Source of the DNA: a virus | Virus record (IMG/VR): IMGVR_UViG_3300031566_000061 | Location: 1 to 50,086 of that record | Strand: one strand, 5' to 3' | Length of the DNA stretch: 50,086 nucleotides | Part shown: in pieces, positions 1-50,086 of the stretch | Position numbering within the stretch: position 1 is the stretch's first letter | Layout: every line of letters starts with the position of its first letter | Program-made: the position numbers and the translations under genes | Notes under the pieces: generated by a model | What the model was told of the DNA's origin: nothing | Database searches by the model: none | The model's input: the letters and a program-made list of their open reading frames with translations, nothing else

Positions 1-131
1 CGTAGCTTGTTGTTATAGGCCCATTACTGACAAAAGTTATTTCGCGTGTATCCTCTGTAACGACAGGGTTTGAAGTTCCAGCGTTATTTGATATGTGAGT
101 CTTTCCAACTGGAAGTTCCGTGTCAAGTTCC
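1..131. repeat. Terminal direct repeat, left copy
   Basis: Bases 1-131 match 49956-50086 with a single difference (g at 127, a at 50082). The tail-tip reading frame crosses this joint without interruption, so the repeat is best read as assembly overlap of a circular or circularly permuted genome rather than a physical end. The one mismatch suggests a sequence variant in the sampled population or an error. Confidence 0.95.
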
Positions 132-3100
132 TCTAATCTAAAATATAACCCGGTCACTGCCACCTGGTCAGACTTTAAACTTGCTCTTACACGGTATTTC
201 TTAACGCCCGTTTTGATACCGATAGCCTGGAAGGTTACTCCTATTGAACTATCAGTAGCACTATATAACTTAAGTCCCTTTTGTGGGGACGTTGTTACAA
301 AAGACAAAGTTGTAGGGTCTGTATTATCATAAGCATTAACAGGACCAGCCGGCTTATTGCCATCGGCTATGTCGAGCCTACCGTTAAAAAGTATTTGGCC
401 ATCATTAACAACCAAGTTTTGGGATGCTACCGCTGTTGACCCATCCCCTACAATCAGGGTACCCGCTATCTCTACAGGTTTCCCTAAAAGCGCCCTGATA
501 TAGCTTATAGGACTTTGGGATGCTTCCCATGTACCGTCTTTATTCCACTGGTAACCAATGCTACCAGGAGTATAGTTGATACTTTGTACAGTGTTGGCAA
601 GCACTTGATCGGCCCTGACTTGTTTGGCAAGGATTACTCCAGCCCCGGCAAGGTTCACGCTTATATCCCTAACCCAGGTTTTGGTAACCGTTGCCCCATT
701 ATCCCAGTTTAGAAACCGAAGGTAACAATATTTTGTTGTAGGGTCAATTATCCTGCTAACGTAAATAAGCGTTCCATACCCTACCCCTGAAACGTCAAAG
801 CATTCGTCAACACTTCTGTTGTAACCAACTATGTAAGATTTGATTGTTACCCAGGAAGTTGTGAGAAAGTTTGAATCTAAATATATATTATTAATATCGG
901 ATAGAACTTTTACTTTAGACCCATCGGCCTGTACCGTCCATCGTTCCATAACAAGCGCCGTCGTTGTATCTAATCCAATGTCTCCAATAGGACTGATAAA
1001 AGGGTTTGATACTGGTATAGTGTTTCCCGTCCATATGCCAAGGTAGTTTGATCCTACGGCTACCTCTTTTTTCACCCTCATAGTGACTTCGTATATTTCG
1101 TTTGGTTTTATTTCAAAAACTTTGCTTGTAATGGCTTCACTACCATCATTTTCCATTTGTAGAACAGGTGTATTTATCCCATCGATTATTTGGGTTGTAA
1201 GAGTCAAAGCCACATTGCTACTATTAAACCCCCAACTTGGGTCATCATTTGGAACATTGATGTATCCTGATATCGTAGGGTCGTTCACAAAGTTTAGCGC
1301 TAAGACTGACAAATATTCTGCGCTGAGTCTTGTAGCGAACATGCTGCCTGTCAGTATTTTGTTAGCTATCAGGTTTAATACATTTATGGTACGTGCCGTT
1401 ATGGCATCGGTTTCTACCTGGTTTTCAGATACCATGGTTTGCTTAGGACCTTCCGGCGCACCAAAGAGATAGTACCTTTGTTTCAGACTTAAGGCGATAT
1501 CGTATACCCTGAATTCGTCAATGCTCCCATCGAAAAAATCAGTTGGAGATACACCATCAAACTCTTGACATAATGAAAAGGTATCTGTTGCCTGTATGTC
1601 ATCTGTAAGAATATCAGCATGTTTAAGGTTTGTATCAAGATACGTCCTAATTGTAGTACTCTCTTTTTCTACAACTAGCTGATGGTAAGTATCATCCCTT
1701 ATATCCACTGGTATAACATACACAGTGGAGTTATAAAATACACGTGCGAAACCATTGGTTCCATCATAAGACGCTATGATCCTATTTCCTCCAGCAACTG
1801 TATTTGTAGACCATATCGTGTATGTCGTCCCTGGCAATGGATATACCTTAATCCATATTGAAATAAGCCAGTCACCGAGTAAATGCTGGATTACACTATC
1901 AATCTCAATATAGGTATCACCGGTAGCCTTATAGGCTTTCCCGGCCACTCCTATATCAGTACCAATTGTACCCTGGATGATATTCACAGGAAGGTTATAT
2001 TGAGCATGGTCTATAATAGTTGTATCACCTGTAAGAACATCGTCAAATGAAACATACAGCACCAAAGATTCATCCGGCGGTGGTTCAAGGTAGTTTTGCA
2101 TTGCAAGGAAATCAGCCTCTATACTTTGGAACGCATACTTTTCTGCTGTTATCGCACGGTTAAGTAAATCAATTTCACCTATTGCCCTTGATATACCCAT
2201 AGCGGGATTTGACCACGACGTGAGGCTACCGTCACGGAGTTTAATCGCCACCCTGTACCAAACTGTCAATCCTTCTGGGTCTGGCGCTGGTGGGCTTCCT
2301 ATGAGCGGTACAGGGACCTCGTGGGAAAACTCCCAGTTTGTCCTTACGATTGTTACATCGTTTAGTATCCCATTACTCCACCCAGTCCCTGTAAGATTAG
2401 GGCCGTACCATGGTTCTCCGGTTACCGCTGAGGATACTTGTATCACTATACCTTTTATCGTTGATACCGTTGGCTGTGGCGTTACAGACACCTTAATTGT
2501 TGTCCCGATACTGGAAACGCTGTTTATGGCCGGGGTTGTAGGAGTAGCCGGATATCCTACAAGATCACCAGTGTATACCTCTTCATAGGTCGGGGTATCT
2601 GCTATTTCTTGATTTAGTATTACAATATCCTGGTTGGCCCCTTCATACGTGTTTGTCGGAATCAGCGTTGTCGGTGGATCAAAACTATCAAGGTTCCATC
2701 GCATCTCAAATGACAATACGGCTTTTCCGTTTGTAAGCCTCCAGCCTATCCGGGTTACGGTCCCTATCTCATTTATCCCGGTTCCCTGTAAGGATTCCGT
2801 CAGCGTCACCCTTGCCCCCACCTGGGCCTGCAGGAATGGGTACTTAGTTGACCAGGTAAATTTCTGCCGTGGTGTTTTTTTTAATTCGAGCTGGTATTGA
2901 AGCCAGTCCTCCCAGTGCTTTTTTGCAGTTAACACAACGTCATTAGAAATATATTTATTCTCGACAATCAATTCTTTACGGCCGTGAATTCCAATAGACT
3001 CAAGGTCAAGTGCCTGGCTTTCTGTTTGCGTATCTCTTACAAGTGGTTCGCCTAATATTTTCATTATAAGGAGAGTTACGGGGACAGCCTCATTGTTGGC

Positions 3101-4261
3101 TACTCTTATGACTGCCTTAGTCGGATATTTCGTAATATCATAAACCACGACATCAAGAGTCCCTCCCAGTGTTTCAAGGTTTGACTCAAATGCCGTTTGA
3201 TCATCAACGTTACGACATGCCAGTACCTCAAATTCTTTACCAGCTTCATGGATCCCATATTGGGCGGCGTATTCAACGGCTGGATTTGTGATGTCAAGGG
3301 TTGTATCTCCTGCCGGAATTATGTAATTTGTTTTACCGGTAGAGCTGTTGTAGTTTTCACTAAATTGCCATATAATTTGATTTTCAAGCCAAGTAGGGAT
3401 GGCAAACTTCAAGGTAATTACGTTCCTGATATCACCAAACGCATCGGGATTGTTAATCCCGCTAAAGTGCTCATTTGTGAATGTGAACTGACTTATGGGG
3501 ATATCATATAGTGGACTATACCGGCTATCCCCAAAAAAGAGTTTTCCTCCAGAGGTAATTGTCAAAGTTGCCAGAGCGGCCTCGGCAAGGTAGGCCAGCT
3601 CTTCCCATGCGCTACCAGTCAATGGCGCATAGGGAATCTCAATAAGGATGTACTCAGTATCCAAATCCCCTGGAGAAAGCCCGGCAAGACCTGCGATTAT
3701 ATGTACAAGGCTGTTAGCTTGATCCCCGGGATCTGATATTTTGACATCAAGGTAAACTGGAGTGGTTCCATTGACTTCAAGTTTTGCGTCTTTAAGTTTC
3801 TTCCCAAGGTCTATACAGGAAATCGTAACTTTATTTGAATTTGCGGCCCCTATCCCCTCTACAAACCCGCTATCGTCAATATAGCCTAAAAATCTTGTGA
3901 TATACTCATTACCTTCTCCGACTGAAACGGAAACCCTTATTTTTCTTCCAGGGCGGAGGTTCCCCCGGCTGTCTGCCTGTACCAAGCCGTTGTATTGCCT
4001 TAATCCAGGGTTGTACACTGAGTATAAGTTCTTTGAGAATATCTTACTCGAATTATCGAGGATGATTGTCAGGGTGTTGGATATAGCGTATCCAGTTTTG
4101 CCTTCAAGCCGATCTTCTCCGCGGACATCATCCACCAAGTCGGCTGGTATTTCCACAAATACATCCGTACCCGTGAAATCTATTTCCACCTTAGCCATTA
4201 TCTGGCTCGATAGGTCATTTGTGGCTGCTAAAAATCCTGGAGAAACTGGAATCCAATTCAT
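1..4261 (-). CDS. Tail tip / host-specificity protein, N-terminal part (continues at right edge)
   Basis: The frame opens with ATG at 4259-4261 and stays open to base 1. Joined across the terminal repeat to the frame ending at 48571 it makes one protein of about 1,881 residues. Position after the tape measure, great length and beta-rich sequence fit a lambda J-like tail-tip or central fibre protein that contacts the receptor. Residues about 725-930 form a LamG/concanavalin-like jelly roll (motifs LVLYVSFDD, GSIDEFRVYD), a fold used for carbohydrate or protein binding. Before it lies a fibronectin-like stretch with many Pro, Thr and Val. The start is preceded by GGAGG. The role is inferred from position and fold. 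The lambda J relationship is not proven by a motif. Confidence 0.85.
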   Translation of the reverse strand, partial: MNWIPVSPGFLAATNDLSSQIMAKVEIDFTGTDVFVEIPADLVDDVRGEDRLEGKTGYAISNTLTIILDNSSKIFSKNLYSVYNPGLRQYNGLVQADSRGNLRPGRKIRVSVSVGEGNEYITRFLGYIDDSGFVEGIGAANSNKVTISCIDLGKKLKDAKLEVNGTTPVYLDVKISDPGDQANSLVHIIAGLAGLSPGDLDTEYILIEIPYAPLTGSAWEELAYLAEAALATLTITSGGKLFFGDSRYSPLYDIPISQFTFTNEHFSGINNPDAFGDIRNVITLKFAIPTWLENQIIWQFSENYNSSTGKTNYIIPAGDTTLDITNPAVEYAAQYGIHEAGKEFEVLACRNVDDQTAFESNLETLGGTLDVVVYDITKYPTKAVIRVANNEAVPVTLLIMKILGEPLVRDTQTESQALDLESIGIHGRKELIVENKYISNDVVLTAKKHWEDWLQYQLELKKTPRQKFTWSTKYPFLQAQVGARVTLTESLQGTGINEIGTVTRIGWRLTNGKAVLSFEMRWNLDSFDPPTTLIPTNTYEGANQDIVILNQEIADTPTYEEVYTGDLVGYPATPTTPAINSVSSIGTTIKVSVTPQPTVSTIKGIVIQVSSAVTGEPWYGPNLTGTGWSNGILNDVTIVRTNWEFSHEVPVPLIGSPPAPDPEGLTVWYRVAIKLRDGSLTSWSNPAMGISRAIGEIDLLNRAITAEKYAFQSIEADFLAMQNYLEPPPDESLVLYVSFDDVLTGDTTIIDHAQYNLPVNIIQGTIGTDIGVAGKAYKATGDTYIEIDSVIQHLLGDWLISIWIKVYPLPGTTYTIWSTNTVAGGNRIIASYDGTNGFARVFYNSTVYVIPVDIRDDTYHQLVVEKESTTIRTYLDTNLKHADILTDDIQATDTFSLCQEFDGVSPTDFFDGSIDEFRVYDIALSLKQRYYLFGAPEGPKQTMVSENQVETDAITARTINVLNLIANKILTGSMFATRLSAEYLSVLALNFVNDPTISGYINVPNDDPSWGFNSSNVALTLTTQIIDGINTPVLQMENDGSEAITSKVFEIKPNEIYEVTMRVKKEVAVGSNYLGIWTGNTIPVSNPFISPIGDIGLDTTTALVMERWTVQADGSKVKVLSDINNIYLDSNFLTTSWVTIKSYIVGYNRSVDECFDVSGVGYGTLIYVSRIIDPTTKYCYLRFLNWDNGATVTKTWVRDISVNLAGAGVILAKQVRADQVLANTVQSINYTPGSIGYQWNKDGTWEASQSPISYIRALLGKPVEIAGTLIVGDGSTAVASQNLVVNDGQILFNGRLDIADGNKPAGPVNAYDNTDPTTLSFVTTSPQKGLKLYSATDSSIGVTFQAIGIKTGVKKYRVRASLKSDQVAVTGLYFRLEELDTELPVGKTHISNNAGTSNPVVTEDTREITFVSNGPITTSY

Positions 4262-4276
4262 TATGCCTCCACATTA

Positions 4277-4567
4277 CTATTCAATTTTAATATTCACTGA
4301 CGAGCTCAAAGGTATCATATCAATTATGTTCTCATTTTGACTTACGTAAATAAACGAAAGCGTATCGCCTACTTCAACCTTGTAATAATATTTTAAACTT
4401 TTACACGTGTAAAGCGACCCATCTATTGCTTCAATCATGATGCAATAGGTCCTGTCTCCAAATATTTTTTTCGCGTAAACTTTCCCTGATATTTCATGGG
4501 TGTATTCAAGGCACCCTGATAATAATGCCATTAAAAATAAAATTATTATCAATCTATTTAATTTCAC
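4277..4567 (-). CDS. Small phage-encoded lipoprotein
   Basis: The 96-residue product starts with a typical lipoprotein signal: Lys/Arg at 2-5, a hydrophobic run, then the lipobox LLSGC with the lipidated Cys at about residue 19. The mature part, about 78 residues, looks like a small beta barrel (OB/SH3-like; motifs KVYAKKIFG and VGDTLSFIYV) but matches no family I can name. It sits between the tape measure and the tail tip in the late operon. Known phage lipoproteins next to tail genes (T5 Llp, TP-J34 Ltp) block superinfection by acting on the receptor or the incoming tape measure. That role is a reasonable inference here, not shown. Confidence 0.8.
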   Translation of the reverse strand: MKLNRLIIILFLMALLSGCLEYTHEISGKVYAKKIFGDRTYCIMIEAIDGSLYTCKSLKYYYKVEVGDTLSFIYVSQNENIIDMIPLSSSVNIKIE

Positions 4568-4584
4568 AATATTCCTCCAATATT

Positions 4585-7293
4585 TTAAGCCTCCGCATAA
4601 ACCGTCAATCCCTGCTCATAGCTTGCGGCGTTCGTTACTAGTTCGACAAGGGTGTTGAGGTTGACCAATAGGCCATCTGTCCCTGCCACTGGAGTCCCAT
4701 TGATATAAAAGTTAAATGTTTGATCCGGTGGGCGTGTTACGGTTACACCCCCGGCAATTACAGTTTCTTCTCCAGGAAGAGGGGTCTCAATCCCTGGAGT
4801 AGCCTGGGTCGTATCGCCAAAAAAGCCCTCAAAGTTTTCCTGCATAATTTCCCGGAAGTTGCTACCCCAGTCAACCTCCACTCTTTCGGCCCTTCTCCTA
4901 AAAATGTTTGCAATAGATTCACCTAACGCGACTATTTTCACGCCAAGCCATTCAACCAGGCTTCCAATCGTAGTAATAACCAAAGCAACAAACACGATTA
5001 GTGGTCTCAATATGGTCATCACGAGTTCAACCAAAGGGGCTATCGCCGTTACTATTTGACTTATCAGTTCGAATACCCTATTCAGAATTAGACCTATAGA
5101 CTCAAAAAATTTTTTGTTATTTTCCACAAAACTTCCTATTGTTGAAAGAACGGTCTGAAGCATCCCGCCCATCCCTTCAATTACCCTATTGGTTACTTCC
5201 CGAAGGGTGCCGAGTGAGGCTATAAGTCCCTGTACCGGCCCCTCTGCCATGGCTGTCAGCCTATCTTTTAAGGAGGTTATGGCTTCCTGATATGCCTGGG
5301 TCGAATTTATAATGTCTGTGAAAAAGGAGACCACATTCCCGGCTATGCCAAGAGCCCCCTGCCCTATTGCAGACCGCCTTGCTTGTTTCGTTTCTTCTGG
5401 AGTTAGCTCTTCGAGTTTTTTCCCAAGTTTCCTTGCGTACTCAGTCATGCCTTTTTCAAGGGCACTGTCAATGTAAGATAAGGCTTTTGTTGGAAGGTCT
5501 CTCATTTTTTCTACAAAGCTTACCATCCGATCTCTTAGGTTCTCTAATCCTTTCTTGATATCTTGAACGATTGTTACAAGATTAACCTTCTCTGTAAACC
5601 GACTTAAAGACTTTAAAAACGATGTGATTTCTCTTGTGAATTGCATCCGCGGGCCTGCCTCGGCAGCGGCTACAGCGGCGGCGGCTGTTTGTGTGGTTCC
5701 ACCTGTATCAAGGGTCGTTGGCTTAATCCAGTCAGGATACGGCTTATTAAGTATAACTCCGATAGAATCAATAAAGGCTTGATATGCCTCAGCGGTGCCG
5801 GCGTTTAATGTCCCGGCCGCCCCGGCCTGATCCTTGAAGGCTTCGAGTGTTACGGTTCCGAGGGTTTTCCAGGCGTTTCTTATATCGTCTACAACGCTTT
5901 GCCATTCCGGGACATCCAACGGCTTGGCTGTTATGGTTGGTATAGCCCATTCTTTGTATTCCATTATACCAAGTACTTCCCTGATTATGTCATTTTTGAT
6001 TTCCTCATCAGTTCTATATTTCCCTTGAATCCTTTCAATATTTTGCATCGTTGGAAACATACTTTCTACTTTTGCTTCTTGCGCCTTGGTCATCGTTAGC
6101 TTACCGGCTATGAGGCTAGCTTCGTTTACTATTTTAACCAACATACCGAACCCAGAAAGCCCTGTTATGAAATTTATTTTCTCTATAAAAAAATTTATCA
6201 TAGTGACGAAAAGATTGCGGATAGCCTGCATTGCTATTATAAAACCATATTCCAATGGTTTCCATATCGTTGTACCAACAGCGTCTATAAGGCCGCCTAT
6301 TATTTCAAAAGCATTTTTAAATGTAGTTTGCGCCCAGGTACCAACCTGCTGGAACCTTTCTCTTATGCTTTCCAGGGTAAAGGCTTCCTTCATGTTTTCT
6401 TTTGCAGTGGTAAATGCGAGCGATACTATTTCAGGGAACCTCACAAAAAAGCTGAGTATCTGATTTTGGTTTTCTGCTATCCATTCGGAAATCGGTTTAA
6501 GTAATTTTTCGTATACGGCTTGTAGCCCAAGGGATGCCAATGGTAAAATGGCAGTTCCAAGGTCTGTTCCCATTTGTTCAGTCGTGGATTGAAACCGCCG
6601 CATCTGGTTTGCAAAAGATCCGGCTGTTCTGGCGGCGTCTCCCTGGGCGTCCTTTGTCCCTTCCAGCAGGAGAGTTAGTATTGCCTGGGCTTTTTGCGCT
6701 TCAGTGGCGGCCTTTGTTCCTTTTTTTATACCCATCGTAAAAAGTTCCTGGTTAATTCGTGCCGCGTTTATAACAACACCGTACTGCTTAAATACCTCTA
6801 CGTTCCCAGTCATTCCACTTTTAAGCCTATTCATGGTATCGGATTCGGCTTCGTCATTAAAACTTGCCAAGTCTGCCCCAAGGGCTACCAGCGTTTTAGA
6901 GAACGCAAAAGCCTCATCCCTGGCAAACCCCAGGGGAACGAAAGTATCTTGAAAAGCCGCGGCATACCCCTTGAATTGTTTTTCAGATCTTCCAAGGTCT
7001 TTTGTTATCTGCTTTACCCAGTCCTCGGCATCCTCTCCTATTCCCCGGAAAACAACGTTAAACTTACTTTGTGTTTCCTCAGCGGCCGAAGCAAGGTTAA
7101 TCAGCTTCCCGGTAAACTGACCTATTTCCCTGGCAACCCCGACTATCGCCCCGACCGTAAAGATTTGAGCCAGCCTTTTTTGGAAGCTTACAGCCCCGGC
7201 CTCAGCCCGGTTAAGGTTGCCAAGGGCGGAGTCAACCCCTTTTTTGGATTCATCCCTTGATTTGATCTGATATTCAATCCCTGGTTCTTCCAT
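4585..7293 (-). CDS. Tail tape measure protein
   Basis: This 902-residue protein sets tail length and is carried in the tail tube lumen. It has the expected features: a long helical N-terminal region with a phage-tail tape-measure core (about residues 60-260), a hydrophobic segment around 320-390, Ala/Gln-rich linkers and a strongly hydrophobic stretch at about 745-798 that could enter the host membrane. The ATG overlaps the stop of the chaperone frameshift extension by one base (TAATG), which indicates translational coupling. The next gene downstream is the lipoprotein. If the usual ratio of about 1.5 angstrom per residue holds, the tail would be roughly 130 nm. That figure is an estimate. 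Confidence 0.93.
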   Translation of the reverse strand: MEEPGIEYQIKSRDESKKGVDSALGNLNRAEAGAVSFQKRLAQIFTVGAIVGVAREIGQFTGKLINLASAAEETQSKFNVVFRGIGEDAEDWVKQITKDLGRSEKQFKGYAAAFQDTFVPLGFARDEAFAFSKTLVALGADLASFNDEAESDTMNRLKSGMTGNVEVFKQYGVVINAARINQELFTMGIKKGTKAATEAQKAQAILTLLLEGTKDAQGDAARTAGSFANQMRRFQSTTEQMGTDLGTAILPLASLGLQAVYEKLLKPISEWIAENQNQILSFFVRFPEIVSLAFTTAKENMKEAFTLESIRERFQQVGTWAQTTFKNAFEIIGGLIDAVGTTIWKPLEYGFIIAMQAIRNLFVTMINFFIEKINFITGLSGFGMLVKIVNEASLIAGKLTMTKAQEAKVESMFPTMQNIERIQGKYRTDEEIKNDIIREVLGIMEYKEWAIPTITAKPLDVPEWQSVVDDIRNAWKTLGTVTLEAFKDQAGAAGTLNAGTAEAYQAFIDSIGVILNKPYPDWIKPTTLDTGGTTQTAAAAVAAAEAGPRMQFTREITSFLKSLSRFTEKVNLVTIVQDIKKGLENLRDRMVSFVEKMRDLPTKALSYIDSALEKGMTEYARKLGKKLEELTPEETKQARRSAIGQGALGIAGNVVSFFTDIINSTQAYQEAITSLKDRLTAMAEGPVQGLIASLGTLREVTNRVIEGMGGMLQTVLSTIGSFVENNKKFFESIGLILNRVFELISQIVTAIAPLVELVMTILRPLIVFVALVITTIGSLVEWLGVKIVALGESIANIFRRRAERVEVDWGSNFREIMQENFEGFFGDTTQATPGIETPLPGEETVIAGGVTVTRPPDQTFNFYINGTPVAGTDGLLVNLNTLVELVTNAASYEQGLTVYAEA

Positions 7294-7577
7294 TATCTTT
7301 TACGTCCTTTAGGAGTTTCTTTTTTAATCTTTTCGTTCATTTTCCGGATGAATATTTCTTGAAGAAAAAGGAAAACATCCATCGTCTTTTTAGGCTGATT
7401 CAACAATCCACCACTCGTAGGCAAATGCATTAGTGTGCCGTTTTCTCTATTCACGGAAAGGAGAAATAAGCGTATGACTATACCCCACTTTTTAACATGG
7501 TCATCGTACCTTGCCGGGACCTTCCCACCTGCAAACATTATTCCAGCGATTATTCCCAGCTCTAATCGCTCTTCCGT
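7293..7577 (-). CDS. Tail assembly chaperone, -1 frameshift extension (gpT-like)
   Basis: This frame follows the chaperone gene with no gap in the -1 frame. It is entered by slippage on the heptamer at 7577-7583 and adds 94 residues (starting TEERLELG) to the first 214 residues of the upstream gene, giving a 308-residue fusion. An internal ATG at 7538 exists, but I see no good ribosome site for it, so the fusion is the likely product. In lambda the equivalent gpG-T fusion binds the tape measure and the tail tube subunits during assembly. The same layout just before the tape measure gene supports that role. Confidence 0.8.
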   Translation of the reverse strand, partial: TEERLELGIIAGIMFAGGKVPARYDDHVKKWGIVIRLFLLSVNRENGTLMHLPTSGGLLNQPKKTMDVFLFLQEIFIRKMNEKIKKETPKGRKR

Positions 7578-8218
7578 TTTAAAGGGAGGCTACCCTGCCA
7601 TTCACTCACTACAGCCATAGCCTTGGCCCCGCTATCCTTGAGCATGGCTATTACTTGGGCGGTAGTTGCGTCGGCGCCGTCAACTGTCACGTTGTGGCCA
7701 ATTATGTTAGCATAGGCAAAGTCGCAGCCCCTTTTTATGGCTTCTTTGGGGTCCTCCCCTTCTTTGCCAGTCATCTTGATCATCTGATCTTCTGTTGGTT
7801 CCCTGACATCGACCCATAACCGTGATTCTCTTTCCTTCCTGACGGTGATAGCGTCCTCAAAGAGGCTTTCTGCCTCTTCGATTTTATCAGGGATAATATC
7901 GCTTAGGATATTATTGACTTCGGCTATCGTTGTAGCCCTCACGGTCATAATTATTTTATCTGTCAACTCCTGCAGGAACGCGCTTTTGATCTTACCTGAA
8001 AGCTTTTCCAGCCCAGCCTCTCCGCCTTCTCCAGCCATTTTGGCAATATCTTCAATCGTTTCTGGGAGTTTGCTTTTTATTCGATTAAAAACAAGCGTAG
8101 ACCCTATGAGGGCCATGTCGGCATTAATCTTTGTAGTCAGTGACTCTTCTGTATTGCCGTCGATCATATCGCCAAGGTATATCCTGGTTTTAAATACTCC
8201 GATATCTTTTATTTCCAT
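7562..8218 (-). CDS. Tail assembly chaperone (gpG-like)
   Basis: The 218-residue acidic, helical protein lies between the tail tube gene and the tape measure gene, the usual place of the tail chaperone. GGAG stands eight bases before the ATG. The last codons carry the slippery heptamer TTTAAAA, so a fraction of ribosomes makes the longer fusion. In related phages the short form is made in excess and keeps the tape measure soluble until the tube assembles around it. The sequence itself shows no recognised domain. The assignment rests on position and on the frameshift signal. Confidence 0.85.
   Translation of the reverse strand: MEIKDIGVFKTRIYLGDMIDGNTEESLTTKINADMALIGSTLVFNRIKSKLPETIEDIAKMAGEGGEAGLEKLSGKIKSAFLQELTDKIIMTVRATTIAEVNNILSDIIPDKIEEAESLFEDAITVRKERESRLWVDVREPTEDQMIKMTGKEGEDPKEAIKRGCDFAYANIIGHNVTVDGADATTAQVIAMLKDSGAKAMAVVSEWQGSLPLKRKSD
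7577..7583 (-). promoter_or_regulatory. Programmed -1 ribosomal frameshift site
   Basis: On the coding strand the heptamer is T TTA AAA, read in frame as ..CCT TTA AAA CGG. It fits the X XXY YYZ rule. A -1 slip gives AAA ACG GAA GAG and leads straight into the open downstream frame. The zero-frame stop TAG comes only four codons later (7562-7564). Confidence 0.85.
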
Positions 8219-8255
8219 CTTTCAACTTCTCCTTTCTTACGGATATCATTTTCTA

Positions 8256-8351
8256 CTATTCAAATAGTGTAGCAATTATCCTGGCTATTGATAATTGTAT
8301 TTCTATTAAACAATCCAAAAAGCTTAAAACGCATTCCATGATTTTTTTCAT
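8256..8351 (-). CDS. Possible 31-residue small protein
   Basis: A short frame (MKKIMECVLSFLDC...) fills most of the gap between the tail tube and chaperone genes. It has GAGG eight bases before its ATG. The product is an amphipathic or hydrophobic helix rich in Leu and Ile with two Cys. No family is recognised. It could instead be a spacer in the operon. Confidence 0.4.
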   Translation of the reverse strand: MKKIMECVLSFLDCLIEIQLSIARIIATLFE

Positions 8352-8361
8352 ATCAGGTTCC

Positions 8362-9369
8362 TCATGGTAAATATGTGGTTGCCCTTAAATCCTCGACCCA
8401 TGCGTATAGAGCCTCCGATCCGGTTGCCTCATAGGATTGCCCAACGCCAGTCACCGTAATTTCCCCGCTATCCGGGACGTTTGCATCAAACTGAGTAAGT
8501 ATAAGCTGAGGTAAATCAAAACCCATCTTGTAGAGGTAACCGGCTTCGTACTCCTCACCGGTCTGAAGCTCTAAAGCCAACGCTATCGAGTCGCCTTTTT
8601 TGTACTTTGCCTCCCGCATGGTTGCGGCTGTGGCGTCGAACTCGGCGGCAAAATTGACCGTATAGACTCGGCTTCCTGCCATGTTTTCCCTTGGCCCGCA
8701 GTCACCGGCAAGACCTTGCCCCCTATCAGTTAGGTTGTTATTTCCGGTAATTGTAAAGGAGTCAATCTTGCCAAAGTCTCCTAAGTCAATCTGTAGGACC
8801 CCCTTACAAGTCTTGTAGTAATCCAGCGTACTTGGAAGTAATAATGAATCATAAATGACCGTCGGATATTCAGGGGTTGTATTCTCCAATTCAGTATATC
8901 CCCTGGTTGTGATATCCATGGTTATCAATCCGTTTGGCGTAACATTTAGCGTCCAGTCAACTACCTGATTAGAGATGTACCTCTGAATCTCTGAAACACG
9001 ATAACAGATAAATGTCATGCTTGGAAGCCGGGTGTTCCCGTACGGTACCCCAACGAATTCATGATGTTTTCCGCCAATGCTACTTACCACATCGGTTACA
9101 GGATTTTCATATCCCAGGGCCCAGGCCAACATCAATCCAGCTTCGTCAGGAGTCAACAAAATTGATATAGAGCCAAGCGCGGCCCCTCCGGTTTTTATCA
9201 TTTTCCCGGCGCCTTTTTTTCCAACCTTTGCGTTATCCTCTACAAATTTATTGTCATATGTAAAGCGCTCAGTGACCATCGCTATACCATTTGTCATGGG
9301 TACTGGTGTTTTCCAGCCCGCGTCAAGACTGCCTTGTAATACCGCATTCATTGCGTCCTGCGTACTCAT
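8362..9369 (-). CDS. Major tail tube protein
   Basis: This 335-residue protein forms the rings of the tail tube. Position (after the tail terminator, before the chaperone), size and beta-rich sequence fit phage tail tube proteins. Typical is the N-terminal pattern with ITTRGYTELE and TFICYRVSEIQ segments. The last 45 residues (VPDSGEITVTGVGQS onward) look like an added domain, possibly displayed on the tail surface. Strong Shine-Dalgarno GAGGAGG precedes the ATG. Confidence 0.85.
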   Translation of the reverse strand: MSTQDAMNAVLQGSLDAGWKTPVPMTNGIAMVTERFTYDNKFVEDNAKVGKKGAGKMIKTGGAALGSISILLTPDEAGLMLAWALGYENPVTDVVSSIGGKHHEFVGVPYGNTRLPSMTFICYRVSEIQRYISNQVVDWTLNVTPNGLITMDITTRGYTELENTTPEYPTVIYDSLLLPSTLDYYKTCKGVLQIDLGDFGKIDSFTITGNNNLTDRGQGLAGDCGPRENMAGSRVYTVNFAAEFDATAATMREAKYKKGDSIALALELQTGEEYEAGYLYKMGFDLPQLILTQFDANVPDSGEITVTGVGQSYEATGSEALYAWVEDLRATTYLP

Positions 9370-9388
9370 AATCTAATCCTCCTCGATT

Positions 9389-9841
9389 TTATTCATTAAC
9401 CTGGATACTTACTTGCGTTTCGGCAATCTTAAGAAAGTTTGCGTCCTTCGCAACGGGTCTATAAAATACGCGCCCACTTATATCGACAAGTCCTATTTCG
9501 CATTGTTTTTCTTTGAGCACTTCCCGGATTGCAGCATGGTAACGGTATGACCGTTTGTCCCCATGGTATCCCGTTACTGCCGTCATTATGGTGAGTGTTA
9601 CGGTAGAAAAGGACACAATCCTATGTTTAATTTCTTCTCTAGAATCATCAACCCAAATGCAAGCCCCAGGGTAAACCTTCATAGATTCTGGGTCCACATA
9701 TTCGTCATCGATGGTAAGCATTGGCAATTCCAACTTATCAATTGATTGATTCGTGAGATCCCGGAGGTACCCTGGAAGTAACTCCTCAAAGGCTTGAACA
9801 ACCGAACAAATTGCCTGTTCTTCAAAAACAACGATACCCAC
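9389..9841 (-). CDS. Tail terminator / tail completion protein
   Basis: The 150-residue product follows the gp10-like gene and precedes the tail tube gene, where most siphoviruses encode the protein that caps the tail tube (lambda gpU-like). The sequence is a mixed alpha/beta fold with a long beta region (HRIVSFSTVTLTIMTAVTGY). Its start is GTG, overlapping the previous stop (TAGTG), so it is translationally coupled. The function is assigned from order and size. No diagnostic motif is visible. Confidence 0.65.
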   Translation of the reverse strand: MGIVVFEEQAICSVVQAFEELLPGYLRDLTNQSIDKLELPMLTIDDEYVDPESMKVYPGACIWVDDSREEIKHRIVSFSTVTLTIMTAVTGYHGDKRSYRYHAAIREVLKEKQCEIGLVDISGRVFYRPVAKDANFLKIAETQVSIQVNE

Positions 9842-10356
9842 TACTGAAGCCCTTCCTTTTGAAAGTAGACTTTATAAACCTGACTTCCGATCCTTACATG
9901 AGCCCCTTCCGCTAAAACAGAGTTAATCGCAGGCCTGAGCCACGGGCGTTTCACGATCTTTACTTGTCTGGCCAAAACGAAATCTTCTCCGAAAACAAAA
10001 CTTGGTCTCCATATCCTGGCCCCTTTGTGAAGAGGGATATACAAAAAGGATTTCTTTACTGGTTTTATTACTCTCTTGCCAGCCCTCGTTTTCCCGGTTT
10101 CGTGTACACGTCCATAAAACACGTTCGTTCCAACCCATACGCTTGACTTTGCTACTCTGTGAGTAACGCTATTCCAAAGCCTTCCAGTTCCAACGTTTAG
10201 GGGATTCCCGCCTCTAAGGTTTCGTTGGGCCTTTGCCACGACCTGGAGTCCTACCTGATTCAAGATTTTCCTATTAAGTTCTGGGCGGTCTTGATCAAAG
10301 CGCATAAGCCTTGTTTTTAAATCACCGTCATCAATTTCAATAGTATACTTGATCAT
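9841..10356 (-). CDS. HK97 gp10-like head-tail joining protein
   Basis: This 171-residue basic protein has the signature of the HK97 gp10 / minor tail Z family: an N-terminal helix (DGDLKTRLMRFDQD), the TGRLWNSVTHR segment, then VWVGTNVFYGRVHETG and a conserved PWLRPAINSV near the end. Members complete the head-tail interface or tail top. It overlaps the connector gene by four bases (ATGA) and the next gene by one, which shows tight coupling in the late operon. Confidence 0.85.
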   Translation of the reverse strand: MIKYTIEIDDGDLKTRLMRFDQDRPELNRKILNQVGLQVVAKAQRNLRGGNPLNVGTGRLWNSVTHRVAKSSVWVGTNVFYGRVHETGKTRAGKRVIKPVKKSFLYIPLHKGARIWRPSFVFGEDFVLARQVKIVKRPWLRPAINSVLAEGAHVRIGSQVYKVYFQKEGLQ

Positions 10357-11024
10357 AGGTAAACCTTGTATTGAAACAATTTGTTTTTAACAGAAAGTGG
10401 CATCATCTTTTCAAAATTGGTTTGACCGGCCGGAGTTGATTTTGTAGTTACACCGACAAGCTGTGATGAATCCCGGTTGTAAGCCCAGGAAACGTACTCC
10501 GCAACCGCCGCCTCGATATCGTCAGGCATTTTTGGAAGGTCGGAAGCCACCCATTGGGCTGACTCATACAACTTAAGGGTGTAGGTCTGCAAGTCAAACC
10601 AGTAGTCCCCTTCAACCGGGCTTATTGGTTCATTTTCCTGTTCATATATAGGGGGGATGTACCCCCCTCTATATTCCAGTTTAATGATTTTTTTACCGAG
10701 GACATCAAGACTGGCTGAAAAGATATCATTATCAAGGAGTGTGTAAGAAGCCGGATCAATTAAACTTGACTCTTCAAACTTCCTTGTACGGTCCACCCAC
10801 AAATTGACTATTGCTTCGACCGGCCTAATGTTTGGCGATAGTTGCGTATCGTGTAGGCCATTATAATACTCGGTTGTATGCTTATAGCACAAATCCCGGC
10901 CCAAGTGATTTCTTATTCCAGAGCTGCACCCTGAAATAATTATTTCTATTCGGTCCTTGATTTGATCATCATAGTCAAAGAGTTTTTGTACTTTCAGCCA
11001 GCTTATAAGGTCCCCTGGTTTCAT
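10353..11024 (-). CDS. Head-tail connector (gp6-like)
   Basis: The 223-residue protein has the features of phage head-tail connector proteins: helical N-terminus with SGIRNHLGRDL, a central region including RPVEAIVNLWVD, and a helical C-terminus (PDDIEAAVAEYVSWAYNRD). The connector sits beneath the portal ring. It is somewhat long for the family because of a Pro/Glu/Tyr-rich insertion around residues 125-165 (IYEQENEPISPVEGDYWFD). It overlaps its neighbours by four bases on both sides. Confidence 0.75.
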   Translation of the reverse strand: MKPGDLISWLKVQKLFDYDDQIKDRIEIIISGCSSGIRNHLGRDLCYKHTTEYYNGLHDTQLSPNIRPVEAIVNLWVDRTRKFEESSLIDPASYTLLDNDIFSASLDVLGKKIIKLEYRGGYIPPIYEQENEPISPVEGDYWFDLQTYTLKLYESAQWVASDLPKMPDDIEAAVAEYVSWAYNRDSSQLVGVTTKSTPAGQTNFEKMMPLSVKNKLFQYKVYL

Positions 11025-11215
11025 TCGGAATTACCTTCCCTTTCCGTATCGGGCGACGGTACTTTCTTTTTTTGGTTGTCGTGTTTTGGGGTTGAACGTT
11101 TTTTAGCCTTTAGGACTTCCCACTCTTCTAGTGTCATCCTTATTGTTACCCCATCATGAAACACCTCAATCATCCCTGCTTCATAGACACGACCCCTGTC
11201 AAGTTGTTTGCCCAT
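11021..11215 (-). CDS. Small hypothetical protein between capsid and connector
   Basis: The 64-residue product has a short ordered N-terminus (GVTIRMTLEEWEVLKAKKR) and a charged Lys/Pro-rich tail. Its ATG lies inside the preceding 45-residue gene, and its stop overlaps the connector start (ATGA). Small proteins at this position are common in siphovirus head operons, but their roles vary. No function is assigned. Confidence 0.6.
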   Translation of the reverse strand: MGKQLDRGRVYEAGMIEVFHDGVTIRMTLEEWEVLKAKKRSTPKHDNQKKKVPSPDTEREGNSE

Positions 11216-11336
11216 TGGTTCCCTCCGGTTTTCCTCCAGGCTTCCGACCAGGTTTTTTCTTTTCAGTCGATGGTTCTGATTGAACTTCGACTATTACGAT
11301 TCCACCGGTTTTTGGATCAATTCGGTGTTGCTTCAT
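11199..11336 (-). CDS. Small basic protein, 45 residues
   Basis: This frame starts at ATG 11334-11336 behind a good ribosome site (AAAGGAGTGATT). It encodes MKQHRIDPKTGGIVIVEVQ followed by a Lys/Pro/Gly-rich tail (KKPGRKPGGKPEG). The N-terminal part looks like a single beta hairpin. It overlaps the next gene by 17 bases. The position just after the putative decoration protein suggests a minor head or joining factor. The function is unknown. Confidence 0.55.
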   Translation of the reverse strand: MKQHRIDPKTGGIVIVEVQSEPSTEKKKPGRKPGGKPEGTNGQTT

Positions 11337-11346
11337 AATCACTCCT

Positions 11347-11934
11347 TTAGCCGGGTGGCGTTCCATGGTAAACTACATTTGCACCAAGCCAGAGGGCCTG
11401 GGCGGTTGCATTCGTGATATGGATAATCATTGGATACCCAATTTCCGTATTGCTAAAAAGCCCGTACGCTTCGTCGGCGTAGACATTGTCCCCGGTAGCC
11501 CCCGTAGAGAACTTGGCAATGTGACCATCGTCCGTAGGGACTCCGAGACTTACCCCGAAAGCGTTCTCTTTGAGCCCTCCAGTGGGAAGGTTATCATTCA
11601 ATGTGATGGTAAGTGTATCGACTGATAGCACTGTCGAAAAAAAGTATCTCCCGTTTGGAAGCCTAAAGGCTACATGATCCAATGCTTCCACGCCTGTCAG
11701 GTCCTCAACCACAACATCCGGCTGAGCTTCCAAGGCGTCAGCGGATACCTTCAGCGTCTTTTGCGGTGACATTATGGTAACAACCTGCGCTGTACCACTG
11801 GTATTTATATTCATCCTGACTAAGGTCGCTCTGTACCTTTCAAAGCAATCGACCGGTATTACATACTCGGTTGCCAGGGTTTCTGTTATCGTTGGTAGGG
11901 TTCTTAAGCCTGCCATATGTCCATCAAATCCCAT
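11347..11934 (-). CDS. Probable capsid-associated (decoration) protein
   Basis: The 195-residue beta-rich protein (VIPVDCFERYRATLVRMNI, ...DTLTITLND, ...GANVVYHGTPPG) lies directly downstream of the capsid gene. Many HK97-type phages encode a head decoration or stabilising protein there. Alternating hydrophobic residues suggest a beta sandwich or barrel. No family motif is visible, so the role is inferred from position only. Confidence 0.5.
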   Translation of the reverse strand: MGFDGHMAGLRTLPTITETLATEYVIPVDCFERYRATLVRMNINTSGTAQVVTIMSPQKTLKVSADALEAQPDVVVEDLTGVEALDHVAFRLPNGRYFFSTVLSVDTLTITLNDNLPTGGLKENAFGVSLGVPTDDGHIAKFSTGATGDNVYADEAYGLFSNTEIGYPMIIHITNATAQALWLGANVVYHGTPPG

Positions 11935-11945
11935 AGGTCACCTCC

Positions 11946-13274
11946 TTATGGTGTGGGTGCTGTTTGGATAGCTACGCATGTCCCGCCGTTAGGCCGTTCT
12001 GCTGTCCTGCTCGTTACGTATCCTTCCCTTACACGGAACCGTGTAAAACTTTCAGAGTGTGTCATACCCTGCAATGTTTCGGAGTAAATCCGGACTTCCA
12101 TACCACGCCTAAATCCCCTACGGCCTTTACGCGGATTCCCAAACCATATGAACCTCTCTGCAGGCCCAACGGCGGAAGCCGAAGGCATTACAGATATTGA
12201 CATCACTGGGTAGCCGAGAAGCCTACCAGGAGCCCCTTCCCCATTAGGTGGGTAATAAACAGGATTACCATTGGGGTCTAAAATTGATCGCACCTGGTGG
12301 GCGATAGTCTCATTCATAAACCACATAGCGTCCGTTTTTTCCTCTTCCATCACACGTGAAATTGCCGTTGTAAGATCGGTGTAGTTCAATCCGTATGGGG
12401 TTGAACTGCCGATAATGTGAACAACCTGGTCAGCATAAAGAAGCCCTGTAAATGGGCTGGCGTTGGCAGTTAAAATCTGACTATCGATTTCCCTTGCCCA
12501 TTCGGTAATAAAATGTTCCCGCATTATCGCCCCAAGATCTCCAACGCTTGCATCGAGATACTCGTCAAGCCAGGCGTAGAAAATACTTAGTGTCTGGGCA
12601 CGCAGAAGCGTTGGAGTCCCCATGACCAGTTTACCTTCTCCCGTTTCATACCCGTAATCATAGCCACCCCAGGTTGGCTTTATATTACTGTTATCATTGG
12701 GAAAACTCATCTGATCCGTTGCCATGGGAACGGGCGTAACCAGGGAGGCCATCCTACTTCGATAAACCATGTTTTTTAAAATAACATCACTCAGTGGTGT
12801 TGGTAGGAGAAACTGACCTGTATTTGTCCCCGTGAGAGGGTCACCTGTAAGGGCTTTAGAATTCCATCCGGGTTTCCCCTGTTCCTTTACATCCACAGAC
12901 CACTCAAATCCTTCTGGATTTACCCAATTTATATCCTTGTCATTCGGAATTAACCCCATGTTACCAAGGGCAACAAAATCCTTTCGCCATATCGACCGAA
13001 GAGCCCGGCCAAACAGCTCGTTAATACCCTTATCATCCAGGGTTTTCGGATCTGCCTTTACGTTCATGCGCAATTCCGCAACTGTTTTCTCAAACATAGC
13101 GGTTTGATTCAGCGCCAATGTCCGAGAGTCCATCAGTTCCTTGGCAATTGCCTCGATAAGCATTTGAGACTTCTCCACATAAAGCGCATGCGCTTCAGAG
13201 TTTGCGATCCCGGTTTCGGTTTGTAACCTAAGTTCCGCTACCATCGCGTTAATTTGTTCAATTGTTGTTGGCAT
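11946..13274 (-). CDS. Major capsid protein, HK97 fold
   Basis: This is the shell subunit. I choose the ATG at 13272-13274, preceded by GGAGATAAA, over an earlier in-frame ATG at 13322 that would overlap the protease gene. The product is then 442 residues. Residues about 1-105 are helical and Glu/Lys/Ala-rich, like the delta (scaffold) domain cut off by the protease in HK97. The rest shows the HK97 pattern: LLPTPLSDVILKNMVYRSRM for the N-arm and spine helix, AMWFMNETIAHQVRSILD, GRLLGYPVMSISVMP in the A domain. The protease gene is immediately upstream. Confidence 0.93.
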   Translation of the reverse strand: MPTTIEQINAMVAELRLQTETGIANSEAHALYVEKSQMLIEAIAKELMDSRTLALNQTAMFEKTVAELRMNVKADPKTLDDKGINELFGRALRSIWRKDFVALGNMGLIPNDKDINWVNPEGFEWSVDVKEQGKPGWNSKALTGDPLTGTNTGQFLLPTPLSDVILKNMVYRSRMASLVTPVPMATDQMSFPNDNSNIKPTWGGYDYGYETGEGKLVMGTPTLLRAQTLSIFYAWLDEYLDASVGDLGAIMREHFITEWAREIDSQILTANASPFTGLLYADQVVHIIGSSTPYGLNYTDLTTAISRVMEEEKTDAMWFMNETIAHQVRSILDPNGNPVYYPPNGEGAPGRLLGYPVMSISVMPSASAVGPAERFIWFGNPRKGRRGFRRGMEVRIYSETLQGMTHSESFTRFRVREGYVTSRTAERPNGGTCVAIQTAPTP

Positions 13275-13275
13275 T

Positions 13276-14052
13276 TTATCTCCACAAATTATCCAAACTT
13301 CCCTGGTTTTGGGTTGCCACATCCGCGCCAGTGGTTTTCTGACTATTCGATTTCGCTACCTGAGCCCCAAACAGGGCCTCCAGGCTATCGATCCTTTTCT
13401 CAAATATATCTAACGTCTCCTTGGTTTGGGAAACGATTACACTTTCCTGTACTAACGCATTCGGATTGGCCGGTACCGTTACAACACTAACCTCCATGAG
13501 TTCGGCCAGTGTAATAACAGCGTCTGCCGGTTCGTCCGGGTCGTCCTTAGTCCATTCGATGCGCTTTAAAATAAAGCCAACACTACAGGCGGACAAAAAC
13601 CCACCCCTTACCAACATTTCAACACTATACCCGGAGGGTCCTTTCCCGGTATGTGGCATTTCCTTTGGTGTAAATTTGAAATATCCATAAAGGCCAGTTG
13701 GTGTCTTATCCAGTTTTACGACCCTACCAATAGGGAGGTAATCATGTCTATGACTCCATAGGATTACCGGGTTTTTAAGGAACCGTTCCAACTGCCAGGC
13801 GTTCGGGTCAATTTTCTCCATGTAACTGTCAAGGGTGGCGTCACTCATTAACCAGCGCGTAGTATCCGCCACGGTTTCAAGCGTTGCGTCCTTTTTTACC
13901 GGAACTACACCACCCACCGTGTAGAGCTTTATCAGACCTTTGGCGTCACCCTTTTCGTCAATTAACCCCTTCGTGCGGAGTCCAGTGTAAAGTTCTTTAC
14001 CGGTACCAACCGGCTGAAAGCCTTTATCTGTTTTGGTGTAAAACATTTTCAT
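13276..14052 (-). CDS. Prohead maturation protease, HK97/U35 type
   Basis: This serine protease is expected to cleave the capsid delta domain and itself during head maturation. The likely start is ATG at 14050-14052 behind a GGGGGG stretch (258 residues). The longer frame to 14121 would overlap the preceding gene more. Family hallmarks are NPVILWSHRHDYLPIG (catalytic His), GGFLSACSVGF (nucleophilic Ser) and LMEVSVVTVPANPNA (acidic residue and beta strand). The C-terminal tail (EKRIDSLEALFG) is coiled coil, as often seen. It ends two bases before the capsid start. Confidence 0.92.
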   Translation of the reverse strand: MKMFYTKTDKGFQPVGTGKELYTGLRTKGLIDEKGDAKGLIKLYTVGGVVPVKKDATLETVADTTRWLMSDATLDSYMEKIDPNAWQLERFLKNPVILWSHRHDYLPIGRVVKLDKTPTGLYGYFKFTPKEMPHTGKGPSGYSVEMLVRGGFLSACSVGFILKRIEWTKDDPDEPADAVITLAELMEVSVVTVPANPNALVQESVIVSQTKETLDIFEKRIDSLEALFGAQVAKSNSQKTTGADVATQNQGSLDNLWR

Positions 14053-14386
14053 CCCCCCATTTCGCTTGATGATATAATTCCTCCACATGGCCCATTCCAC
14101 GCTTCTGACATATCTTTCCAAATATTATTTTGTAGCTCAGCAGAATAGCCATCAATAAGGTGTTGTTGGAAATCCTCTTTTTTGTCTGGGTTGCTATATA
14201 GATCAATAAGGTCATAGGATATGGGTTTGCCATCTCTCTATCCATATTTATTTGGATTTCGCTTGAATAGGCATCAAGGAGGAATTTTTTAAGCGCAACC
14301 TCCACTTCTCCCGGATCTTTGGTCCATTCGATGCGTTCTAACAACCCTTTATCAAAACTCAATGCAAGTATGAATCTCTTTACCAT
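14024..14386 (-). CDS. Hypothetical protein with protease-like segment
   Basis: The 120-residue product starts at ATG 14384-14386, behind the strong site GGAGGAAGGGG. Residues 7-24 (ALSFDKGLLERIEWTKDP) resemble the stretch after the catalytic Ser of the downstream protease (CSVGFILKRIEWTKDDP), and the DNA shares gtccattcgatgcg. It may therefore be a decayed partial duplicate of the protease with an unrelated C-terminal part. A hydrophobic stretch (NTLLMAILLSYKIIFG) could be a membrane or buried helix. It overlaps the protease start. The function is unknown. Confidence 0.5.
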   Translation of the reverse strand: MVKRFILALSFDKGLLERIEWTKDPGEVEVALKKFLLDAYSSEIQINMDREMANPYPMTLLIYIATQTKKRISNNTLLMAILLSYKIIFGKICQKRGMGHVEELYHQAKWGDENVLHQNR

Positions 14387-14388
14387 TA

Positions 14389-16578
14389 TTAAACCCCTTC
14401 CTCCAGTGATGTAACGTCCGGCCTTGGGAAGGTAGAGCAGTGGCAATTTATTACCTGTTCTGCAGTCCCGTCAGGATCGTATGGCCTCTTAAGGTTCGCC
14501 GGTTGGAATAAATCCCCTAACATCACGACAACCCCATCGGTAGCGCGGTGGTCGGGCCTTTCATTTTCAACATAACCGTGGCCCCATTCGTGATAACCAA
14601 CTCCTGAGTATTCCATCGTGAAGGCCCTGGCATCGTTCGCGGCGGCGTTTAACTCGGTCCGTGCTATAGTTTCGGACCTCCACTGGGTCATACCCTTGTA
14701 GTAGTCCCTTATTTTGTCAGCAGCATCGTTGGTTGTAAGTCCTTCAGATAACACCTCTTCGAGTATGTCGCGGATTTTATCCCTGTCAGTTTCGACAATA
14801 CGGGTAATCAGCTTGGCCCTGTTCTGTACCTCTTCCAAAATACGGGGATTGATGATGTCCCAGTTTATCTTTACGCCAAAAGGTTCAAGCAGCCCCCCCA
14901 TTGTTTCGGCGCCGTATTCAGACGCATCCAATAAGTAGTCTCCACTCAGTTCTGATAAAATCCGCCCTTCCTCCTCCCAGTCAAGATAAATAATGGAATC
15001 TATACCTTTTTGGGCTTGACCGGAAAGCATCGATATGATTCCATCAACTGTTATCGATTTAAGCTTTGCTTCTATTTCAGTTACCGACATAGAATCTTTT
15101 TTAATGCTGTTTTCAATATTCCCAAATAGCAGGTCAAGGATTTTCTTTCTTTGCTCATAGAAGAAATCCTTAATTGCCTTTTGAAATCGCAACTCCCTTT
15201 CTATGATACCCTTAAGGTATGCTTCTGTCAATTCCCTTTTTACTTCTGGAGTGTAAGGAGAGGGAGTCGCTTTCGTTGTATAAAGGTGATCTAAACTTTT
15301 TCCTTCGGTTGGTTTTGTATAAAGACCTTCCACGTTTACACTGGGAGTTACCGCTTTTGTTGGCGGTGTAGCCGTTGGCACCGTATCGACCGGGATCAAG
15401 CCAAATTGTTTATACCAGGTGTTTCCCCAGGGTACCTCTGGATTACCAAGCCTTCTGTTGGCTTCATTTTGGGTCATCAATCCGGCCTGTACCTGCTTGA
15501 TATATGTTTCAGCCTTTTCAAGTCTTGCCTTGGAGAATTCAGGTAGAGCATCCGTATCAAACTTCGGTTTTTCTAAGCGTTTAAACCTATCGTAGAACTG
15601 GGTAAGGAGTAATGAAATAAATCCGTTCATTACTGGGATTATTGTATGTAGCCAAAGACTTTGATATTCCTGGTCTGTGTCGGACCCTGATAGGGGAGTC
15701 CCCTCAGCCCCTAAACCAACAACGCGTGGTGGAACACCAAACATGGCCAGGATAGTTTCCCTGTTATTTTTCAACAAATCCATGTATTTCATCAGGTCGG
15801 TATTTATTTCTTGAAACTGGCCGCCATTTGGAATAACGGCTATATTCCCTTTGCCGTGGTTCCTTCCATACTTGGCCTTCCATGTCCGCTCTATAACCTT
15901 TATTTGTTCAGGACCTAAATCTCTATCAGTTTTTATTAGTCCGGCCGGGATGGCATGGTCTAAAAGGTTTTCTGTGTTTTCTTTTCCAGCGCTATAGGTT
16001 TGGAGAAGCTCTTGCGCTAAGGTAAAAAACGGTGATAACCCTCTATATTTATTCGTCCTGTTCCAGGCCCTGAAATGTATAATCTCATCGGGTAAGATTG
16101 GGATATCTAATCCATTCTCTGGGTCCCTATAAACCCACTTAATTACCCGGCCGTTGTTGACATATTGGTAAACATACCTTGGGTCAAGTATGTAAAGTTC
16201 TTTCGGTAATCCCATTGTGTAGTTTGGGCCAAACCACCAAAACGCTTCGCCTTCTGTCCACCACCAACCGGCCGTTTGCTTCCATAGTTCCAAAAGATTC
16301 ATGTCTGCATTGACGTATCGAAATAATTCATAAACAGGACCGCTCGTAATCTCTTTCCCATTAATGTAATGTTTGTAATCGACCCTTGTGAATTGAGCTA
16401 CAAGTTTAGCCACCGCGATATGAGTCCAAGGCATTGAATCGTAAGGGTCCCCTATTTGTACACCACCACCGAAATCCTCCGGGTCATTCGTCCCGATCAA
16501 GACTCGGTGTAATTCGGATCCGCCTAAAAGGGTTTTTATTTTAGTGACTAAACTTCTTAGGCTAAGGCCAAGTGTCAT
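14389..16578 (-). CDS. Portal protein fused to MuF-like head morphogenesis domain
   Basis: The 729-residue protein joins two usual late genes. Residues about 1-400 are an HK97-type portal (MPWTHIAVAKLVAQF, the FGVPPRVVG segment, SGSDTDQEYQSLWLHTIIP). The portal ring is the DNA gate of the capsid. After a Pro/Thr linker (about 410-440) comes a helical region. Residues about 625-729 are a Mu gpF-like domain with WRSETIARTELN, then GYHEWGHGYV and INCHCSTFPRP. MuF proteins enter the capsid in small numbers. Fusions of this kind are known in other phages. No frameshift or internal ribosome site separates the halves. Confidence 0.92.
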   Translation of the reverse strand: MTLGLSLRSLVTKIKTLLGGSELHRVLIGTNDPEDFGGGVQIGDPYDSMPWTHIAVAKLVAQFTRVDYKHYINGKEITSGPVYELFRYVNADMNLLELWKQTAGWWWTEGEAFWWFGPNYTMGLPKELYILDPRYVYQYVNNGRVIKWVYRDPENGLDIPILPDEIIHFRAWNRTNKYRGLSPFFTLAQELLQTYSAGKENTENLLDHAIPAGLIKTDRDLGPEQIKVIERTWKAKYGRNHGKGNIAVIPNGGQFQEINTDLMKYMDLLKNNRETILAMFGVPPRVVGLGAEGTPLSGSDTDQEYQSLWLHTIIPVMNGFISLLLTQFYDRFKRLEKPKFDTDALPEFSKARLEKAETYIKQVQAGLMTQNEANRRLGNPEVPWGNTWYKQFGLIPVDTVPTATPPTKAVTPSVNVEGLYTKPTEGKSLDHLYTTKATPSPYTPEVKRELTEAYLKGIIERELRFQKAIKDFFYEQRKKILDLLFGNIENSIKKDSMSVTEIEAKLKSITVDGIISMLSGQAQKGIDSIIYLDWEEEGRILSELSGDYLLDASEYGAETMGGLLEPFGVKINWDIINPRILEEVQNRAKLITRIVETDRDKIRDILEEVLSEGLTTNDAADKIRDYYKGMTQWRSETIARTELNAAANDARAFTMEYSGVGYHEWGHGYVENERPDHRATDGVVVMLGDLFQPANLKRPYDPDGTAEQVINCHCSTFPRPDVTSLEEGV

Positions 16579-16580
16579 AA

Positions 16581-17795
16581 TTACCCCATTACAATAGGTT
16601 CATTGCGTATTTCCATCATGATATATCTCACCACATCCGGCGTATGGTCATCTAATTTTAAAGGCTCTTCAGGCTCATTTTTATCTTCTCTCCCAGGGGC
16701 CCAACTATACCCTTCCATTTCTCTTTTTGTATTCTTACTGGTTTTGAAAATATATAAGCGAGCCTTCCCGTCTTGTTGGAATACCAGGCTTTCGGCTACC
16801 TTTTGTATCCCTCTGCTTACAGCTTTTTGGGCGTTATTTGTGAATATCCCATGAACACGAATCTCTGCATTATCCTGTGGGTCATGATCGGCTACAGTTC
16901 GATAGTAAATCCCTGGCTCATTTTTTGACTTAATGATTGCAGCATGATCTTTAATCAGCATATTAGTTTGATAATGCTCATCGTAAATGTAAACCCGGCC
17001 GTCATGGTCAACGGCGGCCCAAAGGCAGACAAAGGGATTTGTAAACCCCCAGTCAATCCCGCGGTAGCGCTTCCAGTCCTTCGGAATCTTGAATGGATCA
17101 ATGAAGTGGGCTTCTCTTAATCCGGGGTAAACCAGCCCAGTTGCAGCAGTCCACTTACCCTCAATATCCCTCTCATATTCAACCCCTGGTGGAGTGGTTC
17201 TCTTTATGCCTTCAACGAATTCAGGGCTTAAGAAGGGGTTATCATCAAGGATAAAGTGCCATGATTTAATATGTTCTCTTCCATTGGAAAGTTTTTCCCC
17301 GGAACGGTCGATGTATTTTACCTTGATAGGATGCTTCGGATAGCTTGGGTTTGTATCCATGAATATCCGGCAACCATCCCCAGAGCACCGCTTGAAGGCC
17401 TCTTCAATTGCCGTATGGTGGCTTAGGGTTGTTTCGTTGCTCAACCACCCATGAGCGGTTAGGCCCCTAATCGATCTATGGGCATTTATGTCATCGGTTC
17501 CAAAGCAGTTCACTGTATTGCCGAGGACCCTGAATTCATTATTCCGATTTAGGGATGTGTCAATCCCAAACATTTTTCCAAAGTCATCAAGGACATTGCG
17601 CTTAAGGCTTGAAATTGTATACCCGGTCATTATGAAATGTTTGCGTTGATCTTTGAAGTCTGCAATATGCCTGAAGAAAAGAATGTTATTTAGGTGGGTT
17701 TTTCCTGAGCGGATAGCCCCTTCCAGTATGGTTATTTTTGGGTCTACCTCATTCCAGTAGGCAATTATTTCTCTTTGCTTAGGACTTAACAGCAT
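16581..17795 (-). CDS. Terminase large subunit
   Basis: This motor ATPase and nuclease packages phage DNA. The start at ATG 17793-17795 (MLLSPKQREIIAYWNE) gives 404 residues and overlaps the small subunit gene by 17 bases. The longer open frame to 18260 merely runs antiphase through the small subunit. The Walker A motif is GAIRSGKT at residues 26-33. The Walker B region is CRIFMDTNP. The C-terminal RNase H-like nuclease shows YRGIDWGFTNP and VADHDPQDNA acidic clusters. It resembles the PBSX/TIGR01547 group. Headful versus cos packaging cannot be decided from it. Confidence 0.93.
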   Translation of the reverse strand: MLLSPKQREIIAYWNEVDPKITILEGAIRSGKTHLNNILFFRHIADFKDQRKHFIMTGYTISSLKRNVLDDFGKMFGIDTSLNRNNEFRVLGNTVNCFGTDDINAHRSIRGLTAHGWLSNETTLSHHTAIEEAFKRCSGDGCRIFMDTNPSYPKHPIKVKYIDRSGEKLSNGREHIKSWHFILDDNPFLSPEFVEGIKRTTPPGVEYERDIEGKWTAATGLVYPGLREAHFIDPFKIPKDWKRYRGIDWGFTNPFVCLWAAVDHDGRVYIYDEHYQTNMLIKDHAAIIKSKNEPGIYYRTVADHDPQDNAEIRVHGIFTNNAQKAVSRGIQKVAESLVFQQDGKARLYIFKTSKNTKREMEGYSWAPGREDKNEPEEPLKLDDHTPDVVRYIMMEIRNEPIVMG

Positions 17796-18225
17796 CGAAA
17801 GCCTCGATAAATTTGTTAAGTACGTTTTCTTCGTCGACCTCAAGCTTGATTGAGTTTTTGTATATCCCCTGTAGTTCTGCAATGAGCGTAATGGTTTGTC
17901 TGTACTGTTGGGATAATGCCGAAAATCCCCTTGCATCAAGGGGGGCTGGAGTATCGTCTTTTCTTCCAACTTGGCTCTTGTTGTACTTTTCCACATGTTT
18001 GATTTGGCGTTCAATTCTTTGGGCCATAGCTTCAAGGTCGGCGATGGTTTGGTTAAGTTTTTCGTCGACAGATATTTGAAATAGATGTCTCCACCTTGCG
18101 ACTGCGCGTTTAATGGTCCGATCAGTACAATTAAAATGAATGGCAGCATTGACCTGAGTTTCCCCAGGGTTGGCAATAAGGTATGTAACAATCTCAATCT
18201 GCTTTCTTTTTGCGAGTGTGAGCAC
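17779..18225 (-). CDS. Terminase small subunit
   Basis: The 148-residue protein has an N-terminal helix-turn-helix (NPGETQVNAAIHFNCTDRTI, about residues 19-40) and a C-terminal coiled region. This is the architecture of small terminase subunits that bind the packaging site and recruit the motor. It starts at GTG 18225, eight bases after GGAG. It is the first gene of the late operon, about 110 bases downstream of the late promoter, and overlaps the large subunit. Confidence 0.82.
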   Translation of the reverse strand: MLTLAKRKQIEIVTYLIANPGETQVNAAIHFNCTDRTIKRAVARWRHLFQISVDEKLNQTIADLEAMAQRIERQIKHVEKYNKSQVGRKDDTPAPLDARGFSALSQQYRQTITLIAELQGIYKNSIKLEVDEENVLNKFIEAFDAVKS

Positions 18226-18341
18226 AAATCAATCTCCATTTTTAATGATATTCGGGACATTTAGGGACCTTTTATAAAAACCAGGGCCAACATCGGAGGT
18301 AATGGCCCAGGCATGTTGCTCCGCCCAGGAGCTATCTTTTA

Positions 18342-18370
18342 ATAATAAGCGTTTTTTTGCAGAAAAGCAA
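18342..18370 (-). promoter_or_regulatory. Late operon promoter
   Basis: On the minus strand TTGCTT (18365-18370) and TATTAT (18342-18347) are 17 bases apart, a good sigma70-type promoter. It is preceded by A/T tracts and reads into the terminase genes. The leader of about 110 bases contains two hairpins (GCTCC/GGAGC at about 18318-18333 and GGGCCA/TGGCCC at about 18284-18308). It lacks the TGTAACA palindrome of the early promoters, which fits separate control. Confidence 0.7.
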
Positions 18371-18411
18371 GTTTTTTTTTAACTAAAAACGTGTTTTTTT
18401 GTTTTTTTCGC

Positions 18412-18446
18412 TTGACTATAGTGTAACATCTTGTTACACTATAGTC
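18412..18446 (+). promoter_or_regulatory. Early promoter with perfect 15-bp palindrome (operator)
   Basis: TTGACT (18412-18417) and TACACT (18435-18440) are 17 bases apart. The region 18414-18446 is a perfect inverted repeat with 15-base arms (gactatagtgtaaca / tgttacactatagtc) and a 3-base centre (tct), so a dimeric regulator bound here would cover both promoter boxes. T-rich tracts lie upstream. It reads into the GC-rich leader and the two winged-helix genes. It stands back to back with the late promoter, so it may also affect that one. Confidence 0.8.
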
Positions 18447-18449
18447 GGA

Positions 18450-18842
18450 GAATGGCGCTCTAGCTGGAAGATATCGACTCCATAAACGAAAATACGCCAG
18501 CGGAAGATGTTTTTGATGGTTTCTAACTTCCATAACAAACAGAAACTGGAAACGAAAGGTACCCTGGCAAGGTTGGCGGCCCGGACTACGGAAGTAGCAT
18601 CCGCCCCTCCACCACGCGCTTAGGCTACTTAGTAGGTACACCGTTCTAGTCAGGACACTTCCGGGGTGCCGCGGGGCAGGACCGCGGGCGGTGTAAAATC
18701 CTGGATTGAGCATTAAGCAGGTTGGGTCTGATCCGTTGGGCTTCCCAAAGGTCCGCTTCAAGTTGCTTACGGGGATATCATGATTGATATTATCCGGTTG
18801 GCAATACTGGCCTGGCATAAAATCAAAAGAAACGGAGTACCC
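18450..18842 (+). ncRNA. Long GC-rich structured leader, candidate noncoding RNA
   Basis: About 390 bases between the promoter and the first gene hold no convincing reading frame but much pairing potential. Examples: TGGCG/CGCCA near the start, GGCGG/CCGCC enclosing CTAC-GGAA-GTAG (a GNRA tetraloop), CTAC-TTA-GTAG, ACACCG/CGGTGT enclosing CCGCGG/CCGCGG, and TTGGG-CTT-CCCAA near 18750. GC content at 18560-18720 is well above the flanks. It could be a regulatory 5' leader or an RNA processed from it. It matches no RNA class I recognise. Confidence 0.5.
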
Positions 18843-19094
18843 ATGAATGAGATTCATTTATCCACTGATGAAAATATTATACTTTCTGGAATCGCCAAAA
18901 GGGATGCTTTGATCTCAAGAATAAAACGAGATTATTCTCCTCGTAAATTGGGTGATACATTGGGTTTTAGTGAACGCGCATTAGAAACACGTTTCAAGCC
19001 CGCTTTGGATAGTCTCATAAAACTTGGGATTATTGAATTGGATGGCGACGGTAGTCTGTTTTTCACAGACCTTGGCCTTGGATTAGTAAACTAA
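18843..19094 (+). CDS. Winged-helix DNA-binding protein
   Basis: The 83-residue product (MNEIHLSTDENIILSGIAKR...) has a helix-turn-helix in RKLGDTLGFSERALETRFKP and a wing at GIIELDGDGSLFFTDLG. This suggests a small transcription regulator. The ATG at 18843 has GGAG seven bases upstream. An in-frame ATG at 18780 would add 21 hydrophobic residues and is less likely. It is first in a two-gene unit downstream of the palindromic promoter, so it is a candidate for the protein that binds that palindrome. Confidence 0.65.
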   Translation: MNEIHLSTDENIILSGIAKRDALISRIKRDYSPRKLGDTLGFSERALETRFKPALDSLIKLGIIELDGDGSLFFTDLGLGLVN

Positions 19095-19108
19095 AAGGAG
19101 TTGTTATT

Positions 19109-19543
19109 ATGAGCGAACAACCCGAATGGGAAGGAAGGGAAATAGCGGCCCTGACAGGACACACATATGAAAACGTCCGGGCCTTGACTGGGAGGTATAA
19201 GAAGGGCATATCATTATACAATGCCAGGCGTTATTATGAAGCCGACCTGGCTTGGTTCGTTCGGAGGAAACTTACGAGCGAAGAAATAAAGTTACTCACA
19301 CAACTTTCAATCCGACGCCCTTTGATTTACAAGGAAATTGCCGATGGCCTTAAAATTGAGGATTTCAAGTTATTCACTTCCTGGGCCAACAAAAATATGA
19401 TTAACCTTAAAAAGCACGGCTTAGTAAAACAGGAAGGTGGGCATTTTAGCCTTACAACGAAAGGGGCTCTAATTTCAAATGCTCTGTCAAACACCGTAGT
19501 CGATCCGGCTGACCCATCCAGTAGCGCTAAACCACAACTATAG
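19109..19543 (+). CDS. Winged-helix / MarR-like small protein
   Basis: The 144-residue protein has an N-terminal HTH-like segment (GREIAALTGHTYENVRALTG) and a second winged-helix-like half (YKEIADGLKIEDFKLFTSWA ... KKHGLVKQEGGHFSLTTKG). It is likely a DNA-binding regulator made with the preceding gene, 14 bases away, from a strong AAAGGAG site. The last residues (VVDPADPSSSAKPQL) are encoded by one of the roughly 90-bp repeats described at 19482. Its tail may therefore have been acquired or exchanged. Confidence 0.6.
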   Translation: MSEQPEWEGREIAALTGHTYENVRALTGRYKKGISLYNARRYYEADLAWFVRRKLTSEEIKLLTQLSIRRPLIYKEIADGLKIEDFKLFTSWANKNMINLKKHGLVKQEGGHFSLTTKGALISNALSNTVVDPADPSSSAKPQL

Positions 19544-19572
19544 TCAAGAAACCCCTGTAAGGCAGCCATACG
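19482..19572. repeat. Cassette flank repeat, copy A
   Basis: This 91-bp stretch matches 20237-20328, including an exact run cgtagtcgatccggctgacc and the shared cccctgtaaggc. Copy A encodes the end of the winged-helix gene and the left half of its terminator. Copy B lies between the ASCH gene and the next small gene and carries only half a terminator. Confidence 0.85.
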
Positions 19573-19592
19573 TCAAGCCACAGGGGTTTTTT
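19550..19592 (+). terminator. Rho-independent terminator
   Basis: AACCCCTGT (19550-19558) pairs perfectly with ACAGGGGTT (19580-19588) over nine base pairs. The run of T at 587-592 follows. It lies seven bases after the stop of the winged-helix gene and faces the convergent ASCH gene. Confidence 0.85.
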
Positions 19593-19614
19593 AAGGCACT
19601 CAGGCTACGAGACA

Positions 19615-20190
19615 TCATTTCAAACTTGGGTCAAACTCCTTTTTCCCCCAATAATGTAATTTAATTTCCTCAGTACCAAGGCGGAAACCATTTTTCAAAA
19701 CGTGTCTATATAACCCTTCCGGCGGATTCCACAACCCACGCTTTCCCTTAACCCGGTAAGGATGCCTTAATATCATTGGCTCTTTAATAATCCAGTGATA
19801 TTTTGATTCTCGATGTGCCCATGGACTCTCCGCTCCCTCTACGCAATTATAAAGGGTTACTTTCCCTATTATCAATCCAGGTCCAGTATTTTCATTTTTA
19901 TGCAATTTAGCAAAGGAGACACCAAAATCTTTATTGCATTTAGTGTCTAATTCTCCTATGGCTTTTAAAACCTTTTCGGAAACTTTTTTTCTAAAGACTC
20001 CGTAATCAATTTGTTCTTGGGCCACGTGTATCCATAGTGGACCCCGAAAACCCTTCCATGGCTTCCAGCTTCGATTCTCTACATCCTTCCCAAGCATGAG
20101 CAAAGTTGCCCAGGGATTCCATACGGTCAACACCTTGCCACTGTCAATTAAGTACCTGACACATTCAGGTTTCGTACATTCATTACGCAC
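19615..20190 (-). CDS. ASCH domain protein
   Basis: The 191-residue product shows the ASCH (PUA-like) fold pattern: LTVWNPWATLLMLGKDVENR, RGPLWIHVAQ, GPGLIIGKVTLYNCV and KYHWIIKEPMILRHPYR followed by GLWNPPE. ASCH proteins bind RNA or modified nucleosides. Some act as nucleoside hydrolases or RNases. Start is GTG at 20190 behind GCGGAGG. The gene lies between flank repeat A (its 3' side) and repeats C and B (its 5' side), unlike its neighbours. This suggests arrival as a cassette. Confidence 0.8.
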   Translation of the reverse strand: MRNECTKPECVRYLIDSGKVLTVWNPWATLLMLGKDVENRSWKPWKGFRGPLWIHVAQEQIDYGVFRKKVSEKVLKAIGELDTKCNKDFGVSFAKLHKNENTGPGLIIGKVTLYNCVEGAESPWAHRESKYHWIIKEPMILRHPYRVKGKRGLWNPPEGLYRHVLKNGFRLGTEEIKLHYWGKKEFDPSLK

Positions 20191-20227
20191 TTTTCAAACC
20201 TCCGCTTTTAAAAGTTTTTCTCTCAAA
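20182..20227. repeat. Cassette leader repeat, copy C
   Basis: This 46-bp stretch matches 20620-20664 except for one extra base and includes the Shine-Dalgarno GCGGAGG of the downstream gene. The second copy encodes the C-terminus of the 286-residue gene (REKLLKAEV). Here the same codons remain as a non-functional relic directly before the ASCH start. Confidence 0.9.
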
Positions 20228-20236
20228 TTACAAATA

Positions 20237-20328
20237 CTCTGTCAAGACCCCGTAGTCGATCCGGCTGACCCATCCGGTGGCTAAGAGCCACACTTGTATG
20301 AAAGAAACCCCTGTAAGGCCGCCCTACG
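20237..20328. repeat. Cassette flank repeat, copy B
   Basis: This is a 92-bp partner of 19482-19572. On the plus strand it still spells VVDPADPSGG and stop, the end of a winged-helix-like gene whose body is absent. The terminator half cccctgtaaggc is present but its partner arm is missing. It abuts leader copy C (20182-20227). Confidence 0.85.
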
Positions 20329-20560
20329 GTTCTCCACAACGTTCTCCAGTAGCATATACCGAGGTTTCAATACGCATCTCCCAGACCTCGGATTTACCAT
20401 CTGGATCTGTGATTTTTATTGTAGCAAATTCCGTGTCTGTCCCGCTATCCCCATAGATATAATTCATCGCCCACTCTCCAGCCGTTTCGAAGTCAACCGC
20501 CCGAACTTGCAAAGTTTCGACTTCTTCTGACTCACACGTATACAGCTTTAGCTTTTCCAT
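20324..20560 (-). CDS. Small acidic protein, paralogue of the gene at 27911
   Basis: The 78-residue protein (MEKLKLYTCESEEVETLQV...) matches the second half of the product at 27911-28219 over about 50 residues: VDFETAGEWAMNYIYGD ... TIKITDPDGKSEVWEMR against FDFEDAAEEAMETVYFQ ... RIEITDENGNTKIFKCR. The pattern is a small alpha/beta domain of unknown role. It lies between leader repeat C' and flank repeat B. No function is proposed. Confidence 0.65.
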   Translation of the reverse strand: MEKLKLYTCESEEVETLQVRAVDFETAGEWAMNYIYGDSGTDTEFATIKITDPDGKSEVWEMRIETSVYATGERCGEP

Positions 20561-20628
20561 AGACCCTCCAGTGGACCCATCCCGTACCGTGAAACCACGT
20601 CTATTTCTCCAGTGACTTTATTACGCAT
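20548..20628 (-). CDS. Possible 26-residue leader peptide
   Basis: The duplicated ribosome site GCGGAGG is followed by ATG CGT AAT AAA and a 26-codon frame ending inside the start of the next gene. The first codons are the same as the start of the ASCH gene (RN), so this looks like a relic left when the gene behind this leader was replaced. It may still couple translation to the 78-residue gene. Confidence 0.3.
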   Translation of the reverse strand: MRNKVTGEIDVVSRYGMGPLEGLWKS

Positions 20629-20664
20629 TTTCAAACCTCCGCTTTTAAAAGTTTTTCTCTCAAA
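20620..20664. repeat. Cassette leader repeat, copy C'
   Basis: This is the second copy of the leader repeat, covering the last codons and stop of the 286-residue gene and the following Shine-Dalgarno. See 20182-20227. Confidence 0.9.
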
Positions 20665-21491
20665 ATAATTACTTCAGAAGCCAACCTTTTGATAATTAAG
20701 GTTATCATAGACTCTTCCCTCTGTCCCGTTATCTTAGCCCTTTTTTCTACAGTTATTTCCATGTTCTCATCACAGATCATCAATCCATAATCAGGGTAAT
20801 TGGAAATTACGAATTTCTTTGCTTCCACTTCTATGCATTCTGGAACACAAAAATAATAGCCGTTTACAACAGGTACTTCGCGCGTTTTAATAAAATGATG
20901 GTGGTGCCTTTTAAGTATCTGTGTCAATTCCTGTTTCATGTCTGATATGCTACATTTTATCTCGACTTCAATAACTTTAGATTTATCGTATGCCATTATA
21001 TCAGATATGCTTCTATGGGGCATTGATACCTCCGAAGCAACGGCAGTAAAACCACGCTTGTATCTAAGGTATTTCATTAGGGCCAACTTTATTTGAGCAC
21101 TATTCCCTAACTTCTGCGCAGCATTCAGGACAATTGACATCCCCAATTTTCCACATATTTCACACTTTCCTTTATCGGGTTTTAATTCTATCCATCCTAT
21201 CCCTGGATCATAGCCCCTCTTTTGTGAGCATTCAGGGCATTCAAGTTTAGTATAGTCGTGTGGTAGGTAAGAAGGCCAAGGGCTATCATCTTCTATTGGG
21301 GCTCCACATGTTTCGCATTCAACGTATGCCGTGAAAACACAATCATAGCATAAAACCCGGCCGTCTGTCTTTTTTTCTAGATGTACACCGTTAGCTTCCC
21401 AGTATACATCATATTTTCCACCATAATCATCATGATCCATTTGATCAACTACTACCTTGTTGCATTCATAGCACTTTAGAGGTTCCATCAT
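20631..21491 (-). CDS. Zinc-ribbon protein with MmcB/PD-(D/E)XK-like nuclease domain
   Basis: The 286-residue protein has an N-terminal half with four Cys pairs (CYECN, CYDC, CETCG, CPEC) plus CEICG near residue 112, typical of zinc ribbons. The C-terminal half, about 120-230, has SEVSMPHRSISDIMAYD followed by VIEVEIKCSISDMKQE. The D...E-x-K pattern is that of MmcB-type DNA repair nucleases of the PD-(D/E)XK group. A role in phage DNA processing is plausible. The ribbon part resembles the adjacent 105-residue protein. Confidence 0.6.
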   Translation of the reverse strand: MMEPLKCYECNKVVVDQMDHDDYGGKYDVYWEANGVHLEKKTDGRVLCYDCVFTAYVECETCGAPIEDDSPWPSYLPHDYTKLECPECSQKRGYDPGIGWIELKPDKGKCEICGKLGMSIVLNAAQKLGNSAQIKLALMKYLRYKRGFTAVASEVSMPHRSISDIMAYDKSKVIEVEIKCSISDMKQELTQILKRHHHHFIKTREVPVVNGYYFCVPECIEVEAKKFVISNYPDYGLMICDENMEITVEKRAKITGQREESMITLIIKRLASEVIILREKLLKAEV

Positions 21492-21500
21492 ATCCTCCGT

Positions 21501-21818
21501 TCATTCTGAATTTAATTCATACTCATCATCCAGGGCATCCCAGCATTCAGGACAAATCAAAGGCCCAGCGTACTCATCCGATAAATAGCCAGCACCGTAG
21601 TTATCTTTTTCAATAAGAACCAACTGGTCATCACTCCCCCCACACTCCTCACACTCATACCATCTTTCATCTTTGCAGACTTCACAAAGCCAAAGGCCAG
21701 CGTTGGTATGTTTTTCCCATTTCACTTTCACTTGATAGTTGTAAATCCAGACCATATCATACTTACTTAGACCGCCTGTTTTTCCGCACGTTGCACACTT
21801 TTGCTTACCCATGGTCAC
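21501..21818 (-). CDS. Small multi-zinc-ribbon protein
   Basis: The 105-residue product has four CxxC pairs (CATCG, CEVC, CEECGG, CPEC) spaced as two zinc ribbons. It resembles the N-terminal half of the next gene downstream (LWLCEVCKDERWYECEECGG against VLCYDCVFTAYVECETCG). The pair may have arisen by duplication. The ATG overlaps the stop of the replication gene. It could bind nucleic acid or protein. Confidence 0.6.
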   Translation of the reverse strand: MTMGKQKCATCGKTGGLSKYDMVWIYNYQVKVKWEKHTNAGLWLCEVCKDERWYECEECGGSDDQLVLIEKDNYGAGYLSDEYAGPLICPECWDALDDEYELNSE

Positions 21819-22984
21819 TCCTTTTGATCTTCATTTTCAAAAAGATTACTACAATCCCAAACCCCATTGACAAAGGTAAAAACTTTTTCACAATCCTTGC
21901 ATATCACTGATGTCCACTCTACTTCTGCGTAGGGATCATTATTGATGGCCATTTCAAGGCGTTCAATTTTACCGCCACACTTGCACTTTTCCGGTGGAGG
22001 TTGCCTTGCCTTTTTTTTTAGTGCTCTCGGCGTGTATCTTGAGGATTGCTTGATAAGACCATTCTTACCGAGAATGTTATTACTAAGATCAGATATCGTT
22101 TTTACATTCTCTTTCCAAAAGTCCATATCCTCAATAGCCTGAAGGCATTGATCAAGTACTTTCCAACCCTTGGTCTCTATTATTCTCAAAACCCTCTTTT
22201 CACATGAATCATCCCAGTCTTGGGGAAAAAGATTTTTAACCCGATTTATCATCTCCAAATTATTAGAAAAAGAAGCGGGCGGCTTTCTCTTCTCTTTCAT
22301 TGTATTTAATTCTCTTCTCTTCTCTTCTGCCGCCAGACTTCCGCATTGCTTGCGGACCTCATCCGGCGGACTGCCGGCGGACTGCCGGACCTCATCCGGC
22401 GGACTGCCGGCGGACTGCCGGACCTCATCCGGCAGACTGCCGGCGGACTGCCGGACCTCATCCGGCGGACTGCCGGCGGACTGCCGGACCTCATCCGGCG
22501 GACTGCCGGCGGACTGCCGGACCTCATCCGGCAGACTGCCGGCGGACTGCCGGACCTCATCCGGCGGACTGCCGGCGGACTGCCGGACCTCATCCGGCGG
22601 ACTGCCGGCGGACTGCCGGACCTCATCCGGCAGACTGACGGGAATTGGTGGTATTTCAGAGGCAGGCTCTCGGTCGTATCGCATATTCTGTTGATTTTTA
22701 CGAAACCCTGGGAATTCCAAGTATTTTTCACCATTCACCGTATACCATTCTACCAATCCATTTTCAGCCCAGTCCTTGATGATTTCTTCAAATTCATCAA
22801 CAGTTGGTTCCAGCGTCCTTGGGAACAATATATTTCTCAAATAGGTTGGGTCCCCCTCAATCCTTCCATCTCTGTCAAGGTGTACTACGGCATATATGAA
22901 GGCCAAACGTCCTATATGCGTTTTAAGGTTTAATACTTTTTTGTCCTTAACTATTTTTCTCAATATCAACCTTCCGCTTGCCAT
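21815..22984 (-). CDS. Replication initiator / replisome organiser candidate with internal repeats
   Basis: The 389-residue protein begins with a winged-helix-like domain (VLNLKTHIGRLAFIYAVVHL ... EEIIKDWAENGLVEWY) seen in phage replication initiators of the DnaD-like group. Residues about 115-213 are nine copies of an 11-residue unit PDEVRQSAGS(P/L), encoded by 33-bp repeats. The rest contains a helical region and a zinc-binding CKCGG...CKDC motif. In lambda O and related proteins the origin lies as iterons inside the initiator gene, so this array is a candidate origin. The start follows GGAGGAACC. Confidence 0.65.
   Translation of the reverse strand: MASGRLILRKIVKDKKVLNLKTHIGRLAFIYAVVHLDRDGRIEGDPTYLRNILFPRTLEPTVDEFEEIIKDWAENGLVEWYTVNGEKYLEFPGFRKNQQNMRYDREPASEIPPIPVSLPDEVRQSAGSPPDEVRQSAGSPPDEVRQSAGSLPDEVRQSAGSPPDEVRQSAGSPPDEVRQSAGSLPDEVRQSAGSPPDEVRQSAGSPPDEVRKQCGSLAAEEKRRELNTMKEKRKPPASFSNNLEMINRVKNLFPQDWDDSCEKRVLRIIETKGWKVLDQCLQAIEDMDFWKENVKTISDLSNNILGKNGLIKQSSRYTPRALKKKARQPPPEKCKCGGKIERLEMAINNDPYAEVEWTSVICKDCEKVFTFVNGVWDCSNLFENEDQKE
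22351..22640. repeat. Nine 33-bp tandem repeats (candidate replication origin iterons)
   Basis: The word gacctcat recurs every 33 bp at 22355, 22388, 22421, 22454, 22487, 22520, 22553, 22586 and 22619. Each unit contains the perfect inverted repeat CCGGC-GGACT-GCCGG. Every third unit has CAG for CGG in its first half, so the array is also three copies of 99 bp. GC content is far above the surroundings, and all six frames lack stops here. Confidence 0.9.
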
Positions 22985-23838
22985 GGTTCCTCCGAAAACC
23001 CAATTAAAAGGTTTTGTTTCTCATAATTCATCCAAAGGCACTCACTTGTCAATCTATGCCCTATATTCCTTTTCGTCTTTTTCATTACCTTATGCCAGCC
23101 GTGTAAGAGTTTATCATATAAATGGTTTTGTTCATTACGTCCGCACAGCATAACACTTCCCTTGAATTGAAGTAAAGTTTTTGCTATATCAACGTGTACT
23201 GTATGGTCAATCTCATTTAGACCATACAGCTTTTTACGATTACCCCAGTAGGGCGGATCCATAAATAAAAAAGTATCTTTTTTGTCATACTTTTTTACTA
23301 CCGCCTTCCAGTCAAGACATTCAAGCGCCACGCCCTTTAACCTGTCAGATATTTGTGGAATCATTTCAATTTTATTGAGATATGTCTTTACGACGTTTGC
23401 GCTACTCGATTTTTCAAGGTCTGGATGTCCCCTCCACTGTCCAGGTGATTGATCAAGGCTATGCTGGAGGCCCTGCTGGAGAACTACAAGTAACCTCCTC
23501 GATTCTTGCAAAGGGGTTTCCCTGTCCTTCTTGCCTTTTAAAACTTTTTTAATATATGCCAAGCACCTGAGATATTCTTTCCGGCTGTAGGGCGTTAATT
23601 CCAATAACCTTTTCAATTTATCCGGCTTTTCCCTTACAACAAAAAGATAGTTGACCAATAAATCCGATTTGTCGTTATAGGTCTCGTATTTTTGTCGTTC
23701 CTTATTTAACAAAACGGCGCCGGATCCCCCGAACGGTTCCACGTAATGCATTGACTTCCAACTATTCGGAAAGTTTCGATATATCCAGTCAGTAAGGCAG
23801 CCCTTACCTCCCGCAAAGTTGAAAGGTTGTAGGATCAT
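22966..23838 (-). CDS. DNA adenine methyltransferase, D12 (Dam) class
   Basis: The 290-residue enzyme transfers a methyl group to adenine N6. It shows the D12-class order: FNFAGGKGCLTDWIYRNF and VEPFGGSGAVLLNK (AdoMet binding, about residues 6-45), a target-recognition region, then the catalytic DPPY in FLFMDPPYWGNRKK (about residue 195) and the ending SECLWMNY. It may protect phage DNA from host nucleases or control initiation. It overlaps both neighbours. A shrunken relative lies at 31713. Confidence 0.93.
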   Translation of the reverse strand: MILQPFNFAGGKGCLTDWIYRNFPNSWKSMHYVEPFGGSGAVLLNKERQKYETYNDKSDLLVNYLFVVREKPDKLKRLLELTPYSRKEYLRCLAYIKKVLKGKKDRETPLQESRRLLVVLQQGLQHSLDQSPGQWRGHPDLEKSSSANVVKTYLNKIEMIPQISDRLKGVALECLDWKAVVKKYDKKDTFLFMDPPYWGNRKKLYGLNEIDHTVHVDIAKTLLQFKGSVMLCGRNEQNHLYDKLLHGWHKVMKKTKRNIGHRLTSECLWMNYEKQNLLIGFSEEPWQAEG

Positions 23839-24284
23839 TTCTTGATTCCCATATCTGTTAAGTCACTTTCATGGTTTTTTATCTCGTTTAAAAACGCTTC
23901 TTTAACAAGAGCAGAAAGATAAGCCTTTCTTGTTAAGGCATTTTCAGCCACCCCTTTCTTCCCAGGATTACCATTCCATATTTTATTTAGGGTCTCTATC
24001 TGAGAAGGATTCAATCCTCCGTCCGTTTTACCTGGATTACCTACCTTCCCCTTCCTCGACTTGATGAAGGATAAATCCGCCCTTGTGTAGAGTTTGCGTT
24101 TATACTTGAATCCTTCGGTTGGAATCAAGGAACCACACCTATACTTTTTCGCAAGGTTCCTTATGGACTGTAGACTCATTCCTGTCCTCTTTGAGATATC
24201 GTGTTCAGAGTACATTTTCTTATTTTGATACCTATAAGTGCACTGCGCGTACACCGTTGTTTTACCCGTTGTTTTTTCCATCAT
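23835..24284 (-). CDS. HTH regulator (MerR/AlpA-like)
   Basis: From ATG 24282-24284, just inside a GGGGG site, the product is 149 residues. The open frame extends to 24326, but that start lies within the promoter's -35 box and would precede the transcript. The helix-turn-helix is YSEHDISKRTGMSLQSIRNL, followed by a wing (EGFKYKRKLYTRADLSFIKS). The second half is helical (SQIETLNKIWNG). It resembles MerR-like or excisionase-like phage proteins. The promoter of this gene carries a related palindrome, so self-regulation is possible. Confidence 0.65.
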   Translation of the reverse strand: MMEKTTGKTTVYAQCTYRYQNKKMYSEHDISKRTGMSLQSIRNLAKKYRCGSLIPTEGFKYKRKLYTRADLSFIKSRKGKVGNPGKTDGGLNPSQIETLNKIWNGNPGKKGVAENALTRKAYLSALVKEAFLNEIKNHESDLTDMGIKK

Positions 24285-24297
24285 TACCCCCACGCTA

Positions 24298-24326
24298 TTT
24301 GTATCACACTTTAACATAATTGTCAA
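24298..24326 (-). promoter_or_regulatory. Promoter upstream of the HTH gene
   Basis: On the minus strand TTGACA (24321-24326) and TACAAA (24298-24303) are 17 bases apart. The spacer reads ATTATGTTAAAGTGTGA, with a half-site like the TGTTA of the other early promoters. It overlaps the stop of the exonuclease gene and would drive the HTH gene, methylase and downstream replication genes separately from the rest of the early operon. Confidence 0.65.
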
Positions 24327-25367
24327 CTATCGCAAATATCTTTCATAAACATCCAACCGCTGATAAGGACTTTCATCAAGATAGTGCTCATACAATCCAT
24401 CCTCTTTCAGCCTGTCATTGTTAACCCTGTTTGCGATTATGGTTCTCAACGTAACGGCTGGCTTCCCTGCGATAGTCCCGGTTGCATGCCCGCCTAACTC
24501 CAAAATAATTTTGTTCTTCCATTCTGCCCGCTGATCTTCGGCGGCTTTAATCATTTTACCAGCCTGCTTGTAGCACTTGACTATCTCGACAATATCATCC
24601 AGGGCTATCGGGTCTTTTATGACGGTAACACCAAAGACTTGTTTTATGACCTCTAAATCAGCGTCGGAACCGGTCGGGTCTGGCATTTCTCCAGGGATTA
24701 AATATTTATCCCTGAATTCGGTTTCTGCTCTAATCAAATCACTGATTTCTTTGTCAGTTATCATCCTTTTTTCAGCCTGAATCTTTTCAGCCTTAACCTT
24801 GGCAGCCATGCTCTCCCTGTATACAAGCCGGAAATTCATTTCCCAACTGATGAAAAAGACGATTACAAAATATTCAAGGTCAAAGATTTCCATGTAATGG
24901 GCAACCTGTAGGAGTACGTCCTCCGGTGTGGCGCCGTTCTTCCAGCGTGGCGCATCGAACGTTCCTTTTAATTTCACCTCCACACCGCCCCGGCCCAATT
25001 CCTTCGTCGTAATCGTCCCGTCAACCTGGCCAATCATAAACTCTTGTTCTGGTTTATCCGATCTGTAAAATGACTGGTGGGCCCTTATCTTGACATCCTT
25101 AAAAAAGCCAAACTCAATAAGCTTCTCGGCCGCATGCTTTCTAACCCATGGTTCCATTTCCCTTCCCATCCAAATGCCATCCCCGGACGGGGGTTTTGTA
25201 AGTCCCTTCATGCTGCAATATGTCGAAAGTGGAGAGTTCCATCCGACACCCATTATTCCAGGGGCCCTTGATCCACCGATGGAATGAACTTCCCGTAAAC
25301 CTTGGAAGGCAATTTTCCTCTCTTCATCATCAAGGTTGTTTGGATTAAATAATTTCACCTTACCCAT
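24327..25367 (-). CDS. YqaJ-type exonuclease
   Basis: The 346-residue protein is a lambda-exonuclease-like nuclease of the YqaJ family. Its start has SIGGSRAPGIMGVGWNSPLS, which includes the SxVA-like motif. GMVQVDGTI-like chemistry appears as FMIGQVDGTITTKELGRGG followed by VEVKLKG, the D...E-x-K catalytic core (about residues 130-155). With RecT/Bet it forms a two-part recombination system: the nuclease resects double-strand ends. The order exonuclease, two small genes, annealase is compact. Confidence 0.9.
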   Translation of the reverse strand: MGKVKLFNPNNLDDEERKIAFQGLREVHSIGGSRAPGIMGVGWNSPLSTYCSMKGLTKPPSGDGIWMGREMEPWVRKHAAEKLIEFGFFKDVKIRAHQSFYRSDKPEQEFMIGQVDGTITTKELGRGGVEVKLKGTFDAPRWKNGATPEDVLLQVAHYMEIFDLEYFVIVFFISWEMNFRLVYRESMAAKVKAEKIQAEKRMITDKEISDLIRAETEFRDKYLIPGEMPDPTGSDADLEVIKQVFGVTVIKDPIALDDIVEIVKCYKQAGKMIKAAEDQRAEWKNKIILELGGHATGTIAGKPAVTLRTIIANRVNNDRLKEDGLYEHYLDESPYQRLDVYERYLR

Positions 25368-25609
25368 TAAAAACTCCTTTCACATTTCCTGTGTACTATC
25401 GGTTGTTTTTCCCATTCGTCCTTTTTCTGCCACAACTCTATCTCGATTTCGTCTCTATTTTTCTCATTACCGTTTGGTTTAACATTCCATGGATTTAAAG
25501 TCTGGCTGAATGTTTCTTTTACAACGGCTCTTTTTCCACATACAGAACACTTACCAGCCTTGGTTCCGGTTAGCTTGATATTCGGATATTTGAACATCAT
25601 CTTAAACAC
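25367..25609 (-). CDS. Small zinc-finger protein
   Basis: The 80-residue product contains a CxxC pair (CSVCGKRAVVKETF) and a C-terminal HRKC, which together could bind one zinc. The middle is charged and probably helical (EIELWQKKDEWEKQ). It lies between the exonuclease and a hypothetical gene in the recombination block and overlaps the exonuclease start by one base. No function is assigned. Confidence 0.6.
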   Translation of the reverse strand: MFKMMFKYPNIKLTGTKAGKCSVCGKRAVVKETFSQTLNPWNVKPNGNEKNRDEIEIELWQKKDEWEKQPIVHRKCERSF

Positions 25610-25610
25610 C

Positions 25611-26261
25611 TCATTCTAATCTCTTATTAAGATATTCAGTCTTACCAGAAGCATCTTTGATCTCAATGCTTTGTATATCGTAATTCACGGAAACATTAAA
25701 AACCCTTGAGTATCCTATACCAACGTTGGTTAGTGTAATTTTTTCAGAGCTTATCTTACCAACGTTTTCAATTATGCTATCCATTGCCATCTCGACGGCT
25801 GTTTTTTCCTCTTCAGTAAATACCCAACCTTCAACTTTTGTCATTTCACCGACATATTTCCACCGCTTCCTGCACTTAGCAGGCCACAACTCACAACCTA
25901 AATCATAGGATAAGCAAGGTTCGCAAACATAATGGCTCTTAATCCAATCAGGAATAACGCCCAAGTCTGGTTTCTCTTCCGATGGATTTACCCTGAATGC
26001 TATAACCATTTTTTTCGTTATAATGGTTATCCTTTCAGGAAGTGGCCAGTTTGCAGTCTGACAATTATCAAAATCATAGAACATCATGTATTTTCTATCA
26101 CCGTTTGTCTTAAACGTATGATAATGCAAACCTGCCCGGCCTCCATACCCTAAAATTGTTTCAGCATCTTTTGGGTCAAGCGTAATGAGTATAGATTTGG
26201 AATCCTCCATTTCGCTTACCAGTATCCTTGACCCATTACCAATAGTTTTTAGACTCGTCAT
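25611..26261 (-). CDS. Hypothetical protein in recombination block
   Basis: The 216-residue product has an N-terminal beta-rich part (ILITLDPKDAETILGYGGR ... ITIITKKMVIAFRV) and a cysteine cluster CEPCLSYDLGCELWPAKC at about 113-130 that may bind zinc or an iron-sulfur cluster. The C-terminal part predicts alternating helix and strand. No family is recognised. It sits directly downstream of the annealase, and its location suggests a role with recombination or replication. Confidence 0.6.
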   Translation of the reverse strand: MTSLKTIGNGSRILVSEMEDSKSILITLDPKDAETILGYGGRAGLHYHTFKTNGDRKYMMFYDFDNCQTANWPLPERITIITKKMVIAFRVNPSEEKPDLGVIPDWIKSHYVCEPCLSYDLGCELWPAKCRKRWKYVGEMTKVEGWVFTEEEKTAVEMAMDSIIENVGKISSEKITLTNVGIGYSRVFNVSVNYDIQSIEIKDASGKTEYLNKRLE

Positions 26262-26272
26262 CGTAAACCCCC

Positions 26273-27535
26273 TTAAAAGATGTCCGGCTGTTGTCCAGGG
26301 ACTTTTTTAGGAGTCTTACTTTTCCCTGAATCCATCTTTGGCTTTTTGCCAGAATTTAATTGATCATAATAATTATTAAGCCTTCTAAGTACCAATTCCC
26401 TATCATCGCCGAGCCCGATTTCGTCTATCGATTTAGTGACGGCAGGCATATCCCTGGTAATATTCATTATGGCATCCACGATTTTTAGTATCTCGCTTTC
26501 AACATCCATTTTGTCCACTTCTTTTTCAGGGATGCTTTTAACATCATCAGGGTCATCGCCTGGATCGTTATCTTCCCTTACGGCTTTAGCACCGTCAGTA
26601 ACTCTCTTCTCATCCTCAATGGCGTAGACTTCCTCTACCGTTTTAGCCTTTCCAAGGGCCTGAATATATTCCGTGTCGGTATGATGACCAACCATGGCTG
26701 AGTACTGAGAAAAACGCAAATCGGCAAACTCCTCGTTACACCGTTCCAGCGATCCAATTAACTGTTCCAGCCCGTCCCTTTTATCGCCCAACTCCTCTTT
26801 AAGCAATTTTTCCAGTTTGCTTTTCATCCATGGTATCCAATTATCCGGTTGTACATCTGTTCCGCCGGATTCCTTTTTAGTTTTCCTACCCTTTGGCGGA
26901 GTCACATTTTTCTGGCCTTTTGTTTGGGTAACATCTTTAGGGCCTATTGCCGTAGCCTCTTCACCTTCCGGCATCTCTTCAGAACAATACGCATTACCAA
27001 GTTTATCTGCTAAGAGCTTACGTAAAAGGCCCATCCCTGCAACCTTTTGGATCATAGCTGCTGGCATGCTACTCCACATTCTCGTAATGGTGCCATCGCT
27101 CTTTTTTCCAATATAGTCGCTTAGATTTACTTCATGTTGGGTTGGCTTTGACCAATCTGTACGCTTACCATTGGCCCAGCCACCGATCAATGTATATCCT
27201 GGGATTATCAATCCGTTTGTATACTCTATCTTTCCAGTTTCTTTGTCATAGCAGATTATCCCGGAGTCCCAATATTCCAAAAGCTTACTCTCGGCCGCTA
27301 TCCTTGTAAACATAGCTATTCCAGTTATGTTTTGAGCCGGTGAGTTACCATATTTCACCAGGTAGGCTTCTTTCAACCATGGGTCCATCCCTCTGTGTTC
27401 ACAGAGCTTCATAAAAAACATGACCTCACCATCAGTCACGTTAGGATTGTCCGTAAAATACCTACGCACAATATCCGGCGTCAATGTAATCGATTTCGCA
27501 TTCGCTTTGTATTCAACTATCTCGTTAGTATTCAT
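26273..27535 (-). CDS. RecT/Bet-family single-strand annealing protein
   Basis: The 420-residue protein carries the Bet/RecT signature over its first 200 residues: VMFFMKLCEHRGMDPWLKEA, then YLVKYG, PAQNITGIAMFTRIA and WSSMPAAMIQKVAGMGLLRK. It anneals complementary single strands made by the exonuclease. The C-terminal 210 residues are acidic, low-complexity and Lys/Asp-rich (DNDPGDDPDDVKSIPEKE), longer than usual, and may bind host SSB or other partners. It overlaps the preceding gene by 11 bases. Confidence 0.9.
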   Translation of the reverse strand: MNTNEIVEYKANAKSITLTPDIVRRYFTDNPNVTDGEVMFFMKLCEHRGMDPWLKEAYLVKYGNSPAQNITGIAMFTRIAAESKLLEYWDSGIICYDKETGKIEYTNGLIIPGYTLIGGWANGKRTDWSKPTQHEVNLSDYIGKKSDGTITRMWSSMPAAMIQKVAGMGLLRKLLADKLGNAYCSEEMPEGEEATAIGPKDVTQTKGQKNVTPPKGRKTKKESGGTDVQPDNWIPWMKSKLEKLLKEELGDKRDGLEQLIGSLERCNEEFADLRFSQYSAMVGHHTDTEYIQALGKAKTVEEVYAIEDEKRVTDGAKAVREDNDPGDDPDDVKSIPEKEVDKMDVESEILKIVDAIMNITRDMPAVTKSIDEIGLGDDRELVLRRLNNYYDQLNSGKKPKMDSGKSKTPKKVPGQQPDIF

Positions 27536-27908
27536 CTGAAACCTCCTCTTCCATATTCATAACTTTCATCCTTACTGCCGACCGGCACACGGGACATAGT
27601 TCATATTTCCCAGGTTTTTCTCCATGACGTAACCAGGTATAACTATCCGAACCGTAATTTATAAGTGATTCGATTCTTTTATCGAGAGGTAAATAGGGAC
27701 CGTCCTCATCGTCGAATGAAAGTAATTGATGAAAACACATTTCCATATCTTTACTCTCTGGCTTTGGTGGCCTATTAAAGGTCCTCTCAATTAATCGTAA
27801 GTTTCTCAACTTCAATTTTACAAGGGCCGTTTGTTGTTTCAAATTCTTTAAATCCCTTAAAAGATTATCTTTGATAGTCCCCAAAATGGAATACTTTGAT
27901 CTTGGCAC
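27525..27908 (-). CDS. Hypothetical protein with C-terminal zinc knuckle
   Basis: The 127-residue product has a basic coiled N-terminus (NLLRDLKNLKQQTALVKLKL) and a C-terminal CPVC preceded by TWLRHGEKPGKYEL. With only one clear Cys pair, metal binding is uncertain. It is the gene just upstream of and overlapping the annealase gene, so co-expression is certain if the operon is intact. The function is unknown. Confidence 0.6.
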   Translation of the reverse strand: MPRSKYSILGTIKDNLLRDLKNLKQQTALVKLKLRNLRLIERTFNRPPKPESKDMEMCFHQLLSFDDEDGPYLPLDKRIESLINYGSDSYTWLRHGEKPGKYELCPVCRSAVRMKVMNMEEEVSDEY

Positions 27909-27910
27909 TC

Positions 27911-28219
27911 TTAAACCTCCTCTTCAACGTCATAATTGATTGTCTCCTCAGCTCTACACTTGAATATCTTTGTATTCCCGTTCTCATCGGTTATTTCAAT
28001 ACGCGCTTCCTTTATGTCACCGCCTTCCTGAAAATAAACCGTTTCCATCGCCTCTTCTGCGGCGTCTTCAAAATCGAAGGCATACAGTTGACCCGTATTG
28101 CCTCCGCCTAAATCTTCAAACGTCCACTTTGGTGAACACTTATGTTTGTCACCATCCCAGTGATATTTATTACAGATTCCACATTTGTTCATAGAATTAC
28201 AGATTCCACATTTGTTCAT
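27911..28219 (-). CDS. Small protein with duplicated Cys start, paralogue of 20324
   Basis: The 102-residue product begins MNKCGICNS MNKCGICNK because of a 27-bp tandem duplication. The outer ATG has GGGAGG seven bases upstream, while the inner ATG (28192) lacks its own site. A knuckle with CGIC, H and C (HWDGDKHKC) may bind zinc. The C-terminal 55 residues match the 78-residue protein at 20324, so these are two members of a phage-specific family. The role is unknown. Confidence 0.65.
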   Translation of the reverse strand: MNKCGICNSMNKCGICNKYHWDGDKHKCSPKWTFEDLGGGNTGQLYAFDFEDAAEEAMETVYFQEGGDIKEARIEITDENGNTKIFKCRAEETINYDVEEEV

Positions 28220-28223
28220 AGAA
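28170..28223. repeat. 27-bp perfect tandem duplication
   Basis: The unit ttacagattccacatttgtt plus tcatagaa occurs at 28170-28196 and again at 28197-28223. It repeats the first nine codons of the gene (MNKCGICNS). The perfect identity shows a recent event. Confidence 0.95.
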
Positions 28224-28685
28224 TTACCTCCCTACCTTCGGATTGGGTGGCCTTAGATTCTCCGGCGTTGGTGGATTTAAAGGCGGTGTTTCAGGCGCAT
28301 TCATCCCGTATTTAACACAATTTATCATTAGTGGAATCAGCCTTTTTCTACGTGGTTCCATTGAATAGTCTCCGTTAACCATGTCTTTATTGTGAGCCTT
28401 GCACCTACGCATACTACTCATACATTCATCATGGGCAACGCATCCAATACACTCCACTCCTTGGCTTAAACTTTGTGTCAGTTTATTAATTGGAACCCCA
28501 CCACTTATACCGATAACCAAAACAAACCACTCACCTTTATCGCCCTCCCATGGCTCTGATTCGATTTCGCAACCAGTTCTTGTTATAGGGCCATTGACCC
28601 TTGAATGGTAATCAACTCTACTTCCAACCTTGACCCACTCTTCCAATTCAATACCTCGTTCGCCCATCGCCTTTTTAAGATTCAT
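28224..28685 (-). CDS. Hypothetical protein with small beta domain and Cx2Cx5C motif
   Basis: From ATG 28683-28685 the product is 153 residues. The first half (VDYHSRVNGPITRTGCEIES, EWFVLVIGISGGVPINKLT) matches the protein at 28886 and looks like an SH3/KOW-like small barrel. Then comes CIGCVAHDEC, a Cx2Cx5C cluster shared in form with proteins at 42654 and 43219. The end is Pro-rich (TPPLNPPTPENLRPPNP). The function is unknown. Confidence 0.6.
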   Translation of the reverse strand: MNLKKAMGERGIELEEWVKVGSRVDYHSRVNGPITRTGCEIESEPWEGDKGEWFVLVIGISGGVPINKLTQSLSQGVECIGCVAHDECMSSMRRCKAHNKDMVNGDYSMEPRRKRLIPLMINCVKYGMNAPETPPLNPPTPENLRPPNPKVGR

Positions 28686-28893
28686 TATCGCCCCCAATCG
28701 GTATAATGAAAAACTTGGAACGTGTGGCCCTACCAGACCCCCTACATTCGATAACCCGTTCTATTCGTTCGGCGGCCTTTTTTTCATTTTTGAAAAACTT
28801 AATATCGTGACCGCTTCTATTCTCAGGATTCCCGTGCTTGCCACCTTGCGAACTTAAGTAAAGGCCATCCCATTTAACGACACACTTACCCAT
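28675..28893 (-). CDS. Hypothetical 72-residue basic protein
   Basis: The product (MGKCVVKWDGLYLSSQGGKH...) has a beta-rich start and a helix (NEKKAAERIERVIECRGSG) in the middle. This pattern is common in small phage proteins of unknown role. It overlaps the genes on both sides. No family is recognised. Confidence 0.55.
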   Translation of the reverse strand: MGKCVVKWDGLYLSSQGGKHGNPENRSGHDIKFFKNEKKAAERIERVIECRGSGRATRSKFFIIPIGGDNES

Positions 28894-29275
28894 CTTTTTT
28901 CTCCAAGCAGGGCGTTAGTGATTCTATCGCTACTCCGCCGCCCCCAACACCGGTAATTAAAACAACCCAGTCCCCTGATTCAAGTAGCCATGGTTCTGAT
29001 TTAACCGTGCAACCTTCCTTTGTTACCGGTCCATCGATTATTGAATGATAATCGACCTTCTCACCTTTCTTAAATCTCTTAATGCCATTTTGACTCCCTT
29101 TCTCATGCCCTAACATGTATCCTCTTTCAAAACCAACGCCATGTCCAGCCGTATAACCCTCTTCAAATATGTATTTTGCCATGTCCTCAAAGCTTTTCTC
29201 ATATTCACTTTTCCACCGAGATACAACATTTTTAACTGTATCCGTCATATTCATAACAGCTTCAGGAATCATCAC
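28886..29275 (-). CDS. Hypothetical protein, beta-domain paralogue of 28224
   Basis: The 129-residue product has an N-terminal helix with a Gly/Tyr repeat (YTAGHGVGFERGYMLGHEKG) and a C-terminal domain VDYHSIIDGPVTKEGCTVKS ... WVVLITGVGGGGVAIESLTP. This domain matches residues 23-80 of the neighbouring 153-residue protein and suggests duplication. It looks like a small beta barrel, perhaps a protein- or RNA-binding module. Confidence 0.6.
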   Translation of the reverse strand: MMIPEAVMNMTDTVKNVVSRWKSEYEKSFEDMAKYIFEEGYTAGHGVGFERGYMLGHEKGSQNGIKRFKKGEKVDYHSIIDGPVTKEGCTVKSEPWLLESGDWVVLITGVGGGGVAIESLTPCLEKKDG

Positions 29276-29493
29276 ATCACCTCCAAAGGGGTTTTTTCTT
29301 CATTTTCCATCCCTTTATCGCGCGCGTCCCGTTCTTTCATATTGCCGCTTGCCAGAAAACAAAGTGTGAACTCATGGCATGTTTCAGCTTCCCCTGACTT
29401 TATACACTTTTCACCATAAGTTCCGAAACATTCCTTTTTGCCATCATACGCTAAACCATAGCCTCTCAATCTATCCAACCCTTTTTTATTCAT
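29272..29493 (-). CDS. Small cysteine-motif protein, first gene of the leftward early operon
   Basis: The 73-residue product contains ECFGTYGEKC and ETCHEFTLCFLASG, similar in layout to the CFGNY...C..C.....CLLDS motif of proteins at 42654 and 43219 but lacking one Cys. It is first behind the minus-strand promoter at 29612, with a leader of about 110 bases holding no clear frame. Start follows GGAGGTGACGGG. The function is unknown. Confidence 0.6.
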   Translation of the reverse strand: MNKKGLDRLRGYGLAYDGKKECFGTYGEKCIKSGEAETCHEFTLCFLASGNMKERDARDKGMENEEKTPLEVM

Positions 29494-29611
29494 CCCGTCA
29501 CCTCCGACTTAAAATATCTCACAACCAAAATACCGCTTTGCCTGCCGTCGCTTATAAGTTAATTTATCGCAAGGGCTGGACTTATTCCCGTATATTCCAG
29601 TCTTAATTTGA

Positions 29612-29640
29612 AATATATCATACTTGGACACAATAGTCAA
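29612..29640 (-). promoter_or_regulatory. Leftward early promoter
   Basis: On the minus strand TTGACT (29635-29640) and TATATT (29612-29617) are 17 bases apart. The spacer (ATTGTGTCCAAGTATGA) keeps the TTGTGT start of the other early promoters. It drives the recombination and replication genes and stands back to back with the rightward promoter at 29671. Confidence 0.8.
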
Positions 29641-29670
29641 GTCTTTTTCCCTGTTTTATTATTTTTTTAC

Positions 29671-29699
29671 TTGACTTTTGTGTTAAACCGCGGTATAAT
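29671..29699 (+). promoter_or_regulatory. Rightward early promoter
   Basis: TTGACT (29671-29676) and a perfect TATAAT (29694-29699) are 17 bases apart, preceded by a T-rich tract. The spacer (TTTGTGTTAAACCGCGG) holds a half-site like the other early promoters. It reads into the plus-strand genes from 29729. Confidence 0.85.
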
Positions 29700-29728
29700 A
29701 CATTTAGAATGATTTAAGGAGGTTATAT

Positions 29729-30004
29729 ATGAATGAAATAATCCTTGATATGCTTAATATTCCTTTTATATTCCAGAACTTTTGCTTCACGGCTGCGTCA
29801 ATTGTTTTTTCATTATGTTTTTTTGGATGGCTACGATACAGGGAAGCCCGTAGGGGTCCGGCCCTCCACTTGGTGACGATGCTTAATCTGCTGGATGCCA
29901 TTGAAAGTAACGATCTTCCAGCAGCCAAAAAGCATCTTGATACTATGGCCCGGACTATGGGTCATAATTCGTTGAAGGATTTGTGCAAGGAGGCCACAAA
30001 GTGA
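29729..30004 (+). CDS. Small membrane protein
   Basis: The 91-residue product has one membrane helix near the N-terminus (FCFTAASIVFSLCFFGWL, residues about 17-35) followed by RYREARR, then a helical cytoplasmic part (LLDAIESNDLPAAKKHLDTM) of TPR-like look. It is the first gene behind the rightward promoter, with AGGAGG at the right distance. Early membrane proteins of phages may alter the host envelope. No specific function is visible. Confidence 0.65.
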   Translation: MNEIILDMLNIPFIFQNFCFTAASIVFSLCFFGWLRYREARRGPALHLVTMLNLLDAIESNDLPAAKKHLDTMARTMGHNSLKDLCKEATK

Positions 30005-30249
30005 GAATACGCTTTGGCGTTGACTATTGTGGTAAATTCTTCCTACTGAAAGTCCTCGACGATAGTCAGGATGAAATGTACGAGCTTGATGAAATGTACG
30101 AATTTATGGAGTTTGGTGACAAGGCTTTGTACGGCCTTGTTTATGAAGGAGATTTTTATACGTTTTCAAAAGGTGATTCGGACCCTGAATTGGAGTGGGG
30201 TATTTCGAACATGAAAACATTGTCCTTATGCAAGGAGGCTAAAGGATGA
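30001..30249 (+). CDS. Hypothetical acidic protein
   Basis: From GTG 30001, which overlaps the previous stop (GTGA) and has AAGGAGG eight bases upstream, the product is 82 residues: MRIRFGVDYCGKFFLLKVLD... with a tandem DEMYELDEMYEF segment. An earlier GTG at 29983 lies on the ribosome site itself. It looks like a small beta-rich protein. The ends of this and the preceding gene share CKEA, with the same DNA gcaaggagg, the coupling site. Confidence 0.55.
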   Translation: MRIRFGVDYCGKFFLLKVLDDSQDEMYELDEMYEFMEFGDKALYGLVYEGDFYTFSKGDSDPELEWGISNMKTLSLCKEAKG

Positions 30250-30839
30250 GTAAAAAAAAGATTAACGTCGATCTCGACGGAACAGTTGTCAATTTTTTAG
30301 ATGGGCTTACTTCCCGATTACATGATTTTGGATACCGCGCCCATGATTTAACATCATACCACCTTCTGGATATATTTAAGCCACAAACCCTTACACGGTT
30401 TAATTTTGGATTGTGGTGTAATAGATTTGATGATTGCATACTGGACCTGGTTGTGAGCCCTTCCTTTTGGGAATTCCTGGAAGCTTACCCGTTCGCGGTA
30501 AATGCGGTTAAAGCTTTATCAATAAAATATGATGTATCCATTGTCTCATGCCCTTGGCATTCCGCTGTTGAAATGTCAACACGTGGAAAGAAGCGATGGT
30601 GTGAAAATCATTTTCCAGGAATCGAAACGCATTTTGATTGTGAAAAAAAGTACTACCCTGCCGATTATTTTATCGACGATTACCCTGCATCCCTCGAAGG
30701 ATGGGAGGGGCTCTGTGATGGTAAAGCGCTGATTGTCAATCGGCCTTATAATGACTCGTCAACTGGATGGATTGAGATTATGAAAGAACTGGGGTTTGAA
30801 TTAACCAACGATATTTTTATCGAAAGGACTGAAAAATGA
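30246..30839 (+). CDS. HAD-type 5'(3')-nucleotidase
   Basis: The 197-residue enzyme begins INVDLDGTVVNFLDG, the HAD motif I in which the first Asp is the nucleophile. Motif IV is YFIDDYPASLEGW at about 140-152. The layout resembles the 5' nucleotidase (NT5C / deoxyribonucleotidase) group found in phages, which removes phosphate from (deoxy)nucleoside monophosphates and may steer nucleotide pools. ATGA overlap couples it to the preceding gene. Confidence 0.8.
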   Translation: MSKKKINVDLDGTVVNFLDGLTSRLHDFGYRAHDLTSYHLLDIFKPQTLTRFNFGLWCNRFDDCILDLVVSPSFWEFLEAYPFAVNAVKALSIKYDVSIVSCPWHSAVEMSTRGKKRWCENHFPGIETHFDCEKKYYPADYFIDDYPASLEGWEGLCDGKALIVNRPYNDSSTGWIEIMKELGFELTNDIFIERTEK

Positions 30840-31720
30840 ATTTCAAATACCCAAAAGGACATAAGTGTTTTTGCGGCGCCGATCTTGCCCCGCTTTTTGA
30901 CTCGGCTTATGATTCCATTTTTCAAGACGGCCTGATTTTCAACGAGCATCATTATAACGATGATGATGAACTCATAACCTGCAAAGGGTGTAACAGGAAA
31001 TACAGCGTTGAAACATCCGGCCTGGTTATTTCTGTTTTTTCTGATTGTCTTACAGGAAGAGAAAAGAGGATACTTGGTGATGATGCGGAATATTCTTTCT
31101 ATGATGGCTCATATTGTGAATGTGGAATGCTTTGTGTTCTACGGATTATATCTTCCATTCATAATGAGAATGAATATTCTGTAAGTTGCGATTGTGGAAG
31201 GGATATAGACTTCTTCTACCACGCTACAGAAGTGTCAATCTTTTTCAACAAAGAAGATTTAACTTTCTTGTACCCGTTAGGGTCTGAATGTAAATGTGGC
31301 GGCGATCTTAAGCTTAGCCTTGAAGAGGCTTTTGATGGCTGTGTCGTTTATAACGACTGGCATTATGATGAATATGACGATCTTGTTGAATGCCCTAAAT
31401 GCGGAACTTCCCACGCCTTTCAAACATCAAACATGGAATACACCTTTAACTCTAAAAGTATGGTTGGGGTTTCCATACCATGGGAACATTTTTACGAAAC
31501 TAATACTTATTTATTCCCTGGTGGATCATCCTGTAATTGTGGGAAGGAATTATTTCCTGAGTCAATATTTCCTGTCTTAGATTCACAAATGAAAGAAACC
31601 GGCCACATGGATGTTGGCAATTCTTTCACTGTCCAATGTAAATCTTGTCAATCGAAACATGACTTTTTTGTTTCTGACAATACGGTCGAGGTTGTTTTTG
31701 AGGAAAGTACAGATGAATAA
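30836..31720 (+). CDS. Four-module zinc-ribbon repeat protein
   Basis: The 294-residue acidic protein is built from four modules of about 70 residues. Each has a Pro-Gly/Leu-Gly turn followed by a CxCG pair and then a CxxC pair: GHKCFCGADL ... CKGCNRK; YCECGMLC ... CDCGRD; SECKCGGDL ... CPKCGTS; SSCNCGKEL ... CKSCQSK. Each module likely binds one zinc. Tandem duplication within the gene is evident. It may be a protein-interaction scaffold. No named family is recognised. Confidence 0.65.
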   Translation: MNFKYPKGHKCFCGADLAPLFDSAYDSIFQDGLIFNEHHYNDDDELITCKGCNRKYSVETSGLVISVFSDCLTGREKRILGDDAEYSFYDGSYCECGMLCVLRIISSIHNENEYSVSCDCGRDIDFFYHATEVSIFFNKEDLTFLYPLGSECKCGGDLKLSLEEAFDGCVVYNDWHYDEYDDLVECPKCGTSHAFQTSNMEYTFNSKSMVGVSIPWEHFYETNTYLFPGGSSCNCGKELFPESIFPVLDSQMKETGHMDVGNSFTVQCKSCQSKHDFFVSDNTVEVVFEESTDE

Positions 31721-32030
31721 TTTAAGCGTTGCCGTATATTCCGGCAGTAAGGTCCGTAACCTTCCATGGCTATACGAACACTTCCCAGACATAAACAGAG
31801 CACCGCACCTTGTAGAGCATCGCGACCTTGCAGAATGTCTAAACAACCACAATGGGCCTGCCATGGTTTGCGGTTATGAATCTGATTTGTACGCTGAATT
31901 ATATCAGGCCCCCCGGTGGAGGCTGTATAAGCAAAAGCCAAATTTTAGGAATCAAAACATGGTGCCAAGGGTTGAGTGTCTTTGGACTAATTACGAACCG
32001 CACGGACAAAAGTTTTTGTTTTTCTCTTGA
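31713..32030 (+). pseudogene. Remnant of a D12 (Dam) methyltransferase
   Basis: The 105-residue frame starts VAVYSGSKVRNLPWLYEHFP, like the AdoMet-binding start of Dam enzymes (YxGxK...LPWL..HFP), then jumps to the C-terminal part (HLVEHRDLAECLNNHNGPAM ... VECLWTNYEP). The middle, including the glycine loop and the DPPY catalytic motif, is missing. The frame remains open with a usable start overlapping the previous stop. It may be a non-catalytic DNA-binding fragment or a decaying gene. Confidence 0.6.
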
Positions 32031-32065
32031 CAATATGATCACAAAGTGTAATAGTACACTTACCG
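32027..32065 (+). promoter_or_regulatory. Probable promoter with palindrome
   Basis: TTGACA (32027-32032) follows a T-rich tract. AATAGT 17 bases later is a weak -10. The region contains AGTGTA-ATAG-TACACT (32045-32060), a palindrome resembling the operators of the other early promoters. The weak -10 makes it less certain than those. Confidence 0.5.
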
Positions 32066-32122
32066 GAGGTGAAGGGCCGGATTGGTTTTTCTATTTACCT
32101 GAAATGCAAAAGGAGTAAAAGC

Positions 32123-32539
32123 ATGATAGGAGGATTTAAGGACATGGAAATCTATAGGGTTAAGGGTTCATTCAAAGCAATTTTTTATTGGAACCTTGAA
32201 AACGCAAAATTACCGGACGTCTGCTTAATGAATAGAAACGGGAAATGTGATGGATTAGGCTTTGGCGATGCGATATGGCCTACTTCCATATTTTACTCAT
32301 TCGTTGACGAAAGTTTTCTTTCATTTGAACTTCGGATTACCTATCTTCTTGTGTCCATGAGAAAACATCTCAATTCGCAAAAAGAACGTTCACTTAGTGA
32401 CTTTATGATTCCGGCTGAGTTCAGTGATATTAACAAGTGTCGACCACTCGACTTGATGAACTTGATCGAGGATGATGATGTGGAATATAATAGAGGGTAT
32501 TCAGAGGGTTACGAGGCCAGAAAGGGGGCTAAAGCATGA
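32123..32539 (+). CDS. Hypothetical protein
   Basis: From ATG 32123 (AAAGGAG upstream) the product is 138 residues. An alternative ATG at 32144 with AGGAGG is possible. The start GSFKAIFYWNLENAKLPDV resembles GEFKAVWTWSKSDKGFTPN of the next gene, and both have a YSEGYEARKG / YEKGFADA segment, which suggests paralogy. The function is unknown. Confidence 0.55.
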   Translation: MIGGFKDMEIYRVKGSFKAIFYWNLENAKLPDVCLMNRNGKCDGLGFGDAIWPTSIFYSFVDESFLSFELRITYLLVSMRKHLNSQKERSLSDFMIPAEFSDINKCRPLDLMNLIEDDDVEYNRGYSEGYEARKGAKA

Positions 32540-33360
32540 CAGGAGAATTTAAGGCTGTGTGGACCTGGAGTAAATCTGACAAAGGGTTTACGCCAAACAT
32601 TATCATATCCGGAATAGATGACAAGGTGGAATCTATCTTCAAGGGTATACCCCCTAAAATGATTTCTTTCCACGGAGAAGAATACAATGAATTCACAAAA
32701 AGGGTAAATCAAAGGATTGAACGAGAAAAAGAGTTTCTTACCTTTTACGGGGATTGCGGGTATGATTCCCTAACAAGCGATATAATGGATATGGTCGATA
32801 GAGCCTATGAAAAAGGCTTTGCCGATGCCGCTCCACAAAAGCTATTTAATTCCGGTGAGGCTGCTAAAATAATTGGGATTTCAAATAATGCGTTCAGGCA
32901 AAGAGTTTGTACCTTGAGAAGTACCGGCGTAGAAATAGGCTATACCCCACCGGGTAGGGTCCTGTTTACTGTGGACGAAATAAAAATTATTCGTGCTCTA
33001 TCGGTGTCTGGGTGGCCGAAAGGAAAATCTCGAAAGGAAAGGGACCCGCTGGAGGGCCGGGCTGGGGGGATTCCCCCGGATGCCGGAGGTACTGCCCCTG
33101 GGGACCCGCTGAGGGTCGGGCTGGGGGAGATTCCCCCGGACGCCGGAGGTACTGCCCCTGGGGACCCGCTGAGGGTCGGGCTGGGGGATTCCCCAGGACG
33201 CCGGAGGTACTGCCCCTGGGGACCCGCTGAGGGTCGGGCTGGGGGAGATTCCCCAGGACGCCGGAGGTACTGCCCCTGGGGACCCGCTGGAGGGCCGGGC
33301 TGGGGGGATTCCCCCGGATGCCGGGCAAGCCCCCCCCCTGGGGACCCGCTGAGTAATTAA
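32536..33360 (+). CDS. HTH protein with GC-rich repeat tail
   Basis: The 274-residue frame has an N-terminal domain shared with the previous gene (residues 1-100) and a MerR-like HTH (LFNSGEAAKIIGISNNAFRQ ... GRVLFTVDEIKIIRALS, about 105-155). Its last 105 residues are encoded by five 60-bp GC-rich repeats. A 2-base deletion in unit 3 shifts the frame, and a 2-base gain in unit 5 restores it, so the tail switches from IPPDAGGTAPGDPL to SPGRRRYCPWGP and back. The tail is probably disordered. Confidence 0.55.
   Translation: MTGEFKAVWTWSKSDKGFTPNIIISGIDDKVESIFKGIPPKMISFHGEEYNEFTKRVNQRIEREKEFLTFYGDCGYDSLTSDIMDMVDRAYEKGFADAAPQKLFNSGEAAKIIGISNNAFRQRVCTLRSTGVEIGYTPPGRVLFTVDEIKIIRALSVSGWPKGKSRKERDPLEGRAGGIPPDAGGTAPGDPLRVGLGEIPPDAGGTAPGDPLRVGLGDSPGRRRYCPWGPAEGRAGGDSPGRRRYCPWGPAGGPGWGDSPGCRASPPPGDPLSN
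33043..33350. repeat. Five-copy 60-bp GC-rich tandem repeat
   Basis: Units start at gacccgct: 33043, 33103, 33163, 33221, 33281, plus a partial at 33343. Lengths are 60, 60, 58, 60 and 62. Units 2-4 contain the inverted repeat GACCC-GCTGA-GGGTC, and every unit carries a CCCC(T)GGGG block. Related single copies lie near 39719-39762 and, inverted, 42323-42412. Confidence 0.9.
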
Positions 33361-33370
33361 AGGAGTATCC

Positions 33371-34171
33371 ATGATACGATTGATACACGGGGATTGTCTG
33401 GAAGTTATGGCACAGCTTGCCGAGGAAGGAGTCAAGGTGGATGCTGTTATAACGGACCCGCCCTATGGGATTACGGCGTGTCAGTGGGATTTGATTATTC
33501 CATTTGATTTTATGTGGAAATATCTTGAAGCTATTCGGAATAATTCTGCATGTATTGTTCTATTTGGGTCAGAACCTTTTTCAAGTAAATTACGAATAAG
33601 TAATTTGAAGAATTTCAAATATGACTGGATATGGCATAAAAACAAACCAACTGGACTCTGGCATGCAGAAAAAAGGCCAATGAAGCAACATGAAATAATA
33701 AGCGTATTTTATAATGGTTCTTATTTTCCACAAAAAGAAAATTATAGAGGAAAGTTCAAGCAGAAACAATTCATAAAAATATATAATAGCGATATATATG
33801 GGGGATCACAATCGCCTTTCAAATACAAAAACGAAACCTTAAATGCAACGAAAAGATATCCTGGTAGCATCCAATATTTTGATGTTGTTGCAAGGCCAGT
33901 GCATCCGACACAAAAACCAGTAGCCCTAATTAAATACCTTATCAAAACCTACACCATGCCAAGGCAAACAGTGCTTGACTTTGCCATGGGGTCCGGGACT
34001 ACTGGAGTAGCCTGCAAGGAACTTAACCGGGATTTCATCGGCATAGAAAAAGACCCAAAGTACTTTGGTCTCGCAAAGGACCGGATTTATGCCACGAACT
34101 ACCAACCGGACCTTTTTGAGGACACCACGGATACTGAACCCGCGATAAACCAGGGGGAACTATGGGATTGA
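33371..34171 (+). CDS. DNA methyltransferase (N4/N6, DNA_methylase family)
   Basis: The 266-residue enzyme has the catalytic motif first: VDAVITDPPYGITACQWD (about residues 27-44), a central region for target recognition, then VHPTQKPVALIKYLI and the AdoMet-binding FAMGSGTTGVACKELNRDFI near 210-230. This order is the beta class (N4-cytosine or N6-adenine). With the Dam-type enzyme at 22966 the phage has two active-looking methylases and likely protects its DNA at two sites. Start follows AAAGGAG. Confidence 0.92.
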   Translation: MIRLIHGDCLEVMAQLAEEGVKVDAVITDPPYGITACQWDLIIPFDFMWKYLEAIRNNSACIVLFGSEPFSSKLRISNLKNFKYDWIWHKNKPTGLWHAEKRPMKQHEIISVFYNGSYFPQKENYRGKFKQKQFIKIYNSDIYGGSQSPFKYKNETLNATKRYPGSIQYFDVVARPVHPTQKPVALIKYLIKTYTMPRQTVLDFAMGSGTTGVACKELNRDFIGIEKDPKYFGLAKDRIYATNYQPDLFEDTTDTEPAINQGELWD

Positions 34172-34243
34172 GCGCGTAAACCACTTAAATCCAGGTAATA
34201 TGCAATTTTTTTCTCTTTTTTTTATTTTTTTCACAGAAAACAC

Positions 34244-34272
34244 TTGACTATTTGATAACGCTGTGTTATACT
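34244..34272 (+). promoter_or_regulatory. Early promoter with palindrome
   Basis: TTGACT (34244-34249) and TATACT (34267-34272) are 17 bases apart and follow a long T-rich tract. The spacer and -10 form ATAAC-gctgt-GTTAT (34255-34269), a variant of the TGTAACA palindrome. It drives the genes between 34306 and 37381. Confidence 0.8.
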
Positions 34273-34305
34273 ATGGGTATATTATGATTGAGAAGGAGTA
34301 AGAAC

Positions 34306-34896
34306 ATGAAAAGAAAATTGATGAGACTAAGAATTGAAGATACAAACAGAGGCCAACGTCCGGCCACAAGACGAGAGGCCCTCGAGGTCTCAGGGCTGAC
34401 TTATCGGGAAATCCGAAAAGTACTGTATCCGTACGGAACGGATGAATCTGTTTTTGATATTTTCCACACAGGAGACGCCGAAGTTGCTTTCTCAATTTCC
34501 CAAGGCGGATACAACTTCCGCCTTGTCGCGGAAAAGGTTTTTCCTGAAAAACCTGAATCAAAAATAAGGCTCAAAGAAACCAAATTCTCTGAGGAGGCAT
34601 TGATGTCCCCTATCGAACGAGAGACCCGGTTGAAAATCAACTCCAAATTTGGGCTTGATCTTCAACAAAATTATATCACTTCGTGTGGTATGGCAAAAAT
34701 ACTGCATATTGTAGTTGGCTACGAACGGTCTTTTTCCTCGAAAGAGGAGATAATTGAAACGGTCATGGAATGGCTGGGACAGAACGCTTTTTTAGATCAC
34801 GACGATTACTACATATTTGTAGTAGACGGCGTGGCGCATACGATAGGAGGCAGTGGGCTAAGGCGCCTCCAGGAAGGTAAATTCAAGACTGAATAG
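34306..34896 (+). CDS. Hypothetical protein, first gene of the tRNA-like-leader block
   Basis: From ATG 34306 (GGAG upstream) the product is 196 residues. It has a basic N-terminus and an HTH-like segment (ATRREALEVSGLTYREIRKV). The centre and C-terminus (YEMILMSPIERET-like region LMSPIERETRLKINSKF and DDYYIFVVDGVAHTIGG) predict mixed alpha/beta. No family is recognised. The gene is the only one in this block not preceded by a tRNA-like element and has its own promoter. Confidence 0.55.
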   Translation: MKRKLMRLRIEDTNRGQRPATRREALEVSGLTYREIRKVLYPYGTDESVFDIFHTGDAEVAFSISQGGYNFRLVAEKVFPEKPESKIRLKETKFSEEALMSPIERETRLKINSKFGLDLQQNYITSCGMAKILHIVVGYERSFSSKEEIIETVMEWLGQNAFLDHDDYYIFVVDGVAHTIGGSGLRRLQEGKFKTE

Positions 34897-34902
34897 ACCA
34901 GC

Positions 34903-34946
34903 CCCCGGTCCAGGTAGGTTAAGCCGGTTCAATTCCGGCACCGGGG
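34903..34946 (+). ncRNA. tRNA-like minihelix, copy 1 (complete)
   Basis: CCCCGGT (34903-34909) pairs perfectly with ACCGGGG (34940-34946) as a 7-bp acceptor-like stem. The 13-base linker CCAGGTAGGTTAA resembles a tRNA D-loop with its GG pair. Then GCCGG-TTCAATT-CCGGC (34923-34939) is a perfect T-arm with the consensus T-loop. No D-stem, anticodon arm or 3' CCA is present (next bases TATA). The stacked 12 bp (7+5) is the canonical tRNA acceptor/T length. Confidence 0.75.
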
Positions 34947-34950
34947 TATA

Positions 34951-34997
34951 CCCGCTTTCGCGGGAAATTTATTACAGCCCAAAAAGGGCTAAAGGAG
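34951..34997 (+). promoter_or_regulatory. Leader hairpin pair ahead of ribosome site, copy 1
   Basis: Hairpin 1 is CCCGC-TTTC-GCGGG (34951-34964). Hairpin 2 is AGCCC-AAAAA-GGGCT (34976-34990) and ends directly at AAAGGAG (34991-34997), the site for the gene at 35006. A hairpin touching the Shine-Dalgarno may tune or protect translation. Hairpin 1 of copy 2 has a different sequence but the same 5-bp/4-base form. Confidence 0.7.
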
Positions 34998-35005
34998 TTT
35001 GCAAA

Positions 35006-35734
35006 ATGGAAGCTTATAGACGACTCAGATTCGCAAAGTGTTCTCTCGATCATAAGGAACGGGTAACAGATTTTTCCAAATGGAATGGTCTGGGTGCAGC
35101 CATCATTGGTGATATGAACGGGAAAGGGTGGCACGAGGGATTGATTAGCGATAACAAACTGATCCCCGGAGATTATTTTCATTATGATGGGGGTGAGGGA
35201 AAACATTGTTATAACCCGCAGACAGAAAAATGTGGGTTTGATTCCGTAAGACTTCTTACGGATGTTAAATATTTTGGTGATAATCCAGATATAACAATGG
35301 ATGCTTGGGTCAATTTAACCCCTCATCCGATTATGTTACATCGTGATAAGAAAGTGACTCGGTGGGATGGCGCTGCATATGATGCGGCTGCCAGACTGAA
35401 AGAATCATATGGGGAACCGGACAAAAACGGAGTACGGAATATCCAATATACCGAAGTACTCAATTTGCCGAATCCAGCATCAAGAATTATGTTTATCGTA
35501 AGCCTTCCCCTATTGCTTGGGATGAAAGCTGCGGGGATAAATCGGCCAGATTGCATTGCCCCAGATACCGGAGATGGAGCTGTAAGAGAAAAAGAAGGAA
35601 AGTTTTGCGGGAGAATCATAGGAACCCGTGGTTTCATTCGGTTGAAAAATGATCAGTTGCAGTCAAGGACAGAGGAGCTGGAAAAAGAAATTGAACATGC
35701 TTATTTTGTTCATCCAGACCTTCGATCTATGTAA
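35006..35734 (+). CDS. Phage protein with NLTPH-type domain
   Basis: The 242-residue product has an N-terminal region of unknown type and, from about residue 105, the pattern VNLTPHPIMLHRDKKVTRW ... RIMFIVSLPLLLGMK ... RIIGTRGFIRLKN. This is a domain widespread in phages but without known function. Eight bases separate AGGAG and ATG, behind the hairpin leader. The C-terminal tail (LQSRTEELEKEIEHAY) is a short coiled coil. Confidence 0.65.
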   Translation: MEAYRRLRFAKCSLDHKERVTDFSKWNGLGAAIIGDMNGKGWHEGLISDNKLIPGDYFHYDGGEGKHCYNPQTEKCGFDSVRLLTDVKYFGDNPDITMDAWVNLTPHPIMLHRDKKVTRWDGAAYDAAARLKESYGEPDKNGVRNIQYTEVLNLPNPASRIMFIVSLPLLLGMKAAGINRPDCIAPDTGDGAVREKEGKFCGRIIGTRGFIRLKNDQLQSRTEELEKEIEHAYFVHPDLRSM

Positions 35735-35776
35735 TTCGTATTGGTACTCCACCGCGGAAAAAGTGTAATCGAGTAT

Positions 35777-35838
35777 CCCCGGCCCAGGTAGGTTACCCCG
35801 GTATCATTCCGGCACCGGGGTATACCAACCACGGTTGG
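35777..35838 (+). ncRNA. tRNA-like minihelix, copy 2 with covarying hairpin
   Basis: CCCCGGC (35777-35783) pairs with ACCGGGG (35814-35820) over six of seven positions. The linker CCAGGTAGGTTAC and stem CCCGG/CCGGC (four of five pairs) follow copy 1, but the T-loop reads TATCATT. The next hairpin is CCAAC-CACG-GTTGG (35825-35838) where copy 1 has CCCGC-TTTC-GCGGG. The changes keep pairing, so structure appears selected. Confidence 0.7.
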
Positions 35839-35873
35839 AAAATTAAACATTAGAGGAGAATTAAGGAGTTAAG

Positions 35874-36203
35874 ATGAAAAGAACAAACCAGTCTTTTGTG
35901 ACACAAGATTACCATGGAAATTATATTACATGTACTGATCCAACACATACCGGTTCTCGTAAAGCGCACGAAAAAATGCTCCTTGCATGGGCAAGGGAAT
36001 ATTTTAAGATTCCGATTACACGCATAGATATCCTATATGGGAAACTATGCGATGATATCTCCAAATTATGGCTACAGAGGCCGGGAGATGGGTGGTTTAC
36101 GGATAAAATTGGGGAGTGGAGAACTCCCTTTTGTGATATTCGTATCGAAATATCACATGACGATACGAGAATTATCTTTCTTTTACCGAAACGGTCCAGG
36201 TAG
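35874..36203 (+). CDS. Hypothetical protein ending inside a tRNA-like element
   Basis: The 109-residue product (TNQSFVTQDYHGNYITCTDP...) is mixed in composition with an aromatic centre. Its last codons CGG TCC AGG TAG lie inside the third tRNA-like element, so the 3' end was probably formed when the element inserted or was copied. Ribosome site AAGGAG precedes. The function is unknown. Confidence 0.55.
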   Translation: MKRTNQSFVTQDYHGNYITCTDPTHTGSRKAHEKMLLAWAREYFKIPITRIDILYGKLCDDISKLWLQRPGDGWFTDKIGEWRTPFCDIRIEISHDDTRIIFLLPKRSR

Positions 36204-36264
36204 GTTACGCCGGTATACCCGCTTTCGCGGGAAAATTAACGCAGCCCAAAAAGGGCTAAAGGAG
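36193..36264 (+). ncRNA. tRNA-like element, copy 3 (T-arm deleted), plus leader hairpins
   Basis: GGTCCAGGTAGGTTA is conserved, then GCCGG joins directly to tatacccgc. Compared with copy 1 it lacks 19 bases: T-loop, 3' T-stem strand and 3' acceptor strand. Both leader hairpins are kept: CCCGC-TTTC-GCGGG (36218-36231) and AGCCC-AAAAA-GGGCT (36243-36257) before AAAGGAG (36258-36264). It appears to be a deletion derivative. Confidence 0.65.
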
Positions 36265-36270
36265 AATAAT

Positions 36271-36831
36271 ATGAAGGTATTGCCGTCAGAAAAAGAGAAA
36301 GCCATCAAAGAGGCTATCAATGAATTTGATACTAATTGTTCCTTCACGATATGCGAACCATGTGACTGTGGTTCGCATATTCAACATAACAATGGTGGAA
36401 ACTACCATTGTTATATTTCCCTTGCAAGGGAAAAAGATAGATTTTTTGTGAAATATGAAACAACGTCGGAGTTAGAGCCGGAGGCAGAATGGGAAGAAAT
36501 ATTCAACCGAGAACAAGCCATTAAGATAATTGAAGAAAACGCGGATTGGCTTCCACAGCCGCATGAAGTGGGTACTAGAAAAATACTCATTAATGCGCAG
36601 TATGGGGGCTTTTCATTGCCCCGAAATATTTTAAGAAAATTCGGTTACACCGACTCTCATCTCGTACAACGGGATGATGAGAATTTAATCAAATATATTG
36701 AAGAGAATGAAATTAAAACCAATGTGACATGTAGTCTAAAAATAGTTCAAATCCCATCAAACATCGATTGGAAAATAGAACAAAATGATGGGCTGGAATG
36801 GGTTGCTGAAAAACATAGAATATGGGAATGA
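36271..36831 (+). CDS. Protein with phage GGF(S/G)L domain
   Basis: The 186-residue product has a Cys-rich N-terminal part (TICEPCDCGSHIQHNNG). From about residue 104 it has the phage domain KILINAQYGGFSLPRNILRK ... LIKYIEENEIKT ... LKIVQIPSNIDWKIEQNDG followed by LEWVAEKHRIW. That domain is common in phages and has no known role. A 36-residue fragment of the same family is encoded at 39114. Confidence 0.65.
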   Translation: MKVLPSEKEKAIKEAINEFDTNCSFTICEPCDCGSHIQHNNGGNYHCYISLAREKDRFFVKYETTSELEPEAEWEEIFNREQAIKIIEENADWLPQPHEVGTRKILINAQYGGFSLPRNILRKFGYTDSHLVQRDDENLIKYIEENEIKTNVTCSLKIVQIPSNIDWKIEQNDGLEWVAEKHRIWE

Positions 36832-36865
36832 TTCCAGCCCCAGGTCTAAGGAGAATGGAGGAAAT

Positions 36866-37381
36866 ATGACTAAGAAAATAGAAGATTTCTATAGAACTTA
36901 CACCGTTACTGACGCTAACGGCAATCAGATACCATTAGAGAAAGTGAATATGTGGAGTGAAGCGTATCATTTGTGGGGGGACGGGCCAAGAACAATTACA
37001 GCCCATGATTATATCATGGGTGAAAAAACAAGGAGTACCGATGAGATGGCCTATGCCATCGAAAATCGGTCAAATGACTATTTCACCGTTTTGAAAAACG
37101 ATGAAATAGTCATATGTAAATTGAGCGATAAAGACAAGCGGTTCCATTATTGCTACGAAATCAAATTAGGGGGAAAGAGCGTTCATTCCAGCCTAATCCC
37201 AGGTCTGAGAGAGCGAATTGAAGGGCGTGAAACCTTTGAATTGATTGCCTGGCATTTTGATCAAACCTGGGTAGGGGATCAACCGGTCCATATCCAGAAG
37301 AGAACCCAGGTACCCCAGGGTGTACCTGGGTATGGTCCTTTGCTCGATTATGAGAAAAAGACGGGGTTGCAGGCAAGTTAA
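36866..37381 (+). CDS. Hypothetical protein
   Basis: The 171-residue product (MTKKIEDFYRTYTVTDANGN...) is polar, with an alpha/beta centre (YFTVLKNDEIVICKLSD, CYEIKLGGKSVHSSLIPG) and a Gly/Pro-rich end. The stretch before it (ccagccccaggtctaagg) resembles the start of the tRNA-like leaders but lacks the arms. Ribosome site GGAGG. No family is recognised. Confidence 0.5.
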   Translation: MTKKIEDFYRTYTVTDANGNQIPLEKVNMWSEAYHLWGDGPRTITAHDYIMGEKTRSTDEMAYAIENRSNDYFTVLKNDEIVICKLSDKDKRFHYCYEIKLGGKSVHSSLIPGLRERIEGRETFELIAWHFDQTWVGDQPVHIQKRTQVPQGVPGYGPLLDYEKKTGLQAS

Positions 37382-37394
37382 TAGACCAGCCAGC

Positions 37395-37473
37395 CCCCGG
37401 TCCAGGTAGGTTACACCGGTTCAATTCTGGCACATCCGTACAGGTACTCCCCGGTTCGACTCCGGGGACGGGT
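37395..37473 (+). ncRNA. Two tRNA-like minihelices in tandem, copy 4
   Basis: The first half (CCCCGGT, linker CCAGGTAGGTTAC, stem ACCGG with loop TTCAATT and CTGGC) is degenerate: its 3' acceptor strand is lost. The second is ATCCGT (37434-37439) paired with ACGGGT (37468-37473), short linker ACAGGTACT and CCCCGG-TTCGACT-CCGGGG (37449-37467). That is again 12 stacked base pairs and a perfect T-loop consensus. It ends the plus-strand block. Confidence 0.65.
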
Positions 37474-37521
37474 TGGCGATTAAACCAACTGGCCGTTCAA
37501 GTGAAGCAAGGCTATCACAAC

Positions 37522-37551
37522 AAAAACAAGGGCTATGCAAACAACAGCCCT
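37522..37551 (-). terminator. Terminator of the minus-strand membrane-protein pair
   Basis: On the minus strand AGGGCT (37546-37551) pairs with AGCCCT (37529-37534) around a loop, followed by TGTTTTTG. It lies 20 bases after the stop of the 37572 gene and between convergent genes. Confidence 0.6.
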
Positions 37552-37571
37552 AACCATCCGAAAGTTTGTAT

Positions 37572-38063
37572 TTATGGGTTTCTTTTTCTTTTCATTATCC
37601 AACGTTTAATCATCCTTTTTTTTGTCAAACGCTGCTCTTTTTTGATTTTCAGAGCCTGCATTTGGGCCGTTTTCATTTCGAGTATAGCCCACTCGAAGAT
37701 TATCTTCATGCATTCCAGCGTTTCCGGTGGAATCCCTGACATGGTTTTTGCAAACTCCTTGTAAGCATCCCACGCCTGTGATTTTTTCCACCTTGGGCGC
37801 GGCTGAATAGACCGAGCGATGGACGCCCAAACCCCGCCCCCTTCCTCTATTTCGGCCAGGATTGCTTCCTTGTCGACGGTAGGCAATGGGGCTGTAATTT
37901 CCCGGAGTAAAAAGACGTTAAGGGCAATGGATAGGACCAATAATACGGCGCCGATTGCCAGTATTCTTTTTACCCATCTTGAAAGTTTAGAGCCATCCAT
38001 TCCTTTACTCCATTTTCCAAATTGCTTTTTTGGGGCTGAGTCCCGGTACCGCCTCCGGGACAC
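37572..38063 (-). CDS. Single-pass membrane protein (possible spanin-like)
   Basis: The 163-residue product has a basic N-terminus, one membrane helix (ILAIGAVLLVLSIALNVFLL, about 35-54) and a long soluble part with a Glu-rich segment and a helical basic C-terminus (MKTAQMQALKIKKEQR). The form fits inner-membrane spanins or other lysis accessories but no motif proves it. It forms a small minus-strand island with the next gene inside plus-strand territory. Confidence 0.5.
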   Translation of the reverse strand: MSRRRYRDSAPKKQFGKWSKGMDGSKLSRWVKRILAIGAVLLVLSIALNVFLLREITAPLPTVDKEAILAEIEEGGGVWASIARSIQPRPRWKKSQAWDAYKEFAKTMSGIPPETLECMKIIFEWAILEMKTAQMQALKIKKEQRLTKKRMIKRWIMKRKRNP

Positions 38064-38066
38064 CCA

Positions 38067-38435
38067 CTATTTCCCTTGGCCACCATGTAATGGTAGCTTA
38101 CTTCTTATCGAACCGTCCGGATCAACAACAGGCTCTCCTTCTATCGGAGTATCAAAAAACGCCTTAGCTACCCTCTCGACTTCCCTTTGTGGCCATGGTG
38201 GCTTACCTTCAAACGGCTTTTGCGCTGCTTTTGCCCCAAGGCTGCCACCCATAATCCCAATGGAAGCCCATAAGAAATACTCCCATCCATCCACCTGAAA
38301 GAAAAAGCCTACCACCGAAACCACTACCAGTGTCCCGGAATAAATTGTACCCATAAAGGAAATAAACCTCATTAAGGAGTATTTTCCACTATTGCCTTTC
38401 AGCATTTGTTTAATCATATTCAAATAATACGGCAT
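38067..38435 (-). CDS. Two-helix membrane protein (possible holin)
   Basis: The 122-residue product has two membrane helices: MRFISFMGTIYSGTLVVVSV (about 22-41, extending to VGFFF) and EYFLWASIGIMGGSLGAKAA (about 51-72). A soluble tail follows. Size and layout fit class II holins, and the gene sits four bases upstream of the single-pass membrane protein. The ATG stands very close to a poly-G site (AGGGGGGGA), so the internal ATG at codon 7 may be used. No function is proven. Confidence 0.5.
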   Translation of the reverse strand: MPYYLNMIKQMLKGNSGKYSLMRFISFMGTIYSGTLVVVSVVGFFFQVDGWEYFLWASIGIMGGSLGAKAAQKPFEGKPPWPQREVERVAKAFFDTPIEGEPVVDPDGSIRSKLPLHGGQGK

Positions 38436-38492
38436 TCCCCCCCTAAAAACAAGCTTATTTATAAAAAAATCACGTTTTTTTATTTTTACCCC

Positions 38493-38521
38493 TTGACAAT
38501 TGTGTAACAGCGTGTTACAGT
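38493..38521 (+). promoter_or_regulatory. Early promoter with perfect TGTAACA palindrome
   Basis: TTGACA (38493-38498) and TACAGT (38516-38521) are 17 bases apart after a T-rich tract. Between and over them lies TGTAACA-gcg-TGTTACA, the same core as at 18424 with a different centre. It reads into the genes from 38558. Confidence 0.8.
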
Positions 38522-38557
38522 ATAGGTACGCTTAAAAATTACATCGGAGGTAACCAG

Positions 38558-39067
38558 GTGACAATGGTAACGCTAAAAGAAAAAAATATGGCGATGGCTA
38601 AACTGTACATGGCCCAGGCAAGAGCGCTTAGGATACAAGAGGTTATGAGAAAAACCTCCAGTACTTTTGAAGATGCTTCGATCTTTGTAGACACAACTCC
38701 AGTGGATTTGAAATTTGCTTCACTGGGGGTATTTATGAAGATTAACATGGCTCAAATTCATCGAGATATGGCCATGGCTAATCTAACCAGTGTGGAGACT
38801 GAAGAGCTTCCAATAAAACCTAAAAGGACCCAAAAGATTTACATCGATAAAACTGGGGCAACCTGGGAAATGCGATTTGAAGGCCCAATAAATACTACAT
38901 TCAGGATGCTTTCAGGTATGGTCTACCATGGGGTTAATGTAGAAAGAAAAACCTCACCGGTCGACCGTTCCGATAAATACTTTGAATTGACATCACAGTA
39001 TCCGGAGGAATGTTTCCATATTCCAACCAGGTTAAAGCGGTCCGTGTTGATTACTTGCCAACAATAA
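38558..39067 (+). CDS. Hypothetical protein
   Basis: The 169-residue product starts at GTG 38558 (GGAGG eight bases before). The next ATG, two codons later, is an alternative. The N-terminus is helical and Met/Ala-rich (KNMAMAKLYMAQARALR ... MKINMAQIHRDMAMAN). The C-terminus is beta-rich (KIYIDKTGATWEMRFEGP ... GMVYHGVNVE). No family is recognised. It is first behind a palindromic promoter. Confidence 0.55.
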   Translation: MTMVTLKEKNMAMAKLYMAQARALRIQEVMRKTSSTFEDASIFVDTTPVDLKFASLGVFMKINMAQIHRDMAMANLTSVETEELPIKPKRTQKIYIDKTGATWEMRFEGPINTTFRMLSGMVYHGVNVERKTSPVDRSDKYFELTSQYPEECFHIPTRLKRSVLITCQQ

Positions 39068-39072
39068 TAGTA

Positions 39073-39100
39073 TCCGGGTCTCCCTTTGAGGAGACCCGGA
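39073..39100 (+). terminator. 11-bp perfect intergenic hairpin
   Basis: TCCGGGTCTCC pairs with GGAGACCCGGA around CTTTGA, six bases after the stop of the preceding gene. No T-run follows. AGGAGG of the next gene follows closely instead. It may be a 3' stabiliser or an attenuator rather than a terminator. Confidence 0.6.
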
Positions 39101-39113
39101 CAGGAGGTAAAAT

Positions 39114-39224
39114 ATGATGATAAAAACAACACAAGTTGTAATCTGTAATAGTTTTGGAGGCTTCGGCCTTAGTGAAAAAGCATATGAAGAACTTGGGTTA
39201 ATCTGGGATGGATACGGGAGTTAA
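39114..39224 (+). CDS. 36-residue fragment of the phage GGF(S/G)L family
   Basis: The frame (MMIKTTQVVICNSFGGFGLS then EKAYEELGLIWDGYG) has AGGAGG upstream. It equals the start of the domain seen at residues 104-186 of the protein at 36271 and in many phages, but stops after 36 residues. It is either a decayed gene or a minimal peptide still translated. Confidence 0.5.
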   Translation: MMIKTTQVVICNSFGGFGLSEKAYEELGLIWDGYGS

Positions 39225-39242
39225 ATTAGGGCTGGAGGTAAG

Positions 39243-39620
39243 ATGATGACGAAAAAACATGAAGGCTATTATTCCAGAGGAGGTCCTTGCGGAGAGTTTT
39301 TCGCGGCCAACTGTTATTCAGATGACATAATGGATGCCATTGATCCCTTGTCTGGCTTAATTCAATTACCACTTAGGAACATAAAAAATATGTTATGGTG
39401 GTTTGACAAAGGGTCTATCTTTTTTAGGATATGTTTCTACAATGGGTTTATAGTCGAAAAGGCTATCCTGGAAATCGATCTTGTCGATTTTATTTTTCCA
39501 ACACTGATAAAATATGGTGAAAGCGATAAAGAGATCGCTTTTGAGTCAAACGATTATAGATATGTGATTGACAAGGGCGATTTTACAAAAATCACTCCTG
39601 GCAATGTTTTTCCTATTTAA
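39243..39620 (+). CDS. Hypothetical protein
   Basis: The 125-residue product is rich in aromatic residues (MLWWFDKGSIFFRICFYNG) with a beta-rich end (YRYVIDKGDFTKITPGNVF). The segment ICFYNGFIVEKAILE resembles VCFHNGLIGERMVMHF in the next gene, so the two may be related. Ribosome site GGAGG precedes ATG ATG. The function is unknown. Confidence 0.55.
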   Translation: MMTKKHEGYYSRGGPCGEFFAANCYSDDIMDAIDPLSGLIQLPLRNIKNMLWWFDKGSIFFRICFYNGFIVEKAILEIDLVDFIFPTLIKYGESDKEIAFESNDYRYVIDKGDFTKITPGNVFPI

Positions 39621-39662
39621 GCTTAAAGGAGTTATTATGAAACTTATTGTTAAGGAGTCAAG

Positions 39663-40085
39663 ATGGAACCGAAAAATCAAAACCTAACGAATGATGAAAT
39701 GGCTGTAGTGCGATGGACTCCCCCGGACGACCCCGGGGCTCCCTCCGGGGGACCGCGGGGGGAAATAGCCGAATTAGTCGATCAATTAAAAAAACATGCC
39801 GCCGAAGAGCTTGCTTCAGGTCTTAAAAAAGCTATATCGGTAATGGATTCCATTAAAAGGAAACCACCCCACAACGCTGAAGCAGAGGCCGCCTTGACTC
39901 CAGACTGGCTTAGACGCTGGGATCCCCCGGAAGGCCATGGGAAGGGGCTTTTCAACTATGCTGCTCTTCATGATCCGCCAGGAGATGGGAAAATTACTGT
40001 AAGTTGGAAGGTATGTTTCCATAATGGTCTTATTGGCGAAAGAATGGTAATGCACTTTACTCCAGGTAACGGGGGAAAAGTATGA
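39663..40085 (+). CDS. Hypothetical mosaic protein with dnaB-derived segment
   Basis: The 140-residue product contains TPPDDPGAPSGGPRG, encoded by a relative of the GC-rich repeat, then SIKRKPPHNAEAEAALTPDW. The latter is an almost exact copy of the start of the DnaB protein downstream (PPHNAEAEAA), with 25 identical bases at 39876-39900. The C-terminus (KITVSWKVCFHNGLIGERMV) resembles the previous gene. It is thus a patchwork. A 16-residue frame at 39637 with AAAGGAG overlaps its start. Confidence 0.5.
   Translation: MEPKNQNLTNDEMAVVRWTPPDDPGAPSGGPRGEIAELVDQLKKHAAEELASGLKKAISVMDSIKRKPPHNAEAEAALTPDWLRRWDPPEGHGKGLFNYAALHDPPGDGKITVSWKVCFHNGLIGERMVMHFTPGNGGKV
39719..39762. repeat. Dispersed GC-rich repeat, single copy
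   Basis: tcccccggacg and the following CCCCGGGG and CCTCCGGGGG blocks match units of the 33043 array in order. It lies in frame in a coding sequence. The match is partial, so the relation is probable rather than certain. Confidence 0.5.
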
Positions 40086-40252
40086 GTATTAACAGCACAC
40101 CACCGACAGACTCTTTATTCATTTCACAGGTGTTAAGGGATAGGATATTTCAGAGTAGAGTAATGGATTTAGTTACTATCGAGACTCCAGACTTTACATA
40201 TCCAGAACCGCCCTTTTGTGACTGGCTTTCCCCTAAAAGGAAACCAGAATGA
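40082..40252 (+). CDS. Small 56-residue protein upstream of dnaB
   Basis: The frame MSINSTPPTDSLFISQVLRD ... CDWLSPKRKPE overlaps the previous stop and the dnaB start (ATGA). Its last codons (CCTAAAAGGAAACCAGAATGA) resemble the TTAAAAGGAAACCA run inside the preceding gene, so it is part of the same duplication. The role is unknown. It may serve for translational coupling. Confidence 0.5.
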   Translation: MSINSTPPTDSLFISQVLRDRIFQSRVMDLVTIETPDFTYPEPPFCDWLSPKRKPE

Positions 40253-41568
40253 CCATTGACCGTACACCACCACACAACGCTGAAGCAGAGGCCGCCTGTC
40301 TTGGGGCTGTTATGATTGATCCAGCGGTAATTGCTGAATTGATCGACGTTTTAAGGCCCGATTCCTTCTATCGTCCGGCAAACAAGAAGATTTTTTCTGC
40401 CATGATAAGCCTTTTTGATGGAAAACAGCCCATTGAGTCAATATCTATATCTAAGTTTCTCAAAGATTCAGGTGATTTAAATACTTGCGGTGGGGCAGCG
40501 TACCTTTCAGAATTGACTTCAGGGTCATTTAACAGCGTAAATGTTGGGTTTTACGCTGACATTATAAATGATTTAAGCAAAAAACGCGATTTATTAAGGC
40601 TATCTTCCTTAATCAATGCGGCTGCGTACGATGTCAGTAATACAGCCATTGAGGTTATTGAATCGGCCGGAAAGAAACTCTTTGAGCTTGCAGATCAACA
40701 GGGTGGAGGCTATGAGAAAATAGGCGACCTACTGTATAGTGGCGTTGAAAGTATTGAGAGGACTTTCAAGCTAAAAGGGGAACCTTCCGGGGTTCCCACT
40801 GGATTCTCAGAGCTTGACAGGATGACAAGCGGCCTTCAAAGGAGTGAATTGATCATAATAGGGGCCCGCCCATCTGTTGGGAAAACTGCCTTAGCACTAA
40901 ACATGGCCGCAAACATCAGTATTGAAAATAAAATACCTGTTGGCTTCTTTTCCATGGAAATGAGTAAAGCGGCTTTGGTTAAAAGGATAATTTGTAGCGA
41001 AGCCCGCGTTTCAACTTCAGGAATTAGATATGGCCTTCTTAGGCCAAACGATTTTAAATCCATTACGGACGCCGCAAGCAGGATTCAGAGGGCCCCTCTT
41101 TTTATTGATGATAGCCCTAACCTTCCGCTTTTGAACCTTCGGTCAACAGCCCGACGGATGGTCTCGCAAGAAGGTGTTAAAATAATTTTCATCGATTACA
41201 TAACCCTTATTAAGCCCGAAACTAAGGAAGCCCCTCGACATGAGCAGATCGCAGAGATAAGCCGGTCCCTAAAAGCGCTTGCGCGTGAGCTAAATATTCC
41301 GGTCGTTGTCTTGACGCAGGTCCGGAGGGAGACCGAAGGGAAGAGGCCAAGCCTTGCAGACATCCGGGAGTCTGGATCGATAGAACAGGACGCCGACGTT
41401 GTGCTTTTTCTACACCGCGTTAAGCCAGGAGATAAGGATTCTGATGATTCCGCTACAGGGGTTGAGACGGAGTTAGTCGTTGCGAAACATCGCAATGGTC
41501 CGGTTGGAATCCTTAAGCTGGCGTTTTTGACCCAGTATACAAAGTTTGAGCCGTTATCAAGGGCTTAA
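40249..41568 (+). CDS. dnaB: Replicative DNA helicase, DnaB family
   Basis: The 439-residue helicase has the DnaB N-terminal domain (PPHNAEAEAACLGAVMIDPA) and a RecA-type motor: Walker A GARPSVGKTALALNMA (about residues 205-220), VGFFSMEMSKAALVKRI, Walker B IIFIDYITLI, QVRRETEGKRPSLADIRESG with the sensor and SIEQDADVVLFLHR. It unwinds DNA at the phage fork and is probably loaded by the initiator at 21815. It is on the opposite strand, far from that gene. It is a full-length phage DnaB. Confidence 0.95.
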   Translation: MTIDRTPPHNAEAEAACLGAVMIDPAVIAELIDVLRPDSFYRPANKKIFSAMISLFDGKQPIESISISKFLKDSGDLNTCGGAAYLSELTSGSFNSVNVGFYADIINDLSKKRDLLRLSSLINAAAYDVSNTAIEVIESAGKKLFELADQQGGGYEKIGDLLYSGVESIERTFKLKGEPSGVPTGFSELDRMTSGLQRSELIIIGARPSVGKTALALNMAANISIENKIPVGFFSMEMSKAALVKRIICSEARVSTSGIRYGLLRPNDFKSITDAASRIQRAPLFIDDSPNLPLLNLRSTARRMVSQEGVKIIFIDYITLIKPETKEAPRHEQIAEISRSLKALARELNIPVVVLTQVRRETEGKRPSLADIRESGSIEQDADVVLFLHRVKPGDKDSDDSATGVETELVVAKHRNGPVGILKLAFLTQYTKFEPLSRA

Positions 41569-41597
41569 ACTTAACTATGATTTAGACGGAGGATATT

Positions 41598-41792
41598 ATG
41601 GAATTGGTTAAACACAAAACGTGTAAAGGGTGCGTTTTCCACTATAAAATACTTAATGGATGCCCGGAAGAACCATGCCCAAGGCCGGCAAATTTTCCAT
41701 TTGATAGGATGCCGAAAGACGATCTTCTTCCTATGAAATCAACTAAACCAACATTTAAACGATTCAGGGCAAGGGAGGTATACCAGACATGA
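41598..41792 (+). CDS. Small Cys-rich protein
   Basis: The 64-residue product starts MELVKHKTCKGCVFHYKILN followed by GCPEEPC. Four Cys in C-x2-C...C-x4-C spacing suggest a zinc knuckle. The C-terminus is basic. Similar small proteins are common in phages. Ribosome site GGAGG. The function is unknown. Confidence 0.6.
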   Translation: MELVKHKTCKGCVFHYKILNGCPEEPCPRPANFPFDRMPKDDLLPMKSTKPTFKRFRAREVYQT

Positions 41793-41856
41793 AATTAACA
41801 AAAAGAGAGAAGGCACTAATTGACCATGCCTGAGATAAGCCCCCAGTTAAGGGGGC
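41789..41856 (+). promoter_or_regulatory. 14-codon mini-frame followed by a GC hairpin (attenuator-like)
   Basis: MKLTKREKALIDHA is encoded at 41789-41833 behind GGAGG and overlaps the previous stop. Six bases after its stop, GCCCCC-AGTTAA-GGGGGC (41839-41856) forms a strong hairpin followed by AATTTTAATAAT. The layout of short peptide plus terminator-like hairpin resembles an attenuator or insulates the next gene at 41885. Confidence 0.5.
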
Positions 41857-41884
41857 AATTTTAATAATAGGATCGGAGGACTTT

Positions 41885-42244
41885 ATGGAGACTAAAACCA
41901 AAGATATGGAATTGAACCGGACCCTTGATATTGTATTGAACCGAATCAATACAACCCTGGATACGGAATTGACTCGAATCAACACAACCCTGGAAGAAAT
42001 CAATCGCAGTTTGCTATTGAGCAAAAAAACCAAAAAGCGCCTAAAGAGGTATACAAAGATGATTAAAAAAATGCGGTTTGTACGAAAATACGCATTGACC
42101 GATCTTGCATTCCATGGCCGTAATCTGCTTACTATCAGTCATTACAACGGTGTTGATTCTGCCCTGGCCATGATTGAAGGAAGGGACGGAAACCCTATAG
42201 ACGTAAATCAAGCTATAGAGACAAATACAGGCCAGGATCATTAG
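41885..42244 (+). CDS. Coiled-coil hypothetical protein
   Basis: The 119-residue product has heptad-like repeats in the first 50 residues (LNRTLDIVLNRINTTLDTEL TRINTTLEEINR style), a basic linker (KKTKKRLKRYTKMIKKMR) and a mixed C-terminus. The DNA shows the internal repeat aatcaa(t/c)acaaccctgga twice. It could oligomerise and bind nucleic acid. The function is unknown. Confidence 0.55.
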   Translation: METKTKDMELNRTLDIVLNRINTTLDTELTRINTTLEEINRSLLLSKKTKKRLKRYTKMIKKMRFVRKYALTDLAFHGRNLLTISHYNGVDSALAMIEGRDGNPIDVNQAIETNTGQDH

Positions 42245-42269
42245 ATAAGGTCCCGATGGGAGACCTTAT
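42245..42269 (+). other. Intergenic hairpin
   Basis: ATAAGGTC pairs with GACCTTAT around CCGATGGGA, directly after the stop of the preceding gene. It has the same style as the hairpin at 39073 (core GGTC..GACC). The following 170 bases to 42443 hold a 15-codon mini-frame (MFVDTEKWWADSIPK) and the inverted GC-rich repeat, and no larger gene. Confidence 0.5.
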
Positions 42270-42322
42270 GTTTGTCGATACTGAAAAGTGGTGGGCTGAT
42301 TCCATTCCAAAGTAGGGTTACT

Positions 42323-42412
42323 CGGAGGCGGCCCCCTGCAAGCCCTCCAGCGGGACTCCGTGTGGCGCCTCCTCCGTCGTCCTGTGGAATCCCCTGGGGC
42401 TGTCTGTGGGAT
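42323..42412 (-). repeat. Dispersed GC-rich repeat, inverted copy
   Basis: Read on the minus strand, ggggattccacaggacgacg and gag align with ggggattccccaggacgccg of the array at 33043. Then CCCGCTGGAGGGC matches exactly 13 bases of array units 1 and 5. This places a diverged unit in opposite orientation in an intergenic region. Confidence 0.7.
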
Positions 42413-42443
42413 CGAAAATTAAAGTATTTGAAGGAGTTTTATA

Positions 42444-42641
42444 ATGAAAGAGTCAACCAGGAAAGCTTTATGCGTATTCTCATTGGTTATAGGTCTATGT
42501 GGTGTTTCAATCATGATTATAGGTTTTACAAAAGACCGTATTCCTGTGTCAGAAAAAGACTACCAAGAAATCGCGGTGGATTACTTTGACGGCCAACCGG
42601 AGTGTGGACGATTGATCCAAATGGAAATATGGAAAAAATAA
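42444..42641 (+). CDS. Small membrane protein
   Basis: The 65-residue product has one membrane helix (ALCVFSLVIGLCGVSIMIIG, about 8-27) and a polar C-terminus (RIPVSEKDYQEIAVDYFDG). Ribosome site AAGGAG lies upstream. The overlapping longer frame at 42272-42589 runs through the GC-rich repeat and is not used. The function is unknown. Confidence 0.6.
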   Translation: MKESTRKALCVFSLVIGLCGVSIMIIGFTKDRIPVSEKDYQEIAVDYFDGQPECGRLIQMEIWKK

Positions 42642-42653
42642 GGAGTGTACAGC

Positions 42654-43235
42654 ATGAAAAGCCAAAGTGAATATGCTTGTAGTCTTGTAGGCAAAGACGG
42701 AAAAGAGCATTGGGTATATGGGATAATTGCAAAAAGTCCAAGTGCGGCAAAATACAAATATTTTATGGACTGTGATTGTTATGACGATTACTACCCTGAT
42801 TTTGCAAATTGGTGCATTGTCAAAAAAGTAGGTGAAGTTTCAATTAGATCCTATTTGGGGGATGCAAAAACTTTTGATAGGGTAGCCACCGCTCGTGGGA
42901 TTGATGCTTTTGTTTATCAAGGGATGGCTATTTCAGTTAATGGTAAATCTGGGATAGTAGTGGGCGGTAATAGCAGTCAAAATTTAGATATCTTGATTGG
43001 TAAAGAAATTTGTAATTGCCACCCACTTTGGGAAACAATCTATTATAATTCAGACGGGTCAATAGCCGCTGATTATAGTAAAGGTGATGAAAGGAATGAC
43101 CCAAGGGCTACAAGAAAGGCATGTTATGGCAATTACCTTGTTAGTACCTTAACAGGCTGTGGTGATTGCCAACAGCGCGATGATTGCCTACTGGATAGCA
43201 AAATAAGGAGTGTACAGCATGAAAAGATGGGATAG
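42654..43235 (+). CDS. Hypothetical protein ending in a duplicated Cys motif
   Basis: From ATG 42654, behind AAGGAG, the product is 193 residues. An earlier GTG at 42645 lies on the site itself. The C-terminus reads ACYGNYLVSTLTGCGDCQQR DDCLLDSK, almost the same as in the next gene, and then runs into the next ribosome site (IRSVQHEKMG). So the gene lost its own stop when the tandem duplication formed. The Cx2Cx5C motif may bind zinc or an iron-sulfur cluster. Confidence 0.55.
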   Translation: MKSQSEYACSLVGKDGKEHWVYGIIAKSPSAAKYKYFMDCDCYDDYYPDFANWCIVKKVGEVSIRSYLGDAKTFDRVATARGIDAFVYQGMAISVNGKSGIVVGGNSSQNLDILIGKEICNCHPLWETIYYNSDGSIAADYSKGDERNDPRATRKACYGNYLVSTLTGCGDCQQRDDCLLDSKIRSVQHEKMG

Positions 43236-43398
43236 CGTTATCGATACCTTAGATTTTATTGAAAAACAAAAGCATCTACTGGATAAAAAAACATGTTTTG
43301 GCAATTATCTTGTTAGCAACTTAACGGGCTGTGGTGATTGTCAACAGAGGGATGCTTGCCTACTTGATAGCAAAGATAAGCCTAAATTCCATATGTAG
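43219..43398 (+). CDS. Small Cys-motif protein, duplicate of the preceding C-terminus
   Basis: The 59-residue product starts at ATG 43219. Its site aaataaggagtgtacagcat is identical to that before 42654. The C-terminal 30 residues (CFGNYLVSNLTGCGDCQQRD ACLLDSK) repeat the end of the previous protein. The N-terminus (MKRWDSVIDTLDFIEKQKH) is unrelated. This looks like a partial tandem duplication with a shared leader. Confidence 0.55.
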   Translation: MKRWDSVIDTLDFIEKQKHLLDKKTCFGNYLVSNLTGCGDCQQRDACLLDSKDKPKFHM

Positions 43399-43415
43399 AA
43401 AGGAGTGGTTCCAGA

Positions 43416-43826
43416 ATGCCTAAAAAGATACCTGAGAAATATTTTGACTGGATTGACAAGAACGTCCCGGATAAGCCCACTTGCCTTTGCAAGGTTATGT
43501 CATTCAAAATGAAAGAGGCTTTCCCTGAGTTGGAAGTAAAAGAGGGTGTCTATTCCGATCCTGATTTTCACATTCACGTCCGGCATTGGTGGGTCTGTTG
43601 GGAGGGTATCATAATCGACCCTACGCAAGATCAATTCCCTTCCGGTGGGCACTGCTCTTACAAAGAGCCCCTTGATGATGTAATGCCAAACTACTATTGC
43701 CATAACTGCGCAAGCATGGTCTACAACGGGGAGTACCTTTGCGATACTTGCCGGGACTCAGGGGAAAAGCTTTTGTCTACGTCAAGGAAGGTTAAATGGT
43801 TACTCAATCCAGTTCCGGGACAATAA
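43416..43826 (+). CDS. Hypothetical protein, possibly papain/transglutaminase-like
   Basis: The 136-residue product has CLCKVMSFKMKEAFPELEVK, then IHVRHWWVCWEGIIIDPTQD and a Cys-rich C-terminus with CHNC and CDTC. A Cys, His (RHWW) and Asp (DPT) in this order recall small transglutaminase-like or papain-like folds in phages. The resemblance is weak and the enzyme role is a guess. The end could bind zinc. Confidence 0.5.
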   Translation: MPKKIPEKYFDWIDKNVPDKPTCLCKVMSFKMKEAFPELEVKEGVYSDPDFHIHVRHWWVCWEGIIIDPTQDQFPSGGHCSYKEPLDDVMPNYYCHNCASMVYNGEYLCDTCRDSGEKLLSTSRKVKWLLNPVPGQ

Positions 43827-43852
43827 TTATAAAATGGTTTATGGAGACTAAC

Positions 43853-44053
43853 ATGGATTCAACTGAAAAAATAACGACAGAAATGAAAGAACGCTGGAAC
43901 GCTCATTTATCATTCCTGACAGGGGTTCCCGAACTGAAGCACTGGGAACGCAGCCTCATAGATGGTATCAGGATATATTTTGATAAACATGGTTCATTGA
44001 CTTTCCGTCAATCTAAGTCTTTGCGCCAAATCTATAACTTTCATTCAGGGTGA
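43853..44053 (+). CDS. Small hypothetical protein, last plus-strand gene
   Basis: From ATG 43853 (GGAG upstream) the product is 66 residues (MDSTEKITTEMKERWNAHLS...). It is helical and has an aromatic C-terminus. Its stop touches the stop of the convergent lysin gene with no bases between. No terminator is visible between them, so transcripts may overlap. The function is unknown. Confidence 0.5.
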   Translation: MDSTEKITTEMKERWNAHLSFLTGVPELKHWERSLIDGIRIYFDKHGSLTFRQSKSLRQIYNFHSG

Positions 44054-44800
44054 TTACATACCAAAAAGGGCACGGCTGGAATACTTTGTTGACTTCCGGC
44101 CCTTCCCGTCCGTGTAAATCATTTTGTATGGGTTAAGAAAAATAATCCTCTTTTCTTGACACATCCGCTGGTATTCTTTCAGTTTCTGATCACCGTCAAG
44201 CCAGTATTCCATGCCATCATTGCTCGAAAGCTCTATTATTTCACCTTGATCAAGTGGACTCAGTGCCTTTTCTTCATATTTCGCGTAAAGAATCCAGTCT
44301 AAAACCTCGTTTGTTTCAAGCCATTCCCCATCATAACCCCATGCCTCGACCTCGACATGGGTATGGGTTCCAGTGCTAAACCCATAATCCCCCGGGTTGG
44401 CTATTTTTGTTTCTCTTTCTATTGCATAGCTCATTTGTAATTCTCTGAGAATATCAATATCCTCCGGGAAACAATGGGCTATTAGTACCCGGAATCCCAG
44501 GCGGTGGTAAAGGAGAATAACAGACCCATAGCCCCGGCCCTTGTAATCATAAAAGCCTGTTTTCCCGAAGTCGAACGGGGAATAAATTGACTGATTCCCT
44601 CCGCGATCTTCGGCGCCATGTATCCCAGGGAACCCCCAGATAATCCTACCTTCGATTTCCCTGTACCGTTCCACCAACCCAAACCCACAGGTAAAGGGGG
44701 CATTCGGCCTAAAGGATATTTCTGAGAAATCAAGACCGCCGTGGTCCTTTATGAAAAACTCAAAGGTTTGTTTATAGTCATTGTCTGGTTTGTCGATCAT
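44054..44800 (-). CDS. M23-type peptidoglycan endopeptidase (lysin)
   Basis: The 248-residue protein has the zinc motif HGAED (His, Asp ligands, near residue 60) and THTHVEVEAWG (catalytic and ligand His, about 145), the hallmarks of M23/LytM metallopeptidases that cut peptide cross-links. The C-terminal 80 residues (DNDGMEYWLDGDQK-like region SNDGMEYWLDGDQK, then GKGRKSTKYSSRALFGM) may bind the wall. There is no signal peptide, so release needs the adjacent membrane protein. It ends the late operon. Start follows AAGGAGG. Confidence 0.75.
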   Translation of the reverse strand: MIDKPDNDYKQTFEFFIKDHGGLDFSEISFRPNAPFTCGFGLVERYREIEGRIIWGFPGIHGAEDRGGNQSIYSPFDFGKTGFYDYKGRGYGSVILLYHRLGFRVLIAHCFPEDIDILRELQMSYAIERETKIANPGDYGFSTGTHTHVEVEAWGYDGEWLETNEVLDWILYAKYEEKALSPLDQGEIIELSSNDGMEYWLDGDQKLKEYQRMCQEKRIIFLNPYKMIYTDGKGRKSTKYSSRALFGM

Positions 44801-44812
44801 GCATCTGCCTCC

Positions 44813-45346
44813 TTACGGAATTATTTTTAAAATGCTCAATATAAAGCCTATCAAGAGTCCTACAACTCCAACTAACCCCCACGTTATTTTAAGATGTAAA
44901 GCCTTATGCGCCTTTTGATCCTCGTCAAGCTTTTTTTCAAAAGATTCAAGCTTTTTTTCATGATTTTTATTTTCAAGCTTAAATGTCTGGAATTTCAATT
45001 CTATGGAATGTTTTACTTCCACTATGCTTGAACTCAATTTTATAATATCTTCTTTTTTTTGGGAAAACAGGGCACTCATTTCATCAATTTCTCGTTGCAT
45101 ATCCTGAGTTGATTTTTCAAGCCTGGATATGCCTTCTTCAAAATTCTGATAACTTATTGAGTTACACTGTACGGTAGCCTGGAATTGCTCTATCTGAGTC
45201 GCCTTAGATTGATCTATTGTAAGCCTTACATCATTTTCCCGTTTTTGTATATCGGTTTTCATTTCAAGCCTTAAGGCTTCGAGCTTTTCATTATAAGCTT
45301 TTCTGTTTTCGGCAAACATAACTTCTAATATTTCTTTCATTTCCAA
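44813..45346 (-). CDS. Coiled-coil protein with C-terminal membrane helix (XhlA/holin-like)
   Basis: The 177-residue product is a long coiled coil (residues about 5-150) ending in one membrane helix (ITWGLVGVVGLLIGFILSIL, about 153-172). XhlA-type lysis proteins have that layout, and the gene is directly upstream of the M23 lysin, so a lysis role is likely. Start is TTG 45346 seven bases after GGAG. ATG 45340 is an alternative. Confidence 0.65.
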   Translation of the reverse strand: MEMKEILEVMFAENRKAYNEKLEALRLEMKTDIQKRENDVRLTIDQSKATQIEQFQATVQCNSISYQNFEEGISRLEKSTQDMQREIDEMSALFSQKKEDIIKLSSSIVEVKHSIELKFQTFKLENKNHEKKLESFEKKLDEDQKAHKALHLKITWGLVGVVGLLIGFILSILKIIP

Positions 45347-45355
45347 TTTATACTC

Positions 45356-45682
45356 CTACGTAAACTCATCCCATATTTTCATTGTATAAGTTCCCCCTGG
45401 GCCGTCAAATGCACCCTCCCCGGGAAGTTTTACTTTAGCCATAAAGTTCCAAACTTCCGGCTGGTTATAATCGCCCGCTTCAGACACGTGCTTTATTTTA
45501 GTCGTGTCCACCCTTACGGCCTTTCCGTCTATATGCTTCCATTCACCTCTTGACCCATCGGGCCTCTCGTATTTGATACCCCATTCCTCGGCACTATCCA
45601 GGTTTATCAAGGTATCAAGGACTAATTCATGACCTATCGTGTTTACGTAAACTTTAAACGCTTGCAATATCGTTATTGACAT
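45356..45682 (-). CDS. Hypothetical tail-region protein
   Basis: The 108-residue product (MSITILQAFKVYVNTIGHEL...) is beta-rich with charged loops (IKYERPDGSRGEWKHIDGKA). It follows the small protein at 45693 and precedes the lysis pair. Position between tail fibres and lysis suggests a tail or virion accessory. No family is recognised. Confidence 0.55.
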   Translation of the reverse strand: MSITILQAFKVYVNTIGHELVLDTLINLDSAEEWGIKYERPDGSRGEWKHIDGKAVRVDTTKIKHVSEAGDYNQPEVWNFMAKVKLPGEGAFDGPGGTYTMKIWDEFT

Positions 45683-45692
45683 ATATTGTCTC

Positions 45693-46001
45693 CTAACTTG
45701 GGAATAGATTTTCCACAGGTATTATTGAATCCCCATCGGTTCGGACGTTCACTTTACTATTTCCTTCGGTTTTAGTCGTTACGATAGAGCAACCACTACT
45801 TAATGAGGTTATTCTACTTTCACCTTCCGTCTTAACCATTAGGGGAGATACCCCCTCCGTTGTTATGGTAATCCTGGACTCCCCAAGGGTTATCTGCCGT
45901 TGTAGGGACCTCGAAGCAAGCCCGCTGGTCAAAATCATTTGTTCCTCTGGCCTGCCAAACGGGTTAAGTCCCCTTGTTAATATCGTATTTGTCATTGGCA
46001 T
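45693..46001 (-). CDS. Repetitive beta-rich protein, tail accessory
   Basis: The 102-residue product contains four imperfect repeats of the form TTEGxSxxx (ITTEGVSPL, VKTEGESRI, TKTEGNSKV, VRTDGDSII), every 18-20 residues, which could build a beta stack or helix. It lies directly downstream of the LamG protein in the late operon. The function is unknown, probably a fibre or baseplate part. Confidence 0.55.
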   Translation of the reverse strand: MPMTNTILTRGLNPFGRPEEQMILTSGLASRSLQRQITLGESRITITTEGVSPLMVKTEGESRITSLSSGCSIVTTKTEGNSKVNVRTDGDSIIPVENLFPS

Positions 46002-46012
46002 AATTTTCCCCC

Positions 46013-47920
46013 CTATGGATTAAGTGGCACTATCTCAATCACATTTTCCCCGTCATATATTTGATTCCATTCCTGTATGAGTTCACCGGTATCCGGCCTG
46101 CGCAAAATCAAATGTTTCTCAACTCCGATATCGTCTACTTTCATCCGTCCCCTTAGGGAATCAACAATACGTTTCAGATTATGACCAGCAGTCCCGACGG
46201 TGGTATACTCTTCGGAATTAACCTCCCAGACAGCTTCGGCGATGTCTGGGATATCGCTTGTCTGTAATAACCGTGTCAAAACAAAATTAAAAATCATATT
46301 CTGTTCATCGACAACAATATTGTCTATTTTTACAGGGTTTACGGGTGGGCTTATTACCACAGTGTACGGTCCATAATTGTACAGCCAGGTAAAGGGACTA
46401 TCAACATAATGGTATCCAGTTCCATCCCCAGGATCAAAGTTGATGCCTGAAACTGGCCCTAAATCGTCAGTAACGTTAAAGGTGACCAGGTATTTTGAGA
46501 CTGTAACTTGTAGGCTGTCCTCACCTAAATTCTGCTCATTATCTTCGGCCTGAAGCCATGCCGTAAAGACTCCGGCTGAGTTCCAAAGGAAAGTGAAAGA
46601 CTTAACGGCCTGAATTAGGGTACTGTATTCACCCTGCGGTATTTCGGTGTAAACATCGACAATCCCAGGTATCTTAAAGTAAGCATGGTCAATGGTCCCT
46701 TCGTCCGGATCATACCAGCTTGCGTCTGAAAATGGGGCGTTACTGATTCCCTGGTCAAACGTCTTATTACTACCGGCATAAACCTCCGGGGCTTCTCCAA
46801 GACTGTAGCCTATTTCTGTTTTTTCAAGTTCAACATCATTACAGCCGTCAACTCCGGCTATGAGGAAGGCCTTGACTCCGATGTATCCTATCGGAAAAGT
46901 TGGAATATTGGTATTTACAACAGCCACCGTGTCAAAATTGATACCATTTATCACCCACGCCTGTTGGTTGTCATCCCAATGCTTCCAGGTCATATTGTCG
47001 TCACTTATTTGATATCCAATAACGCCATGATTTCCGGCCCCAAGCGTTTCAATAAACCGTGTAAACGTTGTGGCCGCCGGATCGTAAGCAAGTACGCTTG
47101 TAGCGATTGTTGGGTTATCCGGGAAGTTAAAAACACGCCTCATGCCTATGTTATTGTTGTAACGACACTGGGCCTGCCCAAGCGATATGTTTTCTTTCCA
47201 AATGACGGCTTCGTCAATGTCTCCAATGAATGGGGTTACACCCTGGTTTGCCCCTATCTGACACGCAACGGAGTTTGTAATGGACTGGCTTAAAGTTACT
47301 CCAGGTACATCCTGGTATGCTGGCATAACACCATCAACATAAATATTGATTGATGCCGCCGTGTAGGGCCCCCCTATGGGAGTTGGTAAGTAAGTAGCTA
47401 CGGCATGGTGTAGAATCCCATCTCTCCAGTTTGTATTAAGAACCGCCCGTTGTATCCGGTTTCCAATTTTTATGTTACCAACGAGCGTAAAAGATAACAA
47501 ACCGAATTGATCAATAAAGAAACTCCACCCAGGGGTCGAAGGACTTCCACCGCCAACCTGCTTGCTCATAAGCGTCATAAATGATCCGCCTGCGTATGAT
47601 GTCCTAAACCAGCATTCAACCGCAAAGGGTACAGCGTTCGCGAAGGTAAACCCTGGCAATAGCCCCAAGGTTACATAATTCGTTCCGACCAGGCTTATGG
47701 CGTTCCCTATTTTCCCGGGTACGTAAAGGGGCGTACCAATAAACGTGCCATTATTTCCGTTTGGTGACCGGTCCGCTAAATTATTTTCAAATGGCAGATT
47801 CAAGAGGACGTTACTGAAATCTTCTCTTGTGCGCATAACTGAGCCGAATGGCTCTATTTTATTAGGATCGTATATATTCCCTGGATCAGTCCAGTTGATT
47901 GGAAATTGAGACATTGCCAT
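46013..47920 (-). CDS. LamG-domain tail or fibre protein
   Basis: The 635-residue protein has a LamG-like jelly roll at about 40-250 (VLLNLPFENNLADRSPNGNN, FAVECWFRTSY, DGILHHAVATY, FIGDIDEAVIW) and Ig/PKD-like stretches near 370-480 (VYAGSNKTFDQGISN ... SFTFLWNSAGVFTAWLQAED). The C-terminal 90 residues (RLLQTSDIPDIAEAVWEVNS) look like a fibre attachment or tip. LamG is also in the tail tip, so the phage has two such binding modules. It likely binds host surface glycan or protein. Confidence 0.8.
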   Translation of the reverse strand: MAMSQFPINWTDPGNIYDPNKIEPFGSVMRTREDFSNVLLNLPFENNLADRSPNGNNGTFIGTPLYVPGKIGNAISLVGTNYVTLGLLPGFTFANAVPFAVECWFRTSYAGGSFMTLMSKQVGGGSPSTPGWSFFIDQFGLLSFTLVGNIKIGNRIQRAVLNTNWRDGILHHAVATYLPTPIGGPYTAASINIYVDGVMPAYQDVPGVTLSQSITNSVACQIGANQGVTPFIGDIDEAVIWKENISLGQAQCRYNNNIGMRRVFNFPDNPTIATSVLAYDPAATTFTRFIETLGAGNHGVIGYQISDDNMTWKHWDDNQQAWVINGINFDTVAVVNTNIPTFPIGYIGVKAFLIAGVDGCNDVELEKTEIGYSLGEAPEVYAGSNKTFDQGISNAPFSDASWYDPDEGTIDHAYFKIPGIVDVYTEIPQGEYSTLIQAVKSFTFLWNSAGVFTAWLQAEDNEQNLGEDSLQVTVSKYLVTFNVTDDLGPVSGINFDPGDGTGYHYVDSPFTWLYNYGPYTVVISPPVNPVKIDNIVVDEQNMIFNFVLTRLLQTSDIPDIAEAVWEVNSEEYTTVGTAGHNLKRIVDSLRGRMKVDDIGVEKHLILRRPDTGELIQEWNQIYDGENVIEIVPLNP

Positions 47921-47924
47921 CCCC

Positions 47925-48560
47925 CTACATTAGTTTGAATCGTAAATAAGAATACCCAGTATTGGGATTTTCGACCTTAAGCTCAATCGAGTCGTAAAAC
48001 TTAAAATCGACTGTAGCCATATTAAGCGTGTAATCGATAATCCCATCTATCGCAGGCCCAAGCGGGATTGTCGTTATTTCAATATCGGTATTGCCTTCAG
48101 GCTTTGTTCTAATCTTAAGGGTGAAGTCTCCGGGTAATTCTTTTTGGCATTCAATCCGAAGGCCTATCTTGCCATTTATTGAAATCGGCCTTGATGTAAT
48201 AGGCCAGGCTTCCCCGTTCTCATATCTTTGGAAAGTGTAATCACACTCAATACTCGAAGGGAAAATACTTTCATACTCTGTGTTAACCTGAGTAGTTTTA
48301 AGATAAGCTGTGTTTGCAAAATAGTTTCCACCAATCCTCTCTTTTGCTTTTACCAAATTGTCAAAATCCTTGTATGGCATATCAACAACACCAATTACCA
48401 AAGGATAAACGTCGGTATTATTCCAATTATCTTTGTACCATTTGGCTAAATCTTGATCCGGTTCAGAGTACCCATAGATTTTACCCGTCTCCGGGTTAAA
48501 CTGAATATGGCAGTATTCCGATAGAGTTTTTGTATCCGTGTGAATACTCAATATGTTCAT
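47925..48560 (-). CDS. Hypothetical tail-fibre-region protein
   Basis: The 211-residue product (MNILSIHTDTKTLSEYCHIQ...) has an N-terminal half with alpha/beta elements and a C-terminal half of alternating strands (GKIGLRIECQKELPGDFTLK, PNTGYSYLRFKLM) like a virion beta domain. It lies between tail tip and LamG protein, eleven bases behind the former, with AAAGGAG. A tail or baseplate role is inferred from position only. Confidence 0.6.
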   Translation of the reverse strand: MNILSIHTDTKTLSEYCHIQFNPETGKIYGYSEPDQDLAKWYKDNWNNTDVYPLVIGVVDMPYKDFDNLVKAKERIGGNYFANTAYLKTTQVNTEYESIFPSSIECDYTFQRYENGEAWPITSRPISINGKIGLRIECQKELPGDFTLKIRTKPEGNTDIEITTIPLGPAIDGIIDYTLNMATVDFKFYDSIELKVENPNTGYSYLRFKLM

Positions 48561-48570
48561 AGAGACTCCT

Positions 48571-50086
48571 TTATGCCTGTTGTTCTAAGATTGCTCTAAC
48601 ACTTATGTCCCCTGCATTTGTATTTCTAAACCATACTTGTGCATTCCCACCGGATGCAACCTGATATGCTTTTATTGCAAACCTATCATTTGTATTATTC
48701 TCAACTATAGTTACGCCCATGTATACCGGGTTTACAGACCCAACAAATGTAGTAGCCAAAACTACATTATTACCAGTTATAGTTATTGCAACGGTTCTTT
48801 TTTCCCGTATGGTTGCCCCATTCCCTATTTGTAAAGAATTGCCTAAAATAAGTTTTGATGAAATTATGATATCCTGTGGACTACTAATCCCAAACCTACC
48901 AAGAGGGTCTCCACCTAAAAAAAGTGAAAGATTATTTAGGTCAGTTATCCTAAACCCCTCGTATTCACCTCCAGGATATTTTTTAATACCTTCTTTATTT
49001 AATTCATATATATTATTCCATTGTGTTGAAAAGTACTGGAACCTAATATCATTTGAGTCTATCACAGTTCTTACACTTGAAGGGTCAGGCTTAAGCGGAT
49101 CTGTTTGATCGTAGTTTGTACAGTAAACCCCAGTGTTATCCACTTTGAATTGATAAGCAGCCCCCCATATAGTCGACCCGGCTTCTATGGTTCCACTTAT
49201 CAGGACGTCCCCTGACAATTGTAATTGAGCACTTCCAGCATTCCAGTAAAAGAAGGTATCACTTCCAAAGGTATAACCACCATTGCCACCATAAAGGCTA
49301 CCATCTACAGCCTGATAAGTTTTCCATGCCGAATTCGCGAAAATACCTATCTTATCACTACCGACATAGGCACCATTTACCGCTGGAGTTCCTGCGGCTA
49401 CATGGGGGTACAGCACTTCATTAATAACTTCCTCAAAGCTCTTCCCGTCCTGCTCTACCGTTGCAAAATCGGTAACCTCGGCAGCGCTATTTTTCATACG
49501 CCCAAAAACAGCATAGTCAGCACTTGCGAGTATGGTACCACCTATCGTTTTGAAAACACTATTTTCAATCTTTGCTATGCTTGCAACATTGGTTGTTCTA
49601 TTAACGATCAAGAAACCATCCACTATGGCATTCGGATTAATTATACCCTTTAATACTGGAAGGATTTCTCCGCGATAGGTTATATATCCATCCACGTCCG
49701 CCGGTAACCCGGATTGATCGTATCCGTGGGTATAGATTTCTCCAGGGTTTGGAGTTATAAAGCTTTCATAGTTGACCTTGCAAGCGATGCCAGGTCTCCC
49801 AACATCCGCACCATCGGAAACATTATCAGCCCAAACTTCCGTTACTTCTATCCAGTCTACATGTAATTCAGTAAGACCCATGCCAGTCCAGTTAAGAAAC
49901 AGAATAGAAAAATACTTGGCGGTTGCAGTAGGGATGTAATCATATTCATATGTTACGTAGCTTGTTGTTATAGGCCCATTACTGACAAAAGTTATTTCGC
50001 GTGTATCCTCTGTAACGACAGGGTTTGAAGTTCCAGCGTTATTTGATATGTGAGTCTTTCCAACTGGAAGTTCCGTGTCAAATTCC
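48571..50086 (-). CDS. Tail tip / host-specificity protein, C-terminal part
   Basis: The frame is open from the right edge to the stop at 48571 and continues the protein that starts at 4261, in frame after removing the 131-bp overlap. This part (about residues 1,421-1,881) is beta-rich: VNYESFITPNPGEIYTHGYD, repeated ISGTIEAG-like and GDVLI turns, a fibre-like region (GNGGYTFGSDTFFYWNAG) and an end like other fibre tips (NTNAGDISVRAILEQQA). An ATG at 49881 is internal, not the start. Confidence 0.85.
   Translation of the reverse strand, partial: EFDTELPVGKTHISNNAGTSNPVVTEDTREITFVSNGPITTSYVTYEYDYIPTATAKYFSILFLNWTGMGLTELHVDWIEVTEVWADNVSDGADVGRPGIACKVNYESFITPNPGEIYTHGYDQSGLPADVDGYITYRGEILPVLKGIINPNAIVDGFLIVNRTTNVASIAKIENSVFKTIGGTILASADYAVFGRMKNSAAEVTDFATVEQDGKSFEEVINEVLYPHVAAGTPAVNGAYVGSDKIGIFANSAWKTYQAVDGSLYGGNGGYTFGSDTFFYWNAGSAQLQLSGDVLISGTIEAGSTIWGAAYQFKVDNTGVYCTNYDQTDPLKPDPSSVRTVIDSNDIRFQYFSTQWNNIYELNKEGIKKYPGGEYEGFRITDLNNLSLFLGGDPLGRFGISSPQDIIISSKLILGNSLQIGNGATIREKRTVAITITGNNVVLATTFVGSVNPVYMGVTIVENNTNDRFAIKAYQVASGGNAQVWFRNTNAGDISVRAILEQQA
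49956..50086. repeat. Terminal direct repeat, right copy
   Basis: Second copy of bases 1-131, one mismatch at 50082. Removing one copy gives a unit of 49,955 bp. Confidence 0.95.

What the first reader, a model, noticed from the sequence alone, without database searches (positions are those of the whole stretch)
34903..34946. Minimal tRNA-like elements without anticodon arm between phage genes
Copy 1 has a perfect 7-bp acceptor-like stem, a 13-base D-loop-like linker and a perfect T-arm with consensus T-loop, in 44 bases. Three related loci follow (35777, 36193, 37395). Acceptor plus T-arm of 12 stacked bp is the known minimal substrate of bacterial RNase P, and T/D-loop contacts are typical of tRNA mimics such as the tmRNA tRNA-like domain and YrlA RNA. 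Between co-transcribed genes such elements could guide mRNA cutting or shield the 5' end of each downstream message. I know of no phage family described with this layout.
Basis: partly seen in the sequence, partly recalled or inferred. Interest (0 to 1): 0.85.

Follow-up and report, generated by a model that had tools for sequence, protein, structure and literature searches.

The report
Dispersed intergenic RNA-hairpin repeats in phage
Four related GC-rich repeats sit between and after the genes of one early operon of an uncultured phage; one of them looks exactly like a miniature tRNA without an anticodon arm, but the others do not keep that shape, so the repeats are more likely a gene-spacer module of this phage than a family of tRNA mimics.

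Summary
Shuffled windows give such an element about 0.0013 times per 50 kb. Four loci share CCAGGTAGGTTANNCCGGT (chance expectation 0), all on the + strand in one five-gene operon. The claim that all four are tRNA-like fails. Copy 2 has a broken T-loop and is predicted to fold as one long hairpin. Copy 3 has lost the 3' T-arm strand and the 3' acceptor strand. In copy 4 the first unit lacks a 3' acceptor, and a second T-arm unit has a weak acceptor. Changes in the acceptor and T-stem break pairs; none compensates. The only compensatory changes lie in a separate downstream hairpin. Sequence features favoured by RNase P (G+1, U-1, 3' RCCA) are absent from copy 1. No homologue was found in IMG/VR, GTDB genomes, phage or plasmid records. 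Best reading: a phage-specific, mosaic intercistronic repeat that gives genes a structured spacer and, in two copies, a hairpin next to the Shine-Dalgarno site, reshuffled by recombination. RNase P or RNase Z cutting at copy 1 remains possible but untested. Phage RNase P substrates (M3 RNA, C4 RNA) are already known.

The parts
34244..34272 (+). sigma-70-like promoter TTGACT-17-TATACT in front of the operon
   Evidence: consensus scan, 10 of 12 positions; not tested
34306..34896 (+). gene A (196 aa, unknown)
   Evidence: ORF; no Pfam or PHROG family above noise
34903..34946 (+). copy 1: perfect 44-base acceptor + linker + T-arm element
   Evidence: sequence; strict scan and shuffles; pair probabilities
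34951..34964 (+). hairpin 'gamma' of copy 1, CCCGC-TTTC-GCGGG
   Evidence: pair probability 0.97-1.0; compensatory relative to copy 2
34976..34997 (+). hairpin 'delta' AGCCC-AAAAA-GGGCT followed by AAAGGAG (Shine-Dalgarno) of gene B
   Evidence: direct repeat with copy 3, 92% over 53 nt; pair probability 0.9-1.0
35006..35734 (+). gene B (242 aa, matches phrog_30542 and phrog_21731, unknown function)
35777..35820 (+). copy 2: same repeat, T-loop broken, stems with one mismatch each
35779..35838 (+). long hairpin that copy 2 is predicted to form instead of the tRNA-like fold
   Evidence: -34.7 against -14.8 kcal/mol for the tRNA-like stems
35874..36203 (+). gene C (109 aa, unknown); its stop codon TAG lies inside copy 3
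   Evidence: ORF, no family
36192..36214 (+). copy 3: 5' half of the repeat only; 19-base gap in place of the T-arm 3' side and acceptor 3' strand
   Evidence: alignment
36218..36264 (+). hairpins gamma (36218-36231) and delta (36243-36257) of copy 3 with Shine-Dalgarno of gene D
36271..36831 (+). gene D (186 aa; C-terminal 55-85 aa has relatives in other phages)
   Evidence: phrog_16527
36866..37381 (+). gene E (171 aa, unknown), last gene of the operon
   Evidence: ORF; no family
37395..37431 (+). copy 4a: 5' half and T-arm (one G-U, one mismatch), no 3' acceptor strand
   Evidence: 93% identical to copy 1 over 44 nt
37434..37473 (+). copy 4b: second T-arm unit ATCCGT...CCCCGG-TTCGACT-CCGGGG-ACGGGT
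   Evidence: relaxed scan; T-stem p 0.96-1.0, acceptor p 0.03-0.39 in 161 nt or more of context and 0 in 101 nt, where an outer stem 37389-37396/37470-37477 is favoured

Best explanation
The four loci are copies of a phage-specific, mosaic intercistronic repeat in one early operon (A-B-C-D-E). At the RNA level each copy forms GC-rich hairpins between a stop codon and the next start, or after the last gene. In copies 1 and 3 it ends in a hairpin directly followed by a strong Shine-Dalgarno sequence. I infer that these structures isolate the cistrons from each other: the 5' part shields the 3' end of the upstream message from exonucleases, and the small gamma and delta hairpins keep the ribosome-binding site open and separate from upstream RNA. 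I also infer that the copies spread and were rearranged by recombination between repeats; the phage encodes RecE-like and RecT-like proteins. Shown: the repeats, their place and strand, mosaic relations between copies, predicted hairpins. Inferred: the effect on mRNA and the role of recombination. The perfect tRNA-like shape belongs to copy 1 alone.
For: Four copies on one strand, between or after co-oriented genes of one operon. Mosaic relations: copy 1 shares its 5' 44 nt with copy 4 (93%) and its 3' 53 nt with copy 3 (92%). The gamma hairpin is kept by two double changes (CCCGC/GCGGG against CCAAC/GTTGG). Gamma and delta have pair probabilities of 0.86-1.0 in copies 1 and 3. No promoter-like site lies inside the elements. 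RecE-like and RecT-like genes are present. Relatives of gene D in two other viral records sit in an accessory cluster where several genes are preceded by a dispersed repeated leader (L126), so repeated gene leaders in such clusters recur.
Against: There are no homologous loci to test conservation, no transcript data, and copy 2 lacks delta. Copy 4 follows the last gene, so it can only act on a 3' end. The gamma covariation rests on two distinct sequences. In its full context copy 2 is predicted to merge gamma into a longer hairpin. Two independent consensus T-arms within 2.6 kb (0.057 expected per 50 kb) are not explained by a generic hairpin role.
Confidence: 0.45

Rival explanations
1. One reading: the elements are minimal tRNA mimics cut by host RNase P (or RNase Z) to punctuate the polycistronic phage mRNA.
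For: Copy 1 has a 12-bp coaxial acceptor/T-arm with consensus T-loop and a GG-bearing linker, stable in context. Model hairpins of acceptor stem, T-stem and T-loop are cut by E. coli RNase P RNA (PMC11143913). RNase P cuts the hisCD mRNA and phage M3 RNA (PMC10731613). Unit 4b repeats the architecture with a different sequence.
Against: Copies 2 and 3 do not form it. Copy 1 has C+1-G72 and C-1 and is followed by TATACC, not RCCA. No compensatory change in the acceptor or T-stem. No homologues.
Confidence: 0.15
2. The elements are decayed tRNA-gene fragments (anticodon arm lost, or 3' ends left by attachment-site or satellite traffic) without present function.
For: T-arm consensus over-represented. 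The 4b T-arm plus 3' strand matches annotated phage tRNA-Leu genes over 23 nt (E about 1). A lone 44-base anticodon-less element lies next to a tRNA-Met in another viral contig (L088:2621-2664) and its 3' half matches tRNA-Ser genes, which shows that such remnants arise.
Against: ARAGORN finds no tRNA, Rfam's tRNA model does not match even at E up to 10, and no integrase was found among the proteins scanned. The 5' acceptor strands are pyrimidine-rich, unlike most tRNAs, and no CCA follows. The copies are homologous to each other, not to several tRNAs.
Confidence: 0.17
3. The repeats are mainly DNA-level recombination boundaries (gene-cassette joints) used by RecE/RecT-type annealing to swap accessory genes; RNA structure is secondary.
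For: Mosaic copies, RecE-like and RecT-like genes, genes A-E unrelated to each other and mostly without family, stop codon of gene C inside copy 3, no clear element between D and E.
Against: No related genome with a swapped gene was found, so no exchange is seen. Integron attC core motifs (GTTRRRY) fit only one copy, judged by eye.
Confidence: 0.18

Closest known systems
Start-Associated Sequences and Extended SAS of Cluster K mycobacteriophages (PMC3203893)
   Same: dispersed, mostly co-oriented repeats just upstream of many start codons in one phage group; about half carry an imperfect 17-bp inverted repeat; function unknown
   Different: sequence differs (GGGATAGGAGCCC); SAS lie at start sites, are many per genome and conserved across phages; here 4 copies in one genome, one of them after the last gene
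Bacteriophage phi80 M3 RNA and P1/P7 C4 RNA (RNase P substrates; PMC11143913, PMC10731613)
   Same: phage RNAs cut by host RNase P; copy 1 has a 12-bp stem with T-arm like the pre-tRNA-type substrates
   Different: cutting is shown for those, not here; copy 1 lies between mRNA cistrons and lacks the favoured -1, +1 and RCCA residues
hisCD intercistronic hairpin cut by RNase P (PMC10731613)
   Same: hairpin in a polycistronic message
   Different: single site, experimentally studied; no consensus T-arm repeat family
Repeated promoter leaders of gene clusters in viral contigs L126/L127
   Same: dispersed repeat in front of several small genes, including a relative of gene D
   Different: those carry a TTGACA-TATACT promoter; the window's elements carry none
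isrB RNA of Salmonella phages (Rfam RF01386)
   Same: weak full-length alignment to 34897-34970, 22.7 bits
   Different: below the gathering score of 35, E 0.49; isrB's first hairpin is missing here; in phage SPN3UB it is encoded opposite to the flanking genes

Membership tests
Minimal RNase P substrate (acceptor + T-arm) | about 12 bp of stacked acceptor and T-stem closed by a T-loop | tested here: met
   copy 1 only: 7 + 5 bp, TTCAATT loop, stable in context
Minimal RNase P substrate (acceptor + T-arm) | same architecture in the other copies | tested here: not met
   copies 2, 3 and 4a lack it; 4b only partly
Minimal RNase P substrate (acceptor + T-arm) | favoured residues U-1, G+1, 3' RCCA | tested here: not met
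   copy 1 has C-1, C+1, 3' TATACC. They are favoured residues, not absolute requirements: RCCA is not encoded in about a third of B. subtilis tRNA precursors (PMC10731613)
Minimal RNase P substrate (acceptor + T-arm) | cleavage by RNase P | not testable with these tools
   needs in vitro assay
tRNA-like RNA family under selection | compensatory changes in acceptor and T-stem | tested here: not met
   among 3 copies: 0 pairs with double change in these stems, 6 pairs that vary only by breaking, 1 G-U; no homologues for a larger test
tRNA gene | recognised by tRNA finders or Rfam tRNA model | tested here: not met
   ARAGORN 0; no Rfam tRNA match
isrB (RF01386) | score at or above gathering threshold 35 | tested here: not met
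   22.7 bits
Phage dispersed start-associated repeats (SAS-like) | repeated, co-oriented, immediately upstream of start codons | tested here: inconclusive
   met for copies 1-3 with Shine-Dalgarno in the repeat of copies 1 and 3; copy 4 is after the last gene
Integron attC | paired GTTRRRY/RYYYAAC core sites in every copy | tested here: not met
   read by eye from the sequence: only copy 1 has GTTAAGC; copies 2-4 do not fit

The most novel reading that the evidence does not exclude
The phage carries armless mini-tRNA modules (copies 1 and 4b) in its mRNA that are cut by host RNase P and/or RNase Z, a bacterial-virus version of tRNA punctuation of polycistronic transcripts, with the other copies being decayed ones.
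Probability: 0.1. Interest if true: 0.75.

Novelty: new member of a known kind. Interest (0 to 1): 0.3.

Why it matters
If the module only insulates cistrons, it is one more phage-specific intercistronic repeat of a kind seen before (for example SAS). If copy 1 is really processed, it would show that phages can place anticodon-less tRNA mimics inside operons to recruit tRNA-processing enzymes to mRNA, which a single in vitro assay can decide.

Tried and rejected
Pattern scans for the conserved core and for linker-plus-T-arm in IMG/VR: the one core hit lies inside a phage gene, and the 119 looser stretches look like ordinary tRNA genes or chance, none with this layout. Core in GTDB genome contigs: 9 hits, all in long open frames on one strand or the other, none followed by a T-arm. 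blastn against phages and plasmids: no covering match. Relatives by protein: terminase finds only a near-identical 10.8-kb fragment (L125) without the elements; DnaB finds distant phages without the elements; gene B none. isrB considered and rejected. tRNA gene, integron attC and sigma-70 promoter elements rejected. A full-length degenerate tRNA-Leu reading of copy 4 was considered and dropped: overlapping stems, no ARAGORN or Rfam match. I did not build a covariance model because there are no homologues beyond the diverged in-window copies; it would have been circular.

Full report
WHAT WAS CHECKED. The window is a 50,086-base IMG/VR virus record. It encodes a tailed phage with terminase, portal, major head protein and tape-measure matches, RecE-like and RecT-like recombination proteins and a DnaB-like helicase, plus a DNA methyltransferase beside the operon. 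The reported element lies in a co-oriented five-gene operon (A 34306-34896, B 35006-35734, C 35874-36203, D 36271-36831, E 36866-37381) behind a consensus promoter at 34244-34272.

THE OBSERVATION. Copy 1 is exactly as described: CCCCGGT, 13-base linker CCAGGTAGGTTAA, GCCGG-TTCAATT-CCGGC, ACCGGGG (34903-34946). A scanner requiring a consensus T-loop, 5-bp T-stem and 7-bp acceptor finds it as the only hit in the window. Over 1,500 Markov shuffles the mean was 0.0013 per 50 kb, and no shuffle gave this exact geometry. The motif was noticed first and tested afterwards, so this is not a clean probability. The shape survives in 161-701 nt of context with T-stem pair probabilities of 0.98-0.99 and acceptor pairs of 0.60-1.0. 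The four-copy repeat itself is certain: GGTCCAGGTAGGTTANNCCGGT matches four times, chance mean 0.00.

THE OTHER COPIES DO NOT KEEP THE SHAPE. Copy 2 has TATCATT in the T-loop and a mismatch in each stem. In context its best fold is a single long hairpin over 35779-35838 at -34.7 kcal/mol, against -14.8 for the tRNA-like stems alone. Copy 3 has a 19-base gap that removes the T-arm's 3' side and the acceptor's 3' strand, and the stop codon of gene C lies inside it. Copy 4a has lost the acceptor 3' strand. A distinct unit 4b follows, ATCCGT-ACAGGTACT-CCCCGG(TTCGACT)CCGGGG-ACGGGT. Its T-stem is firm (0.96-1.0). Its acceptor is weak (0.03-0.39 in 161 nt or more of context, 0 in 101 nt), and in the shortest context an 8-bp outer stem 37389-37396/37470-37477 is favoured. 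Counting pairs over copies 1, 2 and 4a, the acceptor and T-stem have no compensatory change: six pairs vary by breaking and one by G-U. The small downstream gamma hairpin has two compensatory pairs out of five. That count rests on three sequences, and two for gamma, so it is a pointer and not proof.

SIGNAL THAT REMAINS FOR tRNA-LIKENESS. Consensus T-arms with 5 bp are expected 0.057 times per window and two independent ones occur, both inside these elements. I therefore do not dismiss the resemblance as pure chance. It fits either tRNA ancestry or mimicry. Anticodon-less 44-base remnants do arise elsewhere: L088:2621-2664 (GGACGGG|AAGCACAGCGGTC|GTGAG(TTCGAAT)CTCAC|CCCGTCC followed by GCCA) lies beside a tRNA-Met in another viral contig, and its 3' half matches phage tRNA-Ser genes.

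SEARCH FOR RELATIVES. None was found: not in IMG/VR by four patterns, not in GTDB genomes (the hits are not followed by a T-arm), not in phage or plasmid records, and not in the whole records of DnaB and gene-D relatives. The only near-identical record (L125) is a 10.8-kb fragment without the elements. Rfam gives only a sub-threshold isrB match (22.7 bits, threshold 35), which I reject after comparing it with phage SPN3UB.

MECHANISM. The best-supported reading is an intercistronic repeat that acts in the mRNA as a structured spacer. Each copy forms GC-rich hairpins between a stop codon and the next start, or after the last gene. In copies 1 and 3 the repeat ends in AGCCC-AAAAA-GGGCT-AAAGGAG, a hairpin beside a strong Shine-Dalgarno sequence. 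Copy 1 shares its first 44 bases with copy 4 and its last 53 with copy 3, so the copies are mosaic, as recombination between repeats would make them; the phage has RecE-like and RecT-like proteins. The protective and insulating effect and the recombination step are inferred. An independent parallel: relatives of gene D in L126/L127 sit in a cluster where several genes are preceded by a repeated leader carrying TTGACA-16-TATACT and a Shine-Dalgarno site. The window's elements contain no promoter-like site.

RNase P. Acceptor/T-arm hairpins are accepted model substrates, and phage M3 and C4 RNAs and the hisCD mRNA are known RNase P substrates (PMC11143913, PMC10731613), so the idea is biochemically sound for copy 1. 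Residues that favour cutting are absent: -1 is C, +1 is C paired with G72, and the 3' flank is TATACC instead of RCCA. RNase Z, which from general knowledge does not need CCA, is as plausible as RNase P. I give processing of copy 1 about 10-15%.

VERDICT. A real, phage-specific repeat family with one striking member; the family-wide tRNA-like claim is not supported. It counts as a new member of a known kind (phage dispersed intercistronic repeats such as SAS), with a testable long shot at copy 1.

Noticed in passing
window, promoters at 34244-34272 and 38493-38521: The two consensus promoters each hold a similar imperfect palindrome (ATAACGCTGTGTTAT and GTAACAGCGTGTTAC), which look like operators of one phage repressor controlling two early transcripts.
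   Followed up: no
window 22385-22630: Eight matches at an exact 33-base spacing (minus strand) inside the gene at 21815-22984, an internal repeat coding for 11-residue units.
   Followed up: no
L126:4000-9000: A viral contig with nine copies of a 71-base promoter-plus-Shine-Dalgarno leader in front of small genes, and many 69-base coding repeats (23-residue units).
   Followed up: partly
L088:2621-2664: A perfect 44-base anticodon-less tRNA-like element with encoded CCA next to a tRNA-Met and upstream of a holin-like gene in another phage contig.
   Followed up: partly
window 36580-36828: The C-terminal 55-85 residues of gene D recur in unrelated phages as a small domain ending in WVAEKHRxW; one record (L127/G003) has two copies.
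   Followed up: partly
window 35734-35750: The B-C spacer starts with ATTCGTATTGGTACTCC, similar to ATCCGTACAGGTACTCC of copy 4b (82% over 17 nt), perhaps a relic of a 4b-type unit before copy 2.
   Followed up: no
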